Shown: positions 1 to 36,225 of the stretch, piece after piece
Position numbering within the stretch: position 1 is the first letter of the stretch
Layout of the letters: the number at the start of each line of letters is the position of its first letter
Assembly (NCBI GenBank): GCA_005880875.1
Contig: VBJI01000080.1
Span: 1-36,225, forward strand
Direction: 5' to 3'
Length of the DNA stretch: 36,225 nucleotides
DNA from: Chloroflexota bacterium
Lineage (GTDB): Bacteria; Chloroflexota; Dormibacteria; CF-121
The notes under the pieces: generated by a model
The model's input: the letters and a program-made list of their open reading frames with translations, nothing else
What the model was told of the DNA's origin: nothing
Database searches by the model: none
Program-made: the position numbers and the translations under genes

Positions 1-1166
1 GCAAGACCCTCGACGAGTCGCGGGGCGAGGTCAAACGCGCCATCGAGGTGATCGACTTCGCCTGCGGCGCCCCGACCCTGATGATGGGCCACAACCTCGA
101 TCAGATCGCCAAGGGGATCGACGAGGAGCTGACCCGATTCCCGGTTGGCGTGGTAGCGGGCATCACGCCCTTCAACTTCCCCAACATGGTTCCGCTCTGG
201 ATGATCCCGGTGGCGATCGTGACCGGCAACACCTTCGTGCTGAAGCCATCGCAGCTGACGCCGCTGTCCGCCGTCCGGATCGCCGAGCTGCTGGAGGAGG
301 CCGGACTGCCCGAGGGTGTCTTCAATGTGGTGCATGGGGCCAACGACGCGGTCAACCAGCTCCTCACCCATCCGGACGTCGCGGCCATCTCTTTTGTCGG
401 GTCGGCGACGGTTGCCGCCTACATCTACGCCACCGCGGCCGCCAACGGCAAGCGGGTACAGGCCCTCGGTGGCGCCAAGAACCACATCCTCGTGATGGAC
501 GATGCCGAGCTGGAGCCATCGGCCCAGAACGTGATCTCGTCCGCCTTCGGCAATGCCGGCCAGCGCTGCCTCGCCGGCAGCGTCGCGGTCGGGGTGGGAA
601 AGATCGGCGATGCGCTGGTGCGCGAGCTGGCGAACGACGCCGCCAAGCTGAAGCTCGGCCCGGGGACCGACCCGAAGACAACGCTGGGACCGGTGATCCG
701 GGGTGAGCGCAAGGCAAAGCTCATCGAGTACATCGACGGCGCGGAGTCGGATGGGGCGCAACTGGTTTCGGACGGCAGGCGGGTCGATCTCAACGACGGC
801 TTCTTCCTCGGCCCGACGATCTTCGACCGGGTGACGCCCAACATGAAGATCTGGAAGGAGGAACTCTTTGGGCCGGTGCTCTCGGTAATGCGGGCCACGG
901 ACATCGACGAGGCGCTCAAGCTGCTCAATTCCAGCACCTACGGAAACATGGCGTCGATCTTCACCACCTCAGGTAAGAATGCGCGCGAGTTCAAACGCCG
1001 GGCGCAGGCGGGCATGCTGGGGGTGAACATCGGCGTCGCGGCGCCTATGGCGTTCTTCCCCTTCACCGGTTGGAAGAATTCCTTCTTCGGCGACCTGCAC
1101 GCCACCGGGCAGGACAGCGTGCGGTTCTACACACGGCACAAGGTCGTGACGACTAGATGGTTCTAG
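1..1166 (+). CDS. mmsA: Methylmalonate/malonate-semialdehyde dehydrogenase (CoA-acylating), 5' end cut off by window
   Basis: An aldehyde dehydrogenase that oxidises methylmalonate or malonate semialdehyde to propionyl-CoA or acetyl-CoA with NAD and CoA; these are late steps of valine and beta-alanine breakdown in the cytosol. The frame is open from base 3 ([10 protein letters not shown], then [14 protein letters not shown], typical of MmsA), so the true start lies before the window; the internal GTG at 48 is not the start. The NAD-fold stretch ([15 protein letters not shown]) and the catalytic cysteine in [10 protein letters not shown] (codon 567-569) are present, as is the MmsA-like end ([19 protein letters not shown]). 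About 100 residues are missing compared with the usual 490-500. It overlaps the next gene by 10 bases, so the two are probably translationally coupled. The family is clear; which semialdehyde it prefers is inferred from the neighbour. Confidence 0.93.
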
Positions 1167-2497
1167 AAACGAGCGCGCGCCCCCATGTTTTGAGCGGCGA
1201 GGAGATCGTCGCCCTGTGCCGGCAGTACACGCTGTACGACTGGACCGCCCAGTCCGCGGTCGACCCCATTCCCGTCGATCACGCGAAAGGTGTCTATTTC
1301 TACACGCCGGACGGCCAGCGCATCATCGACTTCAACAGCCAGTTCATGAGCGTCAACGCGGGGCACGGCGATCCCCGCATCATCGACGCCATCAAGCGGC
1401 AGGCGGAGAAGTTGGCGTTCATCAACCCCTTCATGGCCCACGAACCCCGCGCCAGGCTGGGCAAGAAGCTGGCCGAGCTGCTGCCCGGCGACATCAACAA
1501 AGTCTTCTTCACCCTGGGCGGTGCCGAGGCAAACGAATACGCGGTCAAGATGGCGCGCTGGGTCACCGGCCGCCACAAGATCGTTTCGCGCTACCGCTCC
1601 TACCATGGCGCCACCGCGGGGGCCATCGCGTTGACCGGCGATCCGCGCCGCTGGGCCAACGACATCGGAGATTCGGGTGTGGTGCACGTCCTCGATCCCT
1701 ATCACGGCCCACAGCGCGAAGTGGACAGCGCGGAGGAGTCGCTGCGCTACCTGGACGAGACGATTCAGCTCGAGGGGCCGAGTACCATTGCCGGCTTCAT
1801 CCTGGAGCCGGTCACCGGGACGAACGGGATCCTGATCCCACCGGACGGATACCTGCAGGGGGTGCGCGAACTGTGCGACCGATACGGCATCCTCATGATC
1901 TGCGACGAGGTCATGTCGGGCTTTGGCCGAACCGGCGAATGGTTTGCGGTCAACCACTGGAAGGTCGTCCCCGACATCATCACCATGGCGAAGGGGTTGA
2001 CCAGCAGCTATGTTCCGCTGGGCGCCGTCGGGATGCGGCCGCAGGTGGCCCAGCACTTCGAGAAGAACGTCTTCTCCGGCGGCCTTACCTATAACAGCCA
2101 TCCGCTGGCATGCGCCGCGGCGCTGGGAACGATTCAGGCCTACGAGGAAGACGACATGATCGGCAACGCGCGCCGGATGGGCGAGGTGATGAAGCATCAT
2201 CACGAGACCCTCAAGAGCCGGCATCCCAGCCTCGGCCGGACCCGGTCGATCGGGCTCTTCGGCATCCTCGAGCTGGTCCGAAATCGCAAGACCATGGAGC
2301 CGCTGGCGCCGTTCAATGGCACGTCCGAGGAGATGAAGGCAATCGGCAAGTACTTCCGCGAGCACGGCCTGTACACCTTCGTTCGCTGGCACACGATCAT
2401 GACGAACCCGCCGCTGTGCATCAATGAAGAGGAACTGGCCGAAGGCTTCGCGATCATCGACAAGGCCCTCGACATCGCTGACCAGGCCGTCGCCTGA
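1157..2497 (+). CDS. Class III (omega-amino acid:pyruvate type) aminotransferase
   Basis: A PLP-dependent class III aminotransferase of 446 residues, a normal length. The active-site lysine is K279 in the motif [16 protein letters not shown], the cofactor-ring aspartate lies in the strand [15 protein letters not shown], and the Gly/Thr loop is [13 protein letters not shown]. This group moves terminal amino groups from beta-alanine, taurine, 3-aminoisobutyrate or similar to pyruvate or 2-oxoglutarate. ATG at 1157 lies inside the end of mmsA. That coupling suggests the aminotransferase makes a semialdehyde (for example malonate semialdehyde from beta-alanine) which MmsA oxidises. The substrate is inferred from context; the fold and cofactor are read from the sequence. 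Its TGA is shared with the presumed CTG start of the next gene. Confidence 0.9.
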
Positions 2498-3156
2498 CGA
2501 CGATCGTCCGCGACGACCCATCTGATCCCGATCCGGGATTTGCGGAACTCTACGCCAGCCTGCCCGATGCCATCGATCTCTGGCCGTGGAAAGCGCTGGC
2601 CCTCGGGGCGAAGCCGCCGGTGCTGTACCTCGGCGTCGGAACCGGCCGGCTGGCGGTCCCACTGCATGCGGCAGGCATCCAGCTTGTCGGGGTGGACAGC
2701 CATCCAGGAATGCTCGAGCGGCTCAGGGCGCGCCTTCCTGACACCGAGCTGGTTCAGGCGCGCATCGAAACGTTGAACCTGGGACGCAAGTTCGATCTCA
2801 TCATCGTGCCCTCGAACATCCTCTGCTTCGTCGAGCGCCTTCGCTCTGCCGCAAATCATCTCGCTGCCGACGGCACGCTCGTCTTCGAGCTGACCAATCC
2901 TTACTGGTTGCAAGCCGGCGCGAGCAGCGGGGTTCGGGTGGAGGCGTTCGACAGCAACGGGGCCCGTTTCGAGGTCGACTACGAGCTTCCCGACGGGCGC
3001 ACCATTACCCAGCAGGCCGAGATTCCCCTGGTCTGGCCGGATCAAATCGAGCGCTGGCTCACCCTCGGTGCCGGTCTGAAACTACGGCGGATGTTCGGGA
3101 GGCCGGACGCTGAACTCGAGGCCGCGCCCAGTTTTTACGTGGTCGCCGGCAGGTAG
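2494..3156 (+). CDS. Class I SAM-dependent methyltransferase, apparent CTG start
   Basis: A small Rossmann-fold methyltransferase. Motif I, VLYLGVGTGRLAVPL, binds S-adenosylmethionine and is followed by GVDSHPGMLERLR (acidic strand 2) and the motif IV region LIIVPSNILCF. The frame is open from 2482. Conserved-looking N-terminal sequence (DPGFAELYASLPDAIDLWPW) precedes motif I, so the GTG at 2620, which falls on the first residue of motif I, cannot be the real start. No ATG, GTG or TTG occurs between 2482 and 2619. The best start is CTG at 2494, which overlaps the preceding TGA as CTGA, the same four-base arrangement other genes here show as GTGA or ATGA. That gives 220 residues. The substrate is unknown. 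Confidence 0.8.
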   Translation: MTTIVRDDPSDPDPGFAELYASLPDAIDLWPWKALALGAKPPVLYLGVGTGRLAVPLHAAGIQLVGVDSHPGMLERLRARLPDTELVQARIETLNLGRKFDLIIVPSNILCFVERLRSAANHLAADGTLVFELTNPYWLQAGASSGVRVEAFDSNGARFEVDYELPDGRTITQQAEIPLVWPDQIERWLTLGAGLKLRRMFGRPDAELEAAPSFYVVAGR

Positions 3157-3169
3157 AGTTAGCGAGGCC

Positions 3170-3958
3170 ATGGTGGAAGAATCCGGAGAGCGACGTACCG
3201 GAGGAATCGTTCGGCGTGGCCTGGAGCGGCAGATCGACGACCGCAAGCTGCTCGAGCGGCCCGACGGCGCCCCGGAATTCCTCGACAGCGACCCCTGGCG
3301 GGTTCTGCGGATCCAGGCCGAATTCGTGGCGGGCTTCGATGCGCTGGCCACGCTCGGTCCGGCGGTCACCTTCTTTGGTTCGGCGCGAGTTCGGCCACCC
3401 GACCCGATGTATGACGCGGCGCGCGCCCTGGCGGCCGAGCTCTCCCGCCGGGGCTTTGCGATCATCACCGGAGGCGGACCGGGCACCATGGAGGCCGCCA
3501 ATCTGGGTGCCCGGGAGGGTCGGGGGTTGTCGGTCGGCCTGAACATCGAGCTCCCCTTCGAGCAGGGACTCAACGAGTACGTCAACTTGGGCATCGAGTT
3601 CCACTACTTCTTCGTGCGCAAGACGATGTTTGTCAAGTACGCGGAGGCCTTCGTGATTTTCCCGGGCGGCTTCGGCACCATGGACGAGCTGTTCGAAGCA
3701 TTGACGCTGATTCAAACGGGGAAGATCGTCCATTTTCCGGTAATCATGTTCGGGTCCGCGTACTGGGCCGGGTTGCGCCAATGGATCCGCGACCGGGTGC
3801 TGGCCGAGGGCAAGATCTCGGCCGAGGACCTTGACCTCATGGTCGTTACCGACGACATTCAGCAAGCCGCTGACATCGTGCAGCAGTACTACCAGCGCAA
3901 GGTGCTGGAAGCCCAGCCGAAGGAGCGGGCGGAACCGAAGAAGAGCGACGCCCAGTGA
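3170..3958 (+). CDS. LOG-family protein (TIGR00730 type, Rossmann-fold nucleotide hydrolase)
   Basis: A member of the LOG ("lysine decarboxylase-like") family, 262 residues. Characterised members cleave nucleoside 5'-monophosphates, for example cytokinin riboside monophosphates, to free base and ribose 5-phosphate. The two signature loops are present: GGGPGTMEAAN at about residues 101-111 and PGGFGTMDELFE at 165-176, with the acidic catalytic residues in the second, plus the RKTMFVKY segment carrying the conserved arginine. About 60 residues before the core and a charged tail (KERAEPKKS) are extra to the short bacterial LOGs. ATG at 3170 follows the methyltransferase stop by 13 bases. The family is secure; the physiological substrate is unknown. 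Its TGA overlaps the GTG of the next gene. Confidence 0.9.
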   Translation: MVEESGERRTGGIVRRGLERQIDDRKLLERPDGAPEFLDSDPWRVLRIQAEFVAGFDALATLGPAVTFFGSARVRPPDPMYDAARALAAELSRRGFAIITGGGPGTMEAANLGAREGRGLSVGLNIELPFEQGLNEYVNLGIEFHYFFVRKTMFVKYAEAFVIFPGGFGTMDELFEALTLIQTGKIVHFPVIMFGSAYWAGLRQWIRDRVLAEGKISAEDLDLMVVTDDIQQAADIVQQYYQRKVLEAQPKERAEPKKSDAQ

Positions 3959-5037
3959 CCGCGTCGCTCGAGAATTCGTTCCTCACGGATGGGGGACAGC
4001 CGGCCGGGCAAATCGCGGGAGAACTGGCCGAGTTCATTGGCGCGGCGCAACGCAGTCTCGACATCGCGATCTACGACCTGAACCTGACGGACGGGCCGGC
4101 CGAGCAGGTCCGCCAGGCGGTCAAGGCCGCCGCCGCTCGGGGCGTGGCGATTCGGCTGCTCTACAACGTCGACTTTCCGAACCCGATCCCAGTCCCGCCG
4201 CCCTCGCAGGCCGACACCGCGTTCATCGCCAGTCTGGGGGTGTCGACCAAACCGGTCTCGGGGGTGCCCGACCTGATGCACCACAAATACGTCGTGCGCG
4301 ATGCCGCGGCCGAGACGGCAACGGTCTGGACCGGCTCCATGAACTGGACGAACGACTCCTGGACGAAAGAGGAAAACGTCATCGTCAAGATCCCCTCCAC
4401 CGCGTTGGCGGCGGAGTACGCAAGGAACTTTGCGGAGCTTTGGGAAACGGGCCGGGTCGAGGGGAGCGGAAAGTACGATCTCGCCGGCGTCCCGGTCGCC
4501 TACCGGGACAGTCCCGTCAAGGTCCACGTCTTCTTCGCTCCCGGGCGCGGGCGGCAGATGGCCCACGTGATTGCCGATCGAATCGCCCACGCAAAGCGCC
4601 GCATCCGCGTGTGTTCGCCGGTGATCACCGCCGGGGTGATCCTGGGAACGCTCGGCGACCTGGCGCACCGAACGCATCCAGACTTCAAAGGTGTTTATGA
4701 CCGTACCCAGATGGCCGAGGTGCTCGGCCAGTGGCGGGTCGACCCGCACGCCACCTGGAAGGGACCGGCCTTCCAGGCGGTGAGCGCCGCGCTCCCGTTC
4801 GCCTCCAAGGTCACGACACCCTACACGCCGACCAGCATCCATGACTTCATGCATGCCAAGATCACGGTGGTGGACAACACCGTCTTCACCGGCAGTTACA
4901 ACCTGTCGCATGCCGGCGAGGACAACGCGGAAAACCTGCTCGAGCTCGACGGTGCGTCGCTGGCGGACAGCTTCGTCGAATTCGTGGACGGGGTCTATGC
5001 CCGCTACGCGAAGACCGAGGCCGCTACGCCAAAATAG
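3955..5037 (+). CDS. Phospholipase D-like protein with two HKD motifs
   Basis: A PLD-superfamily phosphodiesterase of 360 residues with two complete HxKx4D motifs: H109-K111-D116 (HHKYVVRD) and H300-K302-D307 (HAKITVVD). Each is followed by a typical G-S-x-N stretch (TGSMNW, TGSYNLS). Two half-sites normally join to make one active site that works through a phosphohistidine. No signal peptide or membrane segment is seen, so it is probably cytosolic. It could be a nuclease or a phospholipid-processing enzyme; it lacks the transmembrane helices of cardiolipin synthases. GTG at 3955 overlaps the LOG stop by four bases and CtaG follows four bases after the stop, so it belongs to the same operon. 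The substrate cannot be told from sequence. Confidence 0.87.
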   Translation: MTASLENSFLTDGGQPAGQIAGELAEFIGAAQRSLDIAIYDLNLTDGPAEQVRQAVKAAAARGVAIRLLYNVDFPNPIPVPPPSQADTAFIASLGVSTKPVSGVPDLMHHKYVVRDAAAETATVWTGSMNWTNDSWTKEENVIVKIPSTALAAEYARNFAELWETGRVEGSGKYDLAGVPVAYRDSPVKVHVFFAPGRGRQMAHVIADRIAHAKRRIRVCSPVITAGVILGTLGDLAHRTHPDFKGVYDRTQMAEVLGQWRVDPHATWKGPAFQAVSAALPFASKVTTPYTPTSIHDFMHAKITVVDNTVFTGSYNLSHAGEDNAENLLELDGASLADSFVEFVDGVYARYAKTEAATPK

Positions 5038-5041
5038 GGTC

Positions 5042-5758
5042 ATGGCGCGACGTCATCGCCTGGCCCTCTACGCCGGGTCGCTGCTCTCGCTCGGCGCCCT
5101 CCTGCCCCCCGTCAGCGGTTTTGCCGACCGGCGGCTCAGTCTCCACATGCTCCTGGAGATGCTGCTCCTGGCGCTCTTCGTCCCGCTCCTTGCTTACGGC
5201 GCCGGGGCACTGCGGCGCCTCCCGCTTGCCGTCCGGGTCCACCCGGTCATCGGCATCGTGGCCCTCAATGTCGTGCTCTTCGGTTCACAGCTCCCCGCGG
5301 TGATGGACCGCAGCTCGAATAACCCGCCGTTCCAGGAGGCGACGCTGATCGCCTTCATCGGCGGCGCCTTTTTGTTCTGGTGGCCCATCGTTCGCCCGGG
5401 TGGACTGAGCGCGATTGCGAAGATCGGATATTTGATGGTGGCGGGCGTGCCGCCGACGATCCCCGGTATCACGCTGGCCCTCTCCCATCACCTCTTCTAT
5501 CAGGCCTATCGATCGCTTGAGGATCAGCAGCTCGCCGGCTTGATGCTGTTCGGTACCGCAAAATTCGCGCTGGTATTCGGAACCTTCGTGATCCTGTGGC
5601 GGATGCTCACCCCGGACCCAGAACCGCCCGACTGGAATGACCGGCCGGCCGACACCGGCGACGTCCCGCCTGCCGCACCGGCGTGGTTGCGACGGCTCGA
5701 CGAGGAGCTGCCCACCGAGCCGAGCCGCGAGCGGATTCCAGTCGGAGCCCGACGCTAG
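5042..5758 (+). CDS. ctaG: CtaG-like cytochrome c oxidase assembly membrane protein
   Basis: A 238-residue integral membrane protein resembling the caa3-type CtaG family, which helps assemble cytochrome c oxidase. About six hydrophobic helices can be traced (for example ALYAGSLLSLGALLPP, MLLEMLLLALFVPLL, VIGIVALNVVLFG, LIAFIGGAFLFWWP). Histidines that could bind metal fall in LSLHMLLEM and LALSHHLFYQAY, and FWWPIVRPGG matches the family's W/P-rich loop. The C-terminus is charged and cytosolic-looking. ATG at 5042 gives a normal start; the frame is open far upstream inside the PLD gene, but that part is a shadow. No oxidase subunit gene lies in this window. The assignment is by family resemblance and topology. 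Confidence 0.75.
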   Translation: MARRHRLALYAGSLLSLGALLPPVSGFADRRLSLHMLLEMLLLALFVPLLAYGAGALRRLPLAVRVHPVIGIVALNVVLFGSQLPAVMDRSSNNPPFQEATLIAFIGGAFLFWWPIVRPGGLSAIAKIGYLMVAGVPPTIPGITLALSHHLFYQAYRSLEDQQLAGLMLFGTAKFALVFGTFVILWRMLTPDPEPPDWNDRPADTGDVPPAAPAWLRRLDEELPTEPSRERIPVGARR

Positions 5759-5765
5759 TCCGTCG

Positions 5766-6506
5766 TTAGACCAGCGGCCACGGATAGGCCCAGCGCGAGG
5801 TGGGCTCGGGATAACGTCCGTCGTCGGCGACGCGACCGGCGCGCTGTGCCAGCGCCCGGATTTCCGGACCGGTAATCAAGGCGCGCAGCTCCTTGACCAA
5901 GTCCTGACCGGCGAGCAGCTCGCCGGCAAGCCGCTGGGCGTCGTGCCGCAGGTTTGGCGGGATTTCCTCGCCACCGAATTCCCAGATCACGGTGCGCAGC
6001 TTGGGGAGCGAATGAAAGGTGAGCCCGTTGTCCACGCCCCAGATGTGCCCGTCGCGATCCAGCAGGCAGTGGCCGCTTTTGCGGTCGGCGTTGTTGACGA
6101 TCACATCGAAAGCGGCCATGGTGCGAAAGGTCGATGCCCGAGCGGGCATCAGCGAAAAATAGTGCTCGCGCAGGTCAGCGACGACGAATTGCTGGAGCGA
6201 GCCCGGACCCAGCGGGCCATCCTGACGATAGATCGTGAGGGGAACGACGTTCCACCCGAGGGCCGCGCTGACCAGGAAAGCCGCGACCTCACGCTTGCCG
6301 AGCGTCCCCTCGGGGAAATCGTCCAGCGGCGTCTCGCCTTCGGCCGGCTTGTATACACCGAATGTTTCGGCACCATCCGGGCCGCGCACCTGGGCAAGGT
6401 AGGTGTAATTAGAGCAATCCGGCATCAGTCCTCGCGGTTTGATCCGCCCGGTGCGCAACAGGCGCTGCCGCGCCTCGCTCTCAAGAAACCGAGCCGCCTG
6501 CGCCAT
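5766..6506 (-). CDS. SCO1664-family (PI3/PI4-kinase-like) protein
   Basis: A 246-residue protein matching the SCO1664 family (TIGR03843), distantly related to phosphatidylinositol 3/4-kinase catalytic domains. The kinase-like pattern shows as VYKPAEGETPL (nucleotide-binding lysine), LGKREVAAFLVS, then FDVIVNNADRKSGHCL (catalytic loop, N-x-D-R-K-x-x-N-like) and WGVDNGLTFH (metal-binding D-x-G-like). The target is unknown. In actinobacteria this gene usually sits beside DUF3090 and an MSMEG_4193-type phosphatase near mycothiol genes. Here DUF3090 is directly upstream with a 3-base gap, but the phosphatase is absent from this window. ATG at 6506. It converges with ctaG, the stops being about 7 bases apart. 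Confidence 0.87.
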   Translation of the reverse strand: MAQAARFLESEARQRLLRTGRIKPRGLMPDCSNYTYLAQVRGPDGAETFGVYKPAEGETPLDDFPEGTLGKREVAAFLVSAALGWNVVPLTIYRQDGPLGPGSLQQFVVADLREHYFSLMPARASTFRTMAAFDVIVNNADRKSGHCLLDRDGHIWGVDNGLTFHSLPKLRTVIWEFGGEEIPPNLRHDAQRLAGELLAGQDLVKELRALITGPEIRALAQRAGRVADDGRYPEPTSRWAYPWPLV

Positions 6507-6509
6507 CCC

Positions 6510-7001
6510 TCAATGATGCCCGTTCAGTCGTGGGCAGACGCCGCCATCGTGGTCGATGGGACCGCCGCACATCGGGCAGGGCGGACGCCCCGCGCTGATC
6601 ACCCCGGCGGCGTGCGTGGCGAGGGCCTGCATCTGGGCCAGGCTGGCCTGGAAGTGCCCGGTGGCCGCCTGATCGCCTTCTTCGACCATCTCCACCAGGG
6701 AGACCTCAAAGATTTCCTCCTCCTGGCTGTACGTCAGGGTCATGAAGCCGACGCGCCAGACCGGGGTGATCGGTTCCTCCAGCGCCATGTTCGGCGGGCT
6801 GCCGGCCGGTGGCACGGAGACGCGGGTGAAGACTTCCTGCAGCCGTTCGGTCAGAATGCGCAGCTGGTCTTTTTCGAGTGCCAGGCTGACCAGCTCGCCG
6901 GCCGCGCGAAGTTGCAGGTAGAAGGCCCGCTTTCCGGGTTCCCCGATCGCCCCCGCGGTCACCCTCGTCACCTGCTTGAAATCAAAGCTTTCCGACGCCA
7001 T
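6510..7001 (-). CDS. DUF3090 family protein with C-terminal zinc ribbon-like tail
   Basis: A 163-residue protein of the DUF3090 family (TIGR03847). The family-like start SFDFKQVTRVTAGAIGEPGKRAFYLQ is intact, followed by an alpha-helical middle (LALEKDQLRILTERLQEVF). The tail CPMCGGPIDHDGG-CPRLNGHH carries three cysteines and several histidines and probably binds zinc. The function is unknown. It is always close to SCO1664-type genes in actinobacteria, and here the two are separated by three bases on the same strand, so they are one transcription unit. ATG at 7001. An intrinsic terminator 43 bases upstream separates this unit from any leftward transcript arriving from the right. Confidence 0.87.
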   Translation of the reverse strand: MASESFDFKQVTRVTAGAIGEPGKRAFYLQLRAAGELVSLALEKDQLRILTERLQEVFTRVSVPPAGSPPNMALEEPITPVWRVGFMTLTYSQEEEIFEVSLVEMVEEGDQAATGHFQASLAQMQALATHAAGVISAGRPPCPMCGGPIDHDGGVCPRLNGHH

Positions 7002-7043
7002 GGCCTAATTGTGCGGCACTCGGTTGGCGATCCTGGCGTGGAG

Positions 7044-7076
7044 AAAAGAAAGCGGGCCACTGGGGAAGTGGCCCGC
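7044..7076 (-). terminator. Strong intrinsic terminator reading leftward, upstream of the DUF3090 gene
   Basis: A perfect 10-bp inverted repeat: 7052-7061 pairs with 7067-7076 around a 5-base loop. On the minus strand it is followed by a T-rich tail (fwd AAAAGAAA at 7044-7051). It can only stop minus-strand transcription coming from the right. No annotated minus-strand gene lies between it and the sensor kinase at 7239, so its source transcript is unexplained. Confidence 0.8.
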
Positions 7077-7230
7077 AAATGGAGGGGGAGGGAACGCTGG
7101 TTGACGCAGACCTATTTGTACCCAGTTTGCGCCCCGCTTATTGCGCTCTGGCATCAGGCGTAGACCTGAATGCGGGCCGGTTCCAACCGATTTCCCCACC
7201 CGTCGAAAGCGTCCGCAAACCGGTGCCTAA
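7044..7230 (-). ncRNA. Candidate small RNA ending at the 7044-7076 terminator
   Basis: The minus strand between the sensor kinase start and the terminator is about 160 bases, has no convincing gene, but can fold. One stem is 7151-7158 with 7165-7173 (8 bp, one bulged base); a small GC stem lies at 7178-7189; the terminator hairpin is last. This looks like a short independent transcript, possibly an sRNA. A short reading frame starting MPERNKRG at about 7158 runs through the terminator and is unlikely to be a protein. The 5' end is not located and no RNA family was recognised. An alternative is that the terminator only blocks antisense transcription. Confidence 0.3.
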
Positions 7231-7233
7231 AAT
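7228..7233 (+). promoter_or_regulatory. Possible -10 element for a leaderless sensor kinase mRNA
   Basis: TAAAAT ends five bases before the GTG start at 7239, so transcription would begin at or very near the start codon. No usable Shine-Dalgarno fits: the only purine stretch (GAGG) touches the start codon. No clear -35 box is seen at 16-18 bases. Confidence 0.4.
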
Positions 7234-7238
7234 GAGGT

Positions 7239-8261
7239 GTGAGGACGTCGTTGGACCCTCGCTGGTGGCACCGGAACCTCACCACCTTCCAGAAGGTGGT
7301 GGTGGCGAACAGCGCCATCATCACTGCCGGGGCCATCAGTGGCCCACTGATCACGCTGAATTTTTCCGGCCGCACCCGCTTGCCTTTCCTGCTTGCCCTA
7401 CTCGCCATCGGGCTGATCGCCATCCTGGTAGCCAACTTTCTGATCCTGCGGCTCGCCTTCAAGCCGATGCGGGAGCTGGAGTCGACGATGGGCGCGGTCC
7501 AGCCCGGGTTGGAGGAGCCGCGGGTCCACGCCAATTTCTCCGACCCCGATCTCCGGCGGATTGCCACCGTCTTCAACTCCATGCTCGACCGGCTCGAGCA
7601 CGAGCGCCATGTGAGCGCGCAGCGGGTGCTGCAGGCCCAGGAGCGGGAGCGGCAGCGGGTCGCCCGTGAGCTGCACGACCAGACCGGCCAGGCACTGACA
7701 CACGAGATCATCAGCCTCGATCTGCTCCTGGAGCGGACCATGGATGCCAAGGGCCGGCAGCAGCTGGAAGCCGTGAAGCGGACGTTGGAGGAGACCCTCG
7801 AGGAGGTCCACCGGATGTCGCAGGACCTCCGGCCATCCGTGCTCGACGACCTCGGCCTGGTGCCGGCGCTGCGCACGCTGGCCAAGCAGCCATCAGGATC
7901 CGAAGTGACGTTGCATGTCGAGGGGCTGAGGGATCGCCTGCCCGCCCCGATCGAGACCGCGCTCTACCGGATCGCGCAGGAGGCGCTCACCAACGCCAAT
8001 AAATACGCGAGGGCTTCACGGGTGAACATCGATCTGCTCTGCCTCGATGGCCACGTGCGCCTGCGGGTGCGTGATGACGGCGTCGGCTTCGATCCGCGAA
8101 GCATTCCCGACAAGGAGGAGCCAGGACGCGCCGGGCTCGGCATCTACGGAATGCGCGAGCGCGCCACCCTCTTGCGCGGAACGCTCGACATCCACTCGGC
8201 GCCACGGCGGGGCACCGAGGTCGTCGCCCAATTACCGCTGGAGGAGCGCCATGCAAGTTGA
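7239..8261 (+). CDS. Membrane sensor histidine kinase, NarL/DegS type
   Basis: A 340-residue two-component sensor. Two hydrophobic segments near residues 20-40 and 48-70 anchor it in the membrane with almost no outside loop, so the input may be membrane or cytosolic. A HAMP-like linker follows (LAFKPMRELESTM). The HisKA_3 dimerisation motif ERQRVARELHDQTGQAL carries the phosphorylated H146. The ATPase domain shows the N box (EALTNANKYA), DDGVGFDP and GLGIYGMRERA. It should phosphorylate the regulator that begins inside its last codons (11-base overlap, starting 8251). GTG at 7239. The signal sensed is unknown. Kinases of this class commonly control respiration, stress or nitrate genes, but no target is apparent here. 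Confidence 0.92.
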   Translation: MRTSLDPRWWHRNLTTFQKVVVANSAIITAGAISGPLITLNFSGRTRLPFLLALLAIGLIAILVANFLILRLAFKPMRELESTMGAVQPGLEEPRVHANFSDPDLRRIATVFNSMLDRLEHERHVSAQRVLQAQERERQRVARELHDQTGQALTHEIISLDLLLERTMDAKGRQQLEAVKRTLEETLEEVHRMSQDLRPSVLDDLGLVPALRTLAKQPSGSEVTLHVEGLRDRLPAPIETALYRIAQEALTNANKYARASRVNIDLLCLDGHVRLRVRDDGVGFDPRSIPDKEEPGRAGLGIYGMRERATLLRGTLDIHSAPRRGTEVVAQLPLEERHAS

Positions 8262-8913
8262 ACGCCGGCAGATCAAGGTCATGCTGGTCGAGGACCACAA
8301 CCTGGTTCGGGCCGGCATCCGGGCCGTGATCGATGGCCAGAGTGATATCCAGGTCATCGCCGAAGCCACCGAGGGAAGGGAGGCGATCCGGCTGGCCCGG
8401 GCCAACTGTCCGGACGTGGCCGTCGTCGATGTCGCGATGCCGGGCATGTCGGGGATCGAGGTGACGCGCGACATTCGTCGCCTCTGCCCCCAGACCCAGG
8501 TGCTGATCCTGACCGCCCACGACAACGAGGAGTACTTTTTCCAGACGCTCAAAGCTGGCGCGGTCGGCTACGTGCTCAAGAAGGCCGCCGCTTCCGACCT
8601 GATCGCGGCGATCGAGGCCGCCAGCAAAGGCGAGCCGTATCTCTATCCGTCGGTGGCCCGGCTGCTGGTCTCCGACTACCTGCAGCGCGCGCCGGAGCGC
8701 GAGACGTTCGAGCCTCTCAGCGATCGGGAGCGCGAAGTCCTGCGCTTGGTGGCGGAAGGCAAGACGAACCGGCAGATCGCTGACGCACTCTTCCTCAGCA
8801 TCAAAACCGTGCAGACGCACCGGGACCACATCATGAAAAAGCTGCGGATGCACGACCGCACCGAGCTGGTGAAGTACGCCATCCGAAAGGGACTGATCGA
8901 GGCCGACAGCTAG
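8251..8913 (+). CDS. NarL/FixJ-family response regulator
   Basis: A 220-residue DNA-binding response regulator. The receiver domain (about 8-125) has the acidic pair E14-D15, the phosphorylated aspartate D60 in VVDVAMPGMSG, a threonine in ILTAHDN and a lysine in YVLKKAA. The LuxR-type helix-turn-helix (about 150-212) is intact: LSDREREVLRLVAEGKTNRQIA, then IKTVQTHRDHIMKKL. ATG at 8251 overlaps the kinase stop, so kinase and regulator are co-translated. It would bind DNA as a dimer when phosphorylated by the adjacent kinase. No recognition site was identified. A small inverted repeat spans the convergent ends with the next gene. Confidence 0.94.
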   Translation: MQVERRQIKVMLVEDHNLVRAGIRAVIDGQSDIQVIAEATEGREAIRLARANCPDVAVVDVAMPGMSGIEVTRDIRRLCPQTQVLILTAHDNEEYFFQTLKAGAVGYVLKKAAASDLIAAIEAASKGEPYLYPSVARLLVSDYLQRAPERETFEPLSDREREVLRLVAEGKTNRQIADALFLSIKTVQTHRDHIMKKLRMHDRTELVKYAIRKGLIEADS

Positions 8914-8938
8914 GGCCCGGACGGTCTTGTGCGACCGG

Positions 8939-9976
8939 CTAGCGCAGGCGCGTCTTCCTGACGGTCAGCGGCATGCCGAGGAAGCGGCCGACGTCAGCAA
9001 CCTCTGCCTCAACCCCTTCCTGTAATGGGCCCTCGATGGGTTCGAGCGTCTCGATTAGCACCTGAGTCTGCCCTCCCGCTTTGCGGAAGCTCCAGGCCCC
9101 GACGGCCCGCCCGTCGATCACGACTGCGGGATGCAACCAGCCGCCGCCCCGCTGCAGGCGACGCTGAAGCCGTGAGGGGACAGCCAGGTCACGACTTTGG
9201 TAGCCGAGCAGATAGCTATCGAAGGCAGGTAGCAGCCGAACCGTCTTTGTCCCGGGGCTACGCCGGCTCGTGCTTTCGATCCGTTCTTTCAAGGCAAAGC
9301 AGGCGCGGCCGTCGACCTTCACCTGCGCCAACGCCGGCAACGCCATCGTGATGGCCAAGCGCGCCTGGGTCACCGGCAGGCCCGACCAGGCGACCAGATC
9401 ATCGACCGCGGCCGGACCGTAGGCCGCGAAGTAGCGGCGCGCCAGCTCTCCGAGCGCCGCCTGGTTCGGCGGCGACGGCGGATGCTCGAGCCAGTCGTCG
9501 ATCAAGACGTACGTCGGCTCGCGGGTTTTTTCACGGTCGGGGCCAAGGCAGAGAATCCCTTCGAGCGCGGCGAGCTGGATGAGATGGATGGGTGCCTGCG
9601 TTTTCCGATCGAGAGTGATGCCGTGACGCCGCAGACGTTCGACGATCTCGTACCGAGTGAGCGGCCCTGTTCTCGAAAGGATTCGGCGAATCGCGATGAC
9701 GCCACGCCGCTTCAAGTCCGAGTCGAGGCCCAACTGGGTATGCCGGCTCTGCTTTCCTGCGGCGACGATCCGACCGAGCAGGCCGAGCATCAAGCCGAGG
9801 TCCTCGGCGGCGATCAGATGAAGCGTGCCGCGCATCAGCCAGGTGCGGACGATCGATCGTTCGTCATTGATCGCCCGCGTAATGTCCGCCTGGCGCAGAC
9901 CAGTGGTTCGCGCCCGGATGCCAAGCGCCGCGGCGCTCAAGAGCTGCGCCTGGAGGCCGCACACGTCGTGGAGCAC
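8939..9976 (-). CDS. Winged-helix DNA-binding domain protein (AlkZ/YcaQ-like); N-terminus probably extends upstream
   Basis: A protein of the winged-helix family that includes AlkZ-like DNA glycosylases. Typical stretches are LQAQLLSAAALGIRART, RTWLMRGTLHLI, the QAALGELARRYFAAYGPA helix and the late LPAFDSYLLGYQSRD segment. The first standard start is GTG at 9976 (345 residues). The same frame continues upstream to about 10105 and encodes a family-like beginning (ALRLRARAQRLTRDTARQ) just before the GTG, without ATG, GTG or TTG. A GGGAGG sequence lies at about 10050-10056. The true start is probably 20-30 residues upstream at a non-standard codon, or a sequence error hides it. Glycosylase activity is possible but not shown. 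Confidence 0.8.
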   Translation of the reverse strand: MLHDVCGLQAQLLSAAALGIRARTTGLRQADITRAINDERSIVRTWLMRGTLHLIAAEDLGLMLGLLGRIVAAGKQSRHTQLGLDSDLKRRGVIAIRRILSRTGPLTRYEIVERLRRHGITLDRKTQAPIHLIQLAALEGILCLGPDREKTREPTYVLIDDWLEHPPSPPNQAALGELARRYFAAYGPAAVDDLVAWSGLPVTQARLAITMALPALAQVKVDGRACFALKERIESTSRRSPGTKTVRLLPAFDSYLLGYQSRDLAVPSRLQRRLQRGGGWLHPAVVIDGRAVGAWSFRKAGGQTQVLIETLEPIEGPLQEGVEAEVADVGRFLGMPLTVRKTRLR

Positions 9977-10067
9977 GGTCGCCGGCGTCGCTTGGCGGGC
10001 GGTGTCCCTGGTGAGCCGCTGAGCTCGTGCCCGAAGCCGGAGCGCCCGCCTCCCTGAAGGCTCGAGG

Positions 10068-11498
10068 TTAGCCGCCGGCCGCTCCGGTCTCGACGCCGGG
10101 TTCGGTCATCCTGGCGGGGTCGAGCAGCCGATCCAGCTCCGCTGGCGTGAGCCCGGTCCGCTCGCGTGCGACGTCGCGAATCGTCTTGCCAGTGCTGAGC
10201 GCTTCCTTGGCGATTCTGGCCGCCTCGTCGTAGCCGACAGCCGGCGCCAGCGCGGTCGCCAGCATCAGCCCCTGCTCCACCATTTGGGGTCCCCGTTCGG
10301 TCGCTTTGATCCCGACGATGCACTGTCTCGCCAGGTTCTGTGCGGAGGCCGCCAGCAACCCGATCGTCTCCAGCAGACAGTAGGCGGCGACCGGCATCAT
10401 CAGATTGAGCTCGAAGATGCTCCCCGACTGGGCCGCGATCGCGATCGTTTCGTCGTTGCCCAGGACTTTCGCCACCACCATCGTCATCGACTCGACGATC
10501 ACCGGGTTGACCTTTCCCGGCATGATGGAGCTTCCCGGCTGGACCTCGGGCAGCGTGATCTCGCCGAGGCCGGCGCGCGGCCCGGAGGCGAACCAGCGAA
10601 GGTCGTTGCCGATCTTCCAGAGGCTGACGGCAACCGCGCGCAGGGCGCCGGCGGCTGACAGCACGGCGTCCAGCGTCGCCTGCGCCTGAAAGTGATTGTC
10701 GGTCTCATGCACCGGCAAGCCGGCTCGCCGGCTCAGATGGGCGCAAACCCGCTGGGCGAATTCGGGATGCGCGTTGATCCCGGTGCCAACGGCGGTGCCA
10801 CCCAGCGGCAGCTCGCCCAGCTCTTCTGCGGCTCGGCGGGCACGCTCGGTCGATCGCTCCATCTGCCCGGCATATCCGACGAATTCCTGGCCCAGGCGGA
10901 TCGGCGTCGCATCCTGGAGATGGGTCCGGCCGGTCTTGATCACGGGCATGAATTCCTTCGCTTTTCGGTCAAGGGCATCCTTTAGATAGGTGAGCGCCGG
11001 CAGCAGCTCCTCGTGGATGGCGACCGTCGCCGACAGCTGGATCGCCGAGGGGATGACGTCGTTGCTCGATTGGCACCGGTTGACGTGGTCGTTGGGGTGA
11101 ACTGGCTGCCGCGAGCCCAACCGATGGCCGAGGATTTCGTTCGCCCGGTTGGCGATCACCTCATTGGCGTTGGTGTTGGTCGATGTCCCGGAGCCGGTCT
11201 GAAAGACGTCGACGACGAAGTCCCTGTCGAACTTGCCTTCCTCGACCTCCTCGGCGGCTTGCTGGATGGCATTGGCGAGCCGCACCTCGACGAGTCCCAG
11301 CTCGGTGTTGACCAGCGCGGCCGCCCCTTTGATCTGCGCCAATGCGCGGATGAAGCGGCGCGGCAGTCGCAGGTTGCTGATCGGGAAGTTCTGTCGAGCC
11401 CGCTCAGTGCTGGCGCCGTAGTACGCGGCTGCGGGAACCTTGACTTCGCCCATGGAGTCTCGTTCGATGCGCGTTCCCTCCTCAGCCACCGACGTCAT
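10068..11498 (-). CDS. fumC: Class II fumarate hydratase
   Basis: Fumarase C, 476 residues, which interconverts fumarate and L-malate in the TCA cycle as a cytosolic homotetramer. The superfamily signature loop GSSIMPGKVN lies at about residues 322-331, with the serine that acts as catalytic base. TGSGTSTNTNANEV and HPNDHVNRCQSSNDV match the fumarase substrate-binding regions, and GTAVGTGINAHPEFA is typical. ATG at 11498 (MTSVAEEGTRIERD) is chosen because the conserved fumarase start ERDSMGEVKVPAAAYYGA follows closely; the open frame reaches 11642 but runs antisense into the MOSC gene. It is divergent from the MOSC gene with only 33 bases between the starts. Confidence 0.95.
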   Translation of the reverse strand: MTSVAEEGTRIERDSMGEVKVPAAAYYGASTERARQNFPISNLRLPRRFIRALAQIKGAAALVNTELGLVEVRLANAIQQAAEEVEEGKFDRDFVVDVFQTGSGTSTNTNANEVIANRANEILGHRLGSRQPVHPNDHVNRCQSSNDVIPSAIQLSATVAIHEELLPALTYLKDALDRKAKEFMPVIKTGRTHLQDATPIRLGQEFVGYAGQMERSTERARRAAEELGELPLGGTAVGTGINAHPEFAQRVCAHLSRRAGLPVHETDNHFQAQATLDAVLSAAGALRAVAVSLWKIGNDLRWFASGPRAGLGEITLPEVQPGSSIMPGKVNPVIVESMTMVVAKVLGNDETIAIAAQSGSIFELNLMMPVAAYCLLETIGLLAASAQNLARQCIVGIKATERGPQMVEQGLMLATALAPAVGYDEAARIAKEALSTGKTIRDVARERTGLTPAELDRLLDPARMTEPGVETGAAGG

Positions 11499-11518
11499 CG
11501 TAGCAACCGTTTGCCGTG

Positions 11519-11524
11519 TAATCT
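11519..11524 (+). promoter_or_regulatory. Possible -10 element for the MOSC gene
   Basis: TAATCT ends seven bases before the GTG at 11532, which would place the transcript start at the start codon (leaderless). No Shine-Dalgarno is visible and there is no clear -35. The 33-base spacer must also serve fumC on the other strand. Confidence 0.35.
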
Positions 11525-11531
11525 GTAGGCC

Positions 11532-11975
11532 GTGCCGGCCAGAATCGTCTCCATCCAGCTCTGTCCGGGCCACCGGGAGCCGATGCGACTGGTGCGCACC
11601 GCGGCCCTCATCAAGGGGGTCGGGATCGAGGGTGACAAGCACGCCGTCGCCGTCTCCGACCGGCAGGTGCTGCTGGCGGATAGGGAAGCACTCGACGCGG
11701 TCGGGGTAGAGCCCGGCACGATCAAGGAGAACCTCACGGTCGAGGGGCTCAGCGTCATGGACCTACCCGTGGGCAGCCGGCTGCATCTGGGGGTGAGCGC
11801 CGTGCTCGAGATCACCAAGGTCTGTGAGCCCTGCTTCCGAATGGATGAGATCCGCGACGGCTTGAGGCAGGAGCTGGAGGGCCGGCGGGGCATGGTTTCG
11901 CGCGTGGTCCAGGGCGGCTCCATCCACGTCGGCGATCCGATCACAGTCGAAGAAGCAGAGCCGCTCGCCTCATAG
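11532..11975 (+). CDS. MOSC domain protein
   Basis: A stand-alone MOSC (molybdenum cofactor sulfurase C-terminal) domain of 147 residues. Such proteins are thought to handle sulfur or the molybdenum cofactor. The domain shows the early KGVGIEGDKHA segment, the central VEPGTIKENLTVEGL stretch and a conserved cysteine region, KVCEPCFRMDEI, with C98 and C101. It ends with the typical GRRGMVSRVVQGGSIHVGD. GTG at 11532 gives a normal-length MOSC domain. The amidohydrolase starts one base after the stop, so they are probably co-transcribed. No molybdoenzyme is encoded nearby, so the partner is unknown. Confidence 0.87.
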   Translation: MPARIVSIQLCPGHREPMRLVRTAALIKGVGIEGDKHAVAVSDRQVLLADREALDAVGVEPGTIKENLTVEGLSVMDLPVGSRLHLGVSAVLEITKVCEPCFRMDEIRDGLRQELEGRRGMVSRVVQGGSIHVGDPITVEEAEPLAS

Positions 11976-11976
11976 C

Positions 11977-12828
11977 TTGATCCGCGCGGTCGATCTGCAC
12001 GTCCATCTGCCGCTCAAGGAGTGGCTCGATGGCAGCATGGGCCCCTACCGCGAGGGGGCGGCCCGCTACTTCCGTAGCGAGGTGCACGTGCGGACGGTCG
12101 ACGAGTTCGCGGTCGAGTTCGCCCAGGAACAGGTTTTCGGCATCCTGCTCGCCTGGGACGCGGAGACAGCGACACATCGACCGCCGCTCTCGAACGATTT
12201 CGTCGCCGCGATCGTGAAGCGACATCCGAAGCGCTTCGCCTTCTTCGCCTCGGTCGACCCCTGGAAGCCCGACGCGGTGGAGGAGCTCGAGCGCGCCGTT
12301 AGCGACCTCGGAGCCAAAGGGGCCAAGTTCCATCCGTCGCTCCAGGATTTTTATCCGAGCGATGAGCGACATTTCCGGCTCTGGGAAAAGGCAACCGAAC
12401 TGAAGATTCCCTGCCTGTTTCACACCGGTACCAGCGGCATTGGCGCCGGGCAGCCGGGCGGCCAGGGGATCAAGCTCGACCCCGCCCGGCCGATTCATCT
12501 GGACGTGGTCGCGGCGAAGTTTCCGGAGCTTCAGATCATCGCCGCGCATTTCGGCTGGCCATGGCACCTGGAGTTGATCGCGATGGCGTTGCACAAGGCC
12601 AACATCCACATCGAGCTCTCGGGCTGGTCTCCCCGCTACTACCCGGACGAGCTGGTGCGCGAGATCGGCGGCCGGCTCCAGGACCGGACGCTGTTCGGCA
12701 GCGACTACCCGTTCATCAAGCCGGCGCGCGTGATCGAGGAGCTCGATGCGTTATCCCTCAAGCCGGAGGCTAAGGTCAAGATCCTTCGGGAGAATGCGGC
12801 GCGAATACTGCAACTCGAGCTTCGCTAA
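11977..12828 (+). CDS. Amidohydrolase-2 family metal-dependent hydrolase
   Basis: A TIM-barrel hydrolase/decarboxylase of the amidohydrolase-2 family, 283 residues, with a TTG start at 11977. Metal ligands are H8 and H10 (DLHVHLP), a histidine in LFHTGTSG, another in IIAAHFGWPWHLE and the C-terminal aspartate in LFGSDYPF. The substrate-side loop GAKFHPSLQDFYP is typical. Members act on aromatic or lactone-type carboxylates, for example decarboxylases of the ACMSD type. The specific reaction cannot be told. It follows the MOSC gene by one base and ends about 140 bases before the MFS transporter, which might carry its substrate; that link is only positional. Confidence 0.87.
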   Translation: MIRAVDLHVHLPLKEWLDGSMGPYREGAARYFRSEVHVRTVDEFAVEFAQEQVFGILLAWDAETATHRPPLSNDFVAAIVKRHPKRFAFFASVDPWKPDAVEELERAVSDLGAKGAKFHPSLQDFYPSDERHFRLWEKATELKIPCLFHTGTSGIGAGQPGGQGIKLDPARPIHLDVVAAKFPELQIIAAHFGWPWHLELIAMALHKANIHIELSGWSPRYYPDELVREIGGRLQDRTLFGSDYPFIKPARVIEELDALSLKPEAKVKILRENAARILQLELR

Positions 12829-12968
12829 CGCCGCGGTAGCGGCGCCAGCGAGGCCGCAGGCCGAGCCGCGCTTTCGCGCGTTGAAGTCACCGTGTAACTG
12901 TGCTCGCTGGAAGAGCGCTGGCCTCTGACCAGCTCGGGCGGCGGAGCCGCGCTTCATAATGCACGTCG
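12829..12968 (+). other. 140-base spacer with GC-only hairpins
   Basis: No gene is seen here. Directly after the amidohydrolase stop is a perfect 6-bp GC hairpin (12829-12834 with 12839-12844, loop GGTA), without a T run. A second 5-bp stem of the CGCGC/GCGCG type follows at about 12866-12881. A short direct repeat (AGCCGCGCTT) occurs in that stem and again just before the MFS start. Confidence 0.45.
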
Positions 12969-14240
12969 ATGCCCCGCGGCTATGCGCGCTACGTGCTTGC
13001 CGTCATGGTTGGCATCAATTTCCTGAATTACCTGGATCGCTACGTGCTCCCGGCGGTGGCGCCGCGGATCCAGGCCGAGTTTCACCTGACGGACAGTGCG
13101 CTCGGCCTGCTCGGCAGTGCCTTCTTGCTGGTCTATGCCCTGGCGACGATTCCCTTCGGTATCTGGGCGGACCGTGGCGTTCGCAAGACCGTGGTGGCGG
13201 TCGGGGTCACCATCTGGAGCCTCGCCACCCTTTTCACCGGACTGGCCCGCAACTATCTGCAACTCTTCAGCGCTCGCGCGGTGCTAGGGATTGGCGAAGC
13301 GAGCTACTACCCGGCGGGCACCGCCCTGCTCGGCGACTACTTCAAGAAGGAAGGACGGGCACGGGCAATGTCGATCTGGGCGGCCGGCACCGCGGTCGGC
13401 ATCGCGGTCGGCTTTGCCGGTGGAGGCATCGTGGCCAGCCGTTTCGGCTGGCGAGCCGCCTTCTATATGACGGCGCTCCCAGGGCTCATCCTCGGGCTCC
13501 TGGCCTTTCGGTTGCGTGAGCCGCTGCGCGGCGCGGCCGAGGAAGGAGGCCCGCGTCGGCATGCCGCGGCCATCATCACCTGGCGAACAATGGTGCGGCT
13601 GCTGACGATACCAACCCTGCGCGCCACCATCGCCGCGGAGACCGCCCTGTTCTTCGTGCTCGGCGGCGCCGCCTTCTGGTTGCCGACCTACCTGACCCGG
13701 CGGTTTGGGCTGGACACCGGTGCTGCCGGCACCCTCGCGGGTGGCGTGCTGGTGATCGGTTTGCTGGCCGGGTCACTCCTGGGAGGCACGATCGCGGATC
13801 GCCTGACCCGGCAGCGGCGATCCGATAGCAACCTCCCGGTGGGGATCGCCGGCTTCATCGCCGGCGCGGTGTTTGTCGCCCTCGCGCTACTGATGCCGAC
13901 CGTGGTGCTCTTTACCCCGATGTTCCTGCTGGGAGCGGCCTGCCTCTATCTCTACAACGGCCCCTATACCGCGGTCAAACAGAACGTCGTCGTGCCAACG
14001 ATGCGCGCGACCGCTGTCACGGTGGCGCTCCTGATCGAACATCTCCTCGGTGATTCCTATGCGCCGTGGGCGATCGGAAGGGTTTCGGACGCCCTGCACG
14101 ACCTTCGGCTGGCGCTCCTGCTGCTGCTCCCACCGCTGCTCTTGCTTGCGGCGATTTTCGCCGCCACCGGGCTGAGGCATGAGGAGCCCGACGGTGCGGC
14201 CATGGAGGCGCGCTGGGCCGACGCGGTCAGCCGGCCCTAG
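12969..14240 (+). CDS. Major facilitator superfamily transporter
   Basis: A 423-residue MFS permease with twelve predictable helices. The signature loop between helices 2 and 3 is GIWADRGVRKT, and the start (YVLAVMVGINFLNYLDRYVLPAVAP) resembles Spinster- and hexuronate-type anion symporters. The second half opens with LTIPTLRATIAAETALFFVLGGAAFWLP and has an echo of the loop in GGTIADRLTRQRR. It is a proton- or ion-coupled carrier in the inner membrane; the substrate is unknown, possibly an organic anion. ATG at 12969. Its stop codon overlaps the stop of the convergent PIG-L remnant within a CTAG. Confidence 0.9.
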   Translation: MPRGYARYVLAVMVGINFLNYLDRYVLPAVAPRIQAEFHLTDSALGLLGSAFLLVYALATIPFGIWADRGVRKTVVAVGVTIWSLATLFTGLARNYLQLFSARAVLGIGEASYYPAGTALLGDYFKKEGRARAMSIWAAGTAVGIAVGFAGGGIVASRFGWRAAFYMTALPGLILGLLAFRLREPLRGAAEEGGPRRHAAAIITWRTMVRLLTIPTLRATIAAETALFFVLGGAAFWLPTYLTRRFGLDTGAAGTLAGGVLVIGLLAGSLLGGTIADRLTRQRRSDSNLPVGIAGFIAGAVFVALALLMPTVVLFTPMFLLGAACLYLYNGPYTAVKQNVVVPTMRATAVTVALLIEHLLGDSYAPWAIGRVSDALHDLRLALLLLLPPLLLLAAIFAATGLRHEEPDGAAMEARWADAVSRP

Positions 14241-14897
14241 GCGGAATCCAAACCTGCAAAGAGATCGTCCTCTGAAAGGTCGGCGGGTGCGCCAACCAGC
14301 GAGAAGACCTCCGTCGCGCCCTGGGACTCGACGAACTTGCGCAACGGTTCCCACTCCTGCGTCTGCGTCTGGTGATGGGCGAAGGCGCGGAGCTTCGCCT
14401 CCTCGAAACCGCGAATGGAAATCCGGGTCGTGATCGGTGGCTGCGCGGGCAGCTTGAGGGACTCCACCGCCATGGTGGTCGCCGTCTGGAAATAGAGCTT
14501 GCTCGGTGACCAGGGCGAGACCCCGAGGGCGAGCGCCTCGAGCTCGTAAGCCGCCGGATCGCCGCTCAGCGTGCAGGCCTGCACCGTCAATCGGCTGACG
14601 ACTTTGTGATCGGGGTGACCGTAGGCGCCCTCCGGCCCGAAGCACATGGCGACCTGCGGCCGCTGGACCCGCAGGCAGCGAACGATATCGCCGATGAAAC
14701 GCTCGCGGACCGCGTCGACCTCTTCGACCTTTTCCAGGGCTCCGTCCGGGTAGTCGAAGACTTCCAGAACGTGAACCCCGAGCTCGGCGGCCGCGTCGCG
14801 AAGCTCCACTGTAGCGGGCGATCGTCGAAGCGCAGCCGAAGCACTCATCGTCGGGATGCGGCATCACCACCATCAGGCGCTGGCCGTTGCGCGTCAT
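14237..14897 (-). pseudogene. PIG-L family deacetylase, broken by internal deletion and frameshift
   Basis: The remains of a zinc-dependent LmbE/PIG-L N-deacetylase. The N-terminal part, from ATG at 14897, reads MTRNGQRLMVVMPHPDDECFG and ASTIARYS, with the zinc-binding HPDDE. At about 14805-14815 the homology moves into another frame and resumes with VELRDAAAELGVHVLEVFDYPDG, then GPEGAYGHPDHKVVSRL (zinc histidine), ending EDDLFAGLDSA. In the intact paralogue at 19633-20484, about 38 residues lie between the equivalent points (IARYS and AELR), including the TATRGEVGEI active-site strand. So roughly 113-115 bases are missing and the frame is shifted. An assembly or sequencing error is possible. 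A start inside the second frame (14848) would give a protein without HPDDE. Confidence 0.82.
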
Positions 14898-14964
14898 TCT
14901 CACCACACCATAATGGTCAGATGCGGGTGACCTCCTGAACTTCTGGCTCTCCGCGCACCAATAC

Positions 14965-15303
14965 GTGTTTCGCGTGGGGCTGCTGATCACGGTGATCGTC
15001 GGCATCTGGGGCCTGGTGACCTATTTCCGCCGGCAACCGACGAGTGGTGGGTACCGATCGCTACTGGTCATTACCGAAGGCGTCTTCATCCTCCAGGGCC
15101 TGATCGGCATCGGCCTCTTCCTCGGTGGTCGACGCCCGCACGACAGCCTGCACTGGCTCTACGGCGTCCTGCTGGTGATCGCGCTGCCGATCGCGGCGAC
15201 CTATGCCTCCGGGCGCGAAGGCCGCCGCGAGTCGCTTGTCTATGGCATCGCGGGCCTGTTCATGGCTGGGCTGACGATCCGCGCGTTCGGCACCGGCGGC
15301 TAA
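14965..15303 (+). CDS. Small four-helix membrane protein of unknown function
   Basis: A 112-residue hydrophobic protein with about four helices (VGLLITVIVGIWGLVTYF; LLVITEGVFILQGLIGIGLFL; HWLYGVLLVIALPIAATYA; LVYGIAGLFMAGLTIRAF) and positively charged loops. No family was recognised. With the GTG at 14965 the first helix begins at residue 3. The frame is open to 14914, and a CTG at 14935 would add an amphipathic start (NFWLSAHQYVFR) that looks like real coding sequence, so translation may begin there. It is divergent from the broken PIG-L gene. Past its stop lies a hairpin that works as a terminator only for the opposite strand. Confidence 0.7.
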   Translation: MFRVGLLITVIVGIWGLVTYFRRQPTSGGYRSLLVITEGVFILQGLIGIGLFLGGRRPHDSLHWLYGVLLVIALPIAATYASGREGRRESLVYGIAGLFMAGLTIRAFGTGG

Positions 15304-15315
15304 ACCAGCGACGCA

Positions 15316-15344
15316 AATAAAAAGGGGCCCCTTGCGGAGCCCCT
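15316..15344 (-). terminator. Intrinsic terminator of the 19-residue basic protein gene
   Basis: AGGGGC at 15323-15328 pairs with GCCCCT at 15339-15344 around a 10-base loop. On the minus strand the stem is followed by a T run (fwd AATAAAAA, 15316-15323). It begins 13 bases after the small gene's stop, the expected place for its terminator. Confidence 0.8.
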
Positions 15345-15356
15345 GGTCACCGCTGT

Positions 15357-15416
15357 CTAGCGGCTCTTACGGGTCGACTTCTTGGCCTTCTTGGTGGCCT
15401 TCTTCCTGGTCGCCAT
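15357..15416 (-). CDS. Tiny lysine-rich basic protein, 19 residues
   Basis: A complete 20-codon gene. The peptide begins MATRKKATKKAKK and ends STRKSR: 10 of 19 residues are Lys or Arg and the rest are mainly Ala, Thr and Ser, like the tails of histone H1-type nucleoid proteins. Three features make it credible despite its size. It has a perfect 10-base Shine-Dalgarno (AAGGAGGTGA, minus strand of 15420-15429) three bases before ATG. It is followed within 13 bases by an intrinsic terminator. Its codons are mostly AAG/ACC/GCC, as in its GC-rich surroundings. It lies 111 bases after the MBL-fold gene on the same strand. It may bind DNA, RNA or the ribosome; this is inferred from charge alone. Confidence 0.72.
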   Translation of the reverse strand: MATRKKATKKAKKSTRKSR

Positions 15417-15419
15417 GCG

Positions 15420-15455
15420 TCACCTCCTTATCGCGTGAGCGGCGAACCGCTGCGC
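15420..15455 (-). promoter_or_regulatory. Perfect Shine-Dalgarno with upstream leader hairpin of the tiny basic gene
   Basis: TCACCTCCTT at 15420-15429 on the plus strand is the full complement of the extended ribosome-binding sequence, giving AAGGAGGTGA in the mRNA. Just upstream in the transcript, 15438-15442 pairs with 15447-15451 around a UUCG loop, and flanking GCG/CGC (15433-15435 with 15453-15455) extends the stem. No confident -10/-35 pair was found in 15456-15527. Confidence 0.7.
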
Positions 15456-15527
15456 ACCGCGTGGATGTGCGCTTGGGGAGATAACGCTCCGTCCAAAACG
15501 ATCTTGCAGAATTACCTCAGGGGCGGG

Positions 15528-16505
15528 TCAAAACAGTCGCAGCTGGTCCACCGCGCCGAGCGCTTTTGCGCGCAGGCCGCGGCGGCGAAGATGCATCGCG
15601 AGCTCCTCGTCGAAGCCCAGCACCGTGTAGGTCAGGCTCGCACCAACCTGCTCCGCGTAACAACAGAGCTCCTCGAAGTCGGCGTGATCCGACAGCGGAA
15701 AGACCGCGTCAACCTCCAGCCGATCCTTGAGGCTGCGGTCCATCGCCCATCCGGTGAGGGCCGCCGTTTTGAATTCGCCGACGAGCTCTTTTAGGCCCTG
15801 ACGGCGCGCTGACGGCGGCGTGATTACGACCGTTGGATGGAGCGCCGGGTCACCCAGGCGATGATGATCGGGGAAATCACAGCCAAGCTCTCGATACACT
15901 TCCGTCACGCCGAATAACGACGGATGAAGTGCGATGCGGAGGCCTTCGGCGGCGAGCGCGGAAAGGATCTCCTGGCCTTTCCCCAACGAGTAACCGAGCA
16001 GCACCGGCGTGGCGTGCCCGTCCAGCACCGAGCGACACCAGTCCACCATCGAGGCGATCACCTCCGCGGCGTCCGGAAACCGATAGTGCGGCTTGCCGAA
16101 GGTGCTTTCCAGCACCAGGACGTCAGCCGGGACGGCCTCGGCGGGGGCACTCGTGAACCCGGTGCGGGTCTTGAGGTCGCCGGTGTAGAGGACACGGCCG
16201 AAATCCGTCTCGACGAGGGTCTGCGCCGACCCGAGGACATGGCCGGCGGAATGGAAGGTGAAGGAGCAACGATCGAGCGTCATCGGCTCTCCGTAAGGGA
16301 CAGCCTCGACCGTCCCGAGCGACGGGCGACGATGGGTCACGAGCCGGCGGGTGGCCGGGGTGGCGTACGCGAGTGCGTGGGCCGCCACGTGGTCGCTGTG
16401 CGCGTGGCTGATGATGGCGCGCGGCCGCGGCTGTCGCGGATCGAGCCAGAGCTGCTGCTCGGGAAGGTAGACGCCGCTGTCCCAGAGGATGGGGTAGCTG
16501 AGCAC
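15528..16505 (-). CDS. Metallo-beta-lactamase-fold exonuclease-like protein (beta-CASP type)
   Basis: A 325-residue MBL-fold protein of the group annotated as DNA-ligase-associated exonucleases, related to Artemis and CPSF73. Metal ligands occur in HAHSDH (residues 34-39), SAGHVLGSAQ, YTGDLK and the late LSDHADF. LLGYSLGKGQEIL and VVITPPSARRQ match the beta-CASP-like part. These proteins are thought to process DNA or RNA ends with zinc. In many genomes they sit beside an ATP-dependent DNA ligase; no ligase is in this window. GTG at 16505, 11 bases after the stop of the zinc-ribbon gene, so they are probably one transcript. The nucleic-acid substrate is unproven. Confidence 0.83.
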   Translation of the reverse strand: MLSYPILWDSGVYLPEQQLWLDPRQPRPRAIISHAHSDHVAAHALAYATPATRRLVTHRRPSLGTVEAVPYGEPMTLDRCSFTFHSAGHVLGSAQTLVETDFGRVLYTGDLKTRTGFTSAPAEAVPADVLVLESTFGKPHYRFPDAAEVIASMVDWCRSVLDGHATPVLLGYSLGKGQEILSALAAEGLRIALHPSLFGVTEVYRELGCDFPDHHRLGDPALHPTVVITPPSARRQGLKELVGEFKTAALTGWAMDRSLKDRLEVDAVFPLSDHADFEELCCYAEQVGASLTYTVLGFDEELAMHLRRRGLRAKALGAVDQLRLF

Positions 16506-16516
16506 GGCGTGTGGCG

Positions 16517-16831
16517 TTACTCGGTTGCGGCGGCGCTACGCTCGAAGAGCTCGTCGCGGAGCGCGCAATAGGTGCAAAAGCGCTGCCCGGGCGGACCCGC
16601 GAACACACTGGTCCGACCGCAGGTGGGGCACGTCTCCTTGGCCTCAGCGTCGGCTGGAGCCTCGGGCAATGGCACGACCGCCGGCGCCTCGACCGCCGCC
16701 GCCACCACCACCGCCTCGCTCGTTACCGGCTCGGCGACGGCAGGCGCTGGCGTTTCGAGCGGTGGTGCCGGCGCGGGGGCGGTCTCAGCCTCATCGCGCT
16801 GCCGGAATAGCCGGCTCAGCCAGCGGAGCAC
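16517..16831 (-). CDS. Small protein with disordered Ala/Pro/Glu linker and C-terminal zinc ribbon
   Basis: A 104-residue protein not assigned to a named family. It begins with a basic amphipathic segment (LRWLSRLFRQRDE). A long low-complexity stretch of Ala, Pro, Val and Glu (about 17-65) is probably unfolded. A treble-clef-like zinc site at the end has CPTCGR and FCTYC (two CxxC pairs). It lies upstream of the MBL-fold exonuclease gene on the same strand with an 11-base gap, so it may be a partner. The basic start could bind membrane or nucleic acid. The function is unknown. Confidence 0.68.
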   Translation of the reverse strand: MLRWLSRLFRQRDEAETAPAPAPPLETPAPAVAEPVTSEAVVVAAAVEAPAVVPLPEAPADAEAKETCPTCGRTSVFAGPPGQRFCTYCALRDELFERSAAATE

Positions 16832-16920
16832 TCGCGGCTACGGTAGAACACTGGAGCGGCGAAGTCAATTGAATACATGCGGGACTCCCGTAACCCTCAC
16901 AAATGGGGACGGCGACTGGG

Positions 16921-17817
16921 CTAGACGGCCAAATCGAGTTGGATCGGCTCCGCCGGCGGCTGCACTCGCCAGCCCCGGCGATCACCCACACCGTAGCGAC
17001 GCCGGAATTCGTCAACTCGCTGGACGACCGGCGCTTTGACCGCGGACGGGGCATAGGCGCCCGGGAACATGCCCCGGTAGCTTGCCAGCAGCTGTGGATA
17101 ATCCCGTCCCAGGAATTCCATGAAGTGCTCCTTCGTCCCCGGCTTGAGATACACGATGTTGGCCCAGAGGAAACAGGCGCCAGCCTCGGCAGCCGCCGCG
17201 ACGGTGCCCTCTAGCTGGCGAGCTGAATCGGAAAGACCGGGTAGGATCGGGGCCATACCGACGCCCGCCTCGATGCCGGCGTCAACCAGCGTCTTGAGAA
17301 CCTTGAGTCGCTTCGCCGGTGGCGGCGTCCCCGGTTCCGTTCGAGCCCATACCTCTTCATCGATGGTGGGGATGCTGAAGGCGACCGTCGTCTTCGCTCG
17401 CCTCGAGAGCTCGAGCAGAACGTCGATATCGCGGACCACCATGGTGCCCTTGGTGATCAGCCCGATCGGTGTCCGGTAATCCCGGAACGCCTCGAGGCAG
17501 CGGCGGGTGATCCGATAGCGGCCCTCGATCGGCTGATAGGGATCGGTCGCGGTTCCAAACGCCACCGTCTCGCGCTTCCAGCTTCGTCTGGAGAGTTCCT
17601 GGCGGAGGAGGTCGGGCACATTCACCTTGACCCCCACGCGGCCAGAGAAGCCCGCACCAGGATCGCGCTCGGCGAGCTTGGCGTGGGCGCGGGCGAAACA
17701 GTACACGCAGCTGTGGAAGCAACCCTGGTAGGGGTTGAGGGACCAGTTGAAGCCCATGTGCTGCACCCGGTTCAGGGCCGATTTCGACACGATCTCGAAG
17801 TACTCGGTGCGTCCCAT
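16921..17817 (-). CDS. Rv2578c-type radical SAM protein (SPL-like)
   Basis: A 298-residue radical SAM protein like mycobacterial Rv2578c and SplB-related proteins. The 4Fe-4S cluster motif is C33-C37-C40 in GCFHSCVYCFA, preceded by the family segment NRVQHMGFNWSLNPYQ. FGTATDPYQPIE, LITKGTMVVRD and FSIPTIDEEVW are typical of the group. It should cleave SAM reductively to a 5'-deoxyadenosyl radical; the substrate is unknown, although the family is distantly related to spore photoproduct lyase. ATG at 17817. It is divergent from etfB, with about 60-70 bases between. The C-terminus (RGWRVQPPAEPIQLDLAV) is complete. Confidence 0.9.
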   Translation of the reverse strand: MGRTEYFEIVSKSALNRVQHMGFNWSLNPYQGCFHSCVYCFARAHAKLAERDPGAGFSGRVGVKVNVPDLLRQELSRRSWKRETVAFGTATDPYQPIEGRYRITRRCLEAFRDYRTPIGLITKGTMVVRDIDVLLELSRRAKTTVAFSIPTIDEEVWARTEPGTPPPAKRLKVLKTLVDAGIEAGVGMAPILPGLSDSARQLEGTVAAAAEAGACFLWANIVYLKPGTKEHFMEFLGRDYPQLLASYRGMFPGAYAPSAVKAPVVQRVDEFRRRYGVGDRRGWRVQPPAEPIQLDLAV

Positions 17818-17888
17818 TTGGGGCTTCGATCATAATACAAACATCCGTTCGATAGGGGGGAATTTCTCCATAATGAATGAAGCCAGCC

Positions 17889-18662
17889 ATGAACGTGCTC
17901 GTGTGCGTCAAGCAGATCCCCGATCCCAATACACCCGGCAAGCTCGATCCACGCACCAAGCGGCTCGTCCGGGAGGGTGACCTCGTTCTCGACCCTGGCG
18001 ACGAGCACGCTGTCGAAGCCGGGCTTCAGCTGGTTGAAAAGGATGCGGGCGAGGTGACCCTCGTCTCGATGGGACCGCCGCGGGCGCTGGAGGCGATCCG
18101 CCGAGGCCTGGCCATGGGCGCCCACCGCGGCATCCTGGTGACGGACCCAGAACTGGAGAACTCGGACGCGCTCAGCACCGCGAGGGCGATTGCCGGCGCC
18201 ATCAAAGGGCAGCAATTCGATCTCATCATCTGCGGCACCGAGAGCACCGACGGCTCGTCGGGCGCGGTGCCGGCCCAGCTTGCCGAACTGCTGGGTTGGC
18301 CATTGCTCAGCTTCGCCAAGAAGCTGGAGGTGGCAAACGGCAAGGCCACCATCGACCGGCAGACCGACGAGGGCTACGACGTCGTGGAGGCGCCGCTCCC
18401 GGCGGTCGTTACCGTCACCGGAGGGATCAACGAGGCACGTTACCCGGCGCTGCGCGGCATCATGCAGGCCAAGAACAAGGAAGTCAAGCAACTCGCGCTG
18501 GCCGAGATCAAGCTGGATGGCCAGGTGGGGAAAGCGGCGCTTACGCAGGAGGTCGTCGAGGTCGCCCCGGCCGAGGCGCGCAAAGCCGGCGAGGTCATCG
18601 AGGACAAAGGCGACGGGGCCAAACGCGTCGCCGATTTTCTCAAAGACTTGAAAGTGATCTAA
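17889..18662 (+). CDS. etfB: Electron transfer flavoprotein beta subunit
   Basis: The beta subunit of ETF, which takes electrons from acyl-CoA dehydrogenases and hands them to ETF:quinone oxidoreductase. It begins with the family start MNVLVCVKQIPDP and contains the AMP-binding region (MGAHRGILVTDPEL), LIICGTESTDGSSGAVPAQLAELLG and the beta-signature LPAVVTVTGGINEARYPALRGIMQAKNKEV. ATG at 17889 is chosen because ETF-beta proteins start MxxLVCVKQ. Another in-frame ATG lies at 17877; a GGGGGG run at 17855-17860 is rather far from both. The etfA start overlaps its stop by one base. CATAAT at 17831-17836 is a possible -10 box. Confidence 0.93.
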   Translation: MNVLVCVKQIPDPNTPGKLDPRTKRLVREGDLVLDPGDEHAVEAGLQLVEKDAGEVTLVSMGPPRALEAIRRGLAMGAHRGILVTDPELENSDALSTARAIAGAIKGQQFDLIICGTESTDGSSGAVPAQLAELLGWPLLSFAKKLEVANGKATIDRQTDEGYDVVEAPLPAVVTVTGGINEARYPALRGIMQAKNKEVKQLALAEIKLDGQVGKAALTQEVVEVAPAEARKAGEVIEDKGDGAKRVADFLKDLKVI

Positions 18663-19633
18663 TGGCCGGCACCTGGGTCTATGCGGAAACGGTCGAGGGC
18701 ACGCCAAAACCGATCGCTCTCGAACTCCTGACCAAGGCGCGCTCGCTGGGCGAGCCCACCGCGATCGCCCTCGGCCCGGGCGCCTTAAAGGCCGCCGAGG
18801 CGCTCGGCCGCTACGGCGCGAAGAAGGTTTACGTCCACGAAGACCCCGCTTTTGTCGAGGTGCTCGCCTCCCCGGCCGTCGACTTGCTCGCCCGGCTGAT
18901 CGAGCAAGAGCATCCCGACCTCGTTCTCTTCGGCATGACCTACGAAGGTCGCGATGTGGCTGCGCGCCTGAGCGCGCGGCTTGGCACCGCCTTGATCGCG
19001 AACGCGACCGATATCACCAGGAAGGATGGCGGCCTGGCCGTGGTCACGCCCGTGTTCGGTGGCAGCATGCTGGTGACGACGGCTCCCCGGGCCAAGGCGC
19101 CGACCCTGGTCTTGCTCCGCCCCAAGGCGGTGACGGCCGAGCCGGCCGGCTCATCCGGCGCGCCATCGCTGGAAACGCTGTCGGACCCGGTCGATACCGG
19201 CAAGCCCGGCGCTCGGGTCCTGCGACGCGAGAAAGAAAAAGCCAGCGGGCCAAGGTTGGAGGACGCCGCGGTGATTGTGAGCGGCGGCCGCGGCCTGGGT
19301 GCGCCCGAAAACTTCAAGATGCTCGACGAGCTGGCGGCCGAACTGGGGGCGGCGGTCGGCGCCAGTCGGGCGGTGGTGGACGCCGGCTGGAAGCCATATG
19401 CCTTTCAGATCGGACAGACCGGCAAGACTGTAAAGCCCACGGTCTACATCGCCCTGGGAATCTCGGGGGCCATGCAACACACCGTCGGCATGAAAGGCGC
19501 CAAGACCATCATCGCCATCAACAAAGACCCGGAGGCGCCCATCTTCAAGATGGCGGATCTCGGCGTCGTCGGCGACGTGCACAAGATCGTGCCGCAGCTG
19601 ATCCAGGAAGTTCGCGCGCGCAAGGGGAAGTGA
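18662..19633 (+). CDS. etfA: Electron transfer flavoprotein alpha subunit
   Basis: The FAD-binding alpha subunit of ETF, 323 residues. The N-terminal ETF domain (ALGPGALKAAEALGRYGAKKVYVHED) is followed by the C-terminal FAD domain: VSGGRGLGAPENFKML, SRAVVDAGWKPYAFQIGQTGKTVKP and LGISGAMQHTVGMKGAKTI, then NKDPEAPIFKMADLGVVGD. All FAD-contact motifs are intact. ATG at 18662 shares a base with the TAA of etfB. It forms the heterodimer with EtfB and serves dehydrogenases such as the acyl-CoA dehydrogenase at 33518-34636. The PIG-L gene starts at its stop codon (one-base overlap), so the unit continues. Confidence 0.94.
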   Translation: MAGTWVYAETVEGTPKPIALELLTKARSLGEPTAIALGPGALKAAEALGRYGAKKVYVHEDPAFVEVLASPAVDLLARLIEQEHPDLVLFGMTYEGRDVAARLSARLGTALIANATDITRKDGGLAVVTPVFGGSMLVTTAPRAKAPTLVLLRPKAVTAEPAGSSGAPSLETLSDPVDTGKPGARVLRREKEKASGPRLEDAAVIVSGGRGLGAPENFKMLDELAAELGAAVGASRAVVDAGWKPYAFQIGQTGKTVKPTVYIALGISGAMQHTVGMKGAKTIIAINKDPEAPIFKMADLGVVGDVHKIVPQLIQEVRARKGK

Positions 19634-20484
19634 TGGCCAGCGAGCTCAGCCTGCTGGCGGTTCACCCGCACCCCGACGACGAATCGATCGGAATGGGTGG
19701 GACGCTTGCCAGGTACAGCGCCGAGGGCGTGCGCACCACCCTGGTGACGGCCACCCGCGGCGAGGTGGGCGAGATCCTGGACAAGGATCTCGATCCCAAG
19801 GAGGCTGCACCGAGGCTAGCGAGCATTCGCGAGGCCGAGCTCCGCAATGCCGTGAAGATCCTCGGCGTGACCGAGCTGGACTTTTTGGGCTATGAGGATT
19901 CGGGCATGGCCGGCCTGCCGCGGAATCGGGAGCCGGCGACCTTCTGGCAGGCTGATGAAGAAGAAGCGATCGGCCGCCTGATCCGGGTGGTGCGCCGGGT
20001 CCGCCCGCAAGTGATGGTGACCCAGAACGAGTTCGGCGGCTACGCGCATCCTGACCACATCAAAACCCACCGGGTCGCGATCGGCGCGTTTTTCTATGCC
20101 GGCGACGTGGAACGATTCCCCGGGGGTGAACCGTTTCGCCCAAGCAAGCTCTACTACACCGCGTTTCCGAAGTCCCAGTTGAAGAAGATCGCCGAGGCGA
20201 TGGAGCGGGCCGGCGTGGAAAACCGATTCTCCAGTGACGGTGAGCCACCCCCGTTCGCGGTCTCGGACGACCGGGTGACGACCTGGCTCGACGTCAGCCC
20301 CTACCTGGAGAAGAAGCTGGCTGCGATGCGCGCGCACCGGACGCAGATCCCCGAGGACAGCTGGTTCATCAAGCTGAGCGAGGTGCTGGGGCCACAGGCC
20401 TGGCGGCTGGAGACCTTCGAAAGAGTTCGCAGCTCGGTCGACGCGCCGGTTCCGGAAGACGACCTCTTCGCCGGGCTTCGGTGA
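19633..20484 (+). CDS. PIG-L family (LmbE/Mca-like) zinc deacetylase
   Basis: An intact N-deacetylase of the PIG-L family, 283 residues, of the kind that includes MshB, Mca and BshB (GlcNAc-inositol or thiol-conjugate amidases). Zinc ligands are H13 and D16 in HPHPDDES and H139 in GGYAHPDHIKTHR. The active-site strand TLVTATRGEVGEI and the ending EDDLFAGLR are conserved. ATG at 19633 overlaps the etfA stop; GTG at 19630 is an alternative. An AAGGGGAAG Shine-Dalgarno precedes. The same ending occurs in the broken copy at 14237. Its place in an etf operon is unusual. It could act on a low-molecular-weight thiol or sugar amide; the real substrate is unknown. Confidence 0.88.
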   Translation: MASELSLLAVHPHPDDESIGMGGTLARYSAEGVRTTLVTATRGEVGEILDKDLDPKEAAPRLASIREAELRNAVKILGVTELDFLGYEDSGMAGLPRNREPATFWQADEEEAIGRLIRVVRRVRPQVMVTQNEFGGYAHPDHIKTHRVAIGAFFYAGDVERFPGGEPFRPSKLYYTAFPKSQLKKIAEAMERAGVENRFSSDGEPPPFAVSDDRVTTWLDVSPYLEKKLAAMRAHRTQIPEDSWFIKLSEVLGPQAWRLETFERVRSSVDAPVPEDDLFAGLR

Positions 20485-21239
20485 CGACGGCTACCGACGC
20501 CGCCGTCACCGAGCTGGCCGGCCTGCTCGGGCGGGCTCGCGCCGGCATCGCCTTCACCGGGGCGGGCATCTCCGTCGAGAGCGGCATTCCGCACTTTCGC
20601 GGTAAGGGCGGCCTATGGACGAAGTTCGATCCGTACAAGGTGGCGCACATCGATACCTTTCGCCAGGACCCGGCGCAGTACTGGACCTACAGCCTCAACC
20701 ACCGCCGCACCGATGCGGAGCCGAACCCCGCGCACCGCGCGCTCGTCGATCTCGAACGCCGCGGTCACCTACGGGCCGTGGTAACTCAGAATACCGACGG
20801 CCTGCACCAGAAGGCAGGCAGCAGCCAGGTCGTGGAGCTCCACGGCACTTCCCACGGGGTCGTCTGCCTCGACTGCGAGCAACGCTTCCCCCGCGCGCAG
20901 ATCGATCGCTTGAATCGCGAGCACTGCCCGCCCAGCTGTCCGGCCTGTGGCGGTGCTTTTCTCAAGCCGACTGTCGTGCTCTTCGGCGAAGCGCTGCCGA
21001 CGGAAGCCCTCCAGGAAGCGCAGTCGCTGGCTCTTGCGGCAGACGTCATGCTCATCGTCGGTAGCTCACTGCAGGTCTACCCCGCGGCGGCAATCCCACG
21101 CCTCGCCCTCGAGCACGGCGCGGAGCTGGGCATCGTCAACGCCGAAGCGACGCCCTTTGACGGGCGGGCCTCGGTCGTCATCTACGGCAAGGCCGGCGAG
21201 GTCCTGCCGCAGGTCGTCAGCCAGATCGCTGCCGGTTAG
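20481..21239 (+). CDS. Sir2-family NAD-dependent protein deacylase
   Basis: A sirtuin of 252 residues that removes acyl groups from lysine using NAD. Seen are the NAD loop GAGISVESGIP (27-37), the catalytic region TQNTDGLHQKAGS with ELHGT (catalytic histidine), a four-cysteine zinc module (CLDCEQRF, then CPPSCPACGG), FLKPTVVLFGE and VGSSLQVYPAA. One oddity: the nearly universal GIPDFR reads GIPHFR (H38). It starts with GTG at 20481, overlapping the PIG-L stop by four bases. Co-operonic with etfBA, it may adjust acylation of beta-oxidation enzymes, an inference from context. It converges with the zinc-ribbon gene, the stops overlapping. Confidence 0.93.
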   Translation: MTTATDAAVTELAGLLGRARAGIAFTGAGISVESGIPHFRGKGGLWTKFDPYKVAHIDTFRQDPAQYWTYSLNHRRTDAEPNPAHRALVDLERRGHLRAVVTQNTDGLHQKAGSSQVVELHGTSHGVVCLDCEQRFPRAQIDRLNREHCPPSCPACGGAFLKPTVVLFGEALPTEALQEAQSLALAADVMLIVGSSLQVYPAAAIPRLALEHGAELGIVNAEATPFDGRASVVIYGKAGEVLPQVVSQIAAG

Positions 21240-21556
21240 GGAGCCTCCGGGACCGGAAAGGTCTGGCCGCAGCTCGGACAGACGATGAGCGTCTGGTCCT
21301 TGGGCGCGCTGAATAGCTCTTCGCAGTTCGGGCAGGCAAACTCGCGCGGCCGGGTCTCCAGCACGGCACGGTCAGCGGCCATGGCGCCGGCCACCTCACC
21401 CAGGTCAACGGCTGGGCTGCCGCACTCGCTACAGCGGTAGAGCGTGGCGTCGACCGCCTGGTAGTCCAGGTAGCGGCCCTGGCTATCGACGAAGACGGAG
21501 GCGTTCCAGAGCTCGAACCGGTTGGTGCTACACCGGTTCGGACACGCCAGGAACAT
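21236..21556 (-). CDS. Multi-zinc-ribbon small protein, function unknown
   Basis: A 106-residue protein rich in paired cysteines: CPNRC at residues 5-9, CSECGS in the middle, then CPNCEELF and CPSCGQTF at the end, so it could hold two zinc ribbons. The middle part (FELWNASVFVDSQGRYLDYQ) is compact and hydrophilic. No named family was recognised. It might act as a nucleic-acid or protein adaptor. It is immediately downstream of the aminotransferase gene on the same strand (its first base at 21556 is the last base of that gene), so both are probably on one mRNA. It overlaps the sirtuin stop. Confidence 0.75.
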   Translation of the reverse strand: MFLACPNRCSTNRFELWNASVFVDSQGRYLDYQAVDATLYRCSECGSPAVDLGEVAGAMAADRAVLETRPREFACPNCEELFSAPKDQTLIVCPSCGQTFPVPEAP

Positions 21557-22728
21557 CAGACGACTCGCTGCAGTTTCTTGAGCCGGTCAGCGGCCCGGCG
21601 GAGGGTCTCCATCTTCTTCGGAAAGGAGAACCGGATCTGGTGGCGGCCCCGCTCGGGTTCGAGATAGAAGCTGCTGCCCGGGACCGTGGCCAGGCCGACC
21701 TCACGCACCATCCGGTGGGCCAGCCGGACATCGTCCTCGCCAAAGGCGGCGATATCCGTCATCACGTAATAGGCGCCGTCGGGGGGGTAGGCCACAAAGC
21801 CGGCCTCGTCAAGGATCTCGAGCATGAAATCGCGCCGCTCCCGATACGCGTTGAGCAAGTCGACGTAGTACTGGTCGGGAAAGCGGAGTGCCGTCGCGGC
21901 CGCCACCTGCAGCGGATGCGGCGCGCCCACGGTAACGAAGTCGTGCACTTTGCGGATGGCGTTGGTCATCTCGGCCGGCGCCATCGCGTAGGCCAGCCGC
22001 CAGCCGGTGACGCTGTACGTTTTGGACAGGCCGTTGATCGTGACGGTCCGATCACGCATGCCGTCGAGCGTGGCGATGCTCACGTGCTCGCCCCGGTAGA
22101 CGAGATGCTCATAGATCTCGTCCGTGATCGCCAGGGCATCGAACTCCTGGCAGAGGCCGGCGATGAAAGCCAGCTCGTCCCGGGTGTAGACCTTCCCCGT
22201 CGGGTTGTGTGGGGTATTGACGATGATCGCCCGGGTGCGAGGATTGAACGCCTTGCGGAGCTGATCGCGATCGAAATGCCAATCCGGTGGAACCAGCGGA
22301 ACGACCACCGGCGTGGCGCCCGACAGGACGCAGTCGGGGCCGTAGTTCTCGTAGAACGGCTCGAAGATGATGACCTCATCACCGGGGTCGACCAACGCCA
22401 GGATGGTGGAGAGCATCGCTTCCGTCACGCCACAGCAGACCGTGATCTCCGCCTCTGGATCGACGCGCATCTGCCGGAAGTGGCGGGTCTTATCGGCGAT
22501 CGCGTCGCGCATAACCTTCGCTCCCCAGGTGGTGGCGTATTGGTTGAAATCCTGGCGAATCGCCTCGACCGCGGCTTCTTTGAGCTCGGCCGGCGCGGCA
22601 AAGTCGGGAAACCCCTGGGCCAGGTTGACACAGTCGGTGCCGTGTTCCGCGATACACAGCCGGGTCATCTCTCGAATCACCGATTCCGTAAAGGCCTTCG
22701 ACTTCTGCGAGACGACCGGGCGTGACAT
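21556..22728 (-). CDS. Class I/II PLP-dependent aminotransferase (AspC/KAT/DapC-like)
   Basis: A 390-residue fold-type I aminotransferase. The PLP lysine is K236 in NGLSKTYSVTGWRLAYA, the tyrosine/asparagine pocket shows as NTPHNPTGKVYT and the ring aspartate as ITDEIYEHLVY. VNLAQGFPDFAAPAEL at the start and the C-terminal arginine (RHQIRFSF) are typical of kynurenine/glutamine transaminases or succinyldiaminopimelate transaminases. Substrate class is uncertain. ATG at 22728 (MSRPVVSQKS) is chosen because the open frame above it runs antisense through the divergent gene. Only nine bases separate this start codon from the divergent one at 22738, so the promoter must lie inside the neighbour. 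Confidence 0.9.
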   Translation of the reverse strand: MSRPVVSQKSKAFTESVIREMTRLCIAEHGTDCVNLAQGFPDFAAPAELKEAAVEAIRQDFNQYATTWGAKVMRDAIADKTRHFRQMRVDPEAEITVCCGVTEAMLSTILALVDPGDEVIIFEPFYENYGPDCVLSGATPVVVPLVPPDWHFDRDQLRKAFNPRTRAIIVNTPHNPTGKVYTRDELAFIAGLCQEFDALAITDEIYEHLVYRGEHVSIATLDGMRDRTVTINGLSKTYSVTGWRLAYAMAPAEMTNAIRKVHDFVTVGAPHPLQVAAATALRFPDQYYVDLLNAYRERRDFMLEILDEAGFVAYPPDGAYYVMTDIAAFGEDDVRLAHRMVREVGLATVPGSSFYLEPERGRHQIRFSFPKKMETLRRAADRLKKLQRVV

Positions 22729-22737
22729 CTGAATAGA

Positions 22738-23916
22738 ATGCCAGAAGTGTCGCGGCTTTTTGACCAGGTCGACGGCGCTGCCGGGTTTCGGAAACAGTTC
22801 CCCATCTTCGACGACAAGGTGTACCTGAGCAGCTGTTCGCAGGGCGCCCTGGCGCGTCCGGTGGAGGCGGGGCTCGAAGAGTTTCTCGAGTCGTGGCACC
22901 GGTACGGCAACCCCTGGGAAACCTGGGTCGCCCGGATGGAGGAGCTGCGTCTGGCCTTCGCCCACCTGATCAATGCCGAGCCCGCTGAGGTCGCCGTCAC
23001 GTTCTCGGTCTCGACCGCGCTCAATTCTCTCGCCAGCGCGCTGCGCTATGAGGCCCGTCCCCGGATTGTGACGAGTGACTTCGACTTTCCGACAGTGGGC
23101 CATGTCTGGCTCGCCCAGCGTCGCCGAGGTGCGGACGTCGTGTTCGCGCAGGCCCAGGGCGATCGCCTCCCGCTTACCGCCTTCGAGGAGGCGGTGGACG
23201 GGAAGACGGCCCTCGTGTCGACCACACACGTTTGCTACAAGAACGGGTTCAAAAACAACGTCAGCGCCCTGGCCGAGCTGGCTCACGAGCGGGGCGCCCT
23301 CCTGTTGATCGACGCCTACCAGAGCATGGGGACGCAGCCGATGGACGTCAAAGCGCTCGACGTGGACATTTTGGTGACCGGCGCGCTGAAGTACTTGCTG
23401 GGCTCGCCCGGCGTGGCTTTCATGTACATGCGCAAGGAGCTGATCGAGCGCTTCGAGCCAAGCGATTCAGGATGGTTCGGCCAGGAAAATGTCTTTGCCT
23501 ACGACGTGCACCATCTGCGTCCCGCCGATTCAGCCCGTCGGTTCGAGACCGGATCGCCGCCGGTGCCGAGTGTCTATGCCACGTTGCCGGCGCTGCGGTT
23601 GATTGCCGATGCCGGCCTGGACGCGATCGAGGCGCACGTCCGGGGGCTGGCGGGGCGGTTCATCGAGGGAGTCCGCCGCCGTGGCCTGGCGCTCATCACG
23701 CCCGAGGAGCCGGCGCTCCGGGGGCCGCTGATCATGGTCCGATCGACCGATGCCGGGCGGCTGGTCGAGGCACTGGCCCAAGAGGGCATCCTGTGCTCGA
23801 CGCGGGACGGCGCGCTCAGGGTTTCCCTGCATTACTACAACACCCCCGGCGACGTGGATGCGGTGCTGGCGGCGCTCGACCAGCATCCCGAATTGGTTGT
23901 CCACGGCCGCGATTAG
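22738..23916 (+). CDS. Aminotransferase class V-fold PLP enzyme (cysteine desulfurase/selenocysteine lyase-like)
   Basis: A 392-residue class V-fold enzyme. The PLP lysine is K218 in VTGALKYLLGSPG, the aspartate in LLIDAYQSMGTQP holds the cofactor ring, and VTFSVSTALNSLA binds the phosphate. LVSTTHVCYKNGFKNN is the region that in kynureninase and CsdA-like proteins touches the substrate. The typical SufS cysteine loop was not located, so it may be a lyase or kynureninase-like enzyme rather than a desulfurase. ATG at 22738. It is divergent from the class I aminotransferase; a joint role in tryptophan or amino-acid breakdown is possible but unproven. Confidence 0.85.
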   Translation: MPEVSRLFDQVDGAAGFRKQFPIFDDKVYLSSCSQGALARPVEAGLEEFLESWHRYGNPWETWVARMEELRLAFAHLINAEPAEVAVTFSVSTALNSLASALRYEARPRIVTSDFDFPTVGHVWLAQRRRGADVVFAQAQGDRLPLTAFEEAVDGKTALVSTTHVCYKNGFKNNVSALAELAHERGALLLIDAYQSMGTQPMDVKALDVDILVTGALKYLLGSPGVAFMYMRKELIERFEPSDSGWFGQENVFAYDVHHLRPADSARRFETGSPPVPSVYATLPALRLIADAGLDAIEAHVRGLAGRFIEGVRRRGLALITPEEPALRGPLIMVRSTDAGRLVEALAQEGILCSTRDGALRVSLHYYNTPGDVDAVLAALDQHPELVVHGRD

Positions 23917-23924
23917 AAAGCGTT

Positions 23925-23956
23925 AGGACCAGCTGTTGAGCGTTGCTCTCGGTCCT
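23925..23956 (+). promoter_or_regulatory. Nested inverted repeat over the liv promoter, possible operator
   Basis: AGGACC at 23925-23930 pairs with GGTCCT at 23951-23956, and inside them GAGC (23938-23941) pairs with GCTC (23945-23948). The right arms cover the -35 box TTGCTC at 23943-23948. It could be a repressor site or a weak terminator of the class V gene; there is no T run. Confidence 0.45.
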
Positions 23957-23971
23957 GCAACCGTGTATAAA
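23943..23971 (+). promoter_or_regulatory. Sigma-70-like promoter of the liv operon
   Basis: -35 TTGCTC (23943-23948), a 17-base spacer, and -10 TATAAA (23966-23971). Transcription would start near 23978, giving a leader of about 45 bases with a GAGGAGG ribosome site before livK. It is the best promoter match seen in the window. Confidence 0.65.
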
Positions 23972-24024
23972 GAGCGCACCGAATTTTAGGTCTTCGACGA
24001 AGGAAGAGGAGGTCGACACAGACG

Positions 24025-25230
24025 ATGGGAAAACCGAGGATTCTCATATTCACCGCGATGGCGAGCCTGGGCTTGGCCGCGTGCGGCACATCGAGCCCCG
24101 GTGGAAATGCCAACGCACCGACCAAGGTTCAGATCGCTGCCGAGGGGCCGTTTACCGGCGATGAGGCGTCGATCGGCGCCGGCGCGCTCCGGGGGATCAA
24201 GCTGGCAGTCAAGGACTTCAACGACAAGGGCGGGGTCCACGGGACAAAGGTCGACCTGGTGATCTGGGACGACAACCACAAAGCCCAGACCGCAACCACG
24301 CTTCAAGCGCAGGGGATCTCGGACCCGACGATCCTCGGGATCGTTGGACCGATGAACTCCTCGGTGGTTGAAGCCAGCGAGCCTGGCCTGCAGAGCGCCA
24401 GCCCGCCATTACCGTTCGTGACGGAGTCGGCGTCGGCGATCAAGGTGACGGACGCCGGCTACGGGGTGGCGCACCGGGTCAACGCTCGCGACGACAAGCA
24501 AGCGGCGCTCGATGGACAATTCATGATCGATCAGGGCGCCAAGCGGGTAGAAGTCCTGGATTCTGCCACCGACTATTCGAGGCCCCTGGCCGACGCCGTC
24601 CAGAACTACCTGAAAACCAAGGCGCCAACCATTCAGGTCAAGCGCGACAGCGCGACGAATGGCCAGACCAACTTCTCCACCGTCGTGACCAACATGAAGG
24701 CCTTCAATGCCGATTGGGTGTTCTTCGCCGATGAGGGGACGGAGACCGCCCCTCTGGTTCAGCAGATGAAGCAAGCCACTCTGCAGATCGGTCAGAACAT
24801 TCAATTCCTGGGAACCGATGGCGAGGACGACCCATCGATCGTGACCTCCTCCCAGGGCGCCTACCTCGGAGCGTACGCCTCGAACGTGACCGCGGATCCG
24901 CAGAGCGTGTCGACCGCGGCCAGCTTTGTGTCGGCATACAAGGCCGCGTACGGCAGCGACGCGATTTCCCAGGCCGGTCCCTTCTACGGCTCGGCCTATG
25001 CCGCGACCCAGGTTCTGCTCCAGGCGATCGCCAACTCGACGGTCAGCAATGGCAAGATCTCGCGAAACGACGTACTCAGTCACCTCGGCAGTGACACCTT
25101 CAATACGATTCTCGGGCCGATCAAGTACGACAACAAGGGCGACGTCGCCAACGTGACCATCGGCATCTTCCAGGCAAAGGGCACAACGGCCAGTCCGCAG
25201 ATGGCCTCGGTGAAGTCGGTTAGCGGTTAA
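24025..25230 (+). CDS. livK: Branched-chain amino acid-type ABC transporter substrate-binding lipoprotein
   Basis: The periplasmic/extracellular binding protein of a HAAT-family importer, 401 residues. The N-terminus is a lipoprotein signal: MGKPRILIF, hydrophobic stretch, and lipobox LAAC with the lipidated C20, followed by a Gly/Ser/Asn linker (GTSSPGGNANAP). The fold shows ADWVFFADEGTETAPLVQQMKQ, IVGPMNSSVVEA and a C-terminal FNTILGPIKYDNKGD that is standard for LivJ/LivK. ATG at 24025 with GAGGAGG about 12 bases upstream. It captures a leucine-like, or other amino acid or amide, solute for LivHMGF. The true ligand is unknown. A stable hairpin after its stop may protect its mRNA. Confidence 0.92.
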   Translation: MGKPRILIFTAMASLGLAACGTSSPGGNANAPTKVQIAAEGPFTGDEASIGAGALRGIKLAVKDFNDKGGVHGTKVDLVIWDDNHKAQTATTLQAQGISDPTILGIVGPMNSSVVEASEPGLQSASPPLPFVTESASAIKVTDAGYGVAHRVNARDDKQAALDGQFMIDQGAKRVEVLDSATDYSRPLADAVQNYLKTKAPTIQVKRDSATNGQTNFSTVVTNMKAFNADWVFFADEGTETAPLVQQMKQATLQIGQNIQFLGTDGEDDPSIVTSSQGAYLGAYASNVTADPQSVSTAASFVSAYKAAYGSDAISQAGPFYGSAYAATQVLLQAIANSTVSNGKISRNDVLSHLGSDTFNTILGPIKYDNKGDVANVTIGIFQAKGTTASPQMASVKSVSG

Positions 25231-25238
25231 GTACTAGT

Positions 25239-25264
25239 CAGGGGGACGGGCAACCGTCCCCCTG
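25239..25264 (+). promoter_or_regulatory. 11-bp intercistronic hairpin with GCAA loop between livK and livH
   Basis: 25239-25249 pairs perfectly with 25254-25264; the loop is GCAA, a GNRA tetraloop. There is no T tract, so it is not a classic terminator. It ends nine bases before the livH ATG, leaving little room for a ribosome site. It probably stabilises the livK message or lowers livH translation, as seen between binding-protein and permease genes elsewhere. Confidence 0.75.
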
Positions 25265-25273
25265 GGATTCGAC

Positions 25274-26200
25274 ATGGATTACTTCCTGCAGACTTTTCCG
25301 CAGCAGCTGGTCAACGGGCTGGAAGCAGGAAGCCTGTACGCGCTCATCGCCCTGGGCTATACGCTGGTTTACGGCATCCTCGAGATGCTCAATTTCGCCC
25401 ACGGCGATGTCTTCATGGTCGGCGGATTCCTGGCGGCCGGTGTCGCGGGCCTCTTCGTCCACAACGGGGTCGCCGCCGTCCCGGCGGCCCTCGTGGTGAT
25501 CCTGATGGTCGCGGTGGCGATGGGCGGAAGCGGCCTGCTTGGGGTGGGCATCGAGCGGATCGCGTACCGGCCGCTGCGAAACGCCAATCGACTGGCGCCC
25601 CTGATCACGGCCATCGGGATTTCGCTGCTCCTCGAGAGTGTTGTCCAGGTACAAATCAGCCCGGCTCCGGTGCTGGTGCCGAGCAACGCCCTCGTTTCGC
25701 AAAGAGTATTGCAGCTGGGCAATGTCGCGACCCCATTCACGGGGGCGACCCTCTTTATCGCCGCACTGCTCCTGATGGTGGCACTCGATCTGTTCGTCTT
25801 TCGCACCAGGTTCGGCAGTGCGATGCGCGCCACCGCGCAGGACCGCGAGGCCGCCACCTTCATGGGCATCGACGTCGACCGGGTGATCGTGGTGACGTTC
25901 CTCATCGGCTCGGCCCTGGCCGGCATCGGTGGGGTCCTTTACGGCTTACGGTTCGCGACGGTGGACTTCTTCATGGGTTACCTGCTGGGGATCAAAGCCT
26001 TCACCGCCGCCGTGATTGGCGGCATCGGAAATCTGCGCGGTGCCGTCGTCGGCGGGCTGTTGCTCGGCGTTCTGGAAAGCTTCGGGGGCGGCTTCATCAG
26101 CAGCCAGTATCAGGACGCCTTCGCCTTCCTGGCGCTGATCGTGGTGCTCCTGGTACGGCCCCAGGGACTCTTTGGACAACCACTGACAGACCGGGCATGA
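25274..26200 (+). CDS. livH: Branched-chain amino acid-type ABC transporter permease LivH
   Basis: The first inner-membrane permease of the Liv importer, 308 residues, with about eight helices. The family start NGLEAGSLYALIALGYTLVYGILEMLNFAHGDVFMVGGF is intact, and the coupling region shows RFGSAMRATAQDREAATFMGIDVDRV. GGIGNLRGAVVGGLLLGVLESF near the end is a LivH signature. ATG at 25274 lies nine bases after the GNRA hairpin, so its ribosome site (GGAT) is poor. It overlaps livM by four bases. It pairs with LivM and is driven by LivG and LivF. Confidence 0.94.
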   Translation: MDYFLQTFPQQLVNGLEAGSLYALIALGYTLVYGILEMLNFAHGDVFMVGGFLAAGVAGLFVHNGVAAVPAALVVILMVAVAMGGSGLLGVGIERIAYRPLRNANRLAPLITAIGISLLLESVVQVQISPAPVLVPSNALVSQRVLQLGNVATPFTGATLFIAALLLMVALDLFVFRTRFGSAMRATAQDREAATFMGIDVDRVIVVTFLIGSALAGIGGVLYGLRFATVDFFMGYLLGIKAFTAAVIGGIGNLRGAVVGGLLLGVLESFGGGFISSQYQDAFAFLALIVVLLVRPQGLFGQPLTDRA

Positions 26201-27453
26201 AGGCGCCCGCTCGGGTGGTTGAGGTCGAGCCGACCGCCTGGCACAAACGGCTCTGGGAATCGGGCCCCTACGGGTGGAACCAGGCGCTCACCAAGCCACA
26301 GGTGCTCGTTCCCTTCTTCGCGGTGGCCGCCGCGGTGCCACCCCTGTTGCAATACATCGAGGACAACTCGGCCTGGACCGGTGCCGAGTTCTGGATGCGA
26401 ATCCTGACCACCTGCGCGATGTATGCGTGCCTTGCCGTCAGTCTCAACCTTGTGGTCGGTTATGCGGGGCTTCTCAACCTGGGATTCATCGCCTTCTTTG
26501 CCATTGGGTCCTACGCCTACGCCCTGGTGGCGAGTGATCAGCTGCATTACCATCTGCCGCTCTGGTCATCGCTCATCACGGTGATCGCCGTCACGCTTGG
26601 CTTCGCGCTTCTCGTCGGCATCCCGTCACTTCGGCTCCGTGGGGACTACCTGGCGATCGTCACCCTTGCCTTCGGCCTGATCATGCGCGAGCTCACCATC
26701 GACCTCGATCGGCCCCCGGTCCTGGTCGGACACCAGTTCGGGTCCAGTGACTTCAACCTCACCGGTGGGACGGCCGGCATTCACGCGGTCGACCCTCTCC
26801 GGCTGCCCTCCTGGGTGCCGCTGCTCCACGGCGCAGCCTTTCAATCGCGAACCTACTACTGGATCTTCTTGGGATTCCTCGCCGTCATCATCTTCTGTCT
26901 GCTTCGCTGGCGTGGCTCTCGTGCTGGTCGGGCCTGGGTGGCGGTGCGCGAGGACGAGCTCGCCGCCCGTGCCATGGGGGTCAACACCTTCAAATACCGG
27001 TTACTCGCCTTTTGTACGAGCGCGGTCATGGCCGGCATCGTCGGCATGATCGACGCGGCCTACACGCACAACACCTTTCCCGACAATTTCAATGTGCAAG
27101 AGACGGTGCTGGTCTTCATCATGGTGGTGCTCGGCGGCCTCGGCAGTATTCCGGGTGCGATCGTGGGCGCGACCCTGGTGACGATCTTGCCCTATGTGCT
27201 GCAGCAGCTCGTGCTCTATAAGTACGTCGTCTTCAGCCTCGTCCTGATCGTGCTGATGATCTTCCGCCCCCAGGGGCTGCTGGGGACCGTCTCGATCCGG
27301 CCTCGATCAACGATGGGCGGGACGATCGAGCTGCTCACGGCCGAGTCGGCCGTGGAGGCATCGGAGCTGCCCTCCGTCAGCGACCGGGAGGCGGCTGATC
27401 TGGAGAGTGCATCAGGCGCGATCGTCGCACCTCAACCGGAGCCGGAACCGTGA
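26197..27453 (+). CDS. livM: Branched-chain amino acid-type ABC transporter permease LivM, extended termini
   Basis: The second permease, 418 residues, with about ten helices. Family marks are VGYAGLLNLGFIAFFAIGSYAYAL, LRLRGDYLAIVTLAFGLIMREL, AVREDELAARAMGVNTFKYRLLAF and VLGGLGSIPGAIVGA. It is about 60-100 residues longer than compact LivM proteins: a charged N-terminal stretch before the first helix, and about 45 residues after the last helix, rich in Glu, Ser and Pro (ending APQPEPEP). ATG at 26197 overlaps livH (ATGA) and its own stop overlaps the livG GTG, so the three are coupled. The tail may be a regulatory or unfolded cytosolic extension. Confidence 0.93.
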   Translation: MKAPARVVEVEPTAWHKRLWESGPYGWNQALTKPQVLVPFFAVAAAVPPLLQYIEDNSAWTGAEFWMRILTTCAMYACLAVSLNLVVGYAGLLNLGFIAFFAIGSYAYALVASDQLHYHLPLWSSLITVIAVTLGFALLVGIPSLRLRGDYLAIVTLAFGLIMRELTIDLDRPPVLVGHQFGSSDFNLTGGTAGIHAVDPLRLPSWVPLLHGAAFQSRTYYWIFLGFLAVIIFCLLRWRGSRAGRAWVAVREDELAARAMGVNTFKYRLLAFCTSAVMAGIVGMIDAAYTHNTFPDNFNVQETVLVFIMVVLGGLGSIPGAIVGATLVTILPYVLQQLVLYKYVVFSLVLIVLMIFRPQGLLGTVSIRPRSTMGGTIELLTAESAVEASELPSVSDREAADLESASGAIVAPQPEPEP

Positions 27454-28238
27454 CCGATCGCCGTCGCGTCCTGGAGCTGCGTGGTCTGACCCATCGCTTC
27501 GGCGGCCTCAAGGCGGTGGATGGTCTCGACGTCGAGATCGACGACGGCGAAATCGTGAGCCTGGTCGGTCCCAACGGCGCCGGGAAGACCACCGTGTTCA
27601 ACCTGATCTCGGGGGTCCTGAGGGCGACCGCCGGCTCGATTCGGTTGCTGGACCGCGAGCTGGTCGGTCTGCCGGCGCATCGAATCACCCATCATGGGGT
27701 CGCCCGTACCTTCCAGAACATCCGCGTCTTCCCACAGCTCACCGTGCGGGAAAACATCCTGCTCGGCACGCACCACTGGACTCGCAGCGGCATGCTGGGG
27801 TCCGCGATCTTCTGGCCGCGAACGATACGGGCCGAACGAGCCGCCCAGGCCGAGGTCCATTCGGCCATCGACCTTTTCCGCGAACGCCTGGAGCCGCGAC
27901 TCGAGGACCCTGCTTATAGCCTCTCCTACGCAAATCGCCGGCGTACCGAGATTGCCAGGGCACTGGCCGCGAGGCCGCGGCTGTTGTTGCTCGACGAGCC
28001 CGCTGCCGGGATGAACCCGTACGAGCGGATCGAGATCGCCGGCCTGATCCGGTCGATGCGCGACCGGGGGCTGACCATCTTTCTGATCGAGCACCACATG
28101 CCGCTGGTGATGGAGATCTCGGACCGGGTTATCGTGATGGATCACGGCGTGAAGATCGCGGAAGGCCTGCCCAAGGAGGTCCACAGCAATCCCAAAGTCG
28201 TCGAAGCCTACCTCGGTCGACGGGCAGCCTCCGCCTAG
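27450..28238 (+). CDS. livG: Branched-chain amino acid-type ABC transporter ATP-binding protein LivG
   Basis: An ABC ATPase of 262 residues with the LivG insertion. Walker A is GPNGAGKTT (40-48), the Q loop lies in TFQNIRVFPQLTV, the signature is the degenerate LSYANRRRTEIARAL (usual LivG form LSYGxQRRLEIARAL), Walker B is LLLLDEPAAGMNP and the switch histidine is in LIEHHMPLV. HRITHHGVARTFQNIR is typical of LivG. GTG at 27450 overlaps the livM stop by four bases. It energises LivHM together with LivF in the cytosol. Confidence 0.94.
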   Translation: MTDRRRVLELRGLTHRFGGLKAVDGLDVEIDDGEIVSLVGPNGAGKTTVFNLISGVLRATAGSIRLLDRELVGLPAHRITHHGVARTFQNIRVFPQLTVRENILLGTHHWTRSGMLGSAIFWPRTIRAERAAQAEVHSAIDLFRERLEPRLEDPAYSLSYANRRRTEIARALAARPRLLLLDEPAAGMNPYERIEIAGLIRSMRDRGLTIFLIEHHMPLVMEISDRVIVMDHGVKIAEGLPKEVHSNPKVVEAYLGRRAASA

Positions 28239-28252
28239 TCAACCATCCGGAA

Positions 28253-28268
28253 AGGACGACATCGTCCT
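28253..28268 (+). promoter_or_regulatory. Near-perfect palindrome at the expected livF start
   Basis: AGGACGA (28253-28259) and TCGTCCT (28262-28268) are exact inverted copies separated by CA. The left arm contains the only good Shine-Dalgarno-like stretch (AAAGGA, 28251-28256) before livF, so folding would hide the ribosome site. It could modulate LivF synthesis. Confidence 0.45.
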
Positions 28269-28281
28269 CCGGCTGCAGGAG

Positions 28282-28968
28282 GTGGAGGTCCGCTATGGGC
28301 CGGTGCCGGCGCTGCGCGACGTCAGCATGGAGATCCGGCGCGGCGAGATCGTCTGCCTGCTCGGCGGGAACGCCTCCGGCAAGTCGACCACGATGAAGAC
28401 GGTGATCGGCTCGGTTCGGCCGGCAAAAGGCTCGATCTGGTACGACGGTGAAGACATCACCGGCTGGAATACCTCGCGGCGTGTGGCGCACGGGATCGCA
28501 ATCGTTCCCGAGGCCCGCCGGATCTTCCCCCGCCTGACCGTCCTCGAGAACCTGATGATGGGGGCCTTCATCCGCAACGACCGCGCCGAGATCGACTCCG
28601 ACCTGGAGCGCGTCATGGGGATGTTTCCCCGGCTAAAAGAACGGCGAGGTCAGCGCGGCGGCACGATGTCTGGCGGCGAGCAACAGATGCTCGCCATGGC
28701 GCGAGCGCTGATGTCGCGACCGCGCTTTCTCTGCATGGACGAGCCCTCGATGGGGCTGGCGCCGGTCCTCGTCGAGCAACAGTTCGAGACCATCCAGCAG
28801 CTGAATGTGACGGGGATCACGATCTTCGTGGTGGAACAGAACGCGACCATGGCGCTCGCGATCGCGAACCGCGGCTACGTGCTGCAAAGCGGCCGGGTGG
28901 TGCTGGCCGGCACGGCCGCATCGCTGCTTGAAAATCCGCAAATGCAGCGGGCCTACCTGGGAATGTAG
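28282..28968 (+). CDS. livF: Branched-chain amino acid-type ABC transporter ATP-binding protein LivF; start uncertain
   Basis: The second ABC ATPase of the importer. Walker A is GGNASGKST (unusual; usually GxNGxGKT/S), the signature MSGGEQQMLAMARAL, Walker B LCMDEPSMGLAP and the switch histidine position reads VVEQNA, as normal for LivF. GIAIVPEARRIFPRLTVLENLMMGAF is a LivF hallmark. GTG at 28282 is the first ordinary start codon, but the frame is open from 28153 and the residues before it (DDIVLRLQE) form the first beta strand seen in the family. So the true start is likely upstream, for example ATC at 28261 (five bases after AAGGA) or CTG at 28273. The neighbouring livG ends at 28238. Confidence 0.9.
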   Translation: MEVRYGPVPALRDVSMEIRRGEIVCLLGGNASGKSTTMKTVIGSVRPAKGSIWYDGEDITGWNTSRRVAHGIAIVPEARRIFPRLTVLENLMMGAFIRNDRAEIDSDLERVMGMFPRLKERRGQRGGTMSGGEQQMLAMARALMSRPRFLCMDEPSMGLAPVLVEQQFETIQQLNVTGITIFVVEQNATMALAIANRGYVLQSGRVVLAGTAASLLENPQMQRAYLGM

Positions 28969-28974
28969 CGCCGG

Positions 28975-29757
28975 CTATCGCGGCGGCGTCAGCTTCGCCT
29001 CCGGTGATCCCGCGGGCGAGAAGGCGCCCAGCACCTTCATGTCCTCCGGGCCGGTGTTCTCGAGCGTGTGTCGCACCCCGATCGGAAAGAAGACGACGGA
29101 GCCCGGCCGCAGCTCGCCGACCGGCTCATCCTCGATCCAGAGGCGGCCGCTGCCGGCCAGAATGTAGACCGCCTCCTCGTGTGGATGGGCGTGAAGCGGG
29201 GCGCGACCGGTTGGGATGACGCCGGTGAACTGCGTCATGCGGCGGCAGCCGACCTCCGGGTTGACGAGCACGCGGAAACTTCGCTCTCCCATCAACGTCG
29301 GCGTCACGCGACCTTCATCCATCATGGTGGGCGTGACCGCGGCCTCGTCCAGGTCCGTCGATCCCAGCCCGGACAGGTCGAGGCGCGGCAGGGCCGGACG
29401 AATGCCGTCGAGGTCGATCGGGGGCGCCATGGCGCCCACGAGGATCAGTGGCGCGCTTCCGCTGTTGACGTAGCTGTGCTCCGATCCATCGGGCACGAAG
29501 ACGGCCCGTCCAGGGCTGATGACGTGGGTGGCCGCCTCGACTCGGACCTCGCCGCTGCCCTCCAGGACGTAGAGAACCTCCTCGGCGCCCGGGTGGACGT
29601 GCGTTTCCGAGGAATCCGGCTCAAGGCTCAGCCGGTACGCCATCACGTGCTCAGCGCCGATCTCCGGGCCGACCAGCCACTGCACCAGGCCGCCCTCGAT
29701 GGGGTGGCTGCGGATGTCGCGCTGATGACGCAAGCGGGCGCGCTGTTGCACCGACAT
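28975..29757 (-). CDS. Bicupin protein (ureidoglycine aminohydrolase-like)
   Basis: A 260-residue protein with two cupin barrels. The first has metal-binding histidines in THVHPGAEEVLYVLEG and DGSEHSYVN, the second in LHAHPHEEAVYILAG and IGVRHTLEN. The overall layout resembles (S)-ureidoglycine aminohydrolase and other bicupins, which bind Mn or other metals and act on small carboxylates or amides. Its substrate is not known; no purine-breakdown gene is nearby. ATG at 29757. It is divergent from the aldo/keto reductase with 54 bases between start codons, so it may share regulation with that operon. It converges with livF. Confidence 0.85.
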   Translation of the reverse strand: MSVQQRARLRHQRDIRSHPIEGGLVQWLVGPEIGAEHVMAYRLSLEPDSSETHVHPGAEEVLYVLEGSGEVRVEAATHVISPGRAVFVPDGSEHSYVNSGSAPLILVGAMAPPIDLDGIRPALPRLDLSGLGSTDLDEAAVTPTMMDEGRVTPTLMGERSFRVLVNPEVGCRRMTQFTGVIPTGRAPLHAHPHEEAVYILAGSGRLWIEDEPVGELRPGSVVFFPIGVRHTLENTGPEDMKVLGAFSPAGSPEAKLTPPR

Positions 29758-29811
29758 GGTGGTGTCTGCCGATCATAACAACGGCAAACCTTTACCATCC
29801 CTCGAAGAAGG

Positions 29812-30795
29812 ATGGAGTATCGGCTCTTCGGTCGAACCGGCATGCGCGTCTCAATTCTGGGACTTGGCTGCGGGGGATTCGGCGGCGTCGGCTCAGCTCC
29901 CGAGCTGTTCGGTAAGGGAGAAGACCAGCCAACGGCCTTCGCGCTGATGGACCGCGCCTGGGAGGCGGGCATCAACTACTTCGACACCGCCGACAGCTAC
30001 GGCGGAGGCCTCTCGGAAACGATCATTGGGGCCTGGCTCAAGGAGCGGAAGGTGCGCGACCAGCTGATTCTCTCGACCAAGGTCGGCTACGCTCTCGCCG
30101 AGGGCCCGCACGACCAGGGTCTGTCGCGCCGGCACCTGATGCAAGCCATCGACGGCAGCCTGCGCCGCCTCCAGACCGACCACATCGATCTGTACGTAAC
30201 CATGGAGCCGGATCCGAAGACCTCTGTAGGGGAGACGCTGCACGCGATGAACGACCTGATGCACGCAGGCAAGGTACGCCACATCGGCGCCAGCAATATC
30301 ACGGCGCCGCAGTTACGCGAAGCGCTCGTGGAGAGCGACCGGGTCGGGCTGCACCGTTATCAGTCGGTGCAGAACGGCTACAGCTTGCTCGACCGCGCCA
30401 TCGAAGCCGACGTCCTGCCGCTGGCCGCACACGAGCGGCTCGCGGTCACGCCCTTCGGACCGACCTCGGGTGGCCTGCTGACCGGCAAGTACCGCTTTGG
30501 CGAACCGCCCGCGCGGGATTCTCGCCTGGGGCTCCGCCCGCAGCCCTATCGAGACCTGCTCAACGAGCGCACCTTCAGGTCGATCGAAGCCCTGCGAGAG
30601 GCCGCGAGCGACCGCGGTGTCGCCATGGGAACACTTGCGCTGGCGTGGGTGCTCGGCCACCCGGCGGTAACCTCGGCCCTGATCGGCCCGCGCCGCATCG
30701 AGCACGTCGAGCCGATGCTTGCCGCGGTGGCCCTTCACCTGTCCGCCGATGAGCGCGAGGCGCTCGCGACCCGGATGGAGGCGGTGGCCGCCTGA
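29812..30795 (+). CDS. Aldo/keto reductase family protein with catalytic histidine replaced by methionine
   Basis: A 327-residue AKR-family TIM barrel that should use NADPH. The catalytic set is D58 (FDTADSYG), Y63 and K90 (LSTKVG). The fourth residue, normally the histidine of a DLYxxHxPD motif, reads M131 in DLYVTMEPD, with a glutamate next to it. Such changes alter chemistry in known family members (a His-to-Glu change makes 5-beta-reductase). The NADPH end (SALIGPRRIEHVE) is intact. ATG at 29812 gives the family start MEYRLFGRTGMRVS. It is first of five coupled genes, its TGA overlapping the next ATG by one base. The substrate is unknown; it may be a dehydrogenase or reductase for a pathway intermediate. 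Confidence 0.87.
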   Translation: MEYRLFGRTGMRVSILGLGCGGFGGVGSAPELFGKGEDQPTAFALMDRAWEAGINYFDTADSYGGGLSETIIGAWLKERKVRDQLILSTKVGYALAEGPHDQGLSRRHLMQAIDGSLRRLQTDHIDLYVTMEPDPKTSVGETLHAMNDLMHAGKVRHIGASNITAPQLREALVESDRVGLHRYQSVQNGYSLLDRAIEADVLPLAAHERLAVTPFGPTSGGLLTGKYRFGEPPARDSRLGLRPQPYRDLLNERTFRSIEALREAASDRGVAMGTLALAWVLGHPAVTSALIGPRRIEHVEPMLAAVALHLSADEREALATRMEAVAA

Positions 30796-31790
30796 TGGAT
30801 GTGACCGTGCTCTCGGCCGACGACGTCGCGAAGCTGCTACCGATGCGCGAATGCATCCAGGTGATGCGCGAGGCGCTGGCCGCCCTCGCGCGAGGCAAGG
30901 CGCTCGTTCCGCTGCGCACGGTGATGCGGATGCCGGACGGCAGCGGCTTCCTGGGCCTGATGCCCGGCCGCATCGAGCCGGATGACGGTCGCCAGGGAGC
31001 GCTTGGGATGAAGGCCGTCTCGGTGTTTCCCGGCAACGCCGGCCGCGGCATCGATACTCACCAGGGCGCCGTCCTTCTCTTCGAGGCCGATACCGGGCGG
31101 CTGTCCGCCCTCATGGACGGCGCGACCATCACCGCGATTCGCACCGCCGCCGTTTCCGGGGTCGCGACCGACCTGCTGGCCCGCCGAGATGCAGCCGAGC
31201 TGGCCATCCTCGGTGCCGGGGTCCAGGCCCGCACCCATCTGGAGGCGATCGCCGCGGTCCGGTCGCTCCAGCGCGTTCGCGTATGGAGTCGCAACCCGGA
31301 ACATGCGGTCAACCTCGTCAAGGAAACGGCCGCGCGCTCGGGCGCCGCGATCGAAGCCGTGCCCACTGCGGAGGCGGCGGTTCGCGGTGCGGACGTGGTG
31401 GCGACCGTCACCGCCAGCCCGGAACCGGTGCTGCAGCACGCGTGGGTGAAGGACGGCGCCCACATCAACGCCGTCGGCTCCTCGATCCCCAGCACGAGGG
31501 AAATCGATAGCGCAACCATGACGGCGGCGCGGCTGTTCGTCGATCGACGCGAATCGGCGCTCAACGAAGCGGGCGACGTGTTGATCCCGATGCGTGAGGG
31601 CGCTTTTGCCGCGGACCACATCCAGGCCGAGTTGGGGGACGTCATCATCGGCACCGACAAGGGCCGCCGGTCCGCCACCGAGCTGACGCTCTTCAAGTCA
31701 CTCGGGCTGGCGGTCGAAGACGTCGCCGCAGCCGCCTTCATCCTGAAACGGGCCCGGGAAACAGGCGTCGGTCAGACGGTGCAGATGTGA
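30795..31790 (+). CDS. Ornithine cyclodeaminase/mu-crystallin family protein, likely imine/ketimine reductase
   Basis: A 331-residue NAD(P)-dependent protein of the OCD/mu-crystallin family. The Rossmann loop is LGAGVQARTHLEAI (about 139-152), and GMKAVSVFPGN and TAIRTAAVSG form the substrate end. The substrate motif reads INAVGSSIPSTREID, closer to imine/alanine-type reductases than to the G-D-C-P-G-K-T-E-L-like motif of true ornithine cyclodeaminases. Relatives BhcD (iminosuccinate reductase) and EutC act next to PLP dehydratases, exactly as here. ATG at 30795 overlaps the AKR stop; the dehydratase starts inside its last codon. The most likely job is to reduce an imine made by that dehydratase. 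Family secure, substrate inferred. Confidence 0.87.
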   Translation: MDVTVLSADDVAKLLPMRECIQVMREALAALARGKALVPLRTVMRMPDGSGFLGLMPGRIEPDDGRQGALGMKAVSVFPGNAGRGIDTHQGAVLLFEADTGRLSALMDGATITAIRTAAVSGVATDLLARRDAAELAILGAGVQARTHLEAIAAVRSLQRVRVWSRNPEHAVNLVKETAARSGAAIEAVPTAEAAVRGADVVATVTASPEPVLQHAWVKDGAHINAVGSSIPSTREIDSATMTAARLFVDRRESALNEAGDVLIPMREGAFAADHIQAELGDVIIGTDKGRRSATELTLFKSLGLAVEDVAAAAFILKRARETGVGQTVQM

Positions 31791-32740
31791 AAATCACCGG
31801 GCTGCGCATCGAGGACGTTCGCCGGGCGCAGCCCGCCATCGCCGATGCCGCGATCCGCACCCCACTGGTGCCGCTCAACCTCTGGGATGCACCGGCCGAG
31901 ATCTTTCTCAAGCTCGAAAACCTGCAGCCGATCGGCTCCTTCAAGATCCGCGGAGCCGCGAATGCCATGAAGCTGATGTCGAAAGACGAGCTGGCCAGGG
32001 GGGTTCTCGTCGCCAGCGCCGGCAACATGGCCCAGGGCGCCGCCTGGAATGCCCGGCGGCTGCACATCCCCTGCACTGTGATCGCGCCCGACTACGCGCC
32101 GGACACCAAGGTGCAGGCGATCGAGCGGCTCGGTGGGCGGGTGATCAAGGTGCCGTTCGATCGCTGGTGGCAGACCTTCACCGACCGAAGCTATCCCGGC
32201 GTCAACGCCGCCTTCATCCACTCGTTCGACGACGATCGCGTGATGGCGGGCAACGGCACCATCGGGTTAGAGCTGCTGGAGGACCTCCCCAACGTGGACA
32301 GCGTGCTCATTCCCTGGGGAGGTGGCGGGCTTGCCTGTGGGATCGCGACCGCCTTGCGCGCCATCAAACCGTCGGTTCGCATCTATGCGGTGGAGGCGGA
32401 TACCGGCGCGCCGCTCACCGCCTCCCTGCAGGCGGGCTCGCCGCAGGTGGTCGATTACCAGCCATCGTTCGTCGATGGGATCGGCAGCAAGACGGTCTTT
32501 AACAGCATGCTCGTTATGGCGCAGGAACTCCTCGACGGATCGTTGACAGCCAGCCTCGATGAGATCGCGGCGGCCCTCCGGTTGATGGCCGAACGGAACC
32601 GGGTGATCGCCGAAGGTGCGGGTGCGGTGGCCCTCGCCGTGGCGCTCTCGGGGAAGGCCGGCGGTGGCCGGATCGCTTGCATCGTCTCCGGCGGCAACAT
32701 CGATCTGCCCAAACTGGCAAAGATCCTGGGCGAGCGCTGA
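31787..32740 (+). CDS. Fold-type II PLP dehydratase (serine/threonine dehydratase, serine racemase or beta-hydroxyaspartate dehydratase-like)
   Basis: A 317-residue PLP enzyme without the C-terminal ACT regulatory domain of biosynthetic threonine dehydratase. The cofactor lysine is K53 in PIGSFKIRGAANA; the phosphate cup is WGGGGLACGIA; the ending has IVSGGNIDL. The loop usually written SAGNHAQ reads SAGNMAQGAAWNAR, so the histidine is methionine. It should remove water (or isomerise) from a beta-hydroxy amino acid, first giving an enamine/imine. GTG at 31787 overlaps the OCD-family stop by four bases. BhcB-BhcD and EutB-EutC are comparable pairs. The RidA gene at 35247 could deal with escaped imine. 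The natural substrate is unknown. Confidence 0.9.
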   Translation: MKITGLRIEDVRRAQPAIADAAIRTPLVPLNLWDAPAEIFLKLENLQPIGSFKIRGAANAMKLMSKDELARGVLVASAGNMAQGAAWNARRLHIPCTVIAPDYAPDTKVQAIERLGGRVIKVPFDRWWQTFTDRSYPGVNAAFIHSFDDDRVMAGNGTIGLELLEDLPNVDSVLIPWGGGGLACGIATALRAIKPSVRIYAVEADTGAPLTASLQAGSPQVVDYQPSFVDGIGSKTVFNSMLVMAQELLDGSLTASLDEIAAALRLMAERNRVIAEGAGAVALAVALSGKAGGGRIACIVSGGNIDLPKLAKILGER

Positions 32741-32741
32741 G

Positions 32742-33521
32742 TTGGCCGAGCTGACCGGCCGGGTCGCGCTCATCACCGGCGGCGGGCGGGGGATCGGCCG
32801 GGCCATCGCGGTCTCGCTGGCGCATGCGGGCGCGGACGTCGCGGTTTCCGGTCGGAACGCCGATGTGCTCGACGAAACGGCGGGCGCCATCCGCGCCATC
32901 GGTCGGCGTGCGGCGGCGATCGTCTGCGACGTCGCCGAGCACAGCCAGGTCGACGCCATGCTCATCCGAGTCAAGAAGGACCTCGGCGATCCGCTGATCC
33001 TCGTCAACAACGCGGGCATCGCTGGCAGCGCCAAGCTGTCGGAGACGACCGACGACATGTGGGAGGCGATGCTTCGCGTCAACGCCACCGGCGCCTTCTT
33101 TTGCATGCGCGCGGTGGTCCCGATCATGCTCGAAGCGAAATGGGGACGCGTCGTCAACATTGCGTCGATCGCCGCCCGGGCCGGGGCAGCCTACATCGCC
33201 GCCTATTCCGCCTCCAAGCACGCGCTGCTCGGCCTCACCCGCGCCGTCGCCACCGAGGTCGCGGCGAAAGGCGTCACCGTCAACGCGGTCTGCCCCGGCT
33301 ACGTCGACACCGAGATGTCCGATCGATCGGCAGCGTTTATTTCCGTCCGCACCGGAAGGAATGAGAACGATGCCCGCAAGATCCTCGAAGGCTTCAGTCC
33401 ACAGAAGCGCCTGATGACGGCGGAGGAAGTCGCCGGCCTTGCGACCTATCTGTGCTCCGAGGCGGCACGTGGCATCAACGGGCAGGGCATCGTTCTCGAC
33501 GGCGGCGCGCTCCAGGGATGA
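32742..33521 (+). CDS. Short-chain dehydrogenase/reductase (hydroxyacyl/FabG-like)
   Basis: A classical SDR of 259 residues starting with TTG at 32742, one base after the dehydratase stop. The cofactor loop TGGGRGIGRA, the NNAGIAG stretch and the catalytic serine, Y-x-x-x-K (YSASK) and asparagine region (LRVNATGAFF) are present. VDTEMSDRSA and QKRLMTAEEVAGLATYLCSEAARGINGQGIVLDGGA resemble 3-hydroxybutyrate and 3-hydroxyacyl-CoA dehydrogenases. It oxidises or reduces a hydroxy/keto intermediate with NAD(P)H. Its stop overlaps the ATG of the acyl-CoA dehydrogenase by four bases. Next to that enzyme it suggests a beta-oxidation-type step. Confidence 0.9.
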   Translation: MAELTGRVALITGGGRGIGRAIAVSLAHAGADVAVSGRNADVLDETAGAIRAIGRRAAAIVCDVAEHSQVDAMLIRVKKDLGDPLILVNNAGIAGSAKLSETTDDMWEAMLRVNATGAFFCMRAVVPIMLEAKWGRVVNIASIAARAGAAYIAAYSASKHALLGLTRAVATEVAAKGVTVNAVCPGYVDTEMSDRSAAFISVRTGRNENDARKILEGFSPQKRLMTAEEVAGLATYLCSEAARGINGQGIVLDGGALQG

Positions 33522-34636
33522 TTGACCGGCACCTCGCCGCCGAGGCGAAGGCCGCCGCCCGGCAGCTGGCAGCGATCGCTGCCGCCGGCGAGGAGGGCCG
33601 GGTCAACCGGCGACTGATCCGCGGCCTGGCCGAGGAGGGATTGCTGCCCCGGCTGTTTCCGCGCCGCGCCGGCGGAACCCGCGAGGGCGAGACCTCGGCC
33701 GTGGATCTCTGCGTGGTTCGAGAGGCACTTGGCCAGGAATCGACCGTGGCGGAAAACGCCGTGGCGATTCAGACGCTGGGCGCGTATCCAATCGTTGTAG
33801 GTGGTACGGACGAGCAAGCCAGCCGCTTCGCCGGTCCGGTGGCCCGAGGCGAGGCGGTCGCCGCCTTCGCCCTCACCGAGCCGGGCGCAGGCACCGACGC
33901 CGGGGCGCTGGCCTTGCGCGCCGAGCGTGATGGGAAAGGCTACCGGCTGTCGGGCACAAAGGTCTTCATCTCCAATGCGCCAGACGCGGACATCTACACG
34001 CTGTTCGCGAGGACCATGCCTGAGGCCGGAACGAAAGGCATCACTGCCTTCGTGGTCGATCGCGAGGCCAAGGGCCTGAGTGGAACGCCGATGCACTTGA
34101 TTTCGGCGCACCCGATTGGCCGGCTGGAGCTGGATGGCGTGTTCGTCTCGGACGACCGGGTTCTGGGCGAGGTCAATCACGGCTTTCGCCTCGCCATGCG
34201 TACGCTCGACCTGTTTCGTCCGAGCGTCGGCGCCTCGGTGCTCGGCATGGCTCGAGCCGCACTCGATGCCGCGATCGGCCACGCCTCGAGCCGGCGGGCG
34301 TTCGGCCGGCCGATCAAGGAGTTCCAGGCGGTCTCCCATCAGCTGGCGGAGACGGCAACGAGACTCGAAGCCGCCCGCGCACTCGTGTACTCGGCCGCCG
34401 AGGCCTACGACGGAGGCGACGAGCACGTCGCGCGCCGGTCGGCGATGGCGAAGCTGTTTGCCACCGAGACCGCTCAGCAGGTGATTGATGTGGCGATCCA
34501 GGTTCACGGGGCGGTGGCCCTCGAGCGCGGCCACCTCCTGGAGCATCTGTACCGCGAGGTGCGAGCCCCACGGATCTACGAGGGGACATCCGAGATCCAG
34601 CGCGAGATCATCGCCCGCGACCTCTTTCGTCGCTGA
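33518..34636 (+). CDS. Acyl-CoA dehydrogenase family protein
   Basis: A flavoprotein of 372 residues that introduces a double bond into a short acyl-CoA and passes electrons to ETF (see etfBA here). The FAD-binding stretch is FALTEPGAGTDAGALALRAER and KVFISNAPDAD; the second FAD region is RRAFGRPIKEFQAVSHQLAE; the general-base glutamate is E355 in RIYEGTSEIQRE. The N-terminal helical domain is short. ATG at 33518 overlaps the SDR stop (ATGA); the upstream part of the frame is antisense shadow. Acyl-chain preference is unknown. It is the last gene of the five-gene operon. Confidence 0.92.
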   Translation: MIDRHLAAEAKAAARQLAAIAAAGEEGRVNRRLIRGLAEEGLLPRLFPRRAGGTREGETSAVDLCVVREALGQESTVAENAVAIQTLGAYPIVVGGTDEQASRFAGPVARGEAVAAFALTEPGAGTDAGALALRAERDGKGYRLSGTKVFISNAPDADIYTLFARTMPEAGTKGITAFVVDREAKGLSGTPMHLISAHPIGRLELDGVFVSDDRVLGEVNHGFRLAMRTLDLFRPSVGASVLGMARAALDAAIGHASSRRAFGRPIKEFQAVSHQLAETATRLEAARALVYSAAEAYDGGDEHVARRSAMAKLFATETAQQVIDVAIQVHGAVALERGHLLEHLYREVRAPRIYEGTSEIQREIIARDLFRR

Positions 34637-34731
34637 GCCAGCCCTACCGCCTTACCACCGACCCATTCCGACACGATGCTCGACGTGCCGTCCTCGCGCA
34701 CCATCACCGGTTCTAGAGACCCGGAACCCCA

Positions 34732-34770
34732 AAGCTGTCATGGATGGTGATGCCGCCACCGTTACAGCTT
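34732..34770 (+). promoter_or_regulatory. Stem-loop directly before the secreted-protein start
   Basis: AAGCTGT (34732-34738) pairs with ACAGCTT (34764-34770), with GGTG (34746-34749) and CACC (34757-34760) inside. It ends one base before the GTG at 34772, so folding would cover the ribosome site. A second inverted repeat, GGTTC/GAACC, lies at 34709-34713 and 34724-34728. The rest of the 34637-34771 spacer shows no gene. Confidence 0.4.
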
Positions 34771-34771
34771 C

Positions 34772-35239
34772 GTGGGCCGACGAGTGCGCGCGCTGCTTGC
34801 GCCGCCGTTGATTACGATGGGGATTCCGGTCGTGGCGCTGCTGGTGATCCTCGCGCTGAACCCGGCCGCGCGGGCGCACCCGCATCTATCGAGCCAAGCG
34901 GTCATCGCTGCTGCGCTCAAGGGCTACGATCGACGTGCATTCAGCCGGGTGGAGGCCAAGCTGATGTTCCGCCACGACCTCGAGCGGGCCGACTCGGTCG
35001 TCGGTCACACGAACCATGACGATCTCATCTGGGTGGTCGCGGTCTCGGGCAATTACGGAATTTCGCCAAGCTTTGGCTGCTGCTCCGTTCCCGCGGACTA
35101 CCCCGGGCACAACACCTGGGGCATCGCCGACATCGTCGATGCCCCGGGTCCCATCCAGGTCGATGAGTTCATCACGTCCTACCACGGCGACTGGCCGCCG
35201 TTCTTCGACAGATTGCCCAACCTGGCTGCGGGCTCCTAG
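34772..35239 (+). CDS. Secreted or membrane-anchored orphan protein
   Basis: A 155-residue protein starting GTG at 34772. A basic start (MGRRVRALL), one long hydrophobic segment (MGIPVVALLVILALNP) and ARA-HPH form a signal peptide with a likely cut after residue 35 or so. The mature part has histidines (FRHDLERAD, GHTNHDD), the vicinal pair GCCS, and YHGDWPPFF near the end. No family was recognised. The preceding gene ends 135 bases upstream, and the RidA gene converges with it. Function unknown; the His and Cys residues could bind a metal. Confidence 0.6.
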   Translation: MGRRVRALLAPPLITMGIPVVALLVILALNPAARAHPHLSSQAVIAAALKGYDRRAFSRVEAKLMFRHDLERADSVVGHTNHDDLIWVVAVSGNYGISPSFGCCSVPADYPGHNTWGIADIVDAPGPIQVDEFITSYHGDWPPFFDRLPNLAAGS

Positions 35240-35246
35240 AGCAGCG

Positions 35247-35663
35247 TCAGGCCGTCACGGCTATCGCCATCAACTCGACCTTCGCGGCCGGGTCGAACAG
35301 GCGCCTGACCTCCAGCAGGGCCATGGCTGGATAGTGGCGTCCGAAGTGCCGCCGGTAGGCTTCACCCACTTCCTTCGACAATCGCCGGTATTCGGTAACG
35401 TCCGTGACGAAGATCTGCATGCTGACCAGGTCCTGCGGATGTGCCCCTGCGGCCTCGAGAGCGTTGACGACGTTTCCGGCAGCGATATCGAATTGCTCGG
35501 CCATGGTGGCACCGGTGACCGTTCCATCCGCTCGCTGCGCCGTCTGCCCGGCGAGGTAGACAGTGCGACCCGCCTGCGCAATCACCGCGTGGGAGAAGCC
35601 AGAGGGATTTGGCAGCGTCTGCGGGTTTCGGATCTCGTGCGGACTGACTAACGGCCGTTCCAC
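35247..35663 (-). CDS. RidA family (YjgF/YER057c/UK114) protein
   Basis: A trimeric RidA-fold protein of 138 residues. RidA proteins hydrolyse reactive enamine/imine intermediates, such as 2-aminoacrylate released by PLP dehydratases, to keto acids and ammonia. Family marks are GFSHAVIAQAGRTVYLAGQTAQ, FDIAAGNVVNALEAAGAHPQDLVSMQIFVTD and the end PAMALLEVRRLFDPAAKVELMAIAV. GTG at 35663. The usual catalytic arginine of the RVxxPDPxL-type motif shows here as EVRRLFDPAAKVE. It overlaps the enoyl-CoA hydratase stop by 16 bases, so they are coupled, and it sits near the dehydratase operon it could protect. Confidence 0.88.
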   Translation of the reverse strand: MERPLVSPHEIRNPQTLPNPSGFSHAVIAQAGRTVYLAGQTAQRADGTVTGATMAEQFDIAAGNVVNALEAAGAHPQDLVSMQIFVTDVTEYRRLSKEVGEAYRRHFGRHYPAMALLEVRRLFDPAAKVELMAIAVTA

Positions 35664-36225
35664 TTGGGTTCCCGCCCTTCGCGAAACGCCGCGTAAAACT
35701 CGGCGTGATCCGCGCTTTTCATCAGCAGCGCCTGCGTCATGCTATCCAGCTCGAGCGCGCCGCCCAGGTTCATATCCATCTGTTTCGAGATCAGCATCTT
35801 CGTGGCGGCGTAGGCAAGCGCCGGGCCTTCCGCCAGCCTGCGGGCCACGCCGCGCGTTTCCCTCTCGAGGTCGGCATCTTCGACCACGGCATTGGCGAGG
35901 CCGATTGACAGCGCCCGCTGGGCCGTAACTTGCTCGCCAAGCAGGAGCAGCTCGCTGGCGCGACCCAACCCGATCAAGCGCGGCAAGAGATAGGCCGACC
36001 CCATGTCCCCGCCGGATAGCCCCACCTTCGTGAACAGGAACGAGAAAGTCGCCGACGCGGCCAGGATGCGCAGGTCCGCCGCGAGGGCAACGACGGCTCC
36101 AGCCCCCGCGGCGACGCCATTAACCGAGGCGATGATGGGGAGGGGACAGTCGCGCATCCGCTGGGTGACCGTTCCCGTCATCCGGGTGAAGGCCAGCAAA
36201 TCGCGGGCGTCCATCTTTTGCAGCG
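35648..36225 (-). CDS. Enoyl-CoA hydratase/isomerase family protein, 5' end beyond window
   Basis: A crotonase-fold protein truncated by the window edge: the frame is still open at 36225. The oxyanion-hole stretch PIIASVNGVAAGAGAVVALAADLRI is intact, followed by FTKVGLSGGDMGSAYLLPRLIGLGRASELLLLG. The aspartate in GGDMGSA stands where hydratases often carry their second glutamate, so isomerase or another reaction is possible. EPKWNGR at the end is the family's usual tail. Known partners are acyl-CoA dehydrogenase and SDR, both nearby. The RidA gene starts inside its last codons. Specificity is unknown. Confidence 0.9.
   Translation of the reverse strand, partial: LQKMDARDLLAFTRMTGTVTQRMRDCPLPIIASVNGVAAGAGAVVALAADLRILAASATFSFLFTKVGLSGGDMGSAYLLPRLIGLGRASELLLLGEQVTAQRALSIGLANAVVEDADLERETRGVARRLAEGPALAYAATKMLISKQMDMNLGGALELDSMTQALLMKSADHAEFYAAFREGREPKWNGR

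Follow-up and report, generated by a model that had tools for sequence, protein, structure and literature searches.

Introduction

Bacterial histone H1-like proteins are already known from several lineages, including Hc1 and Hc2 of Chlamydia, the proteins of Bordetella and Burkholderia, AlgP with its KPAA tail and the tail of HupB, which have in common a Lys/Ala-rich, repeat-like polycationic sequence that is presumably disordered. Tails of the KPAA type, as in AlgP, were reported to bind DNA in vitro, and AlgP associates with polyphosphate granules, its C-terminus being needed for spacing (PMC9239181). Very short basic proteins are also represented by bTHX and by bL37 of actinobacteria, a 24-aa protein restricted to one bacterial lineage (PMC5876184). 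Another kind of short frame, the leader peptide of amino-acid attenuators, is rich in one amino acid and followed by a terminator. An annotation cut-off of about 30 aa is visible in public databases (PMC11796252).

The products of the microgenes analysed here are Lys/Ala-rich, low-complexity polycations and in composition resemble H1-like proteins in the broad sense, but they consist of the tail only, with a total length of 19–27 aa and no other domain, and they are separate genes of which two or more occur per genome. They share with bL37 and bTHX the size, the basicity and the restriction to one lineage, whereas they differ in their low-complexity KAAKK pattern and in having several variants per genome. 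A short frame rich in lysine with a terminator behind it likewise recalls the layout of attenuator leaders, but a same-direction controlled gene downstream is lacking. No prior description of tail-only, stand-alone microgenes of 19–27 aa, below the 30-aa limit, with several per genome and conservation across species, was found in the open-access literature, nor any account of them in Chloroflexota.

Materials and methods

The window, i.e., the whole stretch of 36,225 nt that was analysed, is contig 215 of a Chloroflexota MAG with 250 contigs (2.53 Mb; GC 0.657), hereafter G000. Its family (f1) comprises 18 genomes of soil bacteria from four genera, and the class sample of 110 genomes consisted of f1 (18), f2 (32), f3 (42) and f4 (18); the MAGs used were 58–99% complete. 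Microgenes were sought by DNA search in 61 genomes, with a strict pattern in a 400-genome sample of the phylum, with a looser pattern (Shine-Dalgarno (SD) sequence, ATG, K/R-KK..KK) in the class, and solely with the strict exact pattern outside the phylum. The SD sequence was compared with the usual, generic 16S 3′ end rather than with this genome's own 16S.

Results

The microgene occupies positions 15357–15416 of the window on the minus strand, from the start codon ATG (15416–15414) to the stop codon TAG (15359–15357), and encodes a 19-aa peptide of 2.2 kDa (MATRKKATKKAKKSTRKSR) with 10 Lys/Arg residues, in agreement with the 20-codon gene that the initial annotation had described without stating the strand. 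In the DNA search of 61 genomes, each of the 18 f1 genomes matched strongly at a single site, and the remaining matches were fragments of 19–31 bases with marginal E-values. All 18 loci encode the peptide, which is identical in 14, carries S14A in three and has a one-codon insertion in one. S14A is the only replacement, and 8 of the 9 variable codons are synonymous, compared with a synonymous share of 22% expected from random single changes (P ~4e-5 under a uniform-change model that ignores phylogeny). Among the 17 copies of equal length, eight variable sites are at third and two at first codon positions, one of the latter being a synonymous Arg change, and the pairwise differences amount to 282 at third, 58 at first and 0 at second positions. 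Mean identity to the window in f1 is 0.945 for the coding sequence and 0.941 for the preceding 40 nt, 0.51 over the 50 nt past the stop and 0.64–0.77 farther upstream. This pattern of change indicates that the lysine-rich frame is a real, conserved protein gene. Conservation in relatives, by which the initial annotation had proposed to check the gene, was found for the frame and its SD in 18/18 f1 genomes and for the terminator in most of them, together with synonymous changes. A scan of GTDB with the exact pattern MATRKKATKKA returned 16 Chloroflexi MAGs and two matches in Acidobacteria, the latter rejected as microgenes because they belong to proteins of 129 and 108 aa.

The SD sequence TAAGGAGGTGA (15420–15430, minus strand), separated from the ATG by CGC (3 nt), is a perfect match of 11 bases, one more than the full 10-base site that had been claimed, and the sole 11-base anti-SD match within the window, compared with 34 matches of 7-base substrings. 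The sequence TAAGGAGGTGACGC is identical in 17 of the 18 f1 genomes, and G017 has CAAGGAGGTGACGC. Farther upstream, the UUCG leader hairpin of the initial annotation (GCGG-UUCG-CCGC, 15439–15450, minus strand) does exist and its stem is nearly invariant in relatives, but its loop is of the g(UUCG)c rather than the extra-stable c(UUCG)g type, the stem is broken by an A.C mismatch in G006, the loop reads UCCG in G016, and no covariation or compensatory change was found among the f1 relatives compared. It is preceded by a second inverted repeat, GCGCAC...GTGCGC (15452–15472, minus strand), with a variable middle that is shorter in several relatives. A bipartite element, CTGCAAG-N16-CGTTATC (15480–15509, minus strand), is located at promoter position about 65 nt before the ATG; both halves are invariant in f1, and the spacing is held even with a different spacer (G015). 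The genome contains one exact match; when up to two mismatches are allowed, 42 sites match, compared with 22 for a reversed control, on which grounds the element was not taken as a general promoter. Since the exact match is unique, it is by position that the element is probably a promoter or operator. A scan for the sigma-70 consensus promoter gave no match.

On the 3′ side, the claimed T-tailed terminator is present at 15315–15344 (minus strand), its stem AGGGGCTCC/GGGGCCCCT with a GCAA loop (15344–15323) beginning 12 nt past the stop and being followed by the T-rich tail TTTTATTT. The terminator scan is weak by itself, because 2 kb contained three such sites where shuffling predicted 1.1; the hairpin is nevertheless kept with altered sequence in relatives, one pair having both sides changed in five of them with pairing preserved. 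The region is diverged or rearranged in G016 and G015, the two most diverged f1 genomes. These two genomes also lack a small hairpin spanning the stop codon (CCGCU-AGAC-AGCGG, 15350–15363, minus strand), whose pairs are kept in most relatives, with G-U variants in three. An Rfam search of the microgene region yielded no family at the gathering threshold, and the sub-threshold matches BjrC68 and ctRNA_p42d were rejected as matches to a hairpin plus T-run.

The upstream neighbour (15528–16505, minus strand) encodes an MBL-fold (metallo-beta-lactamase), ligase-associated exonuclease-like protein, which matches TIGR04122 with 228 bits, below the cut-off of 325, and shows 64–91% identity in relatives; on the side away from the microgene it is flanked by a radical SAM gene. 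Downstream, a 112-aa DUF998-like protein is encoded convergently (14965–15303, plus strand), and the window contains no directly adjoining co-directional gene after the terminator. The order MBL, microgene, convergent DUF998, PIG-L and MFS is kept in most f1 genomes. In G016, the microgene is reversed relative to the MBL gene, which is there the convergent one, and this difference in relative orientation implied that the microgene is a unit of its own that excludes the MBL gene.

A second stand-alone microgene, encoding the 21-aa peptide MAAKKKAGGKKKAAKKSSKKK, is present with an SD and its own terminator in 18/18 f1 genomes (G000:C101:20162-20208, L163, and 17 relatives). It starts with ATG or GTG, 9 of its 11 variable codons are synonymous (P ~2e-5, under the same uniform-change model with phylogeny ignored), and its 3′ side carries a G/C-rich hairpin with a UUCG loop in several genomes. 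Moreover, G000 and most f1 genomes encode an H1-like protein of about 155 aa (150–166; MPAKKKSSKKATAKRST...), whose N-terminus (MPAKKKSSKKATAKRS...) is of the same kind as the microgene peptides and whose tail SERIKIGERPPEQTWPGGG is conserved (G000:C2:1766-1804, L164). This protein matched HC2 (PF07382) with E 5.6e-8 and 33.6 bits, below the cut-off of 40, the NCBIfam H1-like profile with 30.2 bits, below the cut-off of 80, and weakly a Burkholderia H1-like protein (E 4.9e-7); microgene peptides of 21–24 aa matched no Pfam (HC2 PF07382) or NCBIfam profile. A further short lysine-rich frame, MAKKGGKKGYAKPKTTTKPKPKK, was seen behind AAAGGAGG at G003:C5:20048-20083 (L188).

Within the class, microgenes of 20–27 aa were identified in at least 32 of the 42 f3 genomes, with the peptide types M(M)AKKKAAKKPAKKAAKKTSKKK, MAAKKKAAKKTAAKKKPAAKKKK, MPAKKKAAKKATKKTAKKSAKKK, MAAKKKAVKKAVKKAVKKATKKKK and MAKKKAPAKKATAKKAPAKKASSKKK. 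All are preceded by GGAGG-type sites and nearly all have a G/C-rich hairpin behind them, in most cases GCCGGGG...CCCCGGC; the Ala codons GCC, GCT, GCG and GCA are interchanged, and the lengths vary by whole codons. Tandem copies occur in G039, G106 and G053. Just before the SD, most f3 microgenes have an imperfect palindrome, TGGAACC(TA)TCGGGTCCA, followed by TATC (loci L145-L182), a possible operator or promoter common to this gene type. Lys/Arg account for 10/19, 11/21 and 12/23 residues of the microgene peptides, the rest being mainly A, T, S, P and G, and the pI is 11–12. The reversed-pattern control gave 0 matches in the 110 class genomes, the looser-pattern matches listed for f2 (32 genomes) and f4 (18) are not such microgenes, and in the 400-genome phylum sample the strict pattern matched only within the class, with none in the 345 genomes outside it. 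Variants richer in Arg or with another spacing may escape the patterns, so that absence from f2, f4 and ten f3 genomes refers to these patterns only. Given the low complexity of the sequences, the f1 and f3 genes are treated here as similar rather than as homologous.

HU is often considered near-universal among bacteria. The 19-aa product itself is far shorter than the 90-position HU/IHF profile (PF00216) and does not belong to that family. In f3, PF00216 was detected in 1 of 42 genomes, canonical HU being missing in 41/42, many of them more than 90% complete, so that f3 is apparently a bacterial family without HU; neither HU nor a microgene detectable by the patterns was found in ten f3 genomes. 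In f1, PF00216 was detected in 16/18 genomes as a divergent protein at 34–42 bits (a 115-aa HU-like protein common to most f1; G000:C209:52699-52959, L247), and canonical HU (114 bits) was found only in G015, being missing in 17/18. The families in which no microgenes were found have PF00216 in 28/32 (f2) and 18/18 (f4) genomes, together 46/50. The occurrence of microgenes thus coincides with a missing or altered canonical HU, and none were detected in the families f2 and f4 that possess it, which is a lead and not proof. Fisher tests of the two distributions are extreme with genomes rather than events as the unit counted, and since only four families are involved the inverse relation possibly reflects one or two evolutionary events.

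Discussion

We consider the microgenes best read as genes for tail-only, histone H1-like polycations that coat or compact DNA, with a probability of roughly one half. With its own ribosome site and terminator and probably its own promoter, the stand-alone microgene would give rise to a short mRNA, whose product would be an unfolded polycationic peptide with a charge of about +10 over 19 residues, equivalent to the free C-terminal tail of an H1-like protein. Such a peptide would most probably bind DNA non-specifically through its charge and help to neutralise and compact the nucleoid, where the 21-aa product of the second microgene and the H1-like protein of about 155 aa would be its partners, in lineages whose canonical HU is missing or diverged. 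The likeness to H1 tails, the longer H1-like protein encoded alongside and the distribution of HU favour DNA as the binding partner. The initial annotation had already suggested the likeness to histone H1-type tails, and the second microgene, the longer protein and the inverse HU distribution strengthened it.

On the other side, the 19-mer is more nearly invariant in f1 than a purely charge-based tail would need, and this would be consistent also with docking to a partner, for instance the ribosome. The near-invariance therefore makes a lineage-specific ribosomal or ribosome-associated microprotein, threading into rRNA like bL37 or bTHX, the main rival, and the small size, the basicity, the single copy per f1 genome and the strong SD fit it as well. 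We nevertheless judge it unlikely, as there are several variants per genome with lengths of 19–27 aa, the f3 peptides consist of interchangeable KAAKK-type repeats that lack anchoring residues, aromatic ones included, and the f1 microgene is not adjacent to ribosomal genes. A comparison of an f3 peptide with PDB chains gave no match at E 10, a test weakened by low complexity.

Charge would equally permit a peptide that binds polyanions, chiefly RNA or polyphosphate rather than DNA, acting as an organiser of condensates or granules, and this is possible because H1-like tails bind DNA and one such protein, AlgP, associates with polyphosphate granules, its C-terminus being needed for spacing (PMC9239181). 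The neighbourhood contains no pointers to polyphosphate or RNA metabolism, and the HU distribution would be left unexplained, for which reasons we regard this reading as decidedly unlikely.

That the functional product is a small regulatory RNA with a terminator, the frame being incidental, might be suggested by the nearly equal conservation of the f1 leader and coding sequence, by the terminator and by a folding z-score of -2.4. It is rendered highly improbable by the excess of synonymous codons in both f1 genes (8/9 and 9/11), by the ATG/GTG start swap, whole-codon indels, TAG/TAA swaps and free synonymous change in f3, and by a covariation term of about zero in a region without an Rfam family at threshold. 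We give hardly any weight to an antimicrobial role of the cationic peptide after secretion or release, which the charge and size would suit: the 19-mer contains no residue more hydrophobic than Ala apart from the initial Met, and hence no hydrophobic face, it has no signal sequence, no export or immunity genes were recognised next to it, and its sequence is invariant across species. An attenuator with a lysine-rich leader peptide, whose layout of short frame and terminator the microgene shares, is rejected by gene order, the gene directly downstream being convergent in the window and relatives (the MBL gene in G016) with no co-directional gene to control after the terminator.

With respect to the reading as DNA-binding H1-like tails, the occurrence of the microgene set in lineages that lost or changed HU suggested that the 19-mer may be a minimal DNA-packing peptide. 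We propose tentatively, and with some doubt, that two soil Chloroflexota families replaced or remodelled HU packing with sets of 19–27-residue tail-only polycations made from dedicated single-gene transcripts.

The several conserved genes per genome, with 57–81 coding bases, lie under the gene-finder default of about 30 aa, as the initial annotation had expected, and reveal a systematic blind spot. If the DNA role holds, tail-only polycations would rank among the smallest chromatin proteins that genes encode; such minimal proteins would bear on how little protein organises a bacterial chromosome, and the microgenes would let one ask how the loss of HU is possible.
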